Source: Mycolicibacterium litorale (GTDB taxonomy: Bacteria; Actinomycetota; Actinomycetes; Mycobacteriales; Mycobacteriaceae). Taken from it: a stretch of DNA of 64,000 bases. The stretch covers positions 1,612,001 through 1,676,000 of the forward strand of contig NZ_AP023287.1 in NCBI RefSeq assembly GCF_014218295.1, read 5' to 3'. The position numbers were made by a program, and so were the translations under genes. This document shows positions 1 through 64,000 of this stretch, one piece after another. The notes under the pieces were generated by a model. That model was not told the DNA's origin and did not search any database. It saw nothing but the letters and a program-made list of their open reading frames with translations. Position 1 is the first letter of the stretch; every line of letters starts with the position of its first letter.

Positions 1-19
1 GTATCTGGAGATGAAGAAG

Positions 20-1471
20 ATGGCGGACACGATTCCGCTCAATGGCGCGGTCTATTGGCTCGACGAGGTCATGGCGGACGAGGACCAGCCGGCGTGCCCA
101 CCGCTCGTCGGCGACGTCACCGCCGACGTCTGCATCGTCGGCGGTGGCTACCTGGGCCTGTGGACGGCCATCGAGATCCTGGAGCAGGCACCCGACACCC
201 GCGTCGTGCTCATCGAGGCCGAGGCATGCGGTTTCGGCGCCAGCGGACGCAACGGCGGGCAGACCACGGGCTGGCATGACGAGCTCGACGTGCTCATCAA
301 GCTGTACGGCGTCGAAGAGGGTCTGCGACTGGCGCAGCGGTCGTCCTGGGCGATCGACCGGGTGATCGACTTCTGCGATCAGTACGGCATCGACGCCAAC
401 ATCCGTCGCCGCGGGATGACCAAGGCCGCGGTGACGAAGTACCAGCTCGGCAAGTGGCGCTCAGCCGTCGACGCATGCAACGCACATGGCCGAGGCGACC
501 TGCTGGTCGAGGTCGCCGGGGCCGAGTTGCGCAGGCGCACCGGCTCTCCCGTGCCGCTCGACGGTGCGACGCAGACCGACGGCGCCACCCTGCAGCCCGC
601 TCGCCTGGCGCGTGGTCTGCGCCGGGTGGCCCTGCAGTTGGGCGCCAGGATCTACGAGGGCACCCCGATGACCGGACTCGACCGGGGCAAGCCGTGCCGG
701 GTGCGGACCGGCGCGGGTTGTGTAACCGCCGGTCAGGTCGTGCTCGCCATCGGTGCGTGGATGGGCAGTGTTCGCGAACTGCGGCGCGCCTTCGTCCCGA
801 TCGGCAGCTCCATCGTGGTCACCGAACCCCTCGGGGACCGCCTGTTGAAGCGGCCGTTCGCCGACGGATCCGGATTCGGCGATCAGCGGCTGTCGGTGCA
901 TCACATGCAGGTGACGCCGGAGGGCCGGCTGGTGTTCGGCCGTGGCGGAGGCCCGCTAGGACCGGCGGGCAAGGTCACCGCGCCCGTGCTTTACGACCCA
1001 CGTTCGATGCGCTCCATCGTCAAAGACCTGCGCCGGTGGTTTCCCGACCTCGCCGACGCCAGGATCACCCACGCGTGGAGTGGTGCGGTGGACCGTGCGC
1101 CGAGCCATCTTCCGTTCATCGGACGCCTCGGCGATCACGGCACCGTGCACTACGCGAGCGGGATCTCCGGTAACGGTGTCGCTCCGACCGCCTATCTCGG
1201 GCGGGTCCTGGGCCGGATCGTGCTCGGTATGGACGACGAGGACACCCGTTCCCCGCTGACCAACGGGCCGACGGCGTATCTGCCCCCTGAACCCTTCCGA
1301 TCCGTGGGCGGCGCGGTGGTTCGCGCGGCCGTCGAGCGGGTGGAGGACGCGCAGGAGAAGGGCCTGCGGCTGAACGTCAACAAGATGCTCAAGAAGCTGA
1401 TCACCACGACCACACCGCACGCCCTGGAGCCACGGCTGTGGCGGCAGAACGTGCGTCGGCCCCACAGCTGA
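20..1471 (+). CDS. FAD-dependent amine oxidoreductase (DAO / gamma-glutamylputrescine oxidase-like)
   Basis: This 483-residue flavoprotein of the D-amino-acid-oxidase fold probably oxidises an amine or N-substituted amino acid with FAD. The nucleotide-binding GGGYLG lies at residues 41-46, followed by the acidic end of strand 2. The GFGASGRNGGQ motif at 71-81 is typical of PuuB/OrdL-type oxidases. ATG at 20 is preferred because GGAG (7-10) lies 9 nt upstream; ATG at 11 is in frame but sits directly against that GGAG. The gene starts a three-gene unit with the kinase at 1486 and the PLP enzyme at 2535. Its promoter lies outside the window, so control by the local GntR operator cannot be tested. 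The substrate is unknown; putrescine-like amines are a guess from context. Confidence 0.8.
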   Translation: MADTIPLNGAVYWLDEVMADEDQPACPPLVGDVTADVCIVGGGYLGLWTAIEILEQAPDTRVVLIEAEACGFGASGRNGGQTTGWHDELDVLIKLYGVEEGLRLAQRSSWAIDRVIDFCDQYGIDANIRRRGMTKAAVTKYQLGKWRSAVDACNAHGRGDLLVEVAGAELRRRTGSPVPLDGATQTDGATLQPARLARGLRRVALQLGARIYEGTPMTGLDRGKPCRVRTGAGCVTAGQVVLAIGAWMGSVRELRRAFVPIGSSIVVTEPLGDRLLKRPFADGSGFGDQRLSVHHMQVTPEGRLVFGRGGGPLGPAGKVTAPVLYDPRSMRSIVKDLRRWFPDLADARITHAWSGAVDRAPSHLPFIGRLGDHGTVHYASGISGNGVAPTAYLGRVLGRIVLGMDDEDTRSPLTNGPTAYLPPEPFRSVGGAVVRAAVERVEDAQEKGLRLNVNKMLKKLITTTTPHALEPRLWRQNVRRPHS

Positions 1472-1485
1472 CCGAAGGGGCCGCC

Positions 1486-2520
1486 ATGACAGTCGATTCG
1501 TTGACCAGCCGGTCGGCGCGGATACCGGATGGCGAGGCCCAGCGCATCGCCCTCGAGTACTTCGCGATCCCCGGCGAAGTCCACCGCCTGGCGGGGGAGA
1601 AGGACGAGATCTTCCGAATCCGCTCGACGGACACCGGTCAGGACTACTTCCTCAAGATCGCGCACGAGGGAGAGACGGAGGACGCGTACGGTCTGGTGAC
1701 CCGCGCCATGCTGCACGTCGCCGGAGTGGCACCGGCGATCCCGGTGCCGCGCATCGTGCCCGCCGTGGACGGTTCGGTCGAGCTCGCCGTGCCGACCGAA
1801 GCCGGCGCGCGGCGCTGGACCCGCATGACGACGTTTCTTCCTGGCATCTTGCTGAAAACCGTTGAGGTGACGCCGGATCTACGCCGCCGCGTGGGCGGTT
1901 CGCTGGCGCACCTGGCGCGTGCGCTGCGGTCGTTCGACCACCCGTTCGCCGAACGCCGGGTCGGGTGGGACATCGCTCGGGCCAACGACGTGCGCCCGAT
2001 GCTCGACGACCTGCCTGCGATCGAGGACCGTGACCTGTTGCTCCGGTTGTTCGACCACCATGCCGAGGTGGTGGCGCCGCGCCTGCGGCAGTTGCGCCGC
2101 CAGCCGGTGCACAACGATCTCAACACCGACAACGTCCTCGTCGACCCCCAGACGCGGGAAGTGCTGGGACTGCTCGACTTCGACGATCTCACCGTTTCGC
2201 AGTTGGTCAACGACGTGGCGACGGCCGCGGCCGGACACGTCGGGGTCGGCGCGGACCCGTTGGCACCCGCCCTCGACCTCGTCCGCGGCTACCACCGCGT
2301 GACGCCTCTCGAAGACGAAGAGCTCTCCCTTCTGCCCAGGTTGATCGCTATCCGACTGGCCATGTACCTCGTCATCGGAAACTGGCGCGCCGAGCGCTTC
2401 CCGGACAACCGGGCCTACATCCTGCGCAAGGGAGCTCTGGCGTCCGCGCAGCTTCGCCGATTGGCGGCGATCTCACCAGCAGACGGCGCCGCACAAGCGT
2501 TGCACGTCCGAACCGGTTGA
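1486..2520 (+). CDS. APH-family small-molecule kinase (hydroxylysine-kinase-like)
   Basis: This 344-residue aminoglycoside-phosphotransferase-fold kinase carries the catalytic loop HNDLNTDN (H209, D211, N216) and the metal-binding DFD at 231-233. The start is ATG 1486, with GAAGGGG 5 nt upstream; a GTG at 1438 would overlap the previous gene. It lies 14 nt after the oxidase stop and 14 nt before the PLP enzyme. Kinases of this family paired with AGXT2L-type phospho-lyases phosphorylate amino alcohols, for example hydroxylysine before elimination, so I infer phosphorylation of a hydroxylated amine. It is not predicted to be an antibiotic-resistance enzyme: the context is catabolic. Confidence 0.78.
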   Translation: MTVDSLTSRSARIPDGEAQRIALEYFAIPGEVHRLAGEKDEIFRIRSTDTGQDYFLKIAHEGETEDAYGLVTRAMLHVAGVAPAIPVPRIVPAVDGSVELAVPTEAGARRWTRMTTFLPGILLKTVEVTPDLRRRVGGSLAHLARALRSFDHPFAERRVGWDIARANDVRPMLDDLPAIEDRDLLLRLFDHHAEVVAPRLRQLRRQPVHNDLNTDNVLVDPQTREVLGLLDFDDLTVSQLVNDVATAAAGHVGVGADPLAPALDLVRGYHRVTPLEDEELSLLPRLIAIRLAMYLVIGNWRAERFPDNRAYILRKGALASAQLRRLAAISPADGAAQALHVRTG

Positions 2521-2534
2521 AAGGAACAACAGTC

Positions 2535-3866
2535 ATGTCGCCCAAGAGCTTGATGCCCAACGGCTTCGATCCAGCGGTGGTCGACGACCTCGCCCCCGAG
2601 CTGCGGTCCATCGTCGCTCGCCGGCGAGACGTCCTGGGACCGAGCCTGAAGCTGTTCTACCGCAAACCCGTTGAGGTGGCCCGAGCTTCGGGCGTGCACC
2701 TGTACGACTCGCAGGGCAACGCCTACCTCGACGTCTACAACAACGTGCCCTGCGTCGGGCACTGCCACCCGCATGTGGTGGAGGCGATCGCGAAACAGGC
2801 CGCGACGTTGAACAGCAACACCCGCTACCTCACCACCCAGGTCCTCGACTACAGCGAGCGAATCCTCGGCACCCACGCTGACGGGCTCGACAAGATCATG
2901 TACGCATGCTCGGGCAGCGAAGCCAACGACCTCGCGCTGAGGGTTGCGCGCTACGCCACGGGCAATGACGCCGTGATCGTGACGTCGAATGCGTATCACG
3001 GCATCACAGCGACGATCGCCGAGATCTCACCGAGCCTGGGGGACAAGGTCCCGCTCGGATCGCGGACGGTGAGGATTGCGGCTCCGGCATGTGTCGCCGG
3101 CGGCGACGTGCACGAGGCGGGACGCCGGTTCGCCGCCGACGTCGAGAATGCGGTCGCGCATCTGGAGCGCCACGGTATGCGGTTGGCGGCCTTGATCGTC
3201 GATCCGCTGTTCGCCAGCGACGGACTGGCGCCGCAGCCCGCGGGATTCCTGGCGCCGGCCGTCGACGTGGTTCATCGCGCCGGCGGCTTGTTCATCGCCG
3301 ACGAGGTGCAGTCAGGCTTCGCGCGCAGCGGCGATGCGATGTGGGGCTACCAGCGGCACGGGATCACCCCCGACATCGTCACCATGGGCAAGCCGATGGG
3401 CAATGGCCTGCCGATCTCGGCGGTCGTCGCGCACGGCGCCCACCTCGAGAGGTTCGGCAAGGACATCCGGTACTTCAACACCTTCGCCGGGAACAGCGTG
3501 TGCATCGCCGCGGCGGCGGCGACGCTCGATGTGCTCGAGCGCGAGGAGTTGCTGGCCAACGCCGCGACCGTGGGCGCGGTGATGTGTGAAGGCCTGGCCG
3601 AACTGTGCACGCGGTACCCGTTCCTCACCGAAGCACGCCATGCCGGGCTCTTCCTCGCCGCCGACCTGGTCGACCCGGAGACGGGAGCACCCGATGACGA
3701 GCTCGCACTCGCGGTGGTCAACGGTCTGCGTGACCGCCGGATTCTGGTGAGCACGTCCGGTCCGGATGAGAATGTGCTCAAGGTGCGGCCGCCGCTGGTG
3801 TTCACGGCTGACAACGCGGAGTTCTTCATCGCCGAACTCGACCAGGTGCTCCGAGAACTCAGCTGA
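2535..3866 (+). CDS. Class III PLP enzyme, AGXT2L/phospho-lyase-like aminotransferase
   Basis: This PLP-dependent fold-type I enzyme has 443 residues. SGSEA at 126-130, the PLP-contacting D256 in IADEVQ and the Schiff-base lysine K286 in MGKPMGN are all present. The stretch at 70-99 (NNVP, VGHCHPHVV, LNSNTRYL) matches the AGXT2L branch, which includes ethanolamine-phosphate and phosphohydroxylysine phospho-lyases, better than ordinary omega-transaminases. ATG 2535 has AAGGA at 2521-2525; TTG 2517 is in frame but lacks such a site. With the adjacent kinase it could dephosphorylate and deaminate a phospho-amino alcohol to an aldehyde, to be oxidised by the nearby aldehyde dehydrogenases. A plain aminotransferase role remains possible. 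Confidence 0.8.
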   Translation: MSPKSLMPNGFDPAVVDDLAPELRSIVARRRDVLGPSLKLFYRKPVEVARASGVHLYDSQGNAYLDVYNNVPCVGHCHPHVVEAIAKQAATLNSNTRYLTTQVLDYSERILGTHADGLDKIMYACSGSEANDLALRVARYATGNDAVIVTSNAYHGITATIAEISPSLGDKVPLGSRTVRIAAPACVAGGDVHEAGRRFAADVENAVAHLERHGMRLAALIVDPLFASDGLAPQPAGFLAPAVDVVHRAGGLFIADEVQSGFARSGDAMWGYQRHGITPDIVTMGKPMGNGLPISAVVAHGAHLERFGKDIRYFNTFAGNSVCIAAAAATLDVLEREELLANAATVGAVMCEGLAELCTRYPFLTEARHAGLFLAADLVDPETGAPDDELALAVVNGLRDRRILVSTSGPDENVLKVRPPLVFTADNAEFFIAELDQVLRELS

Positions 3867-3878
3867 CCCAGCAGGCAC

Positions 3879-3911
3879 CGAAGGCCTCCGAGTCATGCTC
3901 GGAGGCCTTCG
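3879..3911 (+). terminator. Stem-loop terminator after the oxidase-kinase-PLP operon
   Basis: A perfect 14-bp stem (3879-3892 with 3898-3911) encloses the loop TCATG and begins 12 nt after the stop codon at 3866. No strong T run follows, as is common in mycobacteria. It ends the plus-strand operon. Confidence 0.7.
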
Positions 3912-3931
3912 TCGTCTCTGCTTCAACGAAA

Positions 3932-3964
3932 GGCCCCCGCGTCCCCTTGAGGAACGCGGGGGCC
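3932..3964. terminator. Second stem-loop between convergent genes
   Basis: An 11-bp GC-rich stem (3932-3942 with 3954-3964) lies just before the end of the minus-strand permease gene at 3976. With the hairpin at 3879-3911 it forms a back-to-back pair. This one probably serves the permease transcript. Confidence 0.6.
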
Positions 3965-3975
3965 GATGAACGTGT

Positions 3976-5457
3976 TCAGAGCTCCTGGCGGCCGATCCGC
4001 CGGTACACCTCCGGCCGCTTCGCGCGGTAGACCGACGCCAGCACGACGCCCGCCACCACGGTCGCGAAGGTCAGGGTGACGACCGCGACGGCGAGCCCGC
4101 CGGTCACACCGCTGATCAGGTCGATGTTGGTGGTGGCCAGGTACACGACCGCGGAAAAGCCCAGGATCGCGATGACCGGGGCGACGGTCGTCTTCAGCGG
4201 CGACGCCTGGTGGTGGGGGTTGCGCCGGAAGTAGACGAGGACCGCGACGCTGGCGAGCAGCATGAGCACGGTGATCGCGTAAGTGCCTACGCCGACCATC
4301 TTGCCGTACAACGCCATCGGATCGTCGGTGGTGAACATGAACGGCAACGCCAGTACGGCGACCATGGCGGTCACGACGAGTGACGCGCGGTAGGGCGAGC
4401 GGTGTGTGGCATGCGCCTTGCCGAGTGCGCGGGGCAGGACGCCGTCGTTGCCGAGGGAGTACAGATACCGCGACAGCATGTTCTGCAGGGCGATCTGCGA
4501 GGCGAAGACGGAGTTCACCAGCAGGATGGCGCAGATGTCCATGAACACCGGTGCGACATACGTCCCCAGCGCTTCGCCGAACATGCCGGCTGCGTTGTCG
4601 GCCGCGACCGAATCGGCCTGGTCACCGTAGGCGATGATCGTGAAGGCGACGCTGACAGCGTAGAACACACCGATCAGCAGGACCGACAGGTACATCGCCC
4701 GCGGCACCGTCTTCTCCGGGTCCTTGGCCTCCTCGCGGAAGATCGCGGTGGACTCGAACCCGATGAAGCACAGCACGCAGAACAGGACCGCGATGCCGAT
4801 ACTGCCGGACGAGAACACCTCGGTCCGCGGTAGCGGCAGGGCGCTTCCCTCGGTGCCGCCGCGGATCGCAACCGCTGCATCGAAGATGATCACGATCAGC
4901 ACTTCGAGGACCATGACGACGGTCAGCACCTTGGCGGACAGCTCGACGTTGAGGTATCCGATGACGCCGACGAGTGCCCATCCTGCGATCTGGTACCAGT
5001 ACCAGGGAATCTCGGGGCCGCCGAATCCGGTGATCAGCTGGTTGGTCGCGGAGCCCAGGTAGGCGTAGCTCGCGGTGGTCATCAGCCAGTAGGCGAACAC
5101 CGCGAGGAAGGCGCCGCCCAGGCCGGCGGGCCGGCCGAGGCCGGACGTCACGTAGGCGTAGAAGGCACCCGGATTGGGCACGTAACGCGACATCGTCGCG
5201 AGCCCCGCCGCGAAGGCCAGCAAAACGCCGGTGGCGATCAGGAACGCCGTGGGTGCCGAGGTGCCGGCAAACCCGATGACAATCGGGCCGAGGCCGTTGA
5301 CGCTGGCCAGGGGAGCGGCGACAGCCAGGACGGTGAAGACCAGTGCTGCGGTACCCATGTGGCCTTGAAGGCCCACCCGGCCGGGGGAGGTGCCCGAGGA
5401 CGTACCGGGGGGTTCCCCGGGGCCCATTGCGCTAGGCGCCGATTGCAGGTCGGACAT
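3976..5457 (-). CDS. APC-superfamily amino acid/amine permease
   Basis: A 493-residue inner-membrane transporter of the amino acid-polyamine-organocation type. A hydrophilic Gly/Pro/Ser-rich N-terminus of about 35 residues precedes a first helix (AALVFTVLAVAAPLASVNG) with the family's broken-helix character. About 12-14 hydrophobic segments follow. ATG 5457 is favoured by GGAGAA 8 nt upstream; in-frame ATGs at 5472 and 5568 are alternatives. Operator A (5586-5601) and a -10-like TAGAGT (5583-5578) lie upstream. It probably imports the amine or amino acid used by the surrounding enzymes; the substrate cannot be read from sequence. Confidence 0.82.
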   Translation of the reverse strand: MSDLQSAPSAMGPGEPPGTSSGTSPGRVGLQGHMGTAALVFTVLAVAAPLASVNGLGPIVIGFAGTSAPTAFLIATGVLLAFAAGLATMSRYVPNPGAFYAYVTSGLGRPAGLGGAFLAVFAYWLMTTASYAYLGSATNQLITGFGGPEIPWYWYQIAGWALVGVIGYLNVELSAKVLTVVMVLEVLIVIIFDAAVAIRGGTEGSALPLPRTEVFSSGSIGIAVLFCVLCFIGFESTAIFREEAKDPEKTVPRAMYLSVLLIGVFYAVSVAFTIIAYGDQADSVAADNAAGMFGEALGTYVAPVFMDICAILLVNSVFASQIALQNMLSRYLYSLGNDGVLPRALGKAHATHRSPYRASLVVTAMVAVLALPFMFTTDDPMALYGKMVGVGTYAITVLMLLASVAVLVYFRRNPHHQASPLKTTVAPVIAILGFSAVVYLATTNIDLISGVTGGLAVAVVTLTFATVVAGVVLASVYRAKRPEVYRRIGRQEL

Positions 5458-5585
5458 AGGTGGATTCTCCATCTTCTGTCGAGCAGACCGGTCAGTGTGG
5501 TCGTGCTGAGGGAGTGGTTGGGGAAGGGGTGCGCACAGCCGGTCGGGACGCGACGTGAGCTGCATCACGGTACCGCCACTCTAGT

Positions 5586-5601
5586 AGATCGTCAACAATC
5601 T
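5586..5601 (-). promoter_or_regulatory. GntR operator A at the permease promoter
   Basis: AGATCGTCAACAATCT matches the local 16-nt near-palindrome. A TANNNT -10 element, TAGAGT, reads on the minus strand at 5583-5578 immediately downstream, so a bound repressor would block polymerase. The site is one of seven in the regulon. Confidence 0.65.
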
Positions 5602-5663
5602 GCAGTCTGCAATCCCGCGATCTGTAACCCAGTGTTCACGGACGGCGCCGGCGTCGGAACCCA

Positions 5664-5699
5664 AAGAGCCGGCGGGACCCCTCGGTCCCGCCGGCTCTT
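5664..5699 (-). terminator. Stem-loop terminator after the MBL gene pair
   Basis: A perfect 16-bp stem (5664-5679 with 5684-5699) and the loop CCTC lie 22 nt beyond the end of the minus-strand metallo-beta-lactamase-fold gene at 5722. This is the strongest hairpin seen in the window. It separates that operon from the permease promoter. Confidence 0.75.
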
Positions 5700-5721
5700 C
5701 CGGTGCGCAGGCTTCCCGCGG

Positions 5722-6558
5722 CTATTTCAGGCTGAACTGCTTGGCCAGCTGGCGCATACCGTCCTTGACCTTCGGCAGCGTGATCTCGGGGTCCGAGATG
5801 CTGCTCCCGTGGGCACCGCACACCAACTTGGTCGGGTACTCGACGTCGAGCATGTGGTTGAGGCGGGCGATCTTGGGTTCGACGCTCTTGAGACGCGACC
5901 AGTACAGCGCGTACTCGACGAAGATGCCGGTGAGCTCGGCGATCGGCAGGTCCGGGATTTCCTCGGCGAACTTCCCGCAGTGGTCGTCGCCGTGGTAGTG
6001 ACCGAAGCCCATGCCGTCGCTCGAGAACAGCACCTGTTCCTGCCGGTCGTATCCCCACAGGGTGTTCAACAGGTCGCGGAAGACGGCCTCGACGAAGACG
6101 AACTCGCGGTTGCCCAGATCGACCGATTCGCCGGCCTTCTTCGTGACGAACCGGTCCGCGTGCTGCGGGAAGATCAGATGCTGATCCCGCAGGTCGCCCA
6201 CGGCCACGGCGTCGGGGTAACGGTCGAGAAGGCGTCCCAGATTGCCACCGTGGGTCACCTCGGGGTGGGTCGGGAACACGTACTTCAGCGGTGCCAGGCC
6301 CTTGCCGATGAGGAGTTCGTCGAGCTGCTTCTTCTCGACCTCCCAGTCCTTGGGATGGCCGGTGTCGACGAGCAGGCTCGCATCGTCGCCCGAGACCAGG
6401 AAGATCGCGGTGTAGGAATGCTCGAGCTTGTCCTTGCCCGGCCAGAGCATGCAGTCGCCGAGCCAGTGCACGCCGGGTGCGATCTCGCGCGGCAACACCT
6501 TGCCCGCGGTGTTGTCGGGGTCTTCGACGACGCCGAACTGATTGATCAACGCGGTCAT
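5722..6558 (-). CDS. Flavodiiron (ODP)-like metallo-beta-lactamase-fold protein, metal site mostly kept
   Basis: This 278-residue protein resembles the oxygen-binding diiron branch of the metallo-beta-lactamase fold. The ligand motif reads H98-P-E100-V-T102-H103, where flavodiiron proteins have HxExDH, so the aspartate is replaced by threonine. LFSSDGMG supplies D181 and CGAHGSS supplies H250. There is no flavodoxin or rubredoxin domain. ATG 6558 overlaps the stop of the upstream paralogue (ATGA), implying translational coupling and perhaps a heterodimer. Both are under operator B. Function is unknown: redox or oxygen sensing, or hydrolysis of a pathway intermediate, are possible. Confidence 0.72.
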   Translation of the reverse strand: MTALINQFGVVEDPDNTAGKVLPREIAPGVHWLGDCMLWPGKDKLEHSYTAIFLVSGDDASLLVDTGHPKDWEVEKKQLDELLIGKGLAPLKYVFPTHPEVTHGGNLGRLLDRYPDAVAVGDLRDQHLIFPQHADRFVTKKAGESVDLGNREFVFVEAVFRDLLNTLWGYDRQEQVLFSSDGMGFGHYHGDDHCGKFAEEIPDLPIAELTGIFVEYALYWSRLKSVEPKIARLNHMLDVEYPTKLVCGAHGSSISDPEITLPKVKDGMRQLAKQFSLK

Positions 6559-7379
6559 AGGATGTCCTCCATTTCCTTGAGCTGGCTCAGGGCGGTGTCC
6601 ACCAGCTCGTAGTGTCGTTTCACGGTGTCGCGCCCCTGCAGTACGCACCCGACGGTCGGGGCGATGGTCGTGACGTCGTGGTTGTCGAAGACGTCGGCCA
6701 GGAACTTGCGCAGCGGATCGGTGTAGGCGGCAGCCAGCCAGTCGTACTTCGTGAGCAGCTGCGCGGTGACGTCTTCCATGGTGGTGGTGTCGTTGGCGGA
6801 CGTGAGCACCTGAATTCCCGGTTCCGGCGCCATGCCGTGCGAGAACGCGTCCGAGGTGAACAGGATCCCCGTCGCGGGATCGAATACCCACGCACACGCG
6901 AGCAACTTCAACCGTGCGTCGATCAGTTCCACCGGCCGGCCCTCGACAGGCTCGATCACGGTGCCCTTCTTGTAGACCCTGCCCTCGAACGGCGGTACGC
7001 CGTCCTCGTCACGGAAGGTCGTCCAATCCTGCGGCGGGAACATCAGCTCGGAGTAGACCGCGTCGACCTCGAAGTGGCGCAGCAGATGCTCGGTGTTGCC
7101 CATGCTGTCGAATTCGACGGGGCGGGTCATCAGGATGGTGAGGCGCTCGAGACCGAGGTCGCGAAGCTGCTCGACGATCGCGTCGCCCATCACGGGCAGT
7201 GACGTGTCAACCACCAGGCCCTTGTTGCCTTCGGTGAGCACGAAGGCGTTCAGGGCCGCCGACCCCGCGGTGTCGGGCGGTACCCAGCTGATTCGGTTCT
7301 CGTGCTCGACGGTGCCGCCGAGCACGTAGGCCTTGCCGTCCACCAACGGCGTCGGAGAGGGGGCTGTGTGCAACATCAT
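6555..7379 (-). CDS. Degenerate flavodiiron-like MBL-fold partner protein
   Basis: A paralogue of the gene at 5722 with the same fold signatures (LVVDTSLPV, LFTSDAFSHG), but its metal ligands are missing. The HxExDH position reads R-P-V-E-F-D, and the final histidine loop reads IAPTVG. It therefore probably does not bind two metals and may be a structural or regulatory partner of the active-type subunit. The start is uncertain. ATG 7379 gives 274 residues. GTG 7400 gives 281 and lies only 6 nt from operator B, which would require an essentially leaderless transcript. No clear Shine-Dalgarno sequence supports either. Confidence 0.7.
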   Translation of the reverse strand: MMLHTAPSPTPLVDGKAYVLGGTVEHENRISWVPPDTAGSAALNAFVLTEGNKGLVVDTSLPVMGDAIVEQLRDLGLERLTILMTRPVEFDSMGNTEHLLRHFEVDAVYSELMFPPQDWTTFRDEDGVPPFEGRVYKKGTVIEPVEGRPVELIDARLKLLACAWVFDPATGILFTSDAFSHGMAPEPGIQVLTSANDTTTMEDVTAQLLTKYDWLAAAYTDPLRKFLADVFDNHDVTTIAPTVGCVLQGRDTVKRHYELVDTALSQLKEMEDIL

Positions 7380-7406
7380 GGCGGGAACGCTAAGTGGCAC
7401 ATTCGA

Positions 7407-7422
7407 AGATTGTCAACAATGT
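7407..7422 (-). promoter_or_regulatory. GntR operator B upstream of the MBL pair
   Basis: AGATTGTCAACAATGT is a near-perfect copy of the regulon site. It lies 27 nt upstream of ATG 7379 (6 nt upstream of GTG 7400), in the divergent region shared with the aldehyde dehydrogenase gene. Confidence 0.65.
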
Positions 7423-7493
7423 ACATTCACTTGTCAGCGTCGTTCAGCTGCGCTTATGCATTGGAGTGCCGGTTCCTTTCTGCCGCTGAACCC

Positions 7494-7534
7494 TTGCTCC
7501 AGCGCCCAGCGCTGCCGTAGATTGTCGACAATCA
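7494..7534 (+). promoter_or_regulatory. Promoter and GntR operator C of the aldehyde dehydrogenase
   Basis: A -35-like TTGCTC (7494-7499) and a -10-like TAGATT (7518-7523) are spaced by 18 nt. Operator AGATTGTCGACAATCA occupies 7519-7534, covering the -10 and the expected start site. This layout fits repression. Confidence 0.6.
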
Positions 7535-7583
7535 ACGCTTGGCGGGCAGCCTCCGCCGGGTGAGTGTCGAGAAAGGCGATCCA

Positions 7584-8987
7584 TTGACAGGCACCGCGGT
7601 GGTCACCACCCCTGCAGAAGACACCCTTCGGGTGGTCAGCCCGGCCGACGGCTCGACCATCGCCGAACTCCCGATGGATCTCGACGTGGATGCGGCCGTC
7701 GCCCGCGCCACCGACGCACTTGCGGGCTGGGCCGGCCTCACACCGGGGGAGCGAGCACCGTATCTGCTCCAGATCGCTGATCGCATCGAGGCTTTCGGTG
7801 CAGAACTGGCCGACCTAGAGTCCCGCAACGTCGGAAAGCCGATCAGCCATGCGCGTGAGGAGATCGCGCCGACCGCCGATGCGCTGCGCTGGGCGGCCGG
7901 AGCCGCCCGGTCGGCACACGGACTGAACGCCGGTCGATACTCACCTGGCATCCTCTCCTACACGCTGCGCGAACCGATCGGGGTGGTCGGTCTCATCACT
8001 CCGTGGAACTTCCCGTTGCTCGAGGCGGTGTTCAAGATGGCGCCGGCCCTCGCGGCCGGGAACACGGTGGTACTGAAGCCTTCCGAGCTCACACCGCTCA
8101 CCACGATCCGGTTCGCCGAACTGGTGGCCGACATCCTGCCCGCGGGCGTGTTCAACGTCGTCCTCGGCGACGGGCGACTCGGGGAGAAGCTGGTCGCACA
8201 CCCGGGCATCGGGTTGGTCTCGCTCACCGGTGACACGACCACGGGGATGCGGGTGGCTGCCAATGCGGCAACCGACCTCAAGCATGTGCACCTGGAGCTG
8301 GGAGGCAAGGCCCCTGTGCTGGTGTTCGACGACGCCGACATCGACGCGGCGATCGATGCACTGGTGGCGTGCGGGTTCGGGAACACCGGACAGGATTGCT
8401 GTGCGGCGTGCCGGATCATCGTCTCGGCCGGGGTCTACGACCAGTTCGTCGGCGCCTACCTCGCGCGCGTCCGCGACATCGTCGTCGGTGATCCCGCGGA
8501 TGACGCCACCACAATGGGACCGCTGGTTTCGGACAAGCAATTGCGCCGCGTCGTGGACATGGTGGATCGCGCGCGTGAGGCCGGAGCCACGGTGCGCTGC
8601 GGCGGTGTGACTCTTGACCGGGACGGATTCTATTACGCGCCGACGGTCATCACCGACGTCGCGCAGGAGTCGGAGATCATCCAGAAGGAGGTCTTCGGCC
8701 CGGTGGTGACCATCCAGAAGGCGTCCGACGACGATGAGATGCTGCGGATGGCCAATGATGTCGCCTACGGTCTCGCCGCGAGCATCTGGACGAACGACCT
8801 GGACCGCACCCAGCGCATGACGGCGGCGCTCGCATTCGGAACGGTGTGGGTCAACCACCATCAGAACACGGTCCCCGAGATGCCCTTCGGCGGTTATGGA
8901 CACTCCGGTTACGGCAAGACTCTGTCCACGATGTCGCTCGACGACTTCACCAATGTCAAACACGTGATGGTCAAGCCCAAGGCCTGA
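7584..8987 (+). CDS. NAD-dependent aldehyde dehydrogenase, PatD/betaine-aldehyde type
   Basis: A 467-residue ALDH, probably oxidising an aminoaldehyde to the acid. The catalytic C272 (GQDC), general base E238 (ELGG) and the substrate/NAD stretch TPWNFP are present. The C-terminus (EMPFGGYGHSGYGK, then NVKHVM) resembles gamma-aminobutyraldehyde dehydrogenase PatD. TTG 7584 is chosen because GAAAGG (7571-7576) lies 7 nt upstream; GTG 7560, GTG 7566 and TTG 7539 are in-frame alternatives. It is transcribed divergently from the MBL pair under operator C and ends at a hairpin. Confidence 0.82.
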   Translation: MTGTAVVTTPAEDTLRVVSPADGSTIAELPMDLDVDAAVARATDALAGWAGLTPGERAPYLLQIADRIEAFGAELADLESRNVGKPISHAREEIAPTADALRWAAGAARSAHGLNAGRYSPGILSYTLREPIGVVGLITPWNFPLLEAVFKMAPALAAGNTVVLKPSELTPLTTIRFAELVADILPAGVFNVVLGDGRLGEKLVAHPGIGLVSLTGDTTTGMRVAANAATDLKHVHLELGGKAPVLVFDDADIDAAIDALVACGFGNTGQDCCAACRIIVSAGVYDQFVGAYLARVRDIVVGDPADDATTMGPLVSDKQLRRVVDMVDRAREAGATVRCGGVTLDRDGFYYAPTVITDVAQESEIIQKEVFGPVVTIQKASDDDEMLRMANDVAYGLAASIWTNDLDRTQRMTAALAFGTVWVNHHQNTVPEMPFGGYGHSGYGKTLSTMSLDDFTNVKHVMVKPKA

Positions 8988-9002
8988 TCCGCACAGGGGG
9001 GT

Positions 9003-9034
9003 GGAGGGGGCGTCCCGACGGGGCGCCCCCTTCC
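9003..9034 (+). terminator. GC-rich hairpin after the aldehyde dehydrogenase
   Basis: The stem AGGGGGCG (9005-9012) pairs with CGCCCCCT (9024-9031), extended by weaker pairs on the outside, 15 nt after the stop codon. It separates the gene from operator D. Confidence 0.5.
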
Positions 9035-9063
9035 ATACCCGTGGCAGACCAGTGGGCCGGGGC

Positions 9064-9089
9064 AGATTGTCAACATTCAACGATAGGAT
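9064..9089 (+). promoter_or_regulatory. GntR operator D and leaderless promoter of the hydroxyacid dehydrogenase-gntR unit
   Basis: Operator AGATTGTCAACATTCA (9064-9079) is followed by a -10 element TAGGAT (9084-9089), whose end is 6 nt before ATG 9096. That spacing is the hallmark of a mycobacterial leaderless transcript. The unit includes the regulator gene, so autoregulation is implied. Confidence 0.65.
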
Positions 9090-9095
9090 CGACCC

Positions 9096-10064
9096 ATGAA
9101 CCAACCGAATGTCATCGTGATCCGTCTCGAGGACTCGGTTCTCCCGCAGGCGTTCGACGCGCTCGATCGGGTCGCGAACGTGATCGTCGTGGACAACGAA
9201 GACGAGCTACGTCGTGCCCAGGCTCAGGCCGACATCGCCTTCGTCTGGGATTTCAAGAGCGACCTGCTGCGCAAGGTAGGGCCGGCCGGCCTGAAGTGGG
9301 TCCACACCAACAGCGTCGGTCTGGACGCTCTGCTGACTCCCGAGATCGTCGACTCACCCGCCACCATCACCAATACGCGAGGTGTGTTCGAGCCGCCGAT
9401 GGCGGAGTGGGTGCTTGCCGCGCTGCTGTACTTCGCCAAGGATCTGCGCCGCACCGTCGAGTCGCAGCGGACGGCGACGTGGGACCACCGGGCAGTGGGG
9501 ACGATCCGGGGCAGGCGCGTGCTCGTTCTGGGTCCCGGCGGCGTCGGCCGTGAGATCGCCCTGCTGCTTCGCGATGTCGGGATGATCGTCGACGTCGTCG
9601 GGCGCTCCGCTCGCCAGGACGCCGAGCTCGGCTCCATTCACCCGATGGCCCGGATCGACGAATTGCTGCCCACCGCTGACGATGTCGTGGTCGCGCTGCC
9701 GTTGACTCCGGAGACCGCCGGAGTCATCGATGCGCAGCGGCTGGCGCGATTCAAACCAGGGTCGCGATTGGTCAACGTGGGCCGCGGTCCGTTGGTCGAC
9801 GAGGACGCGCTGCTGGCGCAGCTCCGGTCCGGACACATCGCGGCCGCCGCGCTCGACGTGTTCGTTCAGGAACCGCTGCCCGCCGAGCACCCGTTCTGGG
9901 GCATGGACAACGTGCTCGTCTCCGCGCACATGTCGGGCGACGTGATCGGATGGCAGGAGCAGTCGGTCGCTCTGTTCGTCGACAACCTCGACCGCTGGAA
10001 CCGCGGTGTGCCACTGCGCAACCTCGTCGACAAAGGCAACCTCCCGGTGGGCGCGGCACGCTGA
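9096..10064 (+). CDS. D-2-hydroxyacid dehydrogenase (NAD-dependent)
   Basis: A 322-residue cytosolic D-isomer-specific 2-hydroxyacid dehydrogenase that interconverts a 2-oxo acid and a D-2-hydroxy acid. The Rossmann motif GPGGVG is at 146-151 and the catalytic triad is R230, E259 and H278. The length is usual for the family. ATG 9096 probably coincides with the transcription start (see the promoter entry). The stop overlaps the gntR start by one base (TGATG), so the pair is translationally coupled. The substrate is unknown. The large FAD/Fe-S dehydrogenase at 14832 could consume the D-2-hydroxy acid made here. Confidence 0.85.
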   Translation: MNQPNVIVIRLEDSVLPQAFDALDRVANVIVVDNEDELRRAQAQADIAFVWDFKSDLLRKVGPAGLKWVHTNSVGLDALLTPEIVDSPATITNTRGVFEPPMAEWVLAALLYFAKDLRRTVESQRTATWDHRAVGTIRGRRVLVLGPGGVGREIALLLRDVGMIVDVVGRSARQDAELGSIHPMARIDELLPTADDVVVALPLTPETAGVIDAQRLARFKPGSRLVNVGRGPLVDEDALLAQLRSGHIAAAALDVFVQEPLPAEHPFWGMDNVLVSAHMSGDVIGWQEQSVALFVDNLDRWNRGVPLRNLVDKGNLPVGAAR

Positions 10065-10762
10065 TGGCTTTCGAGAGCATCGAGCCGATCTCGCTGTCCA
10101 CCGCCCCGGGCAGAATCGCCGACGTCATTCGTTCTTCGATCTTGGACGGCAGCTTTCCGCCCGGCGCCCAGCTGACCGAGACGCAGTTGGCCGACCGGCT
10201 GAGCGTCAGCCGTGGTCCCGTCCGTGAGGCGATGCAGCGCCTCGTGCAGGAAGGACTGCTCTGGACCAAACCACACCACGGCACGTTCGTCGTGGACCTC
10301 GGTCGTGAGGACGTCGCTGACATCTATCTGACCCGCCGTGCGGTGGAGGGCACGGCCGCCGTCCGGCTGATGAGCCTTCCCGACAAGGCTGCGGCGCTTC
10401 GCGCACTGGAGCAGGCAATCGAGGGGATCGAAACCGCGATCGAAGCGGGCGGTTGGATCGACATGGTCCACGCGGACGCTCACTTCCACGAAATCCTCGT
10501 GAACTCTGCGCGCAGCGTCCGCCTCACGCGGATGTTCCGGACGCTCACCGCCGAGACCCGCTTGTGCATGGCGGCACTGGTCGAAGGCAATCCGTCCTGG
10601 CCCACGACCGCGGTTCGGGAGCACCGCGAACTGGTCGCCGCTCTCTGGCGCGGCGACAGACAGCAGATGCAGAAACTGGTCGACGAGCATTTCGCTCTCG
10701 ACGAGACGCTGGAGTATCGCGGTGACTTCGCCCGCAGAGAGAGCCGGCAGTCGCGCGCCTGA
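10064..10762 (+). CDS. FCD-family GntR regulator 1 (metal-binding type)
   Basis: A 232-residue FadR-subfamily regulator. The N-terminal winged helix (about residues 14-77) contains the recognition stretch TQLADRLSVSRGPVREAMQR. The C-terminal FCD ligand domain keeps the metal-site pattern D138-x3-H142, H187 and H209, the last two 22 residues apart as in metal-binding FCD proteins. It is coupled to the hydroxyacid dehydrogenase and sits behind operator D, so it is probably autoregulated. It is a close paralogue of the gene at 17894, with an almost identical DNA-binding half. I infer that it represses the seven operator-bearing units until a pathway acid binds its FCD domain. Confidence 0.88.
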   Translation: MAFESIEPISLSTAPGRIADVIRSSILDGSFPPGAQLTETQLADRLSVSRGPVREAMQRLVQEGLLWTKPHHGTFVVDLGREDVADIYLTRRAVEGTAAVRLMSLPDKAAALRALEQAIEGIETAIEAGGWIDMVHADAHFHEILVNSARSVRLTRMFRTLTAETRLCMAALVEGNPSWPTTAVREHRELVAALWRGDRQQMQKLVDEHFALDETLEYRGDFARRESRQSRA

Positions 10763-10782
10763 TCGTCGCGTCGCGCCCGGCG

Positions 10783-10822
10783 CGGATCGGGGAGCCGTCC
10801 GAGTGGATGGCTCCCCGATCCG
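10783..10822. terminator. Bidirectional stem-loop terminator
   Basis: A perfect 14-bp stem (10783-10796 with 10809-10822) with a 12-nt loop, followed by TTT, lies between the convergent gntR gene (stop 10762) and the aldehyde dehydrogenase gene (stop 10829). Confidence 0.75.
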
Positions 10823-10828
10823 TTTCCG

Positions 10829-12193
10829 CTAACCGACCCGGATGAGTTTCTTGTTCACGAACTCGTCGGCACCGAGGCGGCCCAGTTCACGGCCGAAACC
10901 CGACTTCTTCACCCCGCCGAACGGGACTTCGGGGCCTTCGCCGTCGGTCGTGTTCACGAACACCATGCCGGCCTCGATCTGATCGGCGACACGCTGCGCC
11001 TGCTCTGCGTCGGTGGTGAACAGGTAAGAGCCGAGGCCGAATTCGGTGGCATTGGCCAGTCCGACAGCCTCTGCCTCGGAACCCACGCGGTACACCTGGG
11101 CGACGGGGCCGAAGAACTCCTGCCTGAAGGCGTCGGAGTCCGGGCTGACGTCGGTGAGGACGGTGGGTTCGAAGAAGGCGCCGCGCCGACCGCCGCCGAG
11201 CGCCAGGGTCGCACCCTGTTCGACCGCTCGCGTGACCTGAGCCTCCAACCGCTCGGCGGCACGCGTCGAACACAGCGGACCGGTGGTGGTCTCCGGGCTC
11301 TGCGGGTCGGCGGGCGTGCGCTCGGCCATCTTGGCGGTGAACTTGGCGAGGAACTCGTCGTACAGGTGGTCGGCGACGATGAATCGCTTGGCGGCGTTGC
11401 ACGCCTGGCCGGCATTGCCCATGCGGGCCCCGACGGCTTTGCCGACGATGCCGTCCATGTCGTCGGTGGACAGCACGATGAACGGATCCGAGCCACCGAG
11501 TTCGAGTACGACCTTCTTGAGGTTGCGGCCCGCCGCCTCCGCTACCGCCGCACCGGCAACCTCCGAACCGGTCAGGGAGACACCGCGTACCCGCGGATCG
11601 GCGATCACCGCCTCGATCTGCGCGTTGGTCGCCAGGATGCTGACGTAGGCGTCGGCAGGCAGACCGGCGTCGTCGAAGATCGCCGCCATCGCCTCTGCCG
11701 ACTCAGGGCACTGCGGTGCGGGCTTGAGCAGGACGGTGTTGCCCACCAACAGGTTCGGGCCGGCGAAGCGAGCCACCTGGTAGTACGGGTAGTTCCACGG
11801 CATGATGCCGAGGACCACGCCGATCGGCGCCCGGCGGATCACCGCGGAACCCGTGCCGCCCAGCAGGGGGAGAGGTTCGTCGGCGAGCAGCGACTCCGCG
11901 ATGTCTGCGTAGTAGCGGTAGATCGAGGCGGTGAATGTGGCCTCGCCCATCGCCGATGTGATCGGCTTGCCCATCTCCCTGGTGATGATCGCGCCGAGGG
12001 TTTCGGCCCGCTCCTCGTAGAGGTCGGCGACCCTGCCGATGACTGCGGCGCGTTCGGCGACCGTGCGGGTCTTCCAGCTACGGTGTGCCTTGTCCGCCCG
12101 CTCGATGGCAGCGGTGAGCGCCGCGTCGTCAATGGACGGATACTCACGGACGGTCTCGTTGGTGGCGGGGTTGATGACTGCGTAGTCGGCCAT
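10829..12193 (-). CDS. NAD(P)-dependent succinate-semialdehyde-type dehydrogenase
   Basis: A 454-residue aldehyde dehydrogenase. The base E231 (LELGG) and catalytic C265 (GQAC) are present, with MPWNYP in the cofactor region. Its short length and lack of an N-terminal extension match the compact succinate-semialdehyde dehydrogenase group. ATG 12193 has GAAGGG 9 nt upstream; ATG 12202 is in frame but directly abuts it. Operator E and a -10 lie about 95-110 nt upstream. It probably works with the gabD-like gene at 13292 on a related semialdehyde. Confidence 0.82.
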
Positions 12194-12285
12194 GGACTGC
12201 ATCCCTTCGTCGTTGTCCCTGAGCGTGTTCGGACACGCCTGTCTCCCGCCGTGATGGCAGAGAGAAGTGTGGGCCAACCCACAGT

Positions 12286-12306
12286 ATCGTAGGTTGTCGA
12301 CAATAA
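12286..12306 (-). promoter_or_regulatory. GntR operator E with -10 element
   Basis: Operator AGGTTGTCGACAATAA occupies 12291-12306. On the minus strand it runs straight into a -10 TACGAT at 12291-12286. It drives the aldehyde dehydrogenase gene that starts at 12193. Confidence 0.65.
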
Positions 12307-12312
12307 ACAACC

Positions 12313-13227
12313 TTAGGAGCCGGGTGAGGCGGCGATGGCCTCGAATATCCCCCTGAGTACCTCCATACCGGCGCGCACCGAGGGCCTGTCGTTGTCCTTG
12401 CGGCGCACCGCGTAGATCTCGCGCTGCAACCGCGGGTGCACCGGTACCAATGCGACGTCGCCCGGCACCCATACCCGCGCCAGCCGCGGGACGAGCGCGG
12501 CGGCCAGTCCGCGCGCCACGAATTCGAGTTGTGCGGCGAATTCGGGGACCTCGTACTTGATCTGAGGCTGCACGCCCCGGCCGCGCAGCGTGTGCATCAG
12601 CCAGGTGTGGAACACCTCACCCGTGCGCCACGTGGTCCACGGCAGATCCGTGACCTGCGCGAGTTCGACGATGTCGTGATGGGCGAGGGGATGGTTCGCG
12701 GGGAGCGCGACGTCGACGACGTCGTCGTGGATGCGGGTGTACACGACCTCGTCGGGAAGCTGGCGGGGCATCGTGGAGAAACCCTCGACGAGGGCCAGGT
12801 CCACATCGCGCCGAACGACGGCGGGAACGATGTCGTCGGTGTCGTCGGCGACGAAAGTGACGCTGAGCGCCGGATGCAGTTGCCGCAGTTGGGCGATGGC
12901 CTCGGGAACCACCACGCGTCCGGCCGACACCACCGCGCTGAGGACCAGCTCACCCGAGACGTCGCGGTCCAAGGAGGCCACCTCGGATTGCGCCTGTGCC
13001 AGCAGCGACAGGATCTCCTCGCCGCGGTGGGCGAGCAGGCGGCCGGCCTGGGTCAGCTGGACGCCACGGCCGACCTGGACCAGCAGAGGGGCGCCCACCT
13101 CTCTCTCGAGCTTGGCCAGTTGCTGGGAAACCCCAGACGGGGTGACGTGCAGGTCGCGCGCTGCGGCGGCGATCGACCCGTGGTCGGCCACCGCGCACAG
13201 CGCGCGTAAACGGTCCAACCCCAGCAT
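12313..13227 (-). CDS. LysR-family transcriptional regulator
   Basis: A 304-residue LTTR with an N-terminal winged helix (DHGSIAAAARDLHVTPSGVS, about residues 16-35) and a periplasmic-binding-like effector domain. ATG 13227 follows a possible GTG at 13230; no clear Shine-Dalgarno sequence is seen. It lies 64 nt downstream of the gabD-like gene on the same strand and just upstream of operator E, so it may be co-transcribed with gabD. It would add a second regulatory input to the cluster; its target is unknown. Confidence 0.82.
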   Translation of the reverse strand: MLGLDRLRALCAVADHGSIAAAARDLHVTPSGVSQQLAKLEREVGAPLLVQVGRGVQLTQAGRLLAHRGEEILSLLAQAQSEVASLDRDVSGELVLSAVVSAGRVVVPEAIAQLRQLHPALSVTFVADDTDDIVPAVVRRDVDLALVEGFSTMPRQLPDEVVYTRIHDDVVDVALPANHPLAHHDIVELAQVTDLPWTTWRTGEVFHTWLMHTLRGRGVQPQIKYEVPEFAAQLEFVARGLAAALVPRLARVWVPGDVALVPVHPRLQREIYAVRRKDNDRPSVRAGMEVLRGIFEAIAASPGS

Positions 13228-13291
13228 CACACCGATGCTAGGCGATCTGCGTCCTGACACGTCCCCGGTCAGAACCCCGCTCGGCGGCGGG

Positions 13292-14776
13292 TCACGCCCC
13301 GCGGCGCCGCGGCGTCGTCATGTACTTGTACTCGAGGAAGTCGTCGATGCCCACCTTGCCGCCCTCGCGTCCGAGACCCGATTGCTTCACGCCACCGAAG
13401 GGCGCCGCGGGGTTCGCGACGATGCCGGTGTTGATGCCGACCATCCCCACCTCGAGACGTTCGCTCAGATCGAAGGCCCGGTCGAGATTCTGGGAGAACA
13501 CGTAGCCGACCAGACCCCAGTCGGTGTCGTTGGCCAGGCGGATCATCTCGTCTTCGTCGTCGAACGGAACCACGGGGGCGACCGGGCCGAAGATCTCCTC
13601 GGACATCAGATCGGCATCGGCCGGGACGTTCGTCAGCACAGTCGGCGGGTAGAAGTAACCCGGTCCCTCGGGGGTGGTGCCGCCGGTCACCGCGACCGCG
13701 CCACGGCTGAGCGCGTCGTCGACCAACTGCTGGACCTTGGTGCGCCCCTTGTCGTCGATCAACGGGCCGACCTGAACGTCGGCGTCCATGCCGTTGCCCA
13801 CCCGCAAGTCACCCATGCGGGCGGCCAGGCGCGTCGAGAATTCCTCGATGACACTGCGGTGCACGTAGAGGCGGTTGGCGGCCGTGCACGCCTCACCCAT
13901 GTTGCGCATCTTGGCCGCGATCGCGCCCTCGACCGCGACGTCGAGATCGGCGTCGGCGCAGACGATGAACGGGGCGTTGCCGCCGAGCTCCATCGAGGAC
14001 TTCATGACGTTGTCCGCGGCCTGGCGTAGCAGAACCTTACCCACCTCGGTAGAACCGGTGAAGCTCACCTTGCGTGCCAGCTTGCTCGACATCCATTGTC
14101 CGACAACAGAACCAGCGGACGTGGTGGTCACGATGTTCAGTACGCCGTCCGGCAGGCCGGCCTCCATCAGGATGGTGGCCAGGGCAAGTGATGTCAGCGG
14201 CGTCTGCTGCGGCGGCTTGAGCACCATCGTGCAGCCCGCGGCGACCGCGGGGGCGATCTTGCGGGTTCCCATGGCGAGCGGGAAGTTCCAGGGCGTGACG
14301 AGAACGCAGGGGCCGACCGGTTCGCGGGTGACGAAGATCCGGTTCTTGCCGTCACCGGAGATGCCGGCGTCCCCGTCGATGCGCACCGCTTCCTCGGAGA
14401 ACCAGCGCAGGTAATCGGCGGCATAGGCGACCTCGCCCCGGGCTTCGGCCAGCGGCTTGCCCATCTCTGACGTCATGATCTCGGCGATCCAATCCTGCCG
14501 TTCCATGACCAAGTCGTATGCCCGGCGCAGAATGTCGGCGCGCAGGCGCGGGGCGGTGCGGCCCCACGTCTTCTGCACGTCGGCGGCGGTGGACAGCGCG
14601 GCGTCGGCGTCCTGCGGCCCGCCGTTCGCGATCACGGCGATCACCTCGCCGGTGGCGGGGTTCTCGACCTCGAACGTGCTGCCGTCGGCGGCGTCGCGCC
14701 AGGTTCCCGCGATGAGGAGGCCGGTGGGAACCGACTGCTGGCCGGCACGCGGGGCGAAAGCGATGGCGGTAGTCAT
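13292..14776 (-). CDS. gabD: Succinate-semialdehyde dehydrogenase (GabD-like)
   Basis: A 494-residue aldehyde dehydrogenase oxidising succinate semialdehyde, or a close homologue, to the dicarboxylate. E263 (MELGG) and the catalytic C297 (MGEACTAANR) match the GabD group, which characteristically has GEAC or GQTC with TAANR after the cysteine. The C-terminal GGVKQSGLGREGG is also typical. ATG 14776 follows operator F by 25 nt. In the cluster it would feed carbon from a GABA-like branch into the TCA cycle; an adipate or glutarate semialdehyde is also possible. Confidence 0.82.
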   Translation of the reverse strand: MTTAIAFAPRAGQQSVPTGLLIAGTWRDAADGSTFEVENPATGEVIAVIANGGPQDADAALSTAADVQKTWGRTAPRLRADILRRAYDLVMERQDWIAEIMTSEMGKPLAEARGEVAYAADYLRWFSEEAVRIDGDAGISGDGKNRIFVTREPVGPCVLVTPWNFPLAMGTRKIAPAVAAGCTMVLKPPQQTPLTSLALATILMEAGLPDGVLNIVTTTSAGSVVGQWMSSKLARKVSFTGSTEVGKVLLRQAADNVMKSSMELGGNAPFIVCADADLDVAVEGAIAAKMRNMGEACTAANRLYVHRSVIEEFSTRLAARMGDLRVGNGMDADVQVGPLIDDKGRTKVQQLVDDALSRGAVAVTGGTTPEGPGYFYPPTVLTNVPADADLMSEEIFGPVAPVVPFDDEDEMIRLANDTDWGLVGYVFSQNLDRAFDLSERLEVGMVGINTGIVANPAAPFGGVKQSGLGREGGKVGIDDFLEYKYMTTPRRRGA

Positions 14777-14796
14777 GCCGAAATCATCGGCTGTCG

Positions 14797-14817
14797 ATTG
14801 TAAATTGTCAACAACCT
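14797..14817 (-). promoter_or_regulatory. GntR operator F with -10 element
   Basis: Operator AAATTGTCAACAACCT (14802-14817) is followed on the minus strand by a -10 TACAAT (14802-14797), about 20 nt before the gabD start. The site covers the promoter, consistent with repression. Confidence 0.65.
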
Positions 14818-14831
14818 CGCCGACGGCGAGA

Positions 14832-17726
14832 CTACGGTCGCCGGTCGAGTAGCTGGGCGAGATGCTGGGACGACCGGTCGGCGTCCAACTGGCGCACCTG
14901 CATGTGACAGCTGAACCCATCGGTGAGTACGGGTACGTCGGACGGTGTCTCCCGCAGAGCGGGGGCCAGCCCCTGTTCGGCGACCTTCATGCTCACGTCG
15001 TAATGGTCGGGTTCGAAACCGAAATTACCTGCCACGCCGCAACATCCGGTGGCCTCACGGACCTTGCCGACCCCGAGCGCCTGCAGCGTGCGCCGCTGCG
15101 TGGCCGCACCGAAGACGGCGTACTCATGGCAGTGGGTCTGAACCGTCACCTCGTCGGGGAGCTGATGGGCGGGCCGCCAACCGTTGTCGGCGCATTCGGC
15201 GACCATCTGCGCGAAGCTGCGGATCCGGCCGGCCACCCGGCGGGCCGCATCGGTGTGGACGAGCTCGGGCAGGTCTGTGCGAAAGGCTGCCGCGCAACTG
15301 GGTTCCAGCACGACGATCGGCCGGTCGGTCCCGTCGTCGAGTGTCTCGGCGGCCTTCGCGAGTCGTTTCTCGGCCTTCGACAGCTGACCCGTCGAGATCC
15401 AGGTGAGCCCGCAGCAGGCGTCGGTGCGGCACTCCGACGACATACCGGCATCCGCCAGGACACGCGCCGCCGCTCCGGCGACTTCCGGCCGGAATCCACG
15501 TGTGAACGTGTCGGCGAGCAACACGACGTCACCGCCGGTGGCGGGGGCGGGCAGTTCGGCCCGGATCCGTCTGGCGGAGGCGAACGACGGCATTGCGCGG
15601 TGGGTTGTGAGACCGCCGAGCCGGGCCGCCGCGCGCCCCCTACGGCCCCGGGTGAGTAGGTTGACCAGCGGTGCGGTCCGGGTGGTGATCTCCAGCCACG
15701 TGGGCAGCCACCCGAGCGAATAGTGCGACATCGGTCTGCGGCGGCCACGGTAGTAGTGATCGAAGAACTCGGATTTGTAGGTGGCCATGTCGACCCCCAC
15801 CGGGCAGTCGGTGGAACAGGCCTTGCACGACAAACACAGGTCGAGAGCTTCGCGCACGTCGTCGGAGCGCCAGCCCTCGGCGACGGTCGGCGAGTTGCGC
15901 ACCATCTCCTGAAGCGCGCGCGCCCGGCCGCGAGTGGAGTCCTTCTCGTCGCCGGTGGCGCGGTAGCTCGGGCACATCACGCCGCCGCTGGGGGCACGAC
16001 AGCGGCCCACTCCGATGCAACCCTGCACGGCGTGGACGAATCCGCTGACCGGGACGTCATGGGCCGGGGTGAGGTCGAACGAGGTCGGCCATTCGCGTGA
16101 GTCGACGCCCGCGAGCCACAGGTTGTCCATCAACGGCTCGGGGTCGACGATCGCCCCGGGGTTCAGGATGGCGTCCGGGTCCCAGATCTGCTTGAACCGG
16201 GAGAACGCCGCCATGGTGGCCGGGCTGTACATCAGCGGCAGCAGTTCCGAGCGCGCCCGGCCGTCACCGTGCTCACCCGACATCGAACCGCCGAAGCGCA
16301 CGCACAGTTCGGCGGCGCGGCGGATGAACCGGGACATGACGTCGCGCCCCTGCTCGGTCCGCTGATCGAAGTCGATGCGGATGTGCATGCATCCGGCGCC
16401 GAAGTGCCCGTACATGACGCCGGTCAGACCGAACTCGGCGAGCAGGGCCTTGATCGCGACGAGGTAGTCGGCCAGCTGGTCGGGCGCGACCGCCGAATCC
16501 TCCCAGCCGGTCCACGACTCGCCGCCGCCGACGAGGCGGGCCGACAGCCCCGCACCGTCTTCGCGTACCCGCCACAGCGACGCGCGTTCGGCCGGGTCGG
16601 CCACCACGCGCGCCTCGACGAGCCGCCCGGCGGCCCGCAGTTCGTCGACCAGCTCCGCGCCGCGCGCCTCCACCTCGGTGCGATCCTCGCCGTCGATGTC
16701 GACGTACAGCCAGGCGTTGCCCGCCGGGAGTCCCACGACGGAATCAGGTCCGCGCAGATGGCGCATGGTGTCGACGATCAGCGAGTCGATGCCCTCGATC
16801 GCGGCGGGGGAGTAGCGCAGGAGCAGCGCGTTGTCCCGGGCGGCGTCCACGAGGTCTGCATAGCCCAGGCACAACAACATGGCCGACGGCGCCACCGGCA
16901 CGAGTGACACCGTCGCCCCGACGATGACCGCGCACGTGCCCTCGCTGCCGACCAGTGCGCGTGCCACGTTGAACCCGTGCTCGGGCAACAGATTCGCCAG
17001 GTGGTAGCCGGAGACCTGGCGAGGGAAACGGGCGAGTTCGAGCCGGAAGTCGGCGAGGTGGTCGTCCGCCAGTGCGTGCAGATCGGCGGCGATGCGGGCC
17101 GCCGCCGCGACGGCCGGGGCATCGTCCGGGTCGGTGGCGCGGACCCCGTCGGGGGTGGCGGTGAGCCGGTGGCCTGCCGCGGTGACCACGTCGAGGGCGA
17201 CGACGTGGTCGGAGGTGCGACCGTATCGCACGGAGTGGTTGCCGCAGGCGTCGTTGCCGATCGCACCGCCGACGGTGGCACGCGACTTGCTCGACGGATC
17301 CGGGGCGAAGGTCAGTCGGCCGTCGGTCGCGCCTTGCACGTGGCGCTGCAATTCGGTCAGCACGATCCCGGGCTGCACATGGGCCGTGCGGGCCGATTCG
17401 TCGACCGACGCGACACCGTTCATGTGCCGGGAGAAGTCGAGCACCAGACCCCGGCCGATCGCGTTCCCCGCCAACGAGGTTCCACCGCCGCGGCTCGTCA
17501 CCGCCACCCCGTGTTCGGCGCACACCCGGACCGTTCGCACCACCTCGTCGACCGAACGCGGGAAGACCACGCCCAGCGGCGGGAGGCGGTAGTTCGAGGC
17601 GTCGAAGGAGTATTCCGCCCGCCGCCGGGTGGAGGTGTCGACGTCGATACCCGCGGCCGAGAGTTCGGCCAGGGCGGTCGCGGCCGTCGCGACAGCGGTG
17701 GTGGGTTCGGCGCCGCCATCGTTCAT
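14832..17726 (-). CDS. FAD/4Fe-4S D-2-hydroxyacid dehydrogenase (YdiJ/GlcD-GlcF fusion type)
   Basis: A 964-residue two-part dehydrogenase. Residues about 50-275 form a PCMH FAD domain, and a FAD-oxidase C-terminal domain runs to about 525 (GHFGAGCMHIR, GEHGDGR). Two 4Fe-4S clusters follow (C570, C576, C585 and C631, C634, C637, C641), then CCG-type repeats (DACCG, GCCG) as in GlcF and heterodisulfide reductase. This architecture occurs in D-lactate and D-2-hydroxyglutarate dehydrogenases that pass electrons to the quinone pool. ATG 17726 has GGAGG 6 nt upstream. Operator G sits 45 nt upstream. It may oxidise the D-2-hydroxy acid handled by the enzyme at 9096. Confidence 0.85.
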   Translation of the reverse strand: MNDGGAEPTTAVATAATALAELSAAGIDVDTSTRRRAEYSFDASNYRLPPLGVVFPRSVDEVVRTVRVCAEHGVAVTSRGGGTSLAGNAIGRGLVLDFSRHMNGVASVDESARTAHVQPGIVLTELQRHVQGATDGRLTFAPDPSSKSRATVGGAIGNDACGNHSVRYGRTSDHVVALDVVTAAGHRLTATPDGVRATDPDDAPAVAAAARIAADLHALADDHLADFRLELARFPRQVSGYHLANLLPEHGFNVARALVGSEGTCAVIVGATVSLVPVAPSAMLLCLGYADLVDAARDNALLLRYSPAAIEGIDSLIVDTMRHLRGPDSVVGLPAGNAWLYVDIDGEDRTEVEARGAELVDELRAAGRLVEARVVADPAERASLWRVREDGAGLSARLVGGGESWTGWEDSAVAPDQLADYLVAIKALLAEFGLTGVMYGHFGAGCMHIRIDFDQRTEQGRDVMSRFIRRAAELCVRFGGSMSGEHGDGRARSELLPLMYSPATMAAFSRFKQIWDPDAILNPGAIVDPEPLMDNLWLAGVDSREWPTSFDLTPAHDVPVSGFVHAVQGCIGVGRCRAPSGGVMCPSYRATGDEKDSTRGRARALQEMVRNSPTVAEGWRSDDVREALDLCLSCKACSTDCPVGVDMATYKSEFFDHYYRGRRRPMSHYSLGWLPTWLEITTRTAPLVNLLTRGRRGRAAARLGGLTTHRAMPSFASARRIRAELPAPATGGDVVLLADTFTRGFRPEVAGAAARVLADAGMSSECRTDACCGLTWISTGQLSKAEKRLAKAAETLDDGTDRPIVVLEPSCAAAFRTDLPELVHTDAARRVAGRIRSFAQMVAECADNGWRPAHQLPDEVTVQTHCHEYAVFGAATQRRTLQALGVGKVREATGCCGVAGNFGFEPDHYDVSMKVAEQGLAPALRETPSDVPVLTDGFSCHMQVRQLDADRSSQHLAQLLDRRP

Positions 17727-17770
17727 AAGGCCTCCACCTCATCCGTAGCGCTCGACGCCCGTCTCACGCT

Positions 17771-17787
17771 GAGTTGTCGACAATTTA
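17771..17787 (-). promoter_or_regulatory. GntR operator G with overlapping -10
   Basis: Operator GAGTTGTCGACAATTT (17771-17786) overlaps a minus-strand -10-like TAAATT (17787-17782). It controls the FAD/Fe-S dehydrogenase at 14832. Confidence 0.6.
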
Positions 17788-17893
17788 CAGCATCGCGGTA
17801 CGGTGGCTCTGAGCCATCAGCCGTGCGGTTCGTGCACATCCGAGAGCGGCGAGCGCGCCGCACCGTGCCCACACCGCGAGACGGCCGCGGAGG

Positions 17894-18607
17894 TCACGCC
17901 TTGGCGGCAGGGGAGCTTTCCGGCTGACGTACGTGCGAATCCACGTTCCCGTAGTAGGTCAGCGATTCGTCGAGTTCGAAGGAGCGGTCGATGCGCTCCA
18001 ACGTGTCGGCCTTGTCGCCGCGCCGCATCGCCGCCAGCAAGGCCTTGTACTCGGAGACCAGACCCTTGAGCCACTCCGGGTGATCTTCGATGTAGGCCGC
18101 CATACACAGCTGACTCTCCGCACTGAGCGTGCGGAACATGCGGCTCAGCCGTTCGCTGCCGGCCTCGGAGACGAGAACTTCGTGGAAGTTCAGTTCGGCC
18201 GCCACGATCTCGCGCCAATCGCCGTCACCGATCGCGCGCTTCAGCTCGGCCAGCGCCGCGTCGAGAGCCTTGAACGCCTGCGCCTTCTTCGGCCGGCTCA
18301 TCACCCGGATGGCGGCCGTACCCTCGATGGCCCGCCGGGCGAGGTAGATGTCCGGCACGTCGCTGGTGCCGAGCTCGACGACGAAAGTCCCGTGATGCGG
18401 CTTGGTCCACAGCAGCCCCTCCTGCACCAGCCGCTGCATCGCCTCACGCACCGGCCCACGGCTGACGTTGAGCCGCTCGGCCAGCTGGGACTCGGTGAGC
18501 TGGGCGCCCGGCGGGAAGCTCCCGTCCAGGATCGCCGACCGAAGCATGTCCGCTATGCGCGCGGGCGCCGTCGACAGCGAGAGGGACTGGATTGAGTCGA
18601 ACGCCAT
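17894..18607 (-). CDS. FCD-family GntR regulator 2 (metal ligands lost)
   Basis: A 237-residue paralogue of the regulator at 10064. Residues 41-77, spanning the recognition helix and wing, differ at only a few positions, so both should read the same operator. In its FCD domain the metal-ligand positions are E138, H142, Y187 and S209, where regulator 1 has D, H, H and H. It therefore probably binds ligand without metal, or has lost ligand sensing. I see no copy of the operator in front of its own ATG (18607), unlike regulator 1. It may fine-tune the regulon or compete for sites. Confidence 0.88.
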   Translation of the reverse strand: MAFDSIQSLSLSTAPARIADMLRSAILDGSFPPGAQLTESQLAERLNVSRGPVREAMQRLVQEGLLWTKPHHGTFVVELGTSDVPDIYLARRAIEGTAAIRVMSRPKKAQAFKALDAALAELKRAIGDGDWREIVAAELNFHEVLVSEAGSERLSRMFRTLSAESQLCMAAYIEDHPEWLKGLVSEYKALLAAMRRGDKADTLERIDRSFELDESLTYYGNVDSHVRQPESSPAAKA

Positions 18608-18939
18608 TGCGCCTTCCTTCGACCGAGCTTCTCGCTTGTGCCAATCGACGATCGGGCTTTCGAGTGCGGGAACTCCTGGGACTTTACAGTGTGGGACCGC
18701 CGTTCACCTGTGACCGGTGGGGTGCGCTGTGTCGCGTCGTCCGCACCGCCGCCCATCGCGCGGCGCGCCTCACCGGGCCGCTCTCACGCCGGGAAAGGGG
18801 TCGCCCGGACCGAAATTAACGCCGTTATCTTCGCAGGTCAGAGGGGGTGCGGGAAGCTTTTCCAGGGGCGATGCTGTTTGCACGGGGGAGCGCATGGGTA
18901 GAAAACCCGCAGATGCACAACTTCGTGGAGCGCAGAGGT
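18608..18939. other. Intergenic region between gntR2 and a small membrane protein gene
   Basis: This stretch of about 330 nt separates divergent genes and should hold both promoters. I see no copy of the TTGTCRACAA operator, no strong hairpin and no convincing short gene. Short reading frames here lack recognisable features. Confidence 0.5.
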
Positions 18940-19404
18940 ATGAGTGGAAAACACCGGTCACCAGCACCGATGACCCGACGTCGGGCGGCGCAGTGGCCCA
19001 TCGTCGTGGGCGGCTCGCTGTCGTTCGCCGTCGCGTCCGCGGGTGTTCTCGCCGGTGCGATCGTGCACTTCTCCTCGCCCGAACCGGCGGCTCCGGCGGA
19101 CGCGCCGCAGGCCGCCAGCACTGCCCCGGTCACCCAGCACGGCACCGTCATCGCCGTGACCGCCGATTCGGTCACCACGCGAAGCGACGACGGCCTCATC
19201 CAGACCTACCGGATCACGCCCGACACGCACGCGGTGACGGCCGACCGCCAGCAGCCCGCCAGCCCCGCCGCATCGTTCGCCGTCGATGACCGGGTGGCGG
19301 TCTTCGCCACCGTCCAGGCCGGCCAGCCCGTCGCCACCGCGGTCGCCGATCAGGCCGCCGTGGGACCCGACGGTCCGCCGATGGACTACATCGCCGCACC
19401 CTGA
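18940..19404 (+). CDS. Small secreted or membrane-anchored protein, unknown function
   Basis: A 154-residue protein with a basic N-terminus (MTRRRAAQW), one hydrophobic segment (VVGGSLSFAVASAGVLAGAIV, about residues 20-40) and an Ala/Pro-rich linker. A beta-rich extracytoplasmic domain follows (HGTVIAVTADSVTTRSDDG, then FAVDDRVAVFATVQ), resembling DUF5666-like OB-fold domains. ATG 18940 has GGAG 9 nt upstream; ATG 18913 is an alternative. It converges with the quinone oxidoreductase gene, 4 nt apart. I do not recognise a specific function. Confidence 0.6.
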   Translation: MSGKHRSPAPMTRRRAAQWPIVVGGSLSFAVASAGVLAGAIVHFSSPEPAAPADAPQAASTAPVTQHGTVIAVTADSVTTRSDDGLIQTYRITPDTHAVTADRQQPASPAASFAVDDRVAVFATVQAGQPVATAVADQAAVGPDGPPMDYIAAP

Positions 19405-19408
19405 GCGT

Positions 19409-20392
19409 TCACCGCACCGCGATGACGACTTTGCCTTTCGCGGTCCGCTTCTCCAGTGCCGCAATGGCTTCCGCGGCGCGGTCGAGCGGGTAGACATCGG
19501 GTTGCGGCGCCGACACCGCGCCGGACGCCAGGAGGGGTTCGAGCTCCGCCCACTGCTCGCGCACGTAGCCCGGATGGGTGTACGTCCAAGCGCCCCAACC
19601 CACACCGACGACATCGACGTTGTTGAGCAGCAGGCGGTTCACCTTCACGGTGGGGATCTCCCCGCCGGTGAATCCGATCACCAGCAGGCGTCCCCCCGGG
19701 GCCAGCGAGCGCAGCGAATCGGTGAAGCGGTCACCACCGACCGGGTCGACGACGACGTCGACACCGCGGCCATCCGTCAACTCCTTCACCGCATCTTTGA
19801 AGCCCTCGGCCAGCACCACCTCGTCGGCACCTGCGGCCCTGGCGACCTCGACCTTGTCCTCGGTGCTCACCACGGCGATGGTGCGTGCCGCCCCGAACGC
19901 GGGTGCCAGGCGCAGCGTCGAGGTCCCGATTCCGCCTGCGGCGCCGTGCACGAGAACCGTCTCACCCGACGCGAGGCGGCCGCGGGTGCGCAGCGCGCAG
20001 TGGACGGTCAGGTCGTTGAACAACAGGCCCGCACCGGCTTCGAACGACACCGCCTCGGGCAGCGGGAACACCCGATCCGGCGGAAGCGCAACGACTTCGG
20101 CCATCCCGCCCGACAGCATGGTCAGCCCCGCGACCCGGTCACCCGCCGAGATGCCGGAACCGGCGGGCGCGTTGCGCACCACGCCGGCGATCTCGGCGCC
20201 CGGGGTGAACGGCAACTCGGGCTTGTACTGGTAGAGCCCACGCGTGAGCAAGGCATCCGGAAACGCCACACCGGCCGCGTGGACGTCGATCAGCACCTGA
20301 TCGGCCGCGTCGGGTTCTACGCCTGGTTCTGGGACGTCGACGACCTGAACCGCTTCGGGACCGTCTAACCGGGCAATCTGGACCGCGCGCAT
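19409..20392 (-). CDS. NADPH:quinone oxidoreductase (zinc-independent MDR, FadB4-like)
   Basis: A 327-residue medium-chain reductase. It has the QOR signature near GVAFPDALLTRGLYQ, a nucleotide loop HGAAGGIG, and no catalytic or structural zinc cysteines. The N-terminus MRAVQIARLDGPEAV resembles the mycobacterial FadB4 quinone oxidoreductase. ATG 20392 is preceded by GGAAGG; ATG 20422 is weaker. It is divergent from the alcohol dehydrogenase gene by about 43 nt. It probably reduces a quinone or an enone with NADPH. Confidence 0.82.
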   Translation of the reverse strand: MRAVQIARLDGPEAVQVVDVPEPGVEPDAADQVLIDVHAAGVAFPDALLTRGLYQYKPELPFTPGAEIAGVVRNAPAGSGISAGDRVAGLTMLSGGMAEVVALPPDRVFPLPEAVSFEAGAGLLFNDLTVHCALRTRGRLASGETVLVHGAAGGIGTSTLRLAPAFGAARTIAVVSTEDKVEVARAAGADEVVLAEGFKDAVKELTDGRGVDVVVDPVGGDRFTDSLRSLAPGGRLLVIGFTGGEIPTVKVNRLLLNNVDVVGVGWGAWTYTHPGYVREQWAELEPLLASGAVSAPQPDVYPLDRAAEAIAALEKRTAKGKVVIAVR

Positions 20393-20435
20393 GGTGGCCT
20401 TCCTTCCGTCGACGGGCACCATTTAACATCCCGGG

Positions 20436-21534
20436 GTGATCGACGCCCGTGCCGCGGTCCTCTTCGAAGCCGGCGCAGACCCCGCCCTCACCGACGTCGT
20501 TCTCCGCCCACCGGTCGGTGAGGAGGTGCTGGTGCGCATCGACGCGGTGGGAATCTGCCACACCGACATCAGCGTCGCCGCCCGCTGGCCGGCCAGGCGA
20601 CTGCCCATGGTCTTCGGCCACGAAGGCGCGGGCACGGTGGTGGCCACCGGACCGCAGGCCGAGCTACGGGGCGGCCAACCAGTGGTGCTGACCTTCGCCA
20701 GCTGCGGTCGATGCCCGTACTGCGTGACAGGCCGGCCCGCGTACTGCGAGTCCTCCACCGACCACAACATGCGGGGCGACGGTGCGGGGGAGTCCAGTGC
20801 GCTGCGTCTCGACGGTCATCCCATCGCCGGGGGCTTCTTCGGGCAGTCCAGCCTCGCCACGTATGCCATTGCGCGGCAAGGAAACGCGGTCTCCATCGAC
20901 GACGGCCTCGAGCCGGCGTTGGCCGCTCCGCTCGGCTGCAGTGTGCAGACCGGGGTCGGCACCGTGCTCAACGCGCTGGCCGTGCGTCCCGAGGACACGG
21001 TGGTGGTGTTCGGGGCCGGCGCCGTCGGGTTGTCGGCGGTGATGGGTGCGCGAATCGCCGGCTGTCGCACCATCGTCGCGGTCGACCCGGTGCCGCAGCG
21101 ACGTGACCTGGCCATCGACCTGGGTGCGACCGCCGCCGTCGACCCCTCCGCAGGCGACGTCACCGCGGCCGTGCGGGAACTGACCGGCGGCGGAGCGCAC
21201 GCGGCCGTCGACACCACCGCGGTACCCGAGGTGCTGACCACCGCACTGACCGTCCTGCGTCCTCGCGGCGCACTGGCGCTCGTCGGCCTCGGCGCCCCCC
21301 GTCGCACCGCTACCGGTCGGGCTGATCATGGGCCGCGGACTGACCGTGCGGGGAGTCGTCGAAGGCGACAGCGAACCGCACACGTTCATCCCGCGGCTCG
21401 TGGCCCTCGCCAAGGCCGGCGAACTGCCGCTCGAGCGGCTCGTCACCACCTTCGCGTTCGAGGATTTCGACGCCGCCTGGTCAGCCGCCAAGACCGGCCG
21501 GGCAATAAAGCCGGTCCTGGTCAACGGCAGCTAA
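20436..21534 (+). pseudogene. Zinc alcohol dehydrogenase, frameshifted
   Basis: The reading is a zinc-dependent MDR alcohol dehydrogenase: GHEGAG, the structural-zinc cysteines in CGRCPYCVTGRPAYC, and a nucleotide loop GAGAVG. The frame set by ATG 20436 is coherent to GLGAP (about 21299), then becomes a nonsense Arg-rich tail. The proper C-terminus resumes one frame over (VAPLPVGLIMGRG, then FAFEDFDAAW) and stops at 21534. The span is 1099 nt, one base over a multiple of three. Removing one C from the C6 run at 21295-21300 restores a normal family-length protein. It is either a real inactivating indel or a base-call error. Confidence 0.75.
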
Positions 21535-21565
21535 GCTGATTCTCCCGGCAACGCCGCCGGAATCG

Positions 21566-22531
21566 ATGGGAGCAGTGGTGAGCAGGGCGAAGATCAGCCG
21601 ATTCGCTGCCGTGCAGGCATTGCCGCCGAGCCGGGTGACCCCCGTGCGCTCCGTCGACGGGGTCCGGTTGCACACCGAGGTCTTCGGACCCGAAGACGCC
21701 CCGCCGGTCGTCCTCGCGCACGGCATCACCTGCGCCATCCGGGTGTGGGCCTACCAGATCGCCGACCTCGCCCGCGACCACCGCGTCATCGCCTACGACC
21801 ACCGGGGCCACGGCCGCAGCGGCGTTCCGCCGCGGCGCGGCAACTACAGCCTCGACTACCTCGCCGCCGACCTCGACGCGGTGCTGCAGGCGACCGTCGC
21901 CCCGCACGAACGGGCGGTGGTGGCCGGGCACTCGATGGGCGGCATCGCGATCACGTCCTGGGCCGAACGCTTCCCCGAACGGGTTGCCCGACGGGTCGCC
22001 GGCGTGGCGCTGATCAACACCACCACCGGGGATCTGCTGCGCGACATTCAGTTCCTACCCGTACCGCATCGGCTGTCGGCGACCCGGGTGCGCGCCGCCC
22101 GGACCCTCATCAAGACCTTCGGCGCGGCACCGCTGCTGGCCGCCGCGCACCGGCCGAGCCGCCGGTTCGTCTCACGGCTGGCCGTCGGCGCCGCCGCCGA
22201 CCCCGAGGTCGCCGCGTTCGTATTCGAGTTGTTCGCCGGCACCCCGGCCGCCGGCCGGGGCGGTTGGGCCAGGGTGCTGGTCGAATCGATGGGACCGCGC
22301 CACATCGGCCTGGAGAACCTCAACGTGCCGACACTGGTCATCGGCAGCGAGAAGGACCGACTCCTGCCGATCAGTTCGGCACGACGGATTGCCGAGACCG
22401 TGCCCGACCTGGCGCAGTTCCTCGAACTCTCCGGCGGGCACTGCGCCATCCTGGAGCGGCCCGACGAGGTCAACGGCGCCCTGCGCGAGCTCGTCGAGTC
22501 GGTGAACCAGCGGCGGGCCAGCGGGTCCTAA
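21566..22531 (+). CDS. Alpha/beta hydrolase
   Basis: A 321-residue alpha/beta-hydrolase-fold enzyme. It has the oxyanion-region HGITC, the motif DHRGHGRSG, a nucleophile elbow GHSMGG, an acid in the GSEKDRLLP loop and the catalytic histidine in SGGHCAIL. It resembles esterase or epoxide-hydrolase-like mycobacterial proteins; the substrate is unknown. ATG 21566 is used. GTG 21578 has GGGAG upstream and is plausible. Its last 4 nt overlap the end of the convergent amine oxidase gene. Confidence 0.82.
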
Positions 22532-23879
22532 CGCGACAACCGCTGATGCACCTCGGCGGCCGCCCGCCGGCCCGAGCGCACCGCGCCGTCGAGAAACCCG
22601 GTCCACTGGTCCGCGGTTTCCGTTCCGGCCCAATGGATTCCGTCGAAAGGTTCCCGAAGCCACTGGCCGTAGGTGGTCCAGGCACCCGGGGGGACCGCTG
22701 CCGTGGGACCACCCGGCGCGAAGGCTTCTTCCCCCCAGAGATGGTCGACGTAGTCGATCGGCTTCGAGGCGGGATCGCCGAACAGCGCGGTGAATCCGGC
22801 GATCGCCCGACGCCGCCGTTCGTCGGGGGCGAGCTGATCGAACGCGGCCGCGTCGGTGAACCCGAGCAGAATGCCCGGCCCGTCGTCCGACGGGCTGACG
22901 TCGAAGGTGATGAACACCGGACCCTCGTCCGACAGCGCCTCACCCGAGCACCCGCCCTCGCGCCAGAAGGGTTTGTCGTAGGCGGCGTAGGCCTTGCTGA
23001 GCCGGCCCTGCGGCCAGCGCTCGGCCAGGCCGGTGTAGCCGGTCGGCAGTGGCGGCTCGAACTCGATCGCGCCGCGGTGGGCCGGAGCGACGGCGATGAT
23101 CACCGCTTTCGCCTTCGTCCGGCCGCGGTCCGTGCCGACCTGCACGGTGCCGTCGCTCAACCGCTCCACGCGCCGCACCGGAACCCCGGTCCTCACCCGC
23201 TCGCCCAGCTCTTCTGCCATCCGCACGGCGAGCTGCTGGGTGCCGTCGGGGAAGCGGTCCTGCTGCGCGCCACCTTCGACGTCGAGCATGCATCCGATGC
23301 CGCCTGCGGCCTTGACGTAGCGCACCGCGTGCAGCATCGACACCGCTCCGGGTTCACACCCCCACGTCACCCGCGACATGATCGCCATCAGATCGCGGGT
23401 CGAGGCGCTCGCCCGCACCGAACGCAGCCACCCCTCGAGGCTGAGCTCGTCGAGCCGGTGCGCGCTCGGCGCGGTCCACGGCGTCGCCACCGGGACCTGT
23501 TTGCACAACCGCTCGAACCGCCACTGGATACGCGAGACGTCGAGCAACTCCAGGATGGACAGCCGCGGAACGGTGCTGCGGTAGGAGCGCACCCGGCCGC
23601 GCCAGCGGATCAGGTTCTTCCCGCGGTTGTGCGTTGGCACGGTGGCGCAGCCCAGCTCGGCCGCCAGTGCGGTGACCGCCTCCTGCGTCGGCCCCACGAA
23701 CGTCGCGCCGAGGTCCACCGGGACGCCGGCCACCGTCGTCGTGTACGCCCGCCCGCCGACCCGGTCACGCCCCTCGAGGACCACGACGCCGTATCCGTGT
23801 CGCGTCAGTTCCCTGGCCGCCGTGAGTCCGGCGACACCAGCCCCACCACGACGACATCGGCCTCGACCGGTGCGTTCAT
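22528..23879 (-). pseudogene. Flavin monoamine oxidase-like protein, frameshifted near the N-terminus
   Basis: An amine-oxidase-family flavoprotein ([19 protein letters not shown], and a C-terminal [14 protein letters not shown]-binding motif). The FAD dinucleotide motif is split. From ATG 23879 the frame gives [13 protein letters not shown] and then shifts. Inserting one G in the minus-strand G4 run (23844-23841) joins it to [17 protein letters not shown] and the rest. The span is 1352 nt, one base short of a multiple of three. As written, only an internal start could make a product lacking the FAD-binding strand. Confidence 0.75.
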
Positions 23880-23898
23880 GTGACTAGGCTCTCACGTT

Positions 23899-24891
23899 GT
23901 GCAGGTGATGACGGCGCTGTTCGGTCCCACGGATGCCATCAAACGCGCGCACGCACTGCGCGAAGCGGGCGCCGACGGCGTCTTCACGTTCGAGGGGCCG
24001 CACGACGTGTTCACCCCACTCACACTGGCCGCCACCGTCGGCGGACTGGATCTGATGACGAACGTGGCGATCGCGTTTCCGCGCAACCCGGTTCACCTGG
24101 CCCATCAGGCCATCGACCACCAGATCCTGTCCCGCGGACGGTTCACGCTCGGGTTGGGCACGCAGATCCGCACGCAGATCGAGAAACGGTTCGGCGCCGA
24201 CTTCGACCGCCCGGTCGCGCGGATGACGGAGCTGATCGCTGCCCTGCGGGCGATCTTCGCCACGTGGGAGACCGGGGAGCGGCTGGACTTCCGCGGCGAG
24301 TTCTACCGGCACACGCTGATGACACCGAACTTCACCCCGCGCGGCAACACATACGGGCCGCCCCCGATCTACGTCGGTGCCCTCGGGCCGCGGCTGACCC
24401 GGGCGACCGCCGAACACGCCGACGGACTGCTGGTGATGCCGTTCGGCACGAAGCGCTTCCTGCACGAGTCGACGATGTCGGCCGTCGCCGACGGGCTCGC
24501 GGCCGCGGGCCGGGACGCCGCGCAGTTCACCGTCGTCCCGGAGATCATCGTCTCCGTCGCCTCCGACCAGAACCCGGACCACGCCGCCACCCGCCAGTTG
24601 CTGGCGTTCTACGGTTCCACGCCCGCCTACCGTCCCGTACTCGATCTGCACGGGTGGGGCGACCTGCAACCCGAACTGCACGCGATGTCCAAGCAGGGCC
24701 GCTGGCAGGAGATGGCCGGGCTGATCCCCGACGACGTGCTGCACACGATCGCGGCCTGCGGCACCCCCGCGGAGATCGCCGCGCACATCCGCGACCGGGT
24801 GGCCGGAGTGGCCGACCGCATCTGCCTGTACCAGCCCCAGCCGATCGACGTGGATTCGTTGGCCCAGATCGTCGACGCGCTGCGGGGGTGA
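23899..24891 (+). CDS. LLM-class F420-dependent oxidoreductase
   Basis: A 330-residue luciferase-like TIM-barrel flavin/F420 enzyme. The N-terminal LREAGADGVFTFE, the LSRGRFTLGLGTQ strand and PPIYVGALGP are typical of the mycobacterial TIGR03617-like group. GTG 23899 is used; ATG 23908 lies 9 nt inside. It is divergent from the amine oxidase gene, with only 19 nt between starts. Probably a cytosolic F420H2-dependent reductase or dehydrogenase; the substrate is unknown. Confidence 0.82.
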   Translation: MQVMTALFGPTDAIKRAHALREAGADGVFTFEGPHDVFTPLTLAATVGGLDLMTNVAIAFPRNPVHLAHQAIDHQILSRGRFTLGLGTQIRTQIEKRFGADFDRPVARMTELIAALRAIFATWETGERLDFRGEFYRHTLMTPNFTPRGNTYGPPPIYVGALGPRLTRATAEHADGLLVMPFGTKRFLHESTMSAVADGLAAAGRDAAQFTVVPEIIVSVASDQNPDHAATRQLLAFYGSTPAYRPVLDLHGWGDLQPELHAMSKQGRWQEMAGLIPDDVLHTIAACGTPAEIAAHIRDRVAGVADRICLYQPQPIDVDSLAQIVDALRG

Positions 24892-24936
24892 GCCCTATGG
24901 TGGGGGTCGGTACGTAAGCGGACCAATGGAGGTTCC

Positions 24937-26418
24937 ATGAGCAGCGCCGATGCTGACCACACCGATGTCCTGATCATCGGTGCCGGGATATCCGGCATCG
25001 GCGCGGCCTATCGGATGCAGGAGAAGAATCCCGGCCTGACGTACACGATCCTCGAGCGGCGGGCCCGCATCGGCGGCACCTGGGACCTGTTCCGCTATCC
25101 CGGGATCCGCTCCGACAGTGACATCTTCACGTTGAGCTTCCCGTTCGAGCGGTGGACCCGCCCGGAGAACGTCGCCGACGGCGCCGACATCCGCGACTAC
25201 CTCACCGCGACCGCGCGCAAGCACGGCATCGACTCGCACATTCGATTCGACACCCGCGTGCTGGCGGCGGACTGGGATTCGGCCACCGACACCTGGACCG
25301 TGCACACCGAGCAGGAGGGCAGGCAGCGCACCTACCGCAGTCGGTTCCTGTTCTTCGGCACCGGCTACTACAACTACGACGAGCCCTACCGCCCGATCTT
25401 CCCCGGAATCGAGAAGTTCACCGGCGAGGTCGTACACCCTCAGCACTGGCCGGAATCGCTCGACTACGCGGGCAAGAACGTCGTGGTGATCGGCAGCGGT
25501 GCCACGGCGATCAGCATGATCCCGGCGCTGGCCCGCCAGGCCGGCCATGTCACGATGCTGCAGCGCTCGCCCACCTACGTGCTGTCCTCACCGCGGATCA
25601 ACCCGGTGGTGCAGGCCATCCGAAAGGTGTTCCCGGCGCGCATCGCCTTCCACCTCGTGCGGTTCTACAACTTGGCCTTCATCGTCTCCACCTATGCGCT
25701 GTCCCGGAAGGCGCCCCGCCTGGTGCGGCGGTTCATCCGCAATCAGGCCGCCAAGACGCTGCCCGAGGGCTATCCGGTCGATGTGCACTTCAACCCGCAC
25801 TACGACCCGTGGGACCAGCGAATGTGCCTCAGCCTCGACGACGACCTCTACACCGCGATCGCCGACGGCAGTGCCGAGGTCGTCACCGATCACATCGAGA
25901 CCTTCGACGAGCGCGGCGTCGTGCTGCGCTCGGGTGAGCGCATCGACGCCGACATCATCGTCACCGCCACGGGCCTGCAGTTGCAGGCGCTCGGCGGCGT
26001 GGCGCTCTCCATCGACGGTGCGGAGGTCAAACCGCAGGACAGGTTCGTCTTCAAGGAACACATGCTCGAAGACGTCCCGAACCTCGCCTGGTGCGTGGGC
26101 TACATCAACGCTTCGTGGACGCTGCGCGCCGACCTGACCGCGCGGGCGTTCGCGCGTCTGGTCGCGTTCATGGAGGAACACGGCTACACGCACGCCTACC
26201 CGCATCTCGGCGACAAGCCGATGGCCGAGAAACCGGCGTGGAACATCAACGCCGGCTATGTCCAGCGGGCACCGCACGCGCTGCCGAAGTCCGGTACCCA
26301 CCGGCCGTGGAACGTGCGGCACAACTACGTCCTCGATGCGATCGACCACCGGTTCGACCGCATCGAGGAGTCGATGGTGTTCGGTCGTGTGCCGGCCCAG
26401 CAGACGCAACCGGCCTGA
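24937..26418 (+). CDS. Flavin-containing Baeyer-Villiger monooxygenase, EthA-like
   Basis: A 493-residue FAD/NADPH monooxygenase. It has an N-terminal GAGISG (15-20), GGTWDLFRYPGIRSDSD, a second Rossmann motif GSGATA, and FFGTGYYNYDEPY. Several blocks, including HPQHWPE and the C-terminal GYINASWTLRADL, closely match EthA of M. tuberculosis, which oxidises ketones and activates ethionamide. ATG 24937 has GGAGG upstream. A TetR gene follows on the opposite strand, tail to tail, so it is not in the EthA-EthR head-to-head arrangement. Confidence 0.87.
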   Translation: MSSADADHTDVLIIGAGISGIGAAYRMQEKNPGLTYTILERRARIGGTWDLFRYPGIRSDSDIFTLSFPFERWTRPENVADGADIRDYLTATARKHGIDSHIRFDTRVLAADWDSATDTWTVHTEQEGRQRTYRSRFLFFGTGYYNYDEPYRPIFPGIEKFTGEVVHPQHWPESLDYAGKNVVVIGSGATAISMIPALARQAGHVTMLQRSPTYVLSSPRINPVVQAIRKVFPARIAFHLVRFYNLAFIVSTYALSRKAPRLVRRFIRNQAAKTLPEGYPVDVHFNPHYDPWDQRMCLSLDDDLYTAIADGSAEVVTDHIETFDERGVVLRSGERIDADIIVTATGLQLQALGGVALSIDGAEVKPQDRFVFKEHMLEDVPNLAWCVGYINASWTLRADLTARAFARLVAFMEEHGYTHAYPHLGDKPMAEKPAWNINAGYVQRAPHALPKSGTHRPWNVRHNYVLDAIDHRFDRIEESMVFGRVPAQQTQPA

Positions 26419-26429
26419 CGGGCGCACGC

Positions 26430-26993
26430 TCAGGCCGAGGCCAACAGCAGCCGAGCGATCCGGCGGGCACGTCCGACCGGATCCGCCTCCAGCCCGACTG
26501 CCAGCGCGCTGAGCATGCCGTCGTAGACGAGCGCGATATCGCGCGCCGTCCGGTCGGCATCGGTGACACCCGCGGCGGCCACCTCACGGGCCAACCGCGC
26601 GACGACGTGGCGTTTGTGGTCCGCGACCGTGGTCAGTCCTGGGTGGTCCGGCGGGAGCTGGGTGGCGGCGGCGACGTGTGCGCAACCGCGCGACAGTGAC
26701 GTGGCCGAGGACCACCGCTCGACGGCGGTGAAGATCGCCAGTATTCGCTTCTCCGGCTCGGTCTCGGCGGCGATGCACGACTCCCACAGCTCGCGCCAGC
26801 GGAGGTCGCGGTCGGCGAGGTAGGCGGCGACGAGGTCGTCCTTGCCGCCGAAGTTCTTGTACAGCGAACCGGTGGCGACACCGGCCCTCTCGATCACCGC
26901 GTCCACACCCGTGCCCGAGATGCCGCGTTCGTAGAACAGCTCGTCGGCGGCCTGCAGCAACCGGAGGCGGGCGGGTTGCCGATGGACGGGCAC
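26430..26993 (-). CDS. TetR-family regulator
   Basis: A 187-residue TetR protein. The helix-turn-helix region (about residues 14-55) contains ERGISGTGVDAVIERAGVA and LYKNFGGKDDLV. GTG 26993 is the likely start. The gene is divergent from an MFS transporter gene, with 18 nt between starts, and an inverted repeat lies in that gap. It probably represses the transporter and itself. Confidence 0.8.
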   Translation of the reverse strand: MPVHRQPARLRLLQAADELFYERGISGTGVDAVIERAGVATGSLYKNFGGKDDLVAAYLADRDLRWRELWESCIAAETEPEKRILAIFTAVERWSSATSLSRGCAHVAAATQLPPDHPGLTTVADHKRHVVARLAREVAAAGVTDADRTARDIALVYDGMLSALAVGLEADPVGRARRIARLLLASA

Positions 26994-27007
26994 CGTGCCA
27001 TCGTAGC

Positions 27008-27028
27008 TAGAATGCAACGATCGTTCTA
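27008..27028. promoter_or_regulatory. Candidate TetR operator between tetR and the MFS gene
   Basis: The inverted repeat TAGAA-N11-TTCTA (27008-27012 and 27024-27028) overlaps the ATG of the MFS gene. It also contains the 10-bp palindrome AACGATCGTT (27016-27025). Position and symmetry suit a TetR dimer; binding is inferred. Confidence 0.45.
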
Positions 27029-28160
27029 CTTCGTGGTGGGGGCGGGCGCCTGCCTGATCGGGTGCTGCTACGGATTCGCCCGGTTCGCCTACGGGCTGTT
27101 CTCGCCGGTGTTCACCGACACCTTCGGCTTGACGTCCGCGGTGTTCGGTCTGATCGGCGCCGGAAGCTACGCCGGATACTGCGCCGCGATCGCCGTCAGC
27201 ATCGTGCTGACCGAACGGGTCGGTCCGCGTCCGGTTGCCATCACGGCCGGAGTCGTTGCCACCGTGGGTATCTCGATCGTGGCGGTCGCACCGTCCACGC
27301 CGATCCTGGCAATCGGTGTCCTGGTCGGCGGATGCAGCACGGGGATCGCCTCGCCGCCGCTGGCGGCCGCGGTCACACAGCTCATGCGCGGCGCCGTGGC
27401 CGACCGGGCACAGACGATCGTGAACGCCGGCACCGGTATCGGTGTCGTGGTGTCCGGTCCGATCTCGCTGCTGCTGTTCGGGCACTGGCGGCTCGCATGG
27501 GCGCTGTTCGCGGTGATCACCGCGGCGGTGACGGTGTGGACGGCCTTCGCCGTGCCGCCCGCCGCGGGACCCGGTGATGCCGGCCCTCGGGAGAAGACCC
27601 TGCGGCCCGGAGCTTTCGGACTGGTCGCGGCGTCACTGGCCGCCGGGGTCGCCAGCATCGCGGTATGGAATTTCGGCAGAAGCGTGATCACCACCGTCGG
27701 CGGTGCCGGGCCGATCCTGTCCTCTGCCGCGTGGACGGTGCTGGGGGCCGCCGGTATCGCCGGAGCGTTCGGTGGTGTCCTCGTGGAACGGATCGGCCTG
27801 CGGCCGGCGTGGGTCCTCACCACGGTCGCGATGGCGGCCGCGACGCTGGCGCTGGCCGTCGGACCGGCCCACCGCCTGGTGATCCTGACGGCACCGGGTG
27901 TCTTCGGCGCGGCGTACGTGGCGATGTCGGGCCTGCTGCTGCTGTGGAGCGTTCGGGTCTACCCCGACCGGACGGCGTTCGGGGTGGGGCTGAGTTTCTT
28001 CATGCTCGCGGTCGGGCAGGCGCTGGGCGCGCCCGCCGTCGGCGCGCTGATCGACTCCGCCGGTACCGCAACGGCGTTCGGGGCGTGCACGGCCGTGGGC
28101 CTGCTCGCGCTCCTGTTGCGGCCGGCCGCTGAAGCGGCACCCGTCAGGGTGCCAGCGTGA
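27012..28160 (+). CDS. MFS transporter
   Basis: A 382-residue inner-membrane protein with about 12 hydrophobic segments in two halves separated by a hydrophilic loop near PGDAGPREKTLRPG. The cytoplasmic loop 2-3 motif is weak (TERVGPRPV). ATG 27012 lies inside the candidate TetR operator. The last 17 nt overlap the 3' end of the gene at 28144. Probably an efflux or uptake carrier under the adjacent TetR; the substrate is unknown. Confidence 0.8.
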   Translation: MQRSFYFVVGAGACLIGCCYGFARFAYGLFSPVFTDTFGLTSAVFGLIGAGSYAGYCAAIAVSIVLTERVGPRPVAITAGVVATVGISIVAVAPSTPILAIGVLVGGCSTGIASPPLAAAVTQLMRGAVADRAQTIVNAGTGIGVVVSGPISLLLFGHWRLAWALFAVITAAVTVWTAFAVPPAAGPGDAGPREKTLRPGAFGLVAASLAAGVASIAVWNFGRSVITTVGGAGPILSSAAWTVLGAAGIAGAFGGVLVERIGLRPAWVLTTVAMAAATLALAVGPAHRLVILTAPGVFGAAYVAMSGLLLLWSVRVYPDRTAFGVGLSFFMLAVGQALGAPAVGALIDSAGTATAFGACTAVGLLALLLRPAAEAAPVRVPA

Positions 28161-29282
28161 ACCAGTCGGCGAAACCCGACGGGTCGTGGCGGCCCAGCGC
28201 GCCGTGCTCGAACAGCCCCCACCCCTCGACGGTGCGGCCCTCGACGGAGCACGTCGCCCGCCCGACGTGGTCGATCACACCGAACATGGCTCGCCCGGAC
28301 ACCGAGGGATCGCTCAGGTCGTAGTCGAGCCGTTCGGTGAACTTCTCGCCCTTCCACACGCCGTGCACCCAGTCGGAGTCGCCGCCGTAGCCGCCCCCGA
28401 TGTGGATGGGCACGGGCAGCTTGGACTCGACGTCGAACACGAGCGGGGTGCCGTCGCCGGCGGTGGCTTCGATGGTGGCGCCGTGTGGGATTCGGGTCCC
28501 GGAGGTGTAGTGGATCTTCACCCTCGGCCACCCCAGTTGCTCGACGCGGCCGTCACGCCACACCCGGGTGCAGTCGTTGAGCGAGCGGAAACCGGTCGGG
28601 TCCTCCTGGATGATCAACACGATCGCGAAGTCCTCGAACGCCATCGGGACGTAGAGCCACCACATGCCCTCGAACGGCGGATCGGCCGGCCGCCCGGCCG
28701 GTTCTGCTTCGCCGATCGGGCGGATGCCCCAGGACCGGTCCCGTGACCCGATCCAGGTGTCGGGGTCGACCGCGATCTCCTCGCCGTCGAGAGCGATCAC
28801 CCCCTGCCACGTGCCGACTTGAGCGAAGCGCTGGGCGTCGAGCGTGACCCGGTTGCCGGTGCGCATGATGTGGGGTTGCTCCTGCACGACGTCGAACAGA
28901 CCCTCCCACGTGAGATCGACTGCCACACCGTTCGTCTCGTCCATGACGATGCGGAGCTTGCGCAGCGGTTCGCTGACCTCGACACGGTAGTTGCCGACGT
29001 GCTGGTTGAGCCGGTCCTGGTCGATACCGTCGGACAGGTGCACCGCGGTATGGGTGTCACCGAGCAGTCCTCGCTGGCCGCCGCCGCGCCGCGAAACCAG
29101 GACGAAGGCGTCCTTCACACCGAGGTTGGGGTAGTACCCGATCCCGGTGATCACGAAGATGTCGCCGGTGCGGTCGTGGGCGTTGAAGTACGAGCGGTCG
29201 TAGAAGTTGCGGTCCGAGGAGCCCGGCCACGCGATCGGCTGCGGGATCTGGTGGACCGGGAATTCGTCCATGGGACCGAGCA

Positions 29283-29283
<1 letters not shown>
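28144..29283 (-). CDS. Hypothetical protein, AttH/CrtC-like lipocalin fold suspected
   Basis: A 379-residue soluble, beta-rich protein with no signal peptide. Features include the N-terminal VHQIPQPIAWPGSSDRNFYD, SRDRSWGIRPIG in the middle, and repeated Trp/Gly strands, reminiscent of AttH/CrtC-like tandem-lipocalin proteins. The call is tentative. ATG 29283 overlaps the TGA of the upstream phosphotransferase gene by one base; ATG 29271 is also possible. It forms a two-gene unit with that kinase-fold protein, so the two probably act on the same, perhaps lipidic, substrate. Confidence 0.6.
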
Positions 29284-31094
<1,811 letters not shown>

Positions 31095-31098
31095 AGGG

Positions 31099-31785
31099 GT
31101 GACGCTGCAACCGTTTCCCACCGACTGGCACACCGCGCTGGTCCTGGTTCCGCATCCCGACGATCCCGAGTACGGCATCGGTGCCGCCGTGGCGAAATGG
31201 ACGTCGGAAGGCCGCCGCGTGCACTATGCGCTGGCCTCCCGCGGTGAGGCCGGCATCGCCGGGCTGGCGCCGCAGGTCGCCGGGCCGTTGCGTGAGCGCG
31301 AGCAGATCCGGTCGGCGGCTGTCGTCGGAGTCCGGGACGTGGTGTTCTGGGATTTCCCGGACAGCCGCATCCGCGACACTCCGGCGCTTCGCGCCCGAAT
31401 CGTCGACACCATCGAGTCGGTGGCCCCCGACATCGTCATCACCATCTTCAGCGGCCCGGAGTGGGCGCCCGGCGAACCGAATCAGCGCGACCACATCGAG
31501 TTCGCCACCGCCGTCACCGCCGCCTATGACGCGCTGGTGGAGCCGCCGCGCTGGCTGTTCGAGAACGGCCCGGACGGCACCCACGGCGAGGTGGTCGAGG
31601 GCTTCGTCGACGTCGCGGTGGAATCGCTGGCCGCTCACGAGCGTTACCTCGAAGTGCTCGATCCCGAGACGCCGGTCCTCGAGCAGGCGCGCCGCCAGGT
31701 GGAACAGACCACCGCCGGTCGTCCCGAGTTCGGTGGCCGCCCGACCGTGGAATTCATCCTCACCCGCAGCAGGAGTACGCCGTGA
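31099..31785 (+). CDS. PIG-L family deacetylase
   Basis: A 228-residue zinc-dependent deacetylase of the PIG-L/MshB fold. The metal motif PHPDD is at residues 18-22 with a further QRDH (in PNQRDHIEF). The substrate is probably an N-acetylated glycoside or amino sugar. GTG 31099 directly follows GAAGGG; GTG 31081 would overlap the tetR stop. Its stop overlaps the ABC ATPase start (GTGA), forming a unit with the ATPase and the esterase at 32598. Confidence 0.75.
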   Translation: MTLQPFPTDWHTALVLVPHPDDPEYGIGAAVAKWTSEGRRVHYALASRGEAGIAGLAPQVAGPLREREQIRSAAVVGVRDVVFWDFPDSRIRDTPALRARIVDTIESVAPDIVITIFSGPEWAPGEPNQRDHIEFATAVTAAYDALVEPPRWLFENGPDGTHGEVVEGFVDVAVESLAAHERYLEVLDPETPVLEQARRQVEQTTAGRPEFGGRPTVEFILTRSRSTP

Positions 31786-32588
31786 CCCAGACCGTCTTGC
31801 GCGCCGAAGCGATCGGCGTCGTCCGCGGCGGACGGCATCTGCTCGCCGACGTGTCGGTGACCATCGAAGCCGGTCAGAGCTGGGTGGTGCTCGGACCCAA
31901 CGGCGCCGGAAAGAGCACGCTGCTCAGCCTGTTCGGCGCTGTCGCCCATCCCACCAGCGGAACGGTCCACGTGCTCGGACATCAGCTGGGCCGGGTGGAC
32001 ATGCGGGAGCTGCGCACCCACATCGGCCACGTCAACCCCCGTCACCGCGTCGATGCGCCGCTGACCGCGCGCGACGTGGTGCTGACCGGTCTCACCAACA
32101 CCCCGGAGTTCGTGCCACGCTGGTCGCCGAAGGTCGAGCAGATCCGGCGCGCAGACGACCTGATCGCCTCACTGGGCCTCGCCGACCGCGCAGGCGCGCC
32201 GTGGCAGGTGATGTCGCAAGGGGAGCGCGGCCGCACCCTGATCGCCCGCGCATTGATCGGCGAGCCGCATCTGCTCATCCTCGACGAACCCGCCACCGGT
32301 CTGGATCTGGCTGCGCGCGAACAACTCCTGGCCGCCATGGACGGGTTGCGCCGCTCGGACCCGCAGCTGGCGACCGTACTCGTCACCCACCACATCGAGG
32401 AGATCCCGGCGACGACGTCGCATGCGCTGCTGCTGCGCGACGGGCGTATCGTCGCCAAGGGCCCGGCGGCCGCGGTGCTCACCTCCGAGGCGATCAGCGC
32501 CTGTTTCGACCACCCGATCAGCATCGTGGGCAACAACGGCCGCTGGTTCGCCCAAGCCGTGCCGCACCTGGAGACCCGAGCCGGCTGA
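31782..32588 (+). CDS. Orphan ABC transporter ATP-binding protein
   Basis: A 268-residue ABC ATPase with Walker A GPNGAGKST (38-46), Walker B LLILDEP, D-loop ATGLD and H-loop VTHH. The signature reads MSQGERGR instead of LSGGQ. No permease or binding-protein gene lies nearby, so it may serve distant membrane partners or be a soluble YlmA/ModF-like ATPase. GTG 31782 overlaps the PIG-L stop. Confidence 0.82.
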   Translation: MTQTVLRAEAIGVVRGGRHLLADVSVTIEAGQSWVVLGPNGAGKSTLLSLFGAVAHPTSGTVHVLGHQLGRVDMRELRTHIGHVNPRHRVDAPLTARDVVLTGLTNTPEFVPRWSPKVEQIRRADDLIASLGLADRAGAPWQVMSQGERGRTLIARALIGEPHLLILDEPATGLDLAAREQLLAAMDGLRRSDPQLATVLVTHHIEEIPATTSHALLLRDGRIVAKGPAAAVLTSEAISACFDHPISIVGNNGRWFAQAVPHLETRAG

Positions 32589-32597
32589 GGTGCAGCG

Positions 32598-33485
32598 ATG
32601 TCCTGGCAGATGACCCTGGCGGCCGCCTACCTGCGTCTGCGACGCAGGCCCGGGTATGCGAGCGCAGAGAATGCGAGGACGCGCCTCGCCGCGCCGAAGA
32701 GCAGTTCCCGTCCGCCGCGTGCACTGTTCCGGCGCTGCGGAGTGTCTCATGCGCGGGTTGCCGGTGCCGACGTGTACATGGTCACGCCGGTCGCCAGAAT
32801 CGCTGCGCGGAGGGGTGTTTCGTTGATCTATCTGCACGGGGGAGCGTATGTGGGGGAGATCCAGAAGCAGCACTGGGATCTGATCGCCGACCTGGCGGAC
32901 GGAGTCGGTGTGCGGGTGATTGTCCCCCTCTACGGGCTGGCCCCGGATCACCATGTCGACGAGGCCCTCGCGCTGCTGCGTGAGGTGATGACCCGATGCG
33001 CGGCAGACGGGGATACCTACCTCGTCGGCGACTCCGCCGGCGGAGGACTGGCGGTCGCGGCCACCCGCTCGTGGATCGACGCGGCAGGGAAGCCGCCCGT
33101 CGGGCTGTCGCTGATCGCGCCGTGGCTCGACATCGCGCTCGACAACCCGGGAATCGACGTCGTCGAACCCTCCGATCCGTGGCTCACCCGGGTCGGGCTG
33201 CGGATCTGCGGGCGGTCATGGGCCGGCGAGGTGCCGCCCGACGATTACCGGGTCAGCCCGATCCACGCCGCGTTCGACGACTTCCCACCCGTCGACCTCT
33301 ACGTCGGTGACCGCGACATCACCGTCGCGGACTGCCGCCTGCTGCGCCACCGGATGCCGGCCGGGCGACTGCGCTACCACGAGGAACCGGGAGCGGTACA
33401 CGTCTACCCGCTGTTGCCGGTGCCGGAGGGTCGAGCGGCCCGCACCGAGTTGATCTCTCACATCAGGTCGACGCTGCGCGCGTGA
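32598..33485 (+). CDS. HSL-family alpha/beta hydrolase (esterase)
   Basis: A 295-residue hormone-sensitive-lipase-type esterase. The oxyanion motif HGGAY is at 80-84, and the nucleophile is S146 in GDSAGGG. The acid is probably the aspartate in YVGDRDITV and the base the histidine in GAVHVYPL. ATG 32598 has GAGGTG upstream. It lies 9 nt after the ATPase stop in the same operon. It probably hydrolyses a short or medium acyl ester. Confidence 0.83.
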   Translation: MSWQMTLAAAYLRLRRRPGYASAENARTRLAAPKSSSRPPRALFRRCGVSHARVAGADVYMVTPVARIAARRGVSLIYLHGGAYVGEIQKQHWDLIADLADGVGVRVIVPLYGLAPDHHVDEALALLREVMTRCAADGDTYLVGDSAGGGLAVAATRSWIDAAGKPPVGLSLIAPWLDIALDNPGIDVVEPSDPWLTRVGLRICGRSWAGEVPPDDYRVSPIHAAFDDFPPVDLYVGDRDITVADCRLLRHRMPAGRLRYHEEPGAVHVYPLLPVPEGRAARTELISHIRSTLRA

Positions 33486-33488
33486 AAC

Positions 33489-34349
33489 TCACCGCTCCAG
33501 CGCGGCGATCTGCTGCAGAAATGCCCGCGCGGGCGGCGACGCGCTCGCCGAGACGGCCACACCGAGGTGGCGGACCGTCCGCGGTGTCAGCGGACGCACC
33601 ACCACTCCGCTGGGCAGCTCGGGCAGCCCGGCGCTGGGCAGGATGCTCACGCCGAGGCCCGCGTGCACCATCTGCAGTACCGCCGACATGTTGCGAGCTT
33701 CGAAGGCGATGTCGAAGTCGACGCCGACCCGTCGCGCCACGGGCATGAAGACCTCGGCGCATCCACCGGTCGAGAGGATGAACGGCTCCTTGGCCAGTTC
33801 GGCGTAGTCGACCTCGCGCCATCCGGCCAGCCGGTTGTCGGCCGGCAGTACGGCCACCATGTCCTGCTCGCCGAGCACCGCCGAGTCGAGCCCTTTGACG
33901 GGCAGACTCACGACACCGGCTTCGGCGGCACCCTGATCCAGCCAGTCGCGCACCTCCTGCTCACTGCCCTCGAGGAGCCGGACCGTCACGGCCGGATGCT
34001 GATCGGTGAAGCGGCGCAGCTCAGAGGCGACGAGCCGGGTGGTGACACTCGGCAGGCTGGCCAGACTCAGCGTCCCCGTCACCTCGCCGGCCATGGCCGC
34101 CGCCTCCGTGCGCAGCAACGTCAAGTGGCGCAACGCCTCCCGTGCATGCGGCAGCGCGCGGACCCCCGCCTCGGTCAGCGACGGATGACCACCGCCGCGA
34201 ACAAGCAGCGTCAAGCCCAGTTCCCGCTCGAGCGCGGCCACCGCGCGGCTCACCGCAGGTTGCGGCATCCCGAGCCGGAGACCGGCCGCGGTGAAGCCAC
34301 CCTCGTCGACGACCGTCACGAACGACTTCAGTTGCAGCGACGTCGGCAT
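33489..34349 (-). CDS. LysR-family transcriptional regulator
   Basis: A 286-residue LTTR. The N-terminal helix-turn-helix region spans about residues 15-40 (GGFTAAGLRLGMPQPAVSRA), followed by the substrate-binding-like effector domain. ATG 34349 has GGAGGAG 6 nt upstream. It is divergent from the SDR/LLM unit, and an inverted repeat in the shared promoter is its likely target. Confidence 0.85.
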   Translation of the reverse strand: MPTSLQLKSFVTVVDEGGFTAAGLRLGMPQPAVSRAVAALERELGLTLLVRGGGHPSLTEAGVRALPHAREALRHLTLLRTEAAAMAGEVTGTLSLASLPSVTTRLVASELRRFTDQHPAVTVRLLEGSEQEVRDWLDQGAAEAGVVSLPVKGLDSAVLGEQDMVAVLPADNRLAGWREVDYAELAKEPFILSTGGCAEVFMPVARRVGVDFDIAFEARNMSAVLQMVHAGLGVSILPSAGLPELPSGVVVRPLTPRTVRHLGVAVSASASPPARAFLQQIAALER

Positions 34350-34375
34350 CGGCACTCCTCCCATGCGGTGAGTGA

Positions 34376-34401
34376 CATACCTGTATATCGGCGACGGTAT
34401 G
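34376..34401. promoter_or_regulatory. Candidate LysR-binding inverted repeat
   Basis: CATACC (34376-34381) and GGTATG (34396-34401) form a perfect 6-bp inverted repeat spaced by 14 nt, between the lysR and SDR starts. The geometry is typical of an LTTR recognition site. Binding is inferred. Confidence 0.45.
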
Positions 34402-34462
34402 CGATTTAGTCCCGCCGGAGCGTTGAGGTGAGTGCCAACCACGATTCACCAAGGAGGACACC

Positions 34463-35173
34463 ATGTCACCACGACGAGTTCTGATCACCGGCGCGTCGAA
34501 AGGGATCGGGCGTGCCGTCGCCGACCGGGTGGCCGCGGCGGGCAACATCCCGGTCGGTCTGGCACGCACCAGACCCGCCACCTTCCCGGGCGAGTTCCAC
34601 GAGGTCGACCTCGCCGACCGTGCGGCCACCGCCGACGTCCTCGCCGCGGTGATCGAGTCGGGGCCGCTCGATGCCGTGGTCAACAACGTCGGGTTCGTGC
34701 GGTTCGGCCGGATCGGGTCGATCGATCTGGATCACCTGTTCGACACCTACGACCTCAACGTGCGCGTCGCCGTGCAGGTCGTGCAGGCGGCGCTGCCCGG
34801 AATGCTGGCCACGGGATGGGGCCGCATCGTCAACGTCACCAGCCTGACGACCCTCGGCACGCCGGAACGCACACCGTACGCGGCGGCCAAGGCGGCACTG
34901 GAGGCATGCACCCGGATCTGGGCGGCGGAGCTGGCCGGAACCGGCATCACGGTGAACGCCGTCGCGCCGGGGCCCACCGAGACAGCGATGTACCGGGAGC
35001 GCAGCCCGATCGGCTCCGAGCGCGAAATCCGTTTCCTGCAGAGCATTCCGCTCGGCCGCGTCGGGGAACCCCGAGAGATCGCCCACGCCATCAGCGCCCT
35101 GCTCGACGAGGACGCCGGTTACATCACCGGCCAGGTCATCCGGGTCGACGGCGGGGGGAGCCTGGCGGCATGA
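34463..35173 (+). CDS. Short-chain dehydrogenase/reductase
   Basis: A 236-residue classical SDR with TGASKGIG (9-16), NNVG, and a catalytic S127, Y139, K143 set. The C-terminal GYITGQVIRVDGG is typical of FabG-like members. ATG 34463 has AAGGAGG upstream. The stop overlaps the next gene (ATGA). It probably oxidises or reduces an alcohol/ketone pair with NAD(P), under the divergent LysR. Confidence 0.85.
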   Translation: MSPRRVLITGASKGIGRAVADRVAAAGNIPVGLARTRPATFPGEFHEVDLADRAATADVLAAVIESGPLDAVVNNVGFVRFGRIGSIDLDHLFDTYDLNVRVAVQVVQAALPGMLATGWGRIVNVTSLTTLGTPERTPYAAAKAALEACTRIWAAELAGTGITVNAVAPGPTETAMYRERSPIGSEREIRFLQSIPLGRVGEPREIAHAISALLDEDAGYITGQVIRVDGGGSLAA

Positions 35174-36129
35174 GCAGCGCGACGATGAATCTCGGACTGC
35201 GTCTGCCGCAGCGGCTGGGAGTGGATCTGCGACACGACGTCGTCGACGCCGCCAGAACTGCCGAGGCGGCCGGATACGCCAGCGTGTGGACCTATGAACG
35301 GTTGCTCTTCCCGGAAAAGCCCGTCGAACCGTATGTCGAGCAGCCCAACGTGCCGTGGCCGGAGCACTCGCGCCAGGCCGCCGACCCGCTGGCGGTCCTG
35401 ACAGCGGCGGCGGTGGCTACCGAGAAGGTGCGCCTGGGAGTGGCCCTCCTGGTCGCCGCACTGCACACCCCGGTCCAGCTGGCGAAGGCGCTGGCGACCG
35501 TGGACCAGATCAGCGGCGGTCGGGTGATCGCGGGTATGGGCACCGGCTGGTCCACCGACGAGTTCCGGGCCGCCGGCGCCGCTCGCGCCGATCGCGCCCG
35601 CTTCCTCGACGAGACGCTGGACGTCTTCGGCGCGGTGTGGGGGCCGGACCCGGTGACGTTTTGCAGCCCACGCGTCGTCATCGACAACGCGGCGGTCCTG
35701 CCCAAGCCGGTGTCGACGATTCCCGTGCTGCTCGGCGGCGGTGCCCGCGCAGGTTCGAAGGCGTTGCGGCGCATCGCCGAACGCGCCGACGGCTGGTTGC
35801 CGGTGCTGAGCACACCCGGCAAAGCCGGCGCCGCGGAGCTGCGGGCGGGCTGGGAGCGCATCCGGGAAGCCGCCGCGGAGTACGGCAGGGACCCGAGCCG
35901 GATGACCATGGTCGTGGTCGGAAACGTCACGTTCACCGACCGTCCGGCCGGAGCGGACCGGCCGGCGTTCGTCGGCAGCCTCGACCAGATCATGGACGAC
36001 ATCGCGGCCGCGGCTGAGGCCGGTGCGGACGAGCTCATCGTCGACCTCAATCTGCAGGACTGGTTCACCAGCACGCCGCAGATGCTCGAGACGGCGGTGG
36101 AGATCCGGGAACGGGTCGCCGCGTGGTGA
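35170..36129 (+). CDS. LLM-class F420-dependent oxidoreductase
   Basis: A 319-residue luciferase-like enzyme (YASVWTYERLLFP, a central GRVIAGMGTGWSTDEF and PVLLGGGA), typical of mycobacterial F420-dependent LLM proteins. It is translationally coupled to the SDR gene, so the two probably act in sequence on one substrate. It converges with the enoyl-CoA hydratase gene. Confidence 0.83.
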   Translation: MSSATMNLGLRLPQRLGVDLRHDVVDAARTAEAAGYASVWTYERLLFPEKPVEPYVEQPNVPWPEHSRQAADPLAVLTAAAVATEKVRLGVALLVAALHTPVQLAKALATVDQISGGRVIAGMGTGWSTDEFRAAGAARADRARFLDETLDVFGAVWGPDPVTFCSPRVVIDNAAVLPKPVSTIPVLLGGGARAGSKALRRIAERADGWLPVLSTPGKAGAAELRAGWERIREAAAEYGRDPSRMTMVVVGNVTFTDRPAGADRPAFVGSLDQIMDDIAAAAEAGADELIVDLNLQDWFTSTPQMLETAVEIRERVAAW

Positions 36130-36138
36130 ACCGGCGCG

Positions 36139-36909
36139 CTAGCGGTCGATCTGCGCGCGGTTGCGTGCGGTCACGCTGTCGAATCGTGCACCCAGCTCCG
36201 AGAAGTCGCGGGTCTGCGATCCGGCGATGTCCTGTTCGGCGGCCAGGGCAGGGGAGATGACCGCGTCGGTGCCGCGGCGGTAGATCTCCTTGAGGCCGGC
36301 CATGGTGGCGGAGGGTATCTCGGCGATCTGGCCGGCCAGATCGATCGCGCGGTCGAGGAGCCGGTCGTGTGCCACCACTTCGGTCACCAGGCCGATGCGC
36401 TCGGCCCGCGCCGCGTCGACCACCTCACCGGTCATCGACAGCCGACGTGCCATCGCGGCGCCCACTACCTGCGGCAGCCGCGCGGTCATCCCGCCGCCGG
36501 GCAGGATGCCGACGCGCGCATGGGTGTCGGCGAACACCGCACGCTGCGAGGCGATCAGGAAGTCACAGCCCAGCGCCATCTCGAGGCCGCCGGTGAAGAC
36601 GGCGCCGTTGACCGCCCCGATGATCGGTGTGCGCATCTCGGCGACCCGGGCGATGCAGCTCTGCGTGCGGAACTCGGCGAAGTACCGCGCGCCGTCGCGG
36701 GCGGCCTCCTTGAGATCCACACCCGCGCAGAAGGCCGGGTCCGTGCCGGTGAGTACCACCGCGCGCACCGCCTCGTCGTCGTCGGCCTCCGACAGCGCCG
36801 TGTACAGCGCCCGGATCAGGTCGCGACTGAGCGCATTGCGCGCGTCGGGCCGGTTCATGGTCAGCAGCCGCACGGGGCCTTGGTCGGCCACCAGGACGAG
36901 TGACGTCAT
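36139..36909 (-). CDS. Enoyl-CoA hydratase/isomerase family protein
   Basis: A 256-residue crotonase-fold protein. It has the oxyanion-hole motifs CAGVDLKE and NGAVFTGGLE, with the glutamates expected in the crotonase active-site region (GGLEMALGCD). ATG 36909 has GGGAGGGG upstream. It is on the same strand as nuoN and 83 nt downstream of it, but is probably separately expressed. It hydrates an enoyl-CoA in fatty-acid or side-chain breakdown. Confidence 0.82.
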   Translation of the reverse strand: MTSLVLVADQGPVRLLTMNRPDARNALSRDLIRALYTALSEADDDEAVRAVVLTGTDPAFCAGVDLKEAARDGARYFAEFRTQSCIARVAEMRTPIIGAVNGAVFTGGLEMALGCDFLIASQRAVFADTHARVGILPGGGMTARLPQVVGAAMARRLSMTGEVVDAARAERIGLVTEVVAHDRLLDRAIDLAGQIAEIPSATMAGLKEIYRRGTDAVISPALAAEQDIAGSQTRDFSELGARFDSVTARNRAQIDR

Positions 36910-36992
36910 GGCCACCCCTCCCGTCGAAATCGACGTTCTGCCGGCATCTACCCGCACTTTCTCGCCCGTGTGTTCGTTTCGGCGAACAGACG

Positions 36993-38567
36993 CTAACGCA
37001 GGAACAGGTCGGCGCGGTCGGCGAGGTCGAGCAGCGGTTGCGGCAGCGCCCCCAGCGCGAGCGTCACCGCGGCGGTGACGGTGACGGCCGCGGTCGTCAA
37101 TCCACCGGGTGCGACCACCTCCGGTGCGTCGGCCGGTGGGTCGGTGAAGAACATCAACACGATCACCCGCACGTAGAAGTAGGCGGCGACCGCGCTGGCG
37201 ATCACCCCGACCACCACCAGCGGTATCGCACCACCTTCACCGGCCGCCTTGAATACCGCGAACTTGCTGACGAAGCCACTGGTCAGCGGAATCCCGGCAA
37301 ACGCGAGCAGAAACAGCGAGAACACCGCGCCCACAAGCGGACTGCGTCTGCCGAGCCCGGCCCACCGGGCCATCGCCGTCTCCTCCTGTCCGTCGGCGTC
37401 ACGCACCAGGCCGACGACCGCGAACGCGCCGACCGTGGAGAACCCGTAGGCGAACAGATAGAACAGAACCGACGACAGACCGGGCCGGTTCTCGGCGATC
37501 ACACCGGTGAGGATGAAACCGGAGTGGGCGATCGCCGAGTACGCGAGCATCCTCTTGACGTCGGTCTGCGTCACCGCCGTCACCGTGCCGACCACCATGG
37601 TCAGGATCGCGACCGCCCACAGCACCGGCCGCCACTCCGCTCGGAGTTCCGGCAACGCCACGTAGAAGATCCGCAGCAGCGCCCCGAACGCCGCGATCTT
37701 GGTGGCCGCCGCCATGAACGCGGTCACCGGAGTCGGGGCGCCCTGGTAGACGTCGGGGATCCACGAGTGAAACGGTGCGGCGCCGACCTTGAACAGCAGA
37801 CCGACCAGGATCAGCCCGGCGCCGGTCAACGCCAGCGAGGTCTTGCCCGTGCCGCCGGCGACCACGGCCGCGATCCCGCGAAGGTCGAGAGTGCCGGCGT
37901 AGCCGTAGAGCATCGCCGCGCCGTAGAGGAAGAAGGCCGACGAGAACGCGCCCAGCAGGAAGTACTTGAGCGCGGCCTCCTGGGAGAGCAGACGCCGCCG
38001 CCGGGCCAGCCCGCACAGCAGGTACAGCGGCAGCGACAGCACCTCGAGTGCGATGAACATCGTGAGCAGATCGTCGGCGGCGGGGAACAACAGCATGCCG
38101 GTGACCGCGAACATCGTCAGAGGAAACACCTCGGTCTGCACCGCCCCGGCACGGGTGGCCACCCGTTCGGCGACACTGCCCGGCACCGCGGAGGCCTGCG
38201 GCGTGAACGCGTCGAGTCCCGCAGCGGGAGAGTCGGTTCCGGTGTCCGTCGCGATCCGGCGTTCGGCGATGAGCAGGATGCCGAGGACGGCGACGAGCAG
38301 GATGGTGCCCTGCAGGAACAGCGCGGGTCGGTCGATCACCACCGACCCCATCACCGCGGGCCTGCCGACCTCGTCGGAGAGCCGCGGACCCAGCACGACG
38401 ACGGCGACGAGTGCGGCGACGATCGCCCCGAGCGCGAGCGTGACCTGGGCCGCGTACCGGCTGCGCCGCGGCAGGAACGCCTCGATCACCACTCCGGCGA
38501 TCGCGGCGCCCACCACGATCAGCATCGGGGAGATCAGGCTGTATTCGACGGTGGGGGTGGGAATCAC
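36993..38567 (-). CDS. nuoN: NADH-quinone oxidoreductase subunit N
   Basis: A 524-residue antiporter-like membrane subunit of complex I, with about 14 transmembrane helices. Signatures include QEAALKYFLLGAFSSAFFLY and FKVGAAPFHSWIPDVYQGAP, containing the conserved lysines of the proton channel. It starts at GTG 38567, overlapping the nuoM stop (GTGA), and is the last gene of the operon. Confidence 0.93.
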   Translation of the reverse strand: MIPTPTVEYSLISPMLIVVGAAIAGVVIEAFLPRRSRYAAQVTLALGAIVAALVAVVVLGPRLSDEVGRPAVMGSVVIDRPALFLQGTILLVAVLGILLIAERRIATDTGTDSPAAGLDAFTPQASAVPGSVAERVATRAGAVQTEVFPLTMFAVTGMLLFPAADDLLTMFIALEVLSLPLYLLCGLARRRRLLSQEAALKYFLLGAFSSAFFLYGAAMLYGYAGTLDLRGIAAVVAGGTGKTSLALTGAGLILVGLLFKVGAAPFHSWIPDVYQGAPTPVTAFMAAATKIAAFGALLRIFYVALPELRAEWRPVLWAVAILTMVVGTVTAVTQTDVKRMLAYSAIAHSGFILTGVIAENRPGLSSVLFYLFAYGFSTVGAFAVVGLVRDADGQEETAMARWAGLGRRSPLVGAVFSLFLLAFAGIPLTSGFVSKFAVFKAAGEGGAIPLVVVGVIASAVAAYFYVRVIVLMFFTDPPADAPEVVAPGGLTTAAVTVTAAVTLALGALPQPLLDLADRADLFLR

Positions 38568-40126
38568 GGTGCTGCTCCCTCGCCGTCGGCCAGTGTCGGC
38601 GCCGGATCGCGCTGGTCGATGGTGGTCAGCGTGTGCCCGACCGCGGGATCGATGACGTCGAGCGCCGGTTTCGGATAGACGCCCAGGACGAGCAGCAGCA
38701 CGATCAGGGGTACCACGACGGCCAGTTCCCGGGGCACCAGATCGCGCAGCCGTTCGTTGCCGTCGGTCACCGGCCCGGTCATCATCCGCTGGTACATCCA
38801 CAGTACGTAGATCGCCGAGAGGACCAGTGCGGTGGCCGCGAGCACGGCCAGAACCGGATAACGCGTGAATGTGCCGATCAGCACCAGGAATTCGCTGATG
38901 AACGGCGCCAGCCCCGGCAGCGACAGCGTGGCCAGGCCCGCCACGAGGAACGTGCCCGCCAGCACGGGCGCCACCTTCTGCACCCCGCCGTAGGAGGCGA
39001 TGAGCCGCGAACCGCGGCGCGACACGAGGAATCCGGCGATCAGGAACAGCGCCGCGGTGGAGATGCCGTGGTTGACCATGTACAGCGCCGACCCGGACTG
39101 GCCCTGGCTGGTCATCACGAAGATACCGAGGATGATGAACCCGAAGTGGGAGATCGACGTGTAGGCGATCAGCCGCATCACGTCGGTCTGGCCGATCGCG
39201 ACGACCGCACCGTAGACGATGCCGACCACCGCGAGCGTGATGATCAGCGGCCGGAACAGCGTTGCGGCGTCGGGGAACAGCTGCAGGCAGTAGCGCAGCA
39301 TGCCGAACGTGCCGACCTTGTCCATCACCGCCATCATCAGCACAGCGCTGGCGGGGGTGGCCTCGACGGCGGCGTCGGGCAGCCAGCGGTGCAGCGGCCA
39401 CAACGGTGCCTTCACCGCGAACGCGAACATGAACCCCGCGAACATCAGGTTGAGCACCGCGGGATTCACGACGAAATCCCCGGCGGAGACGGCGGCCACG
39501 ATCGCGCGGAAGTCGAAGGTGCCGCCGGCGAACGCGTCGCTGCCGGCGGTCGTGACGTACAGCCCGATCACCGCCGCGAGCATGATGAGCCCGCCGAACA
39601 GGTTGTACAGCAGGAACTTCACGGCGGCCTTCGACGACGCCGCGCGGTCGCCGCCGAACCCGCCGATCAGGAAGTACATCGGGATCAGCATCGCTTCGAA
39701 GAACACGTAGAACAGCAGCACGTCGAGCGCCACCAGCGACATGAACACCATGCCCTCGACGACCAGCGTCAGCGCGAGGTAGGTGTGCACCGAGCGGCGC
39801 TGCGGTGCGCCGTCGGCGTCGTTCCATCCGGCGACGATCAGGATCGGCACGAGCACCGCGGTCAGCGCGATCAGTGCCAGCGCGATACCGTCGACGCCCA
39901 GGATGTAGCCGGTGCCGAACGACGGTATCCAGCGCCGGGATTCGACGAACTGGAACTGCTCACCGGTGGGATCGAACCCGACGGCGACGACCCCGGTGAC
40001 CGTGAGGGCCAGCACCGACACGACGAGCGCCACCCACTTCGCCAGGACGCGTGAGGGCGCCAGCATCACCACGCCGGCACCGACGATCGGCAGGGCCCAC
40101 AACACGCTCAGCCACGGGATCACCAC
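38564..40126 (-). CDS. nuoM: NADH-quinone oxidoreductase subunit M
   Basis: A 520-residue antiporter-like proton-pumping subunit. The essential glutamate is at position 144 ([16 protein letters not shown]), as in E. coli NuoM, and [23 protein letters not shown] sequence ([14 protein letters not shown]) carries the channel lysine region. The start is GTG 40126, or GTG 40123 overlapping the nuoL stop. Confidence 0.93.
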
Positions 40127-41994
40127 AGGTTCACCGCCAGGATCGCTGCGACGACGAGTGCCGCGCCGCCGAACATGCCCAGCGCGTAGGACCGGGCGAA
40201 ACCGGTTTGCAGTCGGCGCATTCCGTTCGACGCCCGGGACACCAGCGCGGCGAGTCCGGTCGCGGCGCCGTCGACGGCTGTGTCGTCGACGCGCACCACC
40301 GCTGCGGTGAGCGCCTGACCGGGCCGCATGAACACCTTCTCGTTGACCGCGTCGCCGTAGAGGTCGCGTCGCGCCGCGACGGTCAGCGCAGAACCGGCGG
40401 GCACCTCGGCGGGGATCGGGCGCGTAGCGTACATGCGGTACGCGATCGCGATACCGACCGCGACGACCGACAGGATCAGCACGGTGGCAACGACCACCGG
40501 AACCGCGTGCGCCTCCTCGTGGGTGCCGACCACCGGTTCCAGCCAGTGCGACAGCGTCCCCCCGATCGCCAGCAGTCCGCCCGACGCCACCGACCCGACG
40601 GCCAGCACGACCATGGGCGCGGTCATCACGACAGGTGCCTCGTGGGGGCTCGCCCCGGCCGCCCAGCGCTTCTCGCCGAAGAACGTCATCAGCATCACGC
40701 GCGTCATGTAGAACGCCGTGATGCCGGCGCCGAGGATGGCCGCGCCGCCCAAAACCCAGCCCTTGACCCCACCGGCGCCCAACGCGGCTTCGATGATGCC
40801 GTCCTTGGAGAAGAAGCCGGCCAGCGGCGGCACCCCGATGATGGCGAGGTAGCCGAGCCCGAACGTGGCGAACGTGATCGGCAGTGCCTTGCGCAGGCCG
40901 CCGTACCGGCGCATGTTCACCTCGTCGTTCATGGCGTGCATGACGGATCCGGCGCCGAGGAACAGGCCGGCCTTGAAGAACCCGTGGGTCAGCAGGTGCA
41001 TGATCGCAAACGCGTATCCGGCCGGGCCCAGGCCGGCGGCCAGCACCATGTAACCGATCTGGCTCATGGTGGAGGCGGCGAGCGCCTTCTTGATGTCGTC
41101 CTTGGCGCAGCCGATGATCGCGCCGAACAGCAGCGTGACGGTGCCGACGATCACGACGGCCAGTTGCGCGGTCGGCGCCAGGTCGAACACGGGCCCCGAG
41201 CGCACGATCAGATACACCCCGGCGGTGACCATCGTGGCGGCGTGGATGAGCGCCGACACCGGCGTGGGCCCCTCCATCGCATCACCCAGCCAGGACTGCA
41301 ACGGCACCTGGGCGGATTTCCCGCAGGCGCCGAGGAGCAGCAGCAGACCGATCGCGGTGAGCGTTCCCTCGCCCAGTTCCGCTGCGGCGCCGAACACCCC
41401 GGCGAACGACACCGAGCCGACGGTGGCGAACATGATCATCAGCGCGATCGCCAACCCCATGTCACCGACGCGGTTGACGACGAAGGCCTTCTTGGCCGCG
41501 GTGGCGGCCGACGGCTTGTGCGACCAGAACCCGATCAGCAGATAGGACGCCAGCCCGACGCCCTCCCAGCCCAGGTAGAGGCCGAGGTAGTTGTCGGCGA
41601 GCACCAGAAGCAGCATCGCGGCCAGGAACAGGTTGAGATACGCGAAGAATCGCCGGCGTCCTGGATCGTCGGCCATGTACCCGATCGAGTAGATGTGGAT
41701 GAGTGAACCGACTCCGGTGATCAGCAGGACGAAGCACATCGAGAGTTGGTCGAGTTGCAGGCCGAAGTCGACCTGCAGCGCGCCGACCGGCACCCAGGAG
41801 AACAGGGTCTCGTGGACGGCGCGGTCTTCGGCGGGGCGGCCGAGCATGCCGGCGAACAGAGCAGCGCCCACCACGAACGACGCGACAGCGGCGGCGGTCC
41901 CCAGCAGATGTCCCCACCGGTCGGAGCGGTGCCCGGCGAGCAGCAGGACCACCGCGCCGGCCAGGGGAAGCGCGATCAGCAGCCACACCGTCAT
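40120..41994 (-). CDS. nuoL: NADH-quinone oxidoreductase subunit L
   Basis: A 624-residue distal membrane subunit, with about 16 helices including the long lateral helix. E144 lies in [20 protein letters not shown], with the channel lysine region in [17 protein letters not shown] 41994 lies 7 nt after the last micro-ORF of the nuoK-nuoL repeat array; a GAGG sequence in that gap can serve as its ribosome-binding site. Confidence 0.93.
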
Positions 41995-42001
41995 CGATGC
42001 C

Positions 42002-42034
42002 TCACTGCATTCTCTTCTTCGCGCGAGCGCTCAT
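42002..42034 (-). CDS. Micro-[13 protein letters not shown]
   Basis: The second ten-codon ORF of the array. Its first eight residues equal those of the preceding one; its stop is 7 nt before nuoL. Translation is inferred from the start/stop overlap only. Confidence 0.5.
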
Positions 42035-42066
42035 CAGTGCCTTCTCTTCTTCGCGCGAGCGCTCAT
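42034..42066 (-). CDS. Micro-[13 protein letters not shown]
   Basis: A ten-codon ORF with TGATG overlaps at both ends (nuoK stop before it, the next micro-ORF after it). Its internal AGAAGG lies 5 nt before the next ATG. A stable peptide is doubtful; a coupling role is likelier. Confidence 0.5.
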   Translation of the reverse strand: MSARAKKRRH

Positions 42067-42365
42067 CAGTGCCTCAGCAGGTTGGCGTCGTCGACCGAGG
42101 CCGACCGGCGGGTCCGGTAGATGGTCATGATGATGGCCAGCCCGATCACCACCTCGCAGGCGGCGACGACCATGGTGAAGAACGCCACCACCTGGCCGTC
42201 GAGCTGGCCGTGCATGCGGGAGAACGCCACGAACGCGAGGTTGCCCGCGTTGAGCATCAGCTCCACGCACATGAACACCACGATGACGTTGCGCCGCAGC
42301 AGGACTCCGGCCGCGCCGATGGTGAACAGCAATGCCGACAGGTACAGGTAGTTGTCGGGGTTCAC
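42066..42365 (-). CDS. nuoK: NADH-quinone oxidoreductase subunit K
   Basis: A 99-residue subunit with three transmembrane helices. Membrane glutamates E35 ([10 protein letters not shown]) and E71 (AACEVVIG) correspond to the two essential glutamates of NuoK. The start is GTG 42365, overlapping the nuoJ stop (GTGA). The stop is shared with the first repeat micro-ORF (TGATG). Confidence 0.94.
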
Positions 42366-43132
42366 GAGCGGCCGTTCCTTCCGTTGGCCGACGGCGGCAC
42401 CTCACGCGGGTGCAGGATCGTGCTGACCGACGATGTCGCTCCGCTGCCGTCGGGCAGCCGGCCCGGCATGTCAACCGCGTTGTGACGCGCATACACACCG
42501 GGATTCGGCATCGGCGTGGGGCGCCCGCCGTTACGGAACCGTTCGACGGACAGCTCCCGCTGGGTCTTGCGGTGTTCGAAGCGCTCCCGGTGGGCGAGGA
42601 CCATGGCGCCGAGCGCGGCGGTGATCAACAGCGCGCCGGTCAGTTCGAACGCCCACAGGTAGCGGGTGAAGATCAACTCCGCCAGGCCCTCCACATTGCC
42701 GCCGCTGTTGGCGTCCGGCAGGCCGGCGAAACCCGCCACCGACACCGTGCCGATGCCCGCGATCAACAGCACGCCGAATCCGATGCCGACGACGATGGCC
42801 GCGATGCGCTGGCCCCGGATCGTCTCCACGAGCGACTCCGAGGAATCCACCCCGACGAGCATCAGCACGAACAGGAACAGCATCATCACCGCGCCGGTGT
42901 AGACCACCACCTGCACCACGCCGAGGAACAGCGCCTCCTGGGCGATGTAGAGCACCGCCAGCGCGATCATCGTGCCTGCCAGAAAGATCGCCGAGTACAC
43001 CGCCTTGGTTGCGGCCACCACGCCGACCGCTCCGAGCAGCGCGATGCCGCCCACGATCCAGAACACCACTGCCTCGCTGGTGGACGTGCGCACCGCGCCG
43101 TCCGCCGCGAGCATCACCAGGTCCGCGCTCAT
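42362..43132 (-). CDS. nuoJ: NADH-quinone oxidoreductase subunit J
   Basis: A 256-residue membrane subunit with five predicted helices, including [20 protein letters not shown] (helix 3, containing the pi-bulge region). A hydrophilic C-terminal tail of about 70 residues is characteristic of actinobacterial NuoJ. ATG 43132 overlaps the nuoI stop (ATGA). Confidence 0.93.
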
Positions 43133-43653
43133 CTGGCGTCCTCGGTCATCGGCCCGATCCGGCCGAGGTAGTAGTCGTCGTCGGTGGCGCCCTCGGCCAT
43201 CGGATGCGGTGGTGCCTGCATCCCCTCCCGCAGCGGTGCGAGCAGTTTGTCCTTGCCCCAGATCAGGTCGGCGCGGTTGTCGTCGGCCATCTCGTAGTCG
43301 TTGGTCATGGTCAGTGCCCGTGTCGGGCAGGCCTCGATGCACAGGCCGCAGCCGATGCAGCGCAGGTAGTTGATCTGGTAGACGCGGCCGTAGCGTTCAC
43401 CGGGTGAATAGCGTTCGTCCGCGGTGTTGTCGGCGCCCTCGACGTAGATGGCGTCGGCCGGGCACGCCCAGGCGCACAGTTCGCAACCGATGCACTTCTC
43501 GAGGCCGTCGGGATACCGGTTGAGCTGATGGCGGCCGTGGTATCGGGGGGCCACGGGGCCGGGTTTCTCCGGATACTCCTCGGTGATCGGCTTCTTGAAC
43601 AACGTGCCGAACGTGACGGCGAAGCCGGCGACGGCGTCCCACAGCTTAGGCAT
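43129..43653 (-). CDS. nuoI: NADH-quinone oxidoreductase subunit I
   Basis: A 174-residue ferredoxin-like subunit carrying clusters N6a and N6b. The ligands are C54, C57, C60, C64 and C99, C102, C105, C109, in two CxxCxxCxxxCP motifs. The start at ATG 43653 overlaps the nuoH end by 8 nt. Confidence 0.95.
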
Positions 43654-44881
43654 CCGTGGTCTCCCTCGTGACGGACGTACGGGCGGGCATCGGAGGGACC
43701 GGGAACGAGTCCGCGGCGGGTGTGTCGGGAACGGCGCGGTCCGGCCGGAACCGCATGGTGCGCCAGAGGATTGCGGCCAGCAGGAGCGTCAGCAGGGTGC
43801 CGGCGAGCAACACGCCGCTCGCCCAGCCGCCGTATCCGGTGTTGCGCAGCGTGTGGGCGGTGGCGACGACCATGATCCACGCCAGCGACACCGGTATCAG
43901 CATCTTCCAGCCGATCGCCATGAACTGGTCGTAGCGCAGGCGCGGCAGCGTGCCGCGCAACCAGATGTAGAGGAACAGAAACGCCCACACCTTCGCGGTG
44001 AACCAGAGCAGGGGCCACCACCCCGAATTGGCGCCGTCCCACATGCTGATCGGCCACGGTGCGTGCCAGCCGCCCAGGAACATCGTGGTGGCCAGAGCCG
44101 AAACGGTGGTCATGTTGACATACTCGGCGAGCATGAACATCGCGAACTTCAACGAGGAGTACTCGGTGTGGAAACCGCCGACCAACTCACCCTCGGCTTC
44201 GGGGAGATCGAAAGGCGCCCGGTTGGTCTCGCCGACCATCGACATCACGTACACCAGGAACGACGGCAGCAGCAGGAAGACGTACCAGGTCCTGTCCTGT
44301 GCCGCGACGATCCCGGACGTGGACATCGTGCCGGCGTAGAGGAACACCGTGGCGAACGACAGGGCCATCGCGATCTCGTAGGACACCACCTGCGCACTCG
44401 ACCGCAGCCCGCCCAGCAGCGGATACGTCGACCCGGACGCCCAGCCGGCGAGCACGATGCCGTATACGCCGACCGAGGTCACCGCGAGGATGTAGAGGAC
44501 CGCGACGGCGAGGTCGGTCAGTTGCAGCGCGGTGCGGTGTCCGAACACCGACACCGCACCGCCCATCGGGATCACCGCGAACGCCATGAACGCCGGGATG
44601 ACCGAGATGACCGGCGCCAGAAGGTAAACCGGCCGGTCCACACCCGCAGGGGTGATGCCCTCCTTCAGGGCTAGTTTGATGCCGTCGGCCAGCGACTGGA
44701 GCAGCCCCTTCGGCCCGACCCGGTTGGGCCCGAACCGCATCTGCATGCGGCCCAGCACTTTCCGCTCGATGAGGATCGCGGCCAGCACGGTGAGCACCAG
44801 GAACGCGAAGATGCCGACGGCCTTGGCGAGGATCAGCCACCAGGGGTCGTGGCCGAAGAGTGTGGGGTCGGGATGGGTCAC
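43646..44881 (-). CDS. nuoH: NADH-quinone oxidoreductase subunit H
   Basis: A 411-residue membrane subunit forming the quinone chamber with NuoB and NuoD, with about eight helices. Signatures are [20 protein letters not shown] and the acidic loop [20 protein letters not shown]. The start is GTG 44881 (GTGA with nuoG). The C-terminal tail is polar. Confidence 0.94.
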
Positions 44882-47325
44882 GGTGCGGCCCGCCCGATCG
44901 ATACGACGGCGCCGATGCCCACCCCGAGCTGGCGGTGGACCTGCGAGCCGGGGGAGTTCAGCGGCAACCAGACGACGCCGTCGGGCATGTCGGTGACGGT
45001 GAGGGGCAGCGTGACCGCACCGCGGGCGGTGCTGACGGTGACGGGGTCACCGGGCCCCGCACCGACGGCGTCGGCGGTGTGTTCGGACAACCGCACGACG
45101 GCCGCGGGCGCCGTACCGGCCAGATGTGGTTCGCCGTCCTGCAGCCGGCCGAGGTCCAGCAGCATGCGCCACCCGGTCAGGACCGCCTGCCCGGGACCGG
45201 CCTGCGGGGGCGTCGTCGCCTCGTGGCGCAGCGCCGGGCGGGGTCCGTCCCACCAGCCCAGCCGGGCCAGTTCCGCCCCGGCGGTCTGCGCATCCGGAAG
45301 GCCCAGGTCGACGCCCATCTCGTCGGCCAGGAAGTTCAGCACCCGCAGATCCGGGATGGCGTTGCTGCGCAACGCCGGCCCGAAGGGCCGCAACCTGCCC
45401 TCCCAGTCGAGGAATGCGCCATCCTTCTCGGCGACCGGCGCCACCGGGAACACCACGTCGGCGGCCCGGCTGACGTCGCTGTCGCGGAGTTCGAGGCTGA
45501 CCACGAACGGCGCCGCCGCCAACGCGGCCAGCGCAGCGTCCGGGTCCGGCAGATCGGTGACGTCGACACCGCCGAGCACCAGCGCCCTCAGCGCACCGGA
45601 GCTCGCCGCGTCGAAGATCGCCGCGGTCCCGCGGCCGGGCCTCTCCGGCAGCTCGTCGGTGTGCCAGGCTTTCGCCAGCTGGGCGCGGGCCGCGGGCTCG
45701 CTGACCGGACGTCCGCCGGGAAGCAGGGTCGGCAGCGCGCCGGCTTCCACGGCGCCGCGTTCGCCGGCGCGGCGCGGGATCCACGCCAACCGGGCGCCCG
45801 TCGCCGCGGCCAGCCGGACCGCCGCGCTCAACCCACCCGGTGCGACAGCCAACCGTTCGCCGACGAGCACGACCGCGCCGGGCAACCGCAGCAGGGCCTC
45901 GTCGGCCAAACCGTCGAGGGCGGCGGCCTCACCGCCCGGTGCCGCGGTGACCAGGCGGCCGGCCAGTTTGGTCACGCCGCCGCTGGCGAACGGCGCGACG
46001 GACAGTACCTGCAGACCTCGTTTGCGCACGGCTTTGCGTAGCCGCAGGAACACGATCGGCGATTCCTCTTCGGGTTCGAATCCGGCGAGGAGTACCGCCG
46101 GGGCGTTCTCCAGATCGGCGTAGGTGACCTCCATGGGGCGGCCGGCCACGTGCGCGGCCAAGAAGTCGGCCTCCTCGGCGCTGTGTGCCCGTACCCGGAA
46201 GTCGACGTCGTTGGTGTCGAGCACCATCCGCGCGAATTTGGCGTACGCGTAGGCGTCTTCGATGGTGGCGCGGCCGCCCACCACCACACCGGCCCGGCCG
46301 TCGGCGGCGGCCAATCCGGCCGCGGCCACGGCGAGGGCCTCCGACCAGGACGCCGGCCGCTGCGTGCCGTCGGCGTCGCGGATCAGCGGTGTGGTGATCC
46401 GGTCACCCACGGTCGCGAATGTGAACGCCCAGCGGCCCTTGTCGCAGTTCCACTCCTCGTTCACCTGCGGATCGTCACCGGCCAACCGGCGTAACACCTT
46501 TCCGCGCCGGTGGTCGGTGCGCTGCGCGCACCCGGAGGCGCAGTGCTCGCAGACACTCGGAGTCGACACCAGGTCGAAGGGCCGGGCGCGGAACCGGTAC
46601 GCCGTCCCGGTGAGCGCGCCGACCGGGCAGATCTGCACTGTATTGCCGGAGAAGTAGGACTGGAAGGGTTCACCCGGGGCGATGCCGACCTGTTGCAGCG
46701 CACCACGTTCCAGCAGCTCGATGAACGGGTCTCCGGCGATCTGCTGCGAGAAGCGGGTGCACCGCGCGCACAGCACGCACCGTTCCCGGTCCAGCAGGAC
46801 CTGGGAGCTGATGTTGATCGGTTTCGGGAAGGTGCGTTTGACGTCGGTGAACCGTGTCTCGGCGCGGCCGTTGGACATGGCCTGGTTCTGCAGTGGGCAT
46901 TCACCACCCTTGTCGCAGACCGGGCAGTCGAGCGGATGGTTGATCAGCAGCAGTTCCATGACGCCGCGTTGCGCCTTGTCGGCGGCCTCGGAACTGAACT
47001 GGGTGCGCACCACCATGTCGGGGCTCACCGTGGTGGTACACGAGGCCATCGGCTTGCGCTGGCCCTCCACCTCGACGAGGCACTGGCGGCAGGCGCCCAC
47101 CGGGTCGAGCAGCGGGTGGTCGCAGAACCGGGGAATCTGGATGCCCATCAGTTCGGCCGCCCGGATCACCAACGTGCCCTTCGGCACGCTGACCGCTGTG
47201 CCGTCGATGGTGAGCTCGACCATCTCCACGGGCGGCTCTCCCGGCCGAGCAGACGCAGAACCGTCGGATTTTCCGACGTTCTGGACGGTTTCACGTCTAC
47301 TCGTGGGAGAACTGGGTGCGCTCAC
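44878..47325 (-). CDS. nuoG: NADH-quinone oxidoreductase subunit G
   Basis: An 815-residue peripheral-arm subunit. The N-terminal 2Fe-2S ligands are C68, C79, C82 and C96. The HxxxCxxCxxxxxC cluster lies in [17 protein letters not shown], and further cysteines in CVLCARC with a CPVG partner. A CxxCxxxC-x27-C motif (CEHCASGC to NCDKGR) indicates the off-path N7 cluster. A molybdopterin-oxidoreductase-like C-terminal half follows. The start is GTG 47325, overlapping the nuoF stop. A 32-residue Ser/Pro-rich leader precedes the ferredoxin domain. Confidence 0.93.
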
Positions 47326-48638
47326 ACCGCCACCTCCTGGTCGGCCATCAATGTCGAGGCGTGCGGATCGAACGGGCAGCCGCCATCGAGATGCGCGAGG
47401 TACTCGTCGCGGAAGAACTTGATCGACGAGATGATCGGGCTCGCCGCCCCGTCGCCCAACGCGCAGAAAGACTTCCCGAGGATGGTGTCGGAGATGTCGA
47501 GCAGCTTGTCGACGTCGGCCTCGGTGGCGTCGCCGCTCTCCAAGCGCGCGTAGATCTGGGTCAGCCAGTAGGTGCCCTCCCGGCACGGCGTGCACTTGCC
47601 GCAGGACTCGTGGGCGTAGAACTGCGTCCAGCGCCGAACCGCGCGCACCACGCAGGTGGTGTCGTCGAAGATCTGCAGCGCCTTGGTGCCCAGCATGGAC
47701 CCGACCGACGCCATCCCCTCGTAGTCGAGTGGCACGTCGAGGTGTTCGCCCGTGAGCAGCGGGGTCGAGGACCCTCCCGGGGTCCAGAACTTCAACTGGT
47801 GCCCGGCCCGGACCCCTCCGGCGTAGTGGAGGAGTTCGCGCAGGGTGATGCCCAGCGGGGCTTCGTACTGGCCTGGTCGGGTGACGTGGCCGGACAGCGA
47901 ATACAGCGTGAAACCGGGCGACTTCTCCGATCCCATGGAACGGAACCAGTCGATGCCGCCCCGCAGGATCGGCGGCACACTCGCGATCGACTCCACGTTG
48001 TTGACCACCGTCGGGCAGGCGTACAGGCCGGCGACCGCGGGGAACGGCGGCCGCAGCCGGGGCTGGCCGCGGCGGCCCTCCAGCGAGTCGAGCAGCGCGG
48101 TCTCCTCACCGCAGATGTACGCGCCCGCCCCGGCGTGAACGATCAGGTCGAGGTCGAAGCCGGAGCCGGCGATGTCGGTGCCCAGGTAACCGGCCTCGTA
48201 GGCTTCGGCGACCGCGGCCTGCAGGCGGCGCAACACGGGCACCACCTCACCGCGCACGTAGATGAACGCGTGGTGGGCGCGGATCGCGTAGGCGGCGATG
48301 ATCGCCCCCTCCACCAGGAAGTGCGGAGTGGTCAGCAACAGCGGCATGTCCTTGCACGTCCCGGGTTCGGACTCGTCGGCGTTGATGACGAGGTAGTGCG
48401 GTTTGGCGCCCGGCCCGTCGTCGCCCTGCGGGATGAACGACCACTTCGTGCCGGTGGGGAAGCCGGCACCGCCCCGGCCGCGCAGTCCGGAGTCCTTCAC
48501 GGTGGCGATGACGTCGTCGGGGTTCATCTGCAGCGCCTGCTCCAGCGCGCGGTAGCCGTCGTGGCGCCGGTAGGTGTCCAGCGTCCACGGCTGCGGTTCG
48601 TCCCAGAACCGGCTCAGCACCGGGGTGAGCGCGGTCAT
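47322..48638 (-). CDS. nuoF: NADH-quinone oxidoreductase subunit F
   Basis: The 438-residue NADH- and FMN-binding subunit. [10 protein letters not shown] (54-63) binds the nucleotide, and [15 protein letters not shown] is also conserved. The N3 4Fe-4S ligands are C346, C349, C352 and C392. ATG 48638 overlaps the nuoE stop (ATGA). Confidence 0.95.
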
Positions 48639-49477
48639 CGGGGGCCGGCCCCTGATCGCGGTACGTCGGCCTCCGGTGCCGGCGCCGGTTCATCCCTTGT
48701 CGAATCGGCCGCCTCGGTGACGGCCGGATCAGGTGGTGTGGCAGCTCGTTCCGAGCCATCGGGATGCGGCGCGGACATGCCGTCGGCGCGGGCCACCCGC
48801 AGCCCGGCGAGCGTCGCATCGCCGGTGCCGCCGGTATCGGTTTCGGGGCGCGGATCGACCAGCCCGGCGAGTGTCCGCGCGGTCTGCCGGAAGGTGCACA
48901 GCGGCGCACCACGCGTGGGGGTCACCGGAACTCCGGCGCGCAGCTGGTCGACGAGATCGCGTGCGGACGAGGGCGTCTGGTTGTCGAAGAACTCCCAGTT
49001 GACCATGACGACCGGCGCGTAGTCGCACGCCGCGTTGCATTCGATGTGCTCGAGCGTGACCCGGCGGTCCGCGGTGGTCTCCCCGGCACGGACACCCAGA
49101 TGGTCCTGCAGTGCCTCGAGGATCTCGTCGCCGCCCATGATCGCGCACAAGGTGTTCGTGCAGACGCCGACGAGGTAGTCGCCCGTCGGCGTGCGCCGGT
49201 ACATGGAGTAGAACGTCGCGACGGCCGTCACCTCGGCATCGGTCAGTCCGAGTCGGGCCGCGCAGAACGCGATCCCGGCCGGGGTGAGACACCCGTCCTC
49301 CGACTGCACGAGATGCAGCAGCGGCAGCAGCGCCGACCGGGCCTGCGGATAGCGTCCGATGATGCGGGCGGCGTCCTCGGCCAGGCGCGCCTCGACGGCA
49401 GGCGGATAGACCGCGGGCCCGCTGATCGGGGGTCCGGGTTCCTCCGGACGCTGCCCCAGGTTCAGGAACACCGTCAT
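48635..49477 (-). CDS. nuoE: NADH-quinone oxidoreductase subunit E
   Basis: A 280-residue thioredoxin-like 2Fe-2S subunit (cluster N1a) with ligands C106, C111, C147 and C151. A C-terminal extension of about 70 residues, rich in Pro, Ala, Asp and Glu, follows the conserved domain; long tails are known in actinobacterial NuoE. ATG 49477 overlaps the stop of the last micro-ORF of the repeat array (ATGA), so translation is probably coupled to it. Confidence 0.93.
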   Translation of the reverse strand: MTVFLNLGQRPEEPGPPISGPAVYPPAVEARLAEDAARIIGRYPQARSALLPLLHLVQSEDGCLTPAGIAFCAARLGLTDAEVTAVATFYSMYRRTPTGDYLVGVCTNTLCAIMGGDEILEALQDHLGVRAGETTADRRVTLEHIECNAACDYAPVVMVNWEFFDNQTPSSARDLVDQLRAGVPVTPTRGAPLCTFRQTARTLAGLVDPRPETDTGGTGDATLAGLRVARADGMSAPHPDGSERAATPPDPAVTEAADSTRDEPAPAPEADVPRSGAGPR

Positions 49478-49506
49478 TGTCCGACCTTCTTCGCGCAGGC
49501 GCTCAT
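49474..49506 (-). CDS. Micro-[13 protein letters not shown] (unit 4)
   Basis: The last unit. Its TGA overlaps the nuoE ATG as ATGA, and its AAGAAGG would act as the nuoE ribosome-binding site. Confidence 0.5.
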   Translation of the reverse strand: MSACAKKVGQ

Positions 49507-49538
49507 CAGCGGTTGACCTTCTTCGCGCAGGCGCTCAT
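49506..49538 (-). CDS. Micro-[13 protein letters not shown] (unit 3)
   Basis: Differs from units 1 and 2 in the last two codons, ending in CGC TGA as the nuoD gene itself does. Confidence 0.5.
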   Translation of the reverse strand: MSACAKKVNR

Positions 49539-49570
49539 CATTGGTCGACCTTCTTCGCGCAGGCGCTCAT
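49538..49570 (-). CDS. Micro-[13 protein letters not shown] (unit 2)
   Basis: Identical in sequence to unit 1 and joined to it by TGATG. The identity suggests recent slippage or recombination. Confidence 0.5.
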   Translation of the reverse strand: MSACAKKVDQ

Positions 49571-49602
49571 CATTGGTCGACCTTCTTCGCGCAGGCGCTC
49601 AT
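49570..49602 (-). CDS. Micro-[13 protein letters not shown] (unit 1)
   Basis: The start shares the A of the nuoD TGA. Ten codons. Product stability is unknown; the likely role is translational relay. Confidence 0.5.
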   Translation of the reverse strand: MSACAKKVDQ

Positions 49603-50942
49603 CAGCGGTCCACCCCGCCCATGACCGGATCGATCGACGCCACCGCCGAGATCGCATCGGCCACCATCCCGCCCTCGCACATCGCCGCCACCGCTTGCAG
49701 ATTCGTGAACGACGGATCGCGATAGTGCACCCGGTAGGGGCGCGTACCGCCATCGGAGACCATGTGCACGCCGAGTTCACCGCGGGGTGATTCGACGGCC
49801 GTGTACACCTGCCCGGCCGGCACCCGGATGCCCTCGGTGACCAGTTTGAAGTGATGGATCAGCCCCTCCATCGAGTGACCCATGATGCGCGCGATGTGCT
49901 CGGGGGAGTTGCCGAGGCCATCGGGTCCGAGGGCGAGATCGGCCGGCCAGGCCAGTTTCTTGTCCTCGATCATGACCGGCCCCGGCCGGAGCCGGTCGAG
50001 GCACTGCTCGACGATCTTGAGCGACTCGTGCATCTCCTTGACCCGGATGAGATAGCGCCCGTAGGCGTCACAGCCGTCGTCGGTGATCACGTCGAATTCG
50101 TAGTTCTCGTACCCGCAGTAGGGTTGGGCCCGACGAAGATCGTGCGGCAGCCCGGTCGAACGCAGCACCGGCCCGGTGATGCCGAGTGCCATGCAGCCCG
50201 CCAGGTCGAGGTAGCCGATGCCCTGGGTGCGGGCCTTCCAGATGTAGTTCTCGTTGAGCAGGTTCTCCAGGTCGCGCAGCCGTCCCGGCAGCAGCGCCAG
50301 CAGATCGCGGATGCGGGGGACGGCACCGTCGGGTAGGTCGGCGGCGAGCCCGCCGGGCCGGATGTAGGCGTGGTTCATCCGCAGTCCGGTGATCATCTCG
50401 AACACCGACAGGATCTCTTCGCGTTCGCGGAAGCCGTAGAACATCGCGCTCATCGCCCCGAGTTCCATGCCGCCGGTCGCCAGTGCGACCAGATGCGAGG
50501 AGATGCGGTTGAGCTCCATCAACATCACGCGGATCACGTTGGTGCGCTCGGGGATCGCGTCGGTGATGCCGAGCAACTTCTCCACGCCGAGGCAGTACGC
50601 GGTCTCGTTGAAGAACGGAGACAGGTAGTCCATCCGGGTGACGAAGGTGACCCCTTGCGTCCAGTTCCGGTACTCCAGGTTCTTCTCGATGCCGGTGTGC
50701 AGATAGCCGATGCCGCAACGTGCTTCGGTGATGGTCTCGCCCTCGATCTCGAGGATCAACCGCAGCACGCCGTGGGTGGAGGGATGCTGCGGCCCCATGT
50801 TGACGACGATGCGTTCGCCGGCCTGCGCCTGTTCGGCGGCGGCCACCACCTGTTCCCAGTCTTCGCCGCCGACGACGACGACCGTGTCGGTACCGGTGCG
50901 CGCATCACCGCCCCCGGCGGGCGGGTGGTGGGGAGTCGTCAT
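49602..50942 (-). CDS. nuoD: NADH-quinone oxidoreductase subunit D
   Basis: The 446-residue 49-kDa-type subunit lining the quinone site. [15 protein letters not shown] carries the conserved histidine loop, followed by [10 protein letters not shown] and the C-terminal [15 protein letters not shown]. The start at ATG 50942 overlaps the nuoC stop by one base. An extra N-terminal stretch of about 45 residues, rich in Gly, Pro and Val, precedes the core. The stop is shared with the repeat array. Confidence 0.95.
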
Positions 50943-51634
50943 CAGTTGTAGGCCCTCCGCTCGTCGGGCGGTGGGATCCGGGCGCCGTGGTACTCGACGG
51001 GGATGCCGCCCAGCGGGTAGTCCTTGCGCTGCGGGTGCCCGACCCAGTCGTCGGGCATCTCGATCCGGGTGAGCGACGGGTGGCCGTCGAAGACGATCCC
51101 GAAGAAGTCGTAGGTTTCCCGCTCGTGCCAGTCGGTCGTCGGATACACCGCGAACAGCGACGGGATGTGTGGATCGTCGTCGGGTGCGGCCACTTCCAGC
51201 CGGATGCGGCGGTTGTGGGTGATCGACATCAGCGGGTACACCGCGTGCAGTTCCCGCCCCGCGTCGCCGGGATAGTGCACCCCGCTGACGCCGAGACACA
51301 GTTCGAATCGCAGGGCTTCGTGGTCACGCAGGGTCCTGGCGACGAAGGGGAGTTGGGCGCGGGTGATCTCCAGCGTCAGCTCGTCGCGGTACACGACGAC
51401 GCGCTCGACCGACGTGTCGTAGCCGTCCTGGCCGAGCGCCACGGTGAGTGCGTCGACGACCGCGTCGAAGTACCCGCCGTACGGGCGCGGGGAACCGCCC
51501 GGCAGCGCGACCGGTCGGATCAACCTGCCGTACCCCGAGGTGTCCCCGGAATCCCTGACACCGAACATCCCTCGCCGCACCCCGATGATCTCGTGGTCGG
51601 ACGGGCCGGTGCGGGTGGGATCGGGGTCGGTCAC
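50942..51634 (-). CDS. nuoC: NADH-quinone oxidoreductase subunit C
   Basis: A 230-residue 30-kDa-type subunit with the signature [20 protein letters not shown] and the C-terminal [15 protein letters not shown]. The start is GTG 51634 (GTGA with nuoB). It is not fused to NuoD, unlike the enterobacterial version. Confidence 0.95.
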
Positions 51635-52185
51635 CGCAGCAGACCCTTCAACTCGATGGTCGACGGCACCGCCAGCGCGGCCTGCTCGGCCTCCCGGATC
51701 GCCTCGTCCCTGTTCACGCCGAGCGGCATCTGCTGAATCTTCTCGTGCAACTTGATGATTGCGTGAAGCAGCATCTCGGGCCGCGGCGGGCACCCGGGCA
51801 GATAGATGTCGACCGGCACCACGTGGTCGACGCCCTGGACGATCGCGTAGTTGTTGAACATGCCGCCGGAGGAGGCGCACACCCCCATCGCGAGCACCCA
51901 TTTCGGTTCGGCCATCTGGTCGTAGATCTGCCGCAGCACCGGCGCCATCTTCTGGCTGACCCGGCCCGCCACGATCATCAGATCGGCCTGGCGGGGGGTC
52001 GCGGAGAAGCGCTCCATCCCGAATCGCGAGATGTCGAACCGCGGTCCGGCGGTGGCCATCATCTCGATCGCGCAGCACGCGAGGCCGAACGTCGCGGGCC
52101 ACAGCGAACCGCTGCGGACGTAGCCCGCGACCTTCTCGACCGTCGACAACAGGATGCCACCCGGCAGCCGTTCCTCTAGTCCCAA
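51631..52185 (-). CDS. nuoB: NADH-quinone oxidoreductase subunit B
   Basis: The 184-residue subunit holding cluster N2, with tandem cysteines C37-C38 plus C103 and C132. The likely start is TTG 52185. It gives the N-terminus [20 protein letters not shown] seen in mycobacterial NuoB and has GGGAGGG just upstream. The 5' end overlaps nuoA by 10 nt. Confidence 0.94.
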
Positions 52186-52550
52186 TTGAGCCCTCCCCGC
52201 CGCCACACGTAGGCGTAGGCCACGAACACGGTGAGCATGAACAGCAGCATCTCGACCAGCGCGAACAACCCGAGGCTGTCGAACGCAACGGCCCACGGGT
52301 AGAGAAAGACGATCTCGATGTCGAACACGATGAACAACATCGCCGTGAGGTAGTACTTGATCGGGAAACGCTGGCCCGTGGCCTGCGCGTTGGCGCCGGT
52401 GGGCGCCAGCGGTTCGATCCCGCACTCGTAGGCCTCGAGTTTCGCCCGGTTGAAGCGGGTGGGCCCGACCACGCCGGCGATCACCACCGACACCACCGCG
52501 AACACCGCTGCGATGGCGCCGAGTACCAGGATCGGTGTGTAGAGGTCCAT
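52176..52550 (-). CDS. nuoA: NADH-quinone oxidoreductase subunit A
   Basis: A 124-residue subunit with three transmembrane helices; YECGIEP carries the conserved loop cysteine, and [12 protein letters not shown] is diagnostic. ATG 52550 is the best start by family length; GTG 52595 is in frame. It is the first gene of the operon. The 169 nt before it lack a promoter I could place with confidence. Confidence 0.93.
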
Positions 52551-52719
52551 ACCGGCCAGACGCTCCCTCGGGGCTGTCGATGTGAGCTGACCCACAGCCT
52601 AGCCATGTTTGCGATCTGCGCCACAGATTTGGTTAGTATCGGTCACCAATGCGGCGGACCGCGCCGGCGCGCCCGGTCGTGCTCCAATGCCGTAGGGCGG
52701 CAGGCTCTTTGGGGACCGC

Positions 52720-53121
52720 CTACCCGCCGGAGGGCCGCAACAGCGCTACCGCCGCCTCACCCAGCCGAATGGGATCGATCGGGTGTGGGACTGCGGCGTC
52801 CGCGCGCGACCAGGAGGCCAGCCAGGCATCGTCCGGCCGTCCCGTCAGCACCAAGATCGGCGGAGCGTCGGCGATCTCGTCCTTGATCTGCTTGGCCAAC
52901 CCCATCCCGCCCGCCGGAGTGGCTTCGCCGTCGAGGATGGCCAGATCGAAACCGCCTGCGTCCAGCTGTGCGATCACCATCGGCGCGGTAGCCACCTCGA
53001 GGTAGGCCAGCTCCGGCAGGTCGGGGTGGATCCGCCTGCCGAGCGCCAACTGCACCGCTTCCCGCGTCTGCGGATTGTCGCTGTAGACCAGGATCCGCAG
53101 CGCATGCGGCGGTGCTGCCAT
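52720..53121 (-). CDS. Orphan receiver-domain protein upstream of nuoA (Rv3143-like)
   Basis: A 133-residue single-domain CheY-like protein with no output domain. D64 (LAILDGE) is the likely phosphoacceptor and T93 (VLTG) is kept. The acidic pair reads S14-D15 (VYSDN) instead of DD, and the usual lysine before the last-loop proline is H113 (VPHPID). Its size and place beside nuoA match Rv3143 of M. tuberculosis. It may tune complex I expression or another partner; whether it is phosphorylated is uncertain. Confidence 0.75.
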   Translation of the reverse strand: MAAPPHALRILVYSDNPQTREAVQLALGRRIHPDLPELAYLEVATAPMVIAQLDAGGFDLAILDGEATPAGGMGLAKQIKDEIADAPPILVLTGRPDDAWLASWSRADAAVPHPIDPIRLGEAAVALLRPSGG

Positions 53122-53157
53122 GGGCCAGATGCTAGCGGCTGAGGCCGTATCGGCGAC

Positions 53158-53589
53158 CTATCTGCGGATTTTGTCCGCCCCGCCGTCCGAGTCGGGCGTG
53201 TCGCCCAGCAGCGGGGCCATGTCCGCCGGATCGAAGTACTCGTCGATCCGGGTGATGAGACCGTCGCCGCGCACGATGATCACGATGCACACCCGCATCG
53301 CGATCGACCCACCGTTGGTGCCCGTGGCGTGCAGGATGTGTTGTTGGACGAAGCCGCCGTCGAACGTGCGCCGGTCGAGGATCTCGTAGCGTCGCCGCGT
53401 GGTGTGGCGGATGAACCAGAAGATCACCCGAAGCGCGCGGGCCCGGTCGCTGTCGGCGCGGTCACCGGAATGCCACACCAGCACGTCTTCGGCCCACAGC
53501 GCCTCGACCGCGGCGGTGTCGCTGCGCTCGATCGCGTCGAAGAGTCGATCGGCCACCGCCGCGAGGGCGTCAGCAGACATGCCGGACAT
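53158..53589 (-). CDS. SnoaL/NTF2-like protein
   Basis: A 143-residue cone-shaped alpha+beta-barrel protein (LFDAIERSDTAAVEALWAED, then a C-terminal RIDEYFDPADMA). Such proteins are polyketide-cyclase-like or small isomerases. ATG 53589 has GGAGG 7 nt upstream. It is divergent from the methyltransferase gene, 52 nt between starts. Function is unknown. Confidence 0.75.
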   Translation of the reverse strand: MSGMSADALAAVADRLFDAIERSDTAAVEALWAEDVLVWHSGDRADSDRARALRVIFWFIRHTTRRRYEILDRRTFDGGFVQQHILHATGTNGGSIAMRVCIVIIVRGDGLITRIDEYFDPADMAPLLGDTPDSDGGADKIRR

Positions 53590-53641
53590 GGCGCATCCTC
53601 CGGGTTGACCTGAAGTGTGCTTGAGGTACCACACTGCGGAC

Positions 53642-54274
53642 ATGCCTGAGACGACACCTCCGAAATCCCTGTTCGACGACATCTATGCCGGTGGGGCCGC
53701 CCCGTGGGTGATCGGCGAACCCCAGCCCGCGATCGTCGACCTCGCGCGACGCGGCGCCGTGCGCGGTGCGGTCCTCGACGCGGGCTGCGGTGCCGGTGAG
53801 CACACGATCCTGCTCACCGAGCTGGGTCACGACGTGCTCGGCATCGACTTCTCTGCGCGAGCTGTCGAGCTGGCCCGGCGCAATGCGGCCGATCGCGGGG
53901 TGGCTGCCCGTTTCGAGGTCGCCGACGCCACACGCCTCGACGGCGGCCCCCGCTTCGACACCGTCATCGACAGCGCCCTGTTCCACGTCTTCGACGCCGA
54001 CGACCGGGCGCGGTACGTGGACAGCCTGCGCTCGGTGTGCCGGCCGGGGGCGGTCGTCCACCTGCTCGCCCTGTCGGACGCCGGCCGAGGCTTCGGACCA
54101 CAGGTCAGCGAGGCTGACATCCGCACCGCGTTCGCCGACGGCTGGGTCGTGGAATCCCTCGGCGCCACGACCTACCGCGGGGTGGTCGGCCCCGCGCACA
54201 CCGAGGCGCTCGGGCTGCCGGTCGGCGCGCGCGTCGACGAGCCCGCCTGGCTGGCCCGCATGCGGTTGAGCTGA
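53642..54274 (+). CDS. Class I SAM-dependent methyltransferase
   Basis: A 210-residue Rossmann methyltransferase. Motif I, LDAGCGAGEH, is at 45-54, the acidic residue ends the GIDFSARAVE strand, and a motif-II-like FEVADATRLD follows. The N-terminal SLFDDIYAGGAAPWVIGEPQ resembles thiopurine/tellurite-type methyltransferases. The substrate is unknown. It converges with the DUF6285 gene. Confidence 0.82.
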   Translation: MPETTPPKSLFDDIYAGGAAPWVIGEPQPAIVDLARRGAVRGAVLDAGCGAGEHTILLTELGHDVLGIDFSARAVELARRNAADRGVAARFEVADATRLDGGPRFDTVIDSALFHVFDADDRARYVDSLRSVCRPGAVVHLLALSDAGRGFGPQVSEADIRTAFADGWVVESLGATTYRGVVGPAHTEALGLPVGARVDEPAWLARMRLS

Positions 54275-54287
54275 CCGCACGGCGCGC

Positions 54288-54638
54288 TCAGTCCAGCCGG
54301 TCATAGCCCGGGTGTGCCACGCCGAGGCGGTGTCCGACCAGGATGCGCAGGGCGGCCAGCAATTCCGGCGCCCGGTCGTCGAGTTCCCCGGCGCGGATCG
54401 CGGTCGCCAACTGCGCCTCGTCGGTGAAGCCGAGGCCGGCCAGCGCGTCGACGGCCTCGCCGGCGGATGCGTCGGTGAGTTCGCGTTGCACGGTGCGCAG
54501 GACGTTCGTCGCCACCCGGGCGTGGAAGCTCAGATGGCCACCGACGGCCGGCCGCACCTCGTTGTCGAGGAAGTCCGCGACCGCCGCGACGAGTTCGGCC
54601 GCGGTCGGTCTTCCGTACAGCCACTGCGGTCCGATCAT
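54288..54638 (-). CDS. DUF6285 domain protein
   Basis: A 116-residue helical protein (YGRPTAAELVAAVADFLDNE and HARVATNVLRTVQRE), matching the small family found beside acyl-CoA dehydrogenase and phosphotransferase genes in actinobacteria. ATG 54638 overlaps the phosphotransferase stop. It probably acts with those two proteins; its biochemical role is unknown. Confidence 0.75.
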   Translation of the reverse strand: MIGPQWLYGRPTAAELVAAVADFLDNEVRPAVGGHLSFHARVATNVLRTVQRELTDASAGEAVDALAGLGFTDEAQLATAIRAGELDDRAPELLAALRILVGHRLGVAHPGYDRLD

Positions 54639-55594
54639 CGCGGCCCTCCGCCCTCGAGCAGGTCGAGCAGATCCCATTCCGTCTCGCACACGCGGCGGCC
54701 GATCGCGGCCAACTCCACCGACGGCGTCTGGCCGCTGAGGTGCCGTTCGGCCTGATAGCGACAGATCACGCCCCAGCGCAGCGTCGCCACCGTCAGCCAC
54801 CAGCGGAACGCCGACCGGTCGAGTGCCTCACCGCTGGCCGATTCGTAGGCAGTGAGGAAATCCTCGACACTGCCCAGCCCGCCGGCGCCCATCCGCTCCG
54901 AAGCGCCGAAGCGCCACGCCCTGATGCAGAACCAGGCCAGATCCTCGTAGATCTCGCCGACGTGCACGAGTTCCCAGTCGAGGACCGCCGCCAGCCCGGA
55001 GTCGTCGACGATCAGGTTGCCCATGCGGAAGTCGCCGTGCACCAGGCGATGCGGTGAGGGCGAGGGGCGGTGCGCCTCGAGCCAACGAAACGCCCACTCG
55101 AAAGTGGCGGTGCTGTCACCCATTTCGTCGAGGCGCTCACGCCATTCCGCCAGCTGGTCGGCCTCGGTGAGCCCGATGTCGTGTGGATCGGCGCGGTGGA
55201 TGGCCGCGAGCGCCTCGGCGCACTGGGTGAGCAACCGGGCCCGTCCGGCGTCGTCGAGCGACCGGTGGATACGGCGCACGATCGTCTCACCCGCGATCGC
55301 CTCGCAGATGAGATACGGATTGCCCAGTGCCGCAGGGTTGTTGTCCGCGGTCAGGATGCGGGGGACACGGGCGCCGACGGCGGCCGCCCGCTGCTGCGCC
55401 CGCGCCTCGAGCTCCATCCCGGCGTGCACCTCGTCGGGTGGCCCGGTGCGCAGGATGAGCGGGTGTCGGGTGTCGGCGGTGACCGCGTCGAACGCCCACG
55501 TCGTCCGGCTCGCGCCGCCGGTGAGGGTGGTGAGGTTCTCGACCGCCACCTCGCCGAGCAGTGGGTGCAGCACCGCTTCGAGTTCGGCTTTCAC
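54635..55594 (-). CDS. Phosphotransferase-family protein (ACAD10/FadE36-like)
   Basis: A 319-residue APH-fold protein with catalytic HGDFRMGNLI and metal motif LDWELVHVG. GTG 55594 overlaps the stop of the acyl-CoA dehydrogenase gene (GTGA). The pairing of such kinases with acyl-CoA dehydrogenases mirrors the fused eukaryotic ACAD10/11, which phosphorylates 4-hydroxyacyl-CoA so that it can be dehydrated. A similar hydroxyacyl role is inferred here. Confidence 0.8.
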   Translation of the reverse strand: MKAELEAVLHPLLGEVAVENLTTLTGGASRTTWAFDAVTADTRHPLILRTGPPDEVHAGMELEARAQQRAAAVGARVPRILTADNNPAALGNPYLICEAIAGETIVRRIHRSLDDAGRARLLTQCAEALAAIHRADPHDIGLTEADQLAEWRERLDEMGDSTATFEWAFRWLEAHRPSPSPHRLVHGDFRMGNLIVDDSGLAAVLDWELVHVGEIYEDLAWFCIRAWRFGASERMGAGGLGSVEDFLTAYESASGEALDRSAFRWWLTVATLRWGVICRYQAERHLSGQTPSVELAAIGRRVCETEWDLLDLLEGGGPR

Positions 55595-56829
55595 CTCCGC
55601 CCGAACCCGAACAGCCGCTGGGCGACCCGGCGGATCTGGATCTCCTCGGCCCCTTCGGTGATCCGGTAGCGCCGATGGTGACGGTAGATGTGTTCGAACG
55701 GTTCGTGCCGGCTGTAGCCGACGCCGCCATGGACCTGCATCGCGCGGTCGGCGGCGTCGCACACCAGCCGGTTGGCGCGGTAGTTCGCCATCGACACCTT
55801 GTCCGAGACCTCCATGTGGTGGCTGCGGTCGAGTTCGGTGGCGGCGTAGTACACCAGCAGACGCACCATCTGAGCCTCGGTCTGCAACTCGACCAGCGGC
55901 CACTGTACGGCCTGATTCACCGCCAGCGGTTTGCCGAAGACCATGCGCTGACCCGCGTACGCGACGGCCCGGTCGATGCAGTACTGCGCGGCTCCGAGAC
56001 TGCTCGCCGCCTGCCGGATCCGATTCTCGTGCAGGAAGGTCTGGCCCACTTCCAGGCCGCGGTCGACCTCGCCGAGGATGGCGTCGTCGGGCACCCGGAC
56101 GTCGGTGAGGACGACCTCGCCGTGATCGGTGGGCATGTTGAACGTCCACCAGTAGTAGGGCACCTCGAAACCCGGTGCGTCGGTGGGCACGAGGAATGCG
56201 GTGATGCCGCGGGCCTGACCAGGGTCTCCCGAGGTGCGGGCGAAGATCAGGTCGTGGGTGGCGCGGTGCACACCGGTGTTCCACCGCTTCCTGCCGTTGA
56301 TGACCCAGCCGTCACCGTCGCGCTCGGCGCGGGTCTCCAGCCACGTCGCGTCCGATCCGTGGTCGGGTTCGGTCAACCCGAACGCCATCGAGCGCGTGCC
56401 GGTGATCATCGCCTCGATCCACTCGGCTTTCTGCTGCTCTGTGCCGAAGCGGTCCATCATGATCACCTGCGGGAAGTTGCCGACGATCGACGACTCGTCC
56501 TGAAGGTCGTTGTGCAGACCGAGACCCTTGTGCGCGAGGTGCTCCCGGATCACGGCCATGTCGAGGTTGGATCCGCCGCGCCCACCGAACTGTGTGGGCA
56601 ATCCGTACCGCAGCCAGCCGGCGGCGTCGGCGCGCCGGCGCATCTCGTCGAGCAGATCCTCCCACGCGCGCTGCGGGATGCCGCCGTTCTCCCAGTCGGT
56701 GCGGGCGTATTCGCGGTGGCGGTCGAAGTACTGGATGTGCTCGCGTTCGAGCGGTTTGATCTCCGCCTCGATGAACGCGTCCATTTCGGCGAGCACGCCC
56801 GGAAGATGTTCTGGGAGGGTGAAATCCAT
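55591..56829 (-). CDS. Acyl-CoA dehydrogenase (ACAD10/11-like)
   Basis: A 412-residue flavoprotein. The FAD/substrate motifs are AFGLTEPDHGSDATWLETRA and QVHGGVGYSRHEPFEHIYR, and the catalytic-base region is RITEGAEE (E392). ATG 56829 has GGAGAG upstream. Together with the coupled phosphotransferase it resembles the ACAD10/11 system for hydroxylated acyl-CoAs. Confidence 0.85.
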   Translation of the reverse strand: MDFTLPEHLPGVLAEMDAFIEAEIKPLEREHIQYFDRHREYARTDWENGGIPQRAWEDLLDEMRRRADAAGWLRYGLPTQFGGRGGSNLDMAVIREHLAHKGLGLHNDLQDESSIVGNFPQVIMMDRFGTEQQKAEWIEAMITGTRSMAFGLTEPDHGSDATWLETRAERDGDGWVINGRKRWNTGVHRATHDLIFARTSGDPGQARGITAFLVPTDAPGFEVPYYWWTFNMPTDHGEVVLTDVRVPDDAILGEVDRGLEVGQTFLHENRIRQAASSLGAAQYCIDRAVAYAGQRMVFGKPLAVNQAVQWPLVELQTEAQMVRLLVYYAATELDRSHHMEVSDKVSMANYRANRLVCDAADRAMQVHGGVGYSRHEPFEHIYRHHRRYRITEGAEEIQIRRVAQRLFGFGRR

Positions 56830-56912
56830 GTCTCTCCTTACACCGACTGCACAGGTGATGGTGGGTCTGGTCGAGGTTTGGCTACCACAACCGTGCGCTC
56901 GGCGGGGTCGGT

Positions 56913-57530
56913 TCAGGCGCCATACAGGGTCTTCTTCCAGATCGTCGACAGCGTCGCGATCGCGTCGGCGTCACTCATCTGCAGTCCGAGACCCGAGTTG
57001 CCCACCATGACGACGGTGAAGTTCTCGAACAGCAGCGCGATCGCGGCGGCTGTGTGCTCGGCGCTGAGGTCGGCGCCGTAGCCCTGCTGCTGGGCGTTGC
57101 GCACCGAGGCGGCGACGATGTCCATGCCGAACCGGCGGAATTCGTTCTGCAGGTCGGCGAACCGCTGCTGGGCGGCGGCGAGCTGAGCGACGGCGATCAT
57201 GATGCCGAGGTTCTGTTTGAAGATGTTCCAGTAGCCGGTGACCACGGTGGTGAAGAACGCGGTGTCCTCGGGGGAGGAGGGCAGCGGCACGCTCGACCAC
57301 GACGGCGCGACGACGTCGTGCAGGAAGGACTGCGCCAGCGCGGCCAGCAGATCCTCCTTGTCGTCGAAGTAGCGGTAGAACACCGCGGGCGACTTACCGG
57401 CCGCGGAGGTGATGTCGGCCAGCGTCGTGCCGTGGAATCCGCGCTCCGCGAACAGCTTCCGGGCCGCCTGCTCGATCGCGTAGCGGGTCTGGCGGCCCTT
57501 GCTGCTCAGCGTCGACGTCTCCGGGGCCAT
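56913..57530 (-). CDS. TetR-family regulator
   Basis: A 205-residue TetR protein (ARKLFAERGFHGTTLADITS and a FYRYFDDKEDLL helix at about residues 50-62), with a KstR2-like C-terminal domain. ATG 57530 follows the HMG-CoA-lyase-like gene stop by 7 nt. It is therefore embedded in the catabolic operon and probably controls it in response to an acyl-CoA. Confidence 0.82.
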   Translation of the reverse strand: MAPETSTLSSKGRQTRYAIEQAARKLFAERGFHGTTLADITSAAGKSPAVFYRYFDDKEDLLAALAQSFLHDVVAPSWSSVPLPSSPEDTAFFTTVVTGYWNIFKQNLGIMIAVAQLAAAQQRFADLQNEFRRFGMDIVAASVRNAQQQGYGADLSAEHTAAAIALLFENFTVVMVGNSGLGLQMSDADAIATLSTIWKKTLYGA

Positions 57531-57537
57531 ACCGCGC

Positions 57538-58443
57538 TCAGCCGGTGATCCGGTCGCCGGCACGCAGCAGCGCACTGGGCAGGTCGTGGCCGACGACCGT
57601 GCGGGCGACCTCGGCCGCGGCGATGGCGGCCTGCAGGTCCACATCGGTGTCGACACCGCTGTCGCGCAGTAGATAGACGAGGTCCTCGGTGGCGATGTTG
57701 CCGCTGGCGCCCGGCGCGAAGGGGCAGCCACCCAGTCCGCCCACCGACGCGTCGAGGCGCGTGATTCCGCTCTGCACGGCGGCGTAGGCACTGGCCAGAC
57801 CGGCGCCGCGGGTGTTGTGGAAGTGGGCGCCCAGGGGCAGGTCGCCGATGCGCGGCCGCACCAGTGCCACCAGGTCGCTGACCCGTTTGGGCGTCGCGGT
57901 GCCGATGGTGTCGGCGATCGCCAGCCGGTCGACACCGAGATGGGTTGCCGCGTCCACGACGTCGAGCACCCGCTGCGGCGCGGTCGGACCGTCGAACGGG
58001 CAGTCCCACGCCGTCGCGATGATGACCTCCACGGTGGCGCCACTGTCGTGGGCGATCGCGGCGATGTCACCGATCGCCGCGGCCGCCTCCGCGCTGGATC
58101 GGCCCACGTTGGCCCGGCTGTGCCCGTCGGCCGCCGACACCACGTATTCGATCGAGCGCAACCCGGCGGCGATGGCCCGCTTCGCGCCGTTGGGGCTGGC
58201 CACCAGCGCGGAGAACTCGACGTGGTTGAACCGGCCCAGTTCCGCGGCCAGCTCGGCGGCGTCGGCGAGTGCGGGCACCTTCGACGGCGACACGAACGCC
58301 GTCGCCTCGACTTCGCGCACACCGGTCGCCACGACGGCCTCCAGCAGGCCGAGCTTGGCCGAGAGCGGAATCGGCTGCTCGATCTGCAGGCCGTCGCGCA
58401 GCGATACCTCGCGGATGTCGACCTTGGCGGGCAGTTCGCTCAC
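57538..58443 (-). CDS. HMG-CoA lyase-like enzyme
   Basis: A 301-residue TIM-barrel DRE lyase. R16-D17 in SLRDGLQ are catalytic, HFHNTRG provides metal ligands, and the cysteine loop GGLGGCPFAPGASGN is the HMGL signature. It cleaves 3-hydroxy-3-methylglutaryl-CoA or a similar 3-hydroxyacyl-CoA to acetyl-CoA and a keto product. GTG 58443 overlaps the CoA-transferase stop. The exact substrate may be a pathway-specific analogue. Confidence 0.85.
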   Translation of the reverse strand: MSELPAKVDIREVSLRDGLQIEQPIPLSAKLGLLEAVVATGVREVEATAFVSPSKVPALADAAELAAELGRFNHVEFSALVASPNGAKRAIAAGLRSIEYVVSAADGHSRANVGRSSAEAAAAIGDIAAIAHDSGATVEVIIATAWDCPFDGPTAPQRVLDVVDAATHLGVDRLAIADTIGTATPKRVSDLVALVRPRIGDLPLGAHFHNTRGAGLASAYAAVQSGITRLDASVGGLGGCPFAPGASGNIATEDLVYLLRDSGVDTDVDLQAAIAAAEVARTVVGHDLPSALLRAGDRITG

Positions 58444-59639
58444 AGCACCCCCTCGGCGCGCAGTTCGGCCAGTTCGTCCGCGGTCTTGCCGAGGATGCCG
58501 GTGTACACCTCGTCGTTGTGATGCCCAGGCCGCGCCGGTCCCGCGTTGCGGATCTCGCCCGGCGACTCCGAGAGCACCGGCACGATGCCGGGTCCCAGGA
58601 CCGTGCGTTCGACGCGTTCGTCCCAGTGCTCGGCGATCATGCCGCGCGCGTTGAGCTGCGGGTCGGTGACCACGTCGGCGACGGTGTTGATCGGACCCGC
58701 GATGACGCCGGCCGCCGACAGTGTCGCGATGATGTCGGCGGGTTGCCGGTCGGCGGCCCAGTCGCCGATGATCTTGTCCAGCTCGTCCTGATTGCGGCCG
58801 CGCGCGGTGTGGTCGGCGAACCGGTCGTCGGTGGCGAGTTCGGGCTGTCCCATCGCCGTGCACAGCCGGCGGAACACCGTGTCCTGATTGGCCGCGATCA
58901 CCACCCAGCTGCCGTCGGCCGCGCGGTAGATGTTGGACGGGGCGATCCCTTCCAGCCGGGTGCCCGAGGGGCCGCGTACGACGCCGCCGACGTCGTAGTC
59001 GGGGATCGTCGATTCCTGCACGGCCAGGCAGGATTCGGTGAGCGCGGTGTCGACGACCTGGCCTTCCCCGGTGACGGTGCGACGGTAGAGCGCCGCGAGC
59101 GCACCCTGCGCGGCGAACATGCCGGCCAGGCTGTCGCCCAGCGACAGCGCGAGCCGCGGTGGGGGACCGCCCGGGAAGCCGTTGAGGTGTCGCAGCCCGC
59201 TGGCGGCCTCGGCGACCGAGGCATAGCCCGCGCGGTGGGCGTCGGGTCCGGTCTGCCCGTAGCCGGAGACCCGCACCAGGATGATCCCCTTGTTGCGGGC
59301 GCGCAGGACGTCGTAGCCGAGGTCCCAGCGTTCGAGCGTGCCGGGACGGAAGTTCTCGACGATGATGTCGGTGCGCTCGACCAACTCCAGGAAGATCTCC
59401 CGGCCACGCGGCCTACGCAGATCCAGTGTGATCGCTTTCTTGTTGCGCGCATGGACGGTCCAGAAGAAGCGGTGCCCGTCGAGTTCGGCCTGCCCCCACG
59501 TGCGGAGCGGGTCGGGAGCGCCGGGCGGCTCGATCTTGAGTACCTCGGCGCCCATGTCGCCGAGTAGCCGGCCGGCGAACGGGCCCGAGATCAACGTGCC
59601 GATCTCGATGACCCGGATACCGTCGAGCGCGCCTGTCAT
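58440..59639 (-). CDS. CaiB/BaiF class III CoA-transferase
   Basis: A 399-residue family III CoA-transferase. The catalytic aspartate falls at D169 (LGDSLAG), as in formyl-CoA transferase, with an N-terminal VIEIGTLISGPFAGRLLGDM. It would activate a carboxylate with CoA before the lyase step. ATG 59639 overlaps the hydrolase stop (TGATG). Confidence 0.87.
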   Translation of the reverse strand: MTGALDGIRVIEIGTLISGPFAGRLLGDMGAEVLKIEPPGAPDPLRTWGQAELDGHRFFWTVHARNKKAITLDLRRPRGREIFLELVERTDIIVENFRPGTLERWDLGYDVLRARNKGIILVRVSGYGQTGPDAHRAGYASVAEAASGLRHLNGFPGGPPPRLALSLGDSLAGMFAAQGALAALYRRTVTGEGQVVDTALTESCLAVQESTIPDYDVGGVVRGPSGTRLEGIAPSNIYRAADGSWVVIAANQDTVFRRLCTAMGQPELATDDRFADHTARGRNQDELDKIIGDWAADRQPADIIATLSAAGVIAGPINTVADVVTDPQLNARGMIAEHWDERVERTVLGPGIVPVLSESPGEIRNAGPARPGHHNDEVYTGILGKTADELAELRAEGVL

Positions 59640-60829
59640 CAACCCTCCGAGAGTGAGAATCCGTGCCGGTGCAGCCAGTCGGTGCAGATGCCGACCGCCT
59701 CCCGCAGCGTCTCACGTTGGTCGGGCCCGGAGTAATAGTGGTTGGCCCCCGCGATCTCGTGCATCTCCTTGTCCGGGTGGTCGATCGCCTCGAAGAGCCG
59801 GCGGGTGTGGCTCGGCGTGCACGCGTCGTCGGCGAGGTTGCCGACCACCAGCGTGGGTACCGCGATGTCCGGTCCGGCCTTCACCGCATCGCCGTTCGCG
59901 TCGTCGTAACTCCACTGCGACAACCAGCTGCGCAGGGTGCAGAACCGCGCCAGCCCGACGGGGCTCATGTTCACCACCTGCGGGTCACCGAGGTAGCAGG
60001 AACCGGGCGCGCGGTCGTTGGGATCGACGGTCGGGTCGAGCCAGCGCGGATCGGCCATGGTGCCGTGCACGACGAACGCGAATTCGTCGTCCGGTCGACC
60101 GGCTGACCTCAGCTCGGCGAGTTTGTCCTTGACCCAGGCCGTGATCCGCCGATTGCGGGCGATCTGCGCGGCGCGGTAGCGCTCGAGGAACTGCGGCGTG
60201 TACGGCGGCTGGTTGGGGTTGTCGGGGTTGTACAGGTCGAGTTCCGGATCACGGTCGGTCGGATCGGATTCGTCGAGGATCGACGCGTCGAGCCATTCGG
60301 TCAGCGTCCCGTGGCGGCTGATGTGAGCGGCCAGCAGCATGATGCCGTCGGCGGGGATCAGCCCGAGTGTCGTCAGGTCAGGCCCGTCGCCCGACGGGCT
60401 GGCCGTGACCGTGGGGTGCTGCGCCTGCTGCTGGTAGAAGACCGACAGCGAGCCGCCGCCGCTCCAGCCGGCCAACACCACCTTCTGGTAGCCGAGGCGG
60501 TTCTTCGCATCCTTGATCGCCTCGCCGAGGTCCTCGACGACCTTCTCCATCAGCAGCGCCGAATCGGTGCCGCGGAACCGGCTGTTGCAGTAGATGACGT
60601 GGTGGCCGGCCTTGGCCAACGCGTTCATCATCGGCAGGTACGCCCCGCCGCCGATGGGGTGCATGAACACCAGCACGGTGTCGCTCGGCTTGTCGCGCGG
60701 CCGCAGCAGATGGCTCTCCAGCACGACGAGTTCGGCGACCCCGCCGTACACGTCACGCACACCGGACCTGTTCTGATAGGCGACGAGATACGGGATGCGG
60801 TCGTATTCGTACCTGACCGCCGTCGTCAC
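59639..60829 (-). CDS. Alpha/beta hydrolase
   Basis: A 396-residue serine hydrolase. The oxyanion-type sequence FMHPIGGGAYLP, nucleophile elbow GWSGGGS, an acid in GNLADDACTP and a histidine in AGANHYYSG are present. GTG 60829 overlaps the dioxygenase-like gene stop. It is large for its family, with an insert around residues 170-260. It may hydrolyse a ring-cleavage product or an ester in this pathway. Confidence 0.8.
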   Translation of the reverse strand: MTTAVRYEYDRIPYLVAYQNRSGVRDVYGGVAELVVLESHLLRPRDKPSDTVLVFMHPIGGGAYLPMMNALAKAGHHVIYCNSRFRGTDSALLMEKVVEDLGEAIKDAKNRLGYQKVVLAGWSGGGSLSVFYQQQAQHPTVTASPSGDGPDLTTLGLIPADGIMLLAAHISRHGTLTEWLDASILDESDPTDRDPELDLYNPDNPNQPPYTPQFLERYRAAQIARNRRITAWVKDKLAELRSAGRPDDEFAFVVHGTMADPRWLDPTVDPNDRAPGSCYLGDPQVVNMSPVGLARFCTLRSWLSQWSYDDANGDAVKAGPDIAVPTLVVGNLADDACTPSHTRRLFEAIDHPDKEMHEIAGANHYYSGPDQRETLREAVGICTDWLHRHGFSLSEG

Positions 60830-61932
60830 GAGTGCTGCCCGAGATCGCCCGCCAGCACCTCCGGCGACGGCGTCAGCCGTCGGCGGGTGTCGACGGCGAT
60901 CACCTGCCAGTCCACCCGGTGGAACTCGTCGAATTTGCGGCGGGCGCGTTCCCGCGCCTTCTCCGGTGCGCCGTGGTGCACACCCTGCGGCGCATGCGAG
61001 ATCAGCCCGGGCGGCATCGGTATCCCGTACAGCGAGCCGCCGTGGAAGAACGCGATCTCGTCGTAGTCGACGTTGCGGTGATACCAGGGCGTGCGTTCGG
61101 TTCCGGGCACGCCTTCGGCCGGTTTGGGCAGGAAGTTCATCACGTAGACCCCGGTGGCCTGCATGAACAGGTGCGCTGTGGCGGGCAGGTGCACGCTGTC
61201 GGAGGTGATGACGTGATAGTCGGCGATGTTGAACGTGAACGCGAAATTGTCGCCCCGCCAGCCTTCGACGTCGAGCGGATGGTGCTGGTAGAACAGCGAT
61301 GTCGGTCCACCCTCGTGGAAGAGGCGGACCTCGTATTCACCGTCGACCTGCGGGCCGGCGCCGTCGTCGATCGGTTGCGGGTCGGGGATCGTGGCCTGTG
61401 ACGGGTCGAAGGGGAAGTGTCTGCCGAGTGGTCCCGGCGGCGGCACGCGGAATTCGTCGGTGGACTGGATCATCAGCAGCGTGGACTCGACGTCCGGGAT
61501 CTGTCGGAACGTACACGCCTTCGGGAGGTACACCCAGTCGCCGGGGCGGTAACGCAGCGGCCCGAACTCGGTCTCGAGCACACCGGATCCGGTGTGCACG
61601 AACGACAGCAGGTCCCCGTCGACGTAGCGCGCGAAGTACGGCATCTCCTGGGAGCGCCGGGAGAGCAGCACCTGACAGTCGGGGTTGGAGAACATCAGCA
61701 GCGGCGCCCCGTCGGCGTCGGTCGCGTCGCCGGGCTTGAGCTGATCGCTCAGCACGTCGAGGGGCCGCAGGGGTCCGACCGTTCGAAACGCCGTCGGGTC
61801 GTGGCGCCGGTACATGTTCGCGGTGCGTCCGGTGAATCCGCCGCGCCCGAGTTCGTCGTCCTTCTGACCGTCCAGGTCGGCATGGGGACGTCGCGGCGTC
61901 TTGCCTTTTCGCAGGTGAACGAACGATTCCAT
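60826..61932 (-). CDS. Homogentisate 1,2-dioxygenase-like cupin
   Basis: A 368-residue double-cupin protein related to homogentisate dioxygenase (TPWYHRN at 281-287 and SHAPQGVHH at 312-320), shorter than the usual 430-450 residues. The expected H-x5-E iron motif reads H285 with D291 and E292, so the acidic ligand is shifted or replaced. No maleylacetoacetate isomerase or fumarylacetoacetase gene is adjacent. It may open another ortho-dihydroxy or hydroxy-carboxylate ring. It is first in an operon with the hydrolase, CoA-transferase and lyase. Confidence 0.72.
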   Translation of the reverse strand: MESFVHLRKGKTPRRPHADLDGQKDDELGRGGFTGRTANMYRRHDPTAFRTVGPLRPLDVLSDQLKPGDATDADGAPLLMFSNPDCQVLLSRRSQEMPYFARYVDGDLLSFVHTGSGVLETEFGPLRYRPGDWVYLPKACTFRQIPDVESTLLMIQSTDEFRVPPPGPLGRHFPFDPSQATIPDPQPIDDGAGPQVDGEYEVRLFHEGGPTSLFYQHHPLDVEGWRGDNFAFTFNIADYHVITSDSVHLPATAHLFMQATGVYVMNFLPKPAEGVPGTERTPWYHRNVDYDEIAFFHGGSLYGIPMPPGLISHAPQGVHHGAPEKARERARRKFDEFHRVDWQVIAVDTRRRLTPSPEVLAGDLGQHS

Positions 61933-61969
61933 CGGAGTCTCCCGGCACTGTGAGTGGGACGGCGATCAC

Positions 61970-61991
61970 AAAGTGAAACTGACGTTACTTT
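61970..61991. promoter_or_regulatory. Imperfect inverted repeat in the dioxygenase-like/SRPBCC promoter region
   Basis: AAAGT (61970-61974) and ACTTT (61987-61991) flank a 12-nt centre in an AT-richer patch, in the 152-nt divergent gap. It is a possible regulator site, for example for the operon's TetR; weak evidence. Confidence 0.3.
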
Positions 61992-62084
61992 TATCCGCCG
62001 ACCGGCACAAGAGTCGGGCCGATGAGTTCACACCGCACGTGTGGTCCCTTCTCACATGGGACACCAGCGCACAGGAGAACTCGA

Positions 62085-62579
62085 ATGTCGAACGATGTGA
62101 TGACCGCGAGAACAACCATGGAGGCCGCCGCCGAGGATGTCTTCGCGGTGCTCGCCGACCCCTCGTCGCACGCCGCGATCGACGGCACCGGATGGGTGCG
62201 CGAACCGCTCGATGCCGCCCCATTGACCGCGCGGGGGCAGATCTTCGAGATGGCGATGTACTTCAACCGACCACCGGACGGCCACTACCGGGTGGCGAAC
62301 CGGGTGATCGCGTTCGAGCCGCCCCGCGCCATCGCGTGGGAGCCGGGCCAGCGCACCGGTGAGCAACTCGAATTCGGCGGCTGGACATGGCGTTACGATC
62401 TGGAGCCGCTCGGACCGTCGCGCACCGAGGTGACGCTGACCTACGACTGGTCGGCGGTCGCCGCGGAGGTCCGGCGCGAGATCGCCTTTCCGCCGTTCGG
62501 GCCGGAGCATCTCGAGAACTCGCTGCATCACCTGGCGGCCCTGGCCGAGCTCAGTCGGTCAGGTCCACCCGCACGGTGA
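62085..62579 (+). CDS. SRPBCC-family (START-like) protein
   Basis: A 164-residue helix-grip protein (TTMEAAAEDVFAVLADPSSH, then a beta sheet with WTWRYDLEPLGPSRTEVTLT). Such proteins bind hydrophobic ligands in a cavity. ATG 62085 has AGGAGAA 7 nt upstream. Its last 29 nt overlap the 3' end of the opposing Ddn-like gene. Function is unspecified. Confidence 0.78.
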   Translation: MSNDVMTARTTMEAAAEDVFAVLADPSSHAAIDGTGWVREPLDAAPLTARGQIFEMAMYFNRPPDGHYRVANRVIAFEPPRAIAWEPGQRTGEQLEFGGWTWRYDLEPLGPSRTEVTLTYDWSAVAAEVRREIAFPPFGPEHLENSLHHLAALAELSRSGPPAR

Positions 62580-62937
62580 GCAGCTCCGTGCCGAAGGTGT
62601 GCACGCCGAAGCTGTTGAAAATGGGGAGTTCTCGCAACCGCGCACGGGCGTCGTCGTCGGGCAGTAGATGTGCCACGCCGGAGTGCCACCGCCCGCGCAG
62701 TCGCACCCGCACCCGCGGATCCGCCTTGATGTTGCGGATGTACTGCGACCGTTCGCCGAACTCGGAGACGAACCAGAACTGATCGCCGATCCGTTTGCCG
62801 CCCAGCGGCGTTCGGCGTGGTTCACCGGATCTGCGGCCGGTGGTCTCCAGCAGTGTCTGGAACGGCAGGCGTCGCATGACCGGGTTGGCGATGCGCTTCT
62901 GGACCGTATGGGTCACCGCGTCGCGCACACCGGTCAT
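62551..62937 (-). CDS. Deazaflavin (F420)-dependent nitroreductase-family protein (Ddn-like)
   Basis: A 128-residue split-beta-barrel protein of the DUF385/Ddn family (LLETTGRRSGEPRRTPLG binds F420 phosphate; IRNIKADPRVRVR follows). Members reduce quinones or nitroaromatics with F420H2 and are typical of mycobacteria. ATG 62937 is used. Confidence 0.84.
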   Translation of the reverse strand: MTGVRDAVTHTVQKRIANPVMRRLPFQTLLETTGRRSGEPRRTPLGGKRIGDQFWFVSEFGERSQYIRNIKADPRVRVRLRGRWHSGVAHLLPDDDARARLRELPIFNSFGVHTFGTELLTVRVDLTD

Positions 62938-62953
62938 AGGGCACTCCTTCGTC

Positions 62954-64000
62954 TCAGATCATCGCGAAGGGCGGGATCCGCGCGCCGATCTGCAGTGCGC
63001 CCGCCAATTCGCGGCTGGTGTCGTAATCGAAGATCACATGACCGGAGAGTACGTCGACGTCGCGTTTGGCGCGCTGCAACGGGTTCTGGACGAAATGGGC
63101 GCTCGCCCCGGAGGCGGCCATCAGCATCGCGATGACCGCGCGGGATTCGTGCACGATGTGCGCGGCGGCCATCCGCGCCTGCGCGCGGACCGTCAACGGC
63201 ACCTCGTCGCCGTCGCGGACGAGCTGCTCGATCCCGCCGACGGTGTCGTCGAGCAATGCGCGCAGCGCCCGCAGTCGGACGCCGGCCTCTCCGAGACGGG
63301 CCTGGGCGAGGGGTTTGTCCTTCTGTTTCACACCTTCGTAGGCCAGCACTCGTTCGCCGAGACGCCCGCTGTAGACCTCGGCGACGCGTTCGGCGCTGCC
63401 CAGTGCGGGCATCGCGGCCAACAGTGCCAGTGCGGGCACCATCGGCCAGCGATAGGTCGCCACGTCGTGCAGCGCCGCACCGGGCGCGGTGCCCGCGTAG
63501 ATGTCGGTCACGCGGACGAGGCGGTGGGCCGGGACATGGACCTGCTCGATCACCACGTCGTTGGACCCGGTGGCGCGCATCCCGTCGGTGTGCCACACGT
63601 CGACGACGGTGACGTCGCCGATCGGCAGCAGCGCGAGTGCGGGATAGAGCGCGTCGTCGGGTCCGCAGAGCGCGCCGACCATGATCCAGTTGCCGTGCAT
63701 CACCCCGGTCGCCCACGACCAGCGCCCGCTCAACCGCACACTGTCGCCGTCCGGGCGGCCGCGGCCGGTGGGTGCCAGCGGGGCGGGGGCGAGGAATGGC
63801 CGGTCCGCGAACGCCTCGGCCTGCGCCTGCTCGTTGAACAGCGCCAGCATCCAGTTGTGCAGCATGTAGAACCCGATGGTCCATGCGCTCGAGGCGCACC
63901 CGTGCGCCATCTCCCGCACCGGCGCGAGGACCTCCGGATAGGGCGCCTGCCGGCCACCGAAGCGGGCCGGCACCAGCAGATCGGTCATCTTCGACGCGAT
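62954..64000 (-). CDS. Acyl-CoA dehydrogenase-fold flavin monooxygenase-like protein, 5' end outside the window
   Basis: At least 348 residues of an ACAD-fold protein: SSAWTIGFYMLHNWMLALF, SGRWSWATGVMHGNWIMVGA, and a C-terminal SGHVIFDYDTSRELAG. This resembles group D two-component flavin hydroxylases (HsaA type) more than classical dehydrogenases: it lacks the usual catalytic glutamate and TEG motif. The reading frame is open to the window end, so the N-terminus is missing; an internal ATG at 63988 is probably not the start. A flavin reductase partner is not visible. Confidence 0.75.
   Translation of the reverse strand: MASKMTDLLVPARFGGRQAPYPEVLAPVREMAHGCASSAWTIGFYMLHNWMLALFNEQAQAEAFADRPFLAPAPLAPTGRGRPDGDSVRLSGRWSWATGVMHGNWIMVGALCGPDDALYPALALLPIGDVTVVDVWHTDGMRATGSNDVVIEQVHVPAHRLVRVTDIYAGTAPGAALHDVATYRWPMVPALALLAAMPALGSAERVAEVYSGRLGERVLAYEGVKQKDKPLAQARLGEAGVRLRALRALLDDTVGGIEQLVRDGDEVPLTVRAQARMAAAHIVHESRAVIAMLMAASGASAHFVQNPLQRAKRDVDVLSGHVIFDYDTSRELAGALQIGARIPPFAMI

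Follow-up and report, generated by a model that had tools for sequence, protein, structure and literature searches.

A very short MIRU-like repeat at overlapping gene junctions of Mycolicibacterium litorale and related actinobacteria

Micro-ORF arrays between nuo genes

The window analysed here, a stretch of 64,000 nucleotides from the genome of Mycolicibacterium litorale, carries nuoD and nuoE next to each other on its minus strand. The gene nuoD was recognized at 49602..50942 (NCBIfam TIGR01962, E 1.3e-176; position 50942 is the end of the tested stretch and not a settled start codon) and nuoE at 48635..49477 (NCBIfam NF005721, E 4.4e-127), and the two are linked at 49474-49602 by four tandem 32-nt micro-ORFs of the same strand that are joined by stop/start overlaps. 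Each unit is a complete ORF of 10 codons: unit 1 (49570..49602) starts on the nuoD stop at 49602 in the arrangement TGATG and is followed by unit 2 (49538..49570), unit 3 (49506..49538) and unit 4 (49474..49506), whose stop overlaps the nuoE start at 49477 as ATGA. A first-pass annotation of this DNA had described such a relay of four full micro-ORFs, each stop lying on the next start and the last on the start of nuoE, and both the coordinates with their spacing and the overlaps were borne out in the window sequence. It had also placed AAGAAGG 7 nt before every following ATG, which holds for units 1, 2 and 4 and fails for unit 3, where the distance is 10 nt. The junctions of units 1/2 and 2/3 read CAATGATG, making both a -4 (ATGA) and a -1 (TGATG) restart available, and the junction of units 3/4 reads CGCTGATG. 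Taken at the level of sequence, the arrangement supports a putative relay architecture between nuoD and nuoE. RNA folding across the array was not notable (z -1.09), and the one Rfam match elsewhere in the window, a sub-threshold match to a microRNA family at 44517-44567, was taken as chance.

Besides, a tandem-repeat scan revealed a second array of the same repeat family, absent from the first-pass annotation, on the minus strand between nuoK (42066..42365; NCBIfam NF004320, E 3e-47) and nuoL (40120..41994; NCBIfam NF005141, E 1.2e-240). It spans 42002-42066 and has two units, the first of which (42034..42066) starts on the nuoK stop (TGATG), and the second of which (42002..42034) is followed by a possible 4-codon GTG ORF overlapping the nuoL start, giving a relay path of 10, 10, 4 and 624 codons.

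Dispersal in the genome and occupancy of gene junctions

Searching the window with a 21-mer pattern and up to three mismatches returned 6 matches against 0.07 expected, and the genome-wide search proposed in the first-pass annotation found the family dispersed over the 5.63 Mb of the M. litorale genome, with 46 matches to the 21-mer front (two free positions, up to two mismatches; at least two of the matches resemble ordinary DNA) against 1 in the reversed control, so that chance is excluded by the two counts. A shorter core with up to one mismatch gave 71 genome matches against 2 in the control, some of the one-mismatch ones resembling ordinary coding DNA, and the exact 19-mer is present in 35 copies. 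The genome contains 27 clusters with an ATGA- or TGAC-type start, of 1 to 5 units each; outside these, six copies of a GTGACGAG variant (with GTGACGAGCGCTCGCGCGAGGAGCAAT) lie at 33-nt spacing near genome position 1340100 (locus L033).

Thirty of the 50 listed flanking ORFs were run against Pfam and a family was found for 27 of them. The gene pairs recognized around units in this way include a phosphoribosyltransferase with an aspartate/ornithine carbamoyltransferase (which we infer from family and order to be pyrR-pyrB), G6PD with OpcA, an ATPase with DisA (the name RadA-like for the former being inferred), a response regulator with a histidine kinase, two Mce proteins, and a class-V aminotransferase with a tRNA_Me_trans protein; FtsZ lies downstream of one unit. 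The purpose specific to nuoD and nuoE that had been read into the array is not supported, the unit occurring as a dispersed repeat also between unrelated gene pairs. At the ftsZ locus (L042; genome position 3271758, minus strand), a single unit encoding MSARAKKVER and its stop overlaps the ftsZ start without a clear upstream coding frame, and judging from its sequence it is a possible upstream ORF of this cell-division gene.

The position of the elements relative to genes was assessed with an automatic junction rule, by which an upstream frame on the same strand must stop within -5 to +1 nt of the first unit start. Such a coding stop was found for 20 of the 27 elements and, among the remaining ATGA sites of the window, for 13 of 271. 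The nuoK-nuoL array was wrongly failed by the rule and is a 21st coupled element; with it, the seven elements that fail automatically become six without a detectable coupled junction. The upstream frame is on the same strand and ends at the unit in 20 of 27 cases. A same-strand downstream frame follows 23 of the 27 elements, among them 18 of these 20, and among the cores found in 80 NuoE neighbourhoods (the best 80 of 584), 33 of 34 lie on the operon strand. From 22 of the 27 elements, chains of overlapping ORFs arrive at an ORF of 70 or more codons; since 153 of the 271 control sites also chain in this GC-rich DNA, the unrestricted chaining test is weak. When the first ORF was restricted to fewer than 40 codons, which for the elements was applied by reading the chain listing, 20 of 24 elements reached a long ORF of this size against 20 of 106 controls. 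Five of the 27 elements do not chain into a long ORF, and those that do not fit (e.g., at 1173836, 1844624 and 4790573) may be degenerate, inserted elsewhere, or chance matches.

The same junctions were compared among relatives by collecting NuoE loci from public genomes (the best 80 of 584, one genome per species) and scoring the core with up to two mismatches. Copy number had been expected to vary and does so between species: 15 of these 80 relatives have 1-3 units between nuoD and nuoE, 65 have no detected unit, and the window has four. Empty nuoD-nuoE junctions are mostly a bare ATGA or GTGA overlap, with some exceptions and other inserts, and occupied ones have whole units at that position, for example one in M. 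peregrinum and three in M. setense, flanked by ATGA on either side. The nuoK-nuoL junction, for which nuoK was readable in 73 of the 81 loci, is occupied in the window and in 4 of 72 relatives from the same best 80 of 584. On a quick NuoD tree of 81 rows (these 80 and the window), occupancy of nuoD-nuoE requires at least nine changes, which argues against a conserved control device of complex I and further against a purpose specific to this gene pair. The window and all 15 occupied relatives cluster within a single 33-row group, meaning that the pattern is partly inherited, and no occupied junction is seen among the 24 rows from Nocardia, Rhodococcus and other genera. Mycobacterium sp. GA-2829, the row closest to the window, lacks units at both nuo junctions, and PS03-16, which comes next, has a single unit at either junction, their tails resembling those of the window. 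Given these two neighbours, the four copies of the window look as if an older unit had been amplified in place, and a loss of units may have occurred in GA-2829.

Two further observations were made at these junctions. At nuoK-nuoL, M. hippocampi (L071) has a unit with one extra core base (GAGCCGCTTGCGCGAAGAAG), possibly a decaying copy, which was not counted as occupied. The nuoD-nuoE junctions of Nocardia (L119, L136 and L140) hold other, longer inserts or repeats, e.g., near GGTGGTGGCCGGGTGACGGGTG in L119 and L136, which suggests that unrelated elements use this junction as well.

The variation in unit number raises the alternative of a dedicated tuner, in which the number of units would determine the number of ribosomes that reach the next gene, and with it the output of NuoE and NuoL, and would be kept by selection. 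The range from zero to four copies at nuoD-nuoE among the best 80 of 584 relatives and the window is compatible with this proposal, as is the occupation of two junctions of one operon in the window; moreover, MIRUs have been proposed to control the translation of downstream genes (in the part of PMC7884335 available to us), and VNTR copy number can alter promoter activity (in the available part of PMC4128351). However, the 32-nt units lie between many unrelated gene pairs and went undetected at nuoD-nuoE in those 65 relatives, the nearest on the NuoD tree among them, and we consider a tuner unlikely. In particular, a unit number that sets NuoE stoichiometry, as the first-pass annotation suggested, appears from the sequence comparison to be a less likely reading than a mobile repeat.

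Unit anatomy, spacing and reading frame

The unit begins with a front of 19 nt that hardly vary (ATGAGCGCTYGCGCGAAGA), and the other 13 or so nt form a variable tail closed by a fresh ATGA or TGATG. Across 44 different units from the M. litorale genome and 32 from relatives, most positions of the front reach about 2 bits, with 8-9 as exceptions, and conservation of the tail is weak, the units having been collected with up to two substitutions and with positions 8-9 free, which overstates the conservation and favours variation at those two positions. Changes at position 8 are silent and changes at position 9 turn the Cys of codon 4 into Arg, Gly or Ser, and this variation in the residue indicates that the encoded peptide is probably not what selection keeps. 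Pairing of five short tails with the anti-Shine-Dalgarno sequence of what we take to be the 16S tail was predicted, in an uncontrolled comparison, at -6.6 to -9.4 kcal/mol, and that of a classical unit at -12.1. In three typed units a hairpin search found folding no better than in shuffled sequences (z-scores 0.44 to 1.19).

Core-to-core spacing was counted over 198 genomes of the genus with exact cores and for spacings of 30-33 nt. The most frequent value was 32 nt (435 cases in 76 genomes), followed by 33 nt (200 in 59 genomes), 30 nt (84 in 31 genomes) and 31 nt (16 in 14 genomes, four of these cases being two steps in a row); the counts include several copies per array and are hence not independent, and 28 of the 200 33-nt cases come from one genome. 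If units are linked by exact overlaps, a spacing of 32 nt would let each ORF end on the next start, spacings of 33 or 30 nt would fuse the units into one ORF still able to terminate at the last start, and the chain would be broken by one 31-nt step. A dip at 31 nt between two larger values is not expected from mutation around a mode of 32, and the depletion of the frame-breaking value relative to both sides points to selection for an unbroken ribosome hand-over, a process that we deduce from the spacing pattern. A stricter form of the rule, suggested by the M. litorale genome and the nuo loci, in which the 31-nt spacing is wholly absent, was rejected by the 16 cases in 198 genomes.

These features bear on two further alternatives. 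A regulatory leader-peptide ORF, with ribosomes that stall on a conserved peptide in response to a signal, could account for the recurrence of similar peptides (MSACAKK/MSARAKK), but the residue at codon 4 varies among Cys, Arg, Gly and Ser, the C-terminal half is weakly conserved, and the 30- and 33-nt spacings fuse units into longer ORFs, making this explanation highly improbable. A regulatory site acting at the DNA or RNA level (a protein-binding motif, a processing site or an mRNA stabilizer), for which the junction position would be secondary, is somewhat less remote and still very unlikely. It would fit a front that is near-invariant as DNA, with the variable pair central in GCGC-NN-GCGC (a picture favoured by the pattern, which left this pair free), and the available part of PMC4128351 states that classical MIRUs in 5' UTRs may affect transcription; against it, frame-dependent spacing and exact stop/start overlaps are unexpected of a binding site, the units lack a stable hairpin, and Rfam gave no match at the nuoD-nuoE array up to E 0.1.

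Relation to MIRUs, mobility and distribution

The exact 19-mer occurs in 135 of the 198 genomes of the genus, with no match in the control. An assembly artefact or a chance repeat is hardly credible given this number and the presence of the core at nuoD-nuoE in the relatives named above.

Mycobacterial interspersed repetitive units (MIRUs), reportedly described by Supply et al. in 1997, are repeats of about 46-101 bp with the same orientation as the flanking genes. The resemblance to MIRUs with a shorter unit that was seen in the first pass is upheld in so far as the layout is shared and 32 nt lies below this range; like MIRUs, the 32-nt repeat is dispersed over mycobacterial genomes, locally tandem and mobile-looking. 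For the search we used GATGCAGAGCGNNGCGATGAGGAGG, which we take to be the classical MIRU core. It was found in 85 of the 198 genomes, with listed units of about 50-54 nt, and gave no match with two mismatches in the M. litorale genome. Twelve classical-core loci were read, of which two are tandem arrays with units of 50 and 53 nt and several (e.g., L150) run from ATGA to ATGA with a run of purines ahead of the new start, as in the short repeat; this layout does not apply to at least one of the loci (L143). Homology of the two repeats was rejected as an explanation, the similarity of GCGAAGAGGAG to GCGATGAGGAG being no better than that of shuffled sequence (p 0.24-0.32). Both cores are present in 31 of the 198 genomes, only the short one in 104, only the classical one in 54 and neither in nine, and no genome has ten or more of both; this avoidance (Fisher p 2.6e-17, rank correlation -0.69), which is uncorrected for kinship, may simply reflect two clades.

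According to the available part of PMC12548453, MIRUs appear mobile, insert at start codons and carry an internal ORF coupled with -4 spacing, and the available part of PMC4128351 places them in 5' UTRs and gives 77 nt for class I, which together with the 50 and 53 nt of the classical arrays contrasts with 32 nt here. Both papers cite the 1997 work of Supply et al. Dispersal and orientation are thus MIRU traits that the 32-nt repeat has, and length and core sequence are traits in which it departs from them. On sequence grounds, it is a putative genus-wide short variant of the MIRU principle that would work like a MIRU and is a candidate, not a confirmed, member of the class.

Repeats of the REP/BIME type are moved by RAYT (Y1) transposases. 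The 32-nt repeat is likewise short, dispersed, non-autonomous and often tandem, but it has no hairpin, it sits in coupled gene overlaps, and its genome has no Y1 transposase match: the family PF01797 was searched for and found 0 times in M. litorale despite the 35 exact 19-mer copies, and in 36 of the 198 genus genomes. Spread by a Y1/RAYT transposase was rejected on that basis. Translational coupling via overlapping stop and start codons is reviewed in PMC12548453, and the units share its ATGA/TGATG geometry; they differ in that the repeat itself carries in the coupling ORF and that several copies can follow one another directly. Carriage by phages or plasmids was also rejected, blastn of the array at E 0.01 having given no match in either collection. 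The 17-mer was found in 68 viral stretches, none with ATGA in front and two with TGAC. One viral contig, IMGVR_UViG_3300043399_001614 (L188), has four 17-mer copies at uneven spacing and without ATGA and is probably unrelated.

A dispersed repeat with occupied and empty sites, coupling geometry and a spacing bias is what the genomes contain, and it is probably a very short, mostly 32-bp, coupling-preserving MIRU-like mobile repeat of mycobacteria and some related actinobacterial families. Such a repeat would insert where one gene stops and a co-directed neighbour starts, in an ATGA or GTGA overlap or at a TGA stop, and would then multiply in place to give tandem copies. The front of the unit would open an ORF of 10-11 codons on the upstream gene's stop codon, the purine-rich sequence where front and tail meet would serve as Shine-Dalgarno site for the next start, and the micro-ORF would end on that start, so that the translational hand-over would be kept intact after the insertion. 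We infer that the repeat is mobile and that ribosomes use the relay; the insertion would be nearly neutral for the host, and the repeat could persist as a mild selfish or neutral element.

The distribution over the order is patchy. In an order-wide sample of 298 genomes from 76 genera, 48 genomes belonging to 13 genera have the exact 19-mer. By group, it was found in 23 of 35 genomes of the same genus, 0 of 20 from the remaining genera of that family, 19 of 24 in family f2, 4 of 5 in family f12, the only genome of family f6, and one genome of family f4 with a single copy. The f6 genome is an incomplete assembly, as are many f2 genomes, and for f6 stray mycobacterial contigs are possible. Tandem spacing in the f12 and f6 loci that were read is 30-32 nt. 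Either common ancestry with losses or horizontal spread could produce this pattern. A literature search that covered few subscription papers turned up no description of the repeat, and five spellings of the core occurred in none of its texts.

A further reading, which we hold tentatively and nearly as readily as its opposite, is that the repeat is a second class of coupling-preserving mobile repeats that is not detectably related to MIRUs, patchy over several families, in need of no known transposase, frame-selected, and competing with or replacing MIRUs genome by genome. To our knowledge, 32 bp is extremely small for anything mobile. If this second class exists, stacked copies would be chains of consecutive termination-reinitiation steps inside central operons. 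One odd junction has led to a family that spans the genus in hundreds of natural copies, and its frame rule, with spacings of 32, 33 and 30 common and 31 avoided, is like a natural experiment on ribosome reinitiation. The arrays may serve as existing constructs in which to measure how many restarts in succession a ribosome gets through and supply many candidate variable-number typing loci in mycobacteria, and they offer a clean comparison with MIRUs of how such tiny elements move.

In family f2, tandem copies lie 75-121 nt apart, and the core frequently forms the end of a composite unit. In such units (L224, L225, L227-L229, L237, L241 and L242; 75-98 nt in the tandem cases), the short core is accompanied by a second motif that resembles GTGAGCATCG.AGCGAGCG...GAGGAGCGGAGCGA and has its own ATGA or GTGA start.
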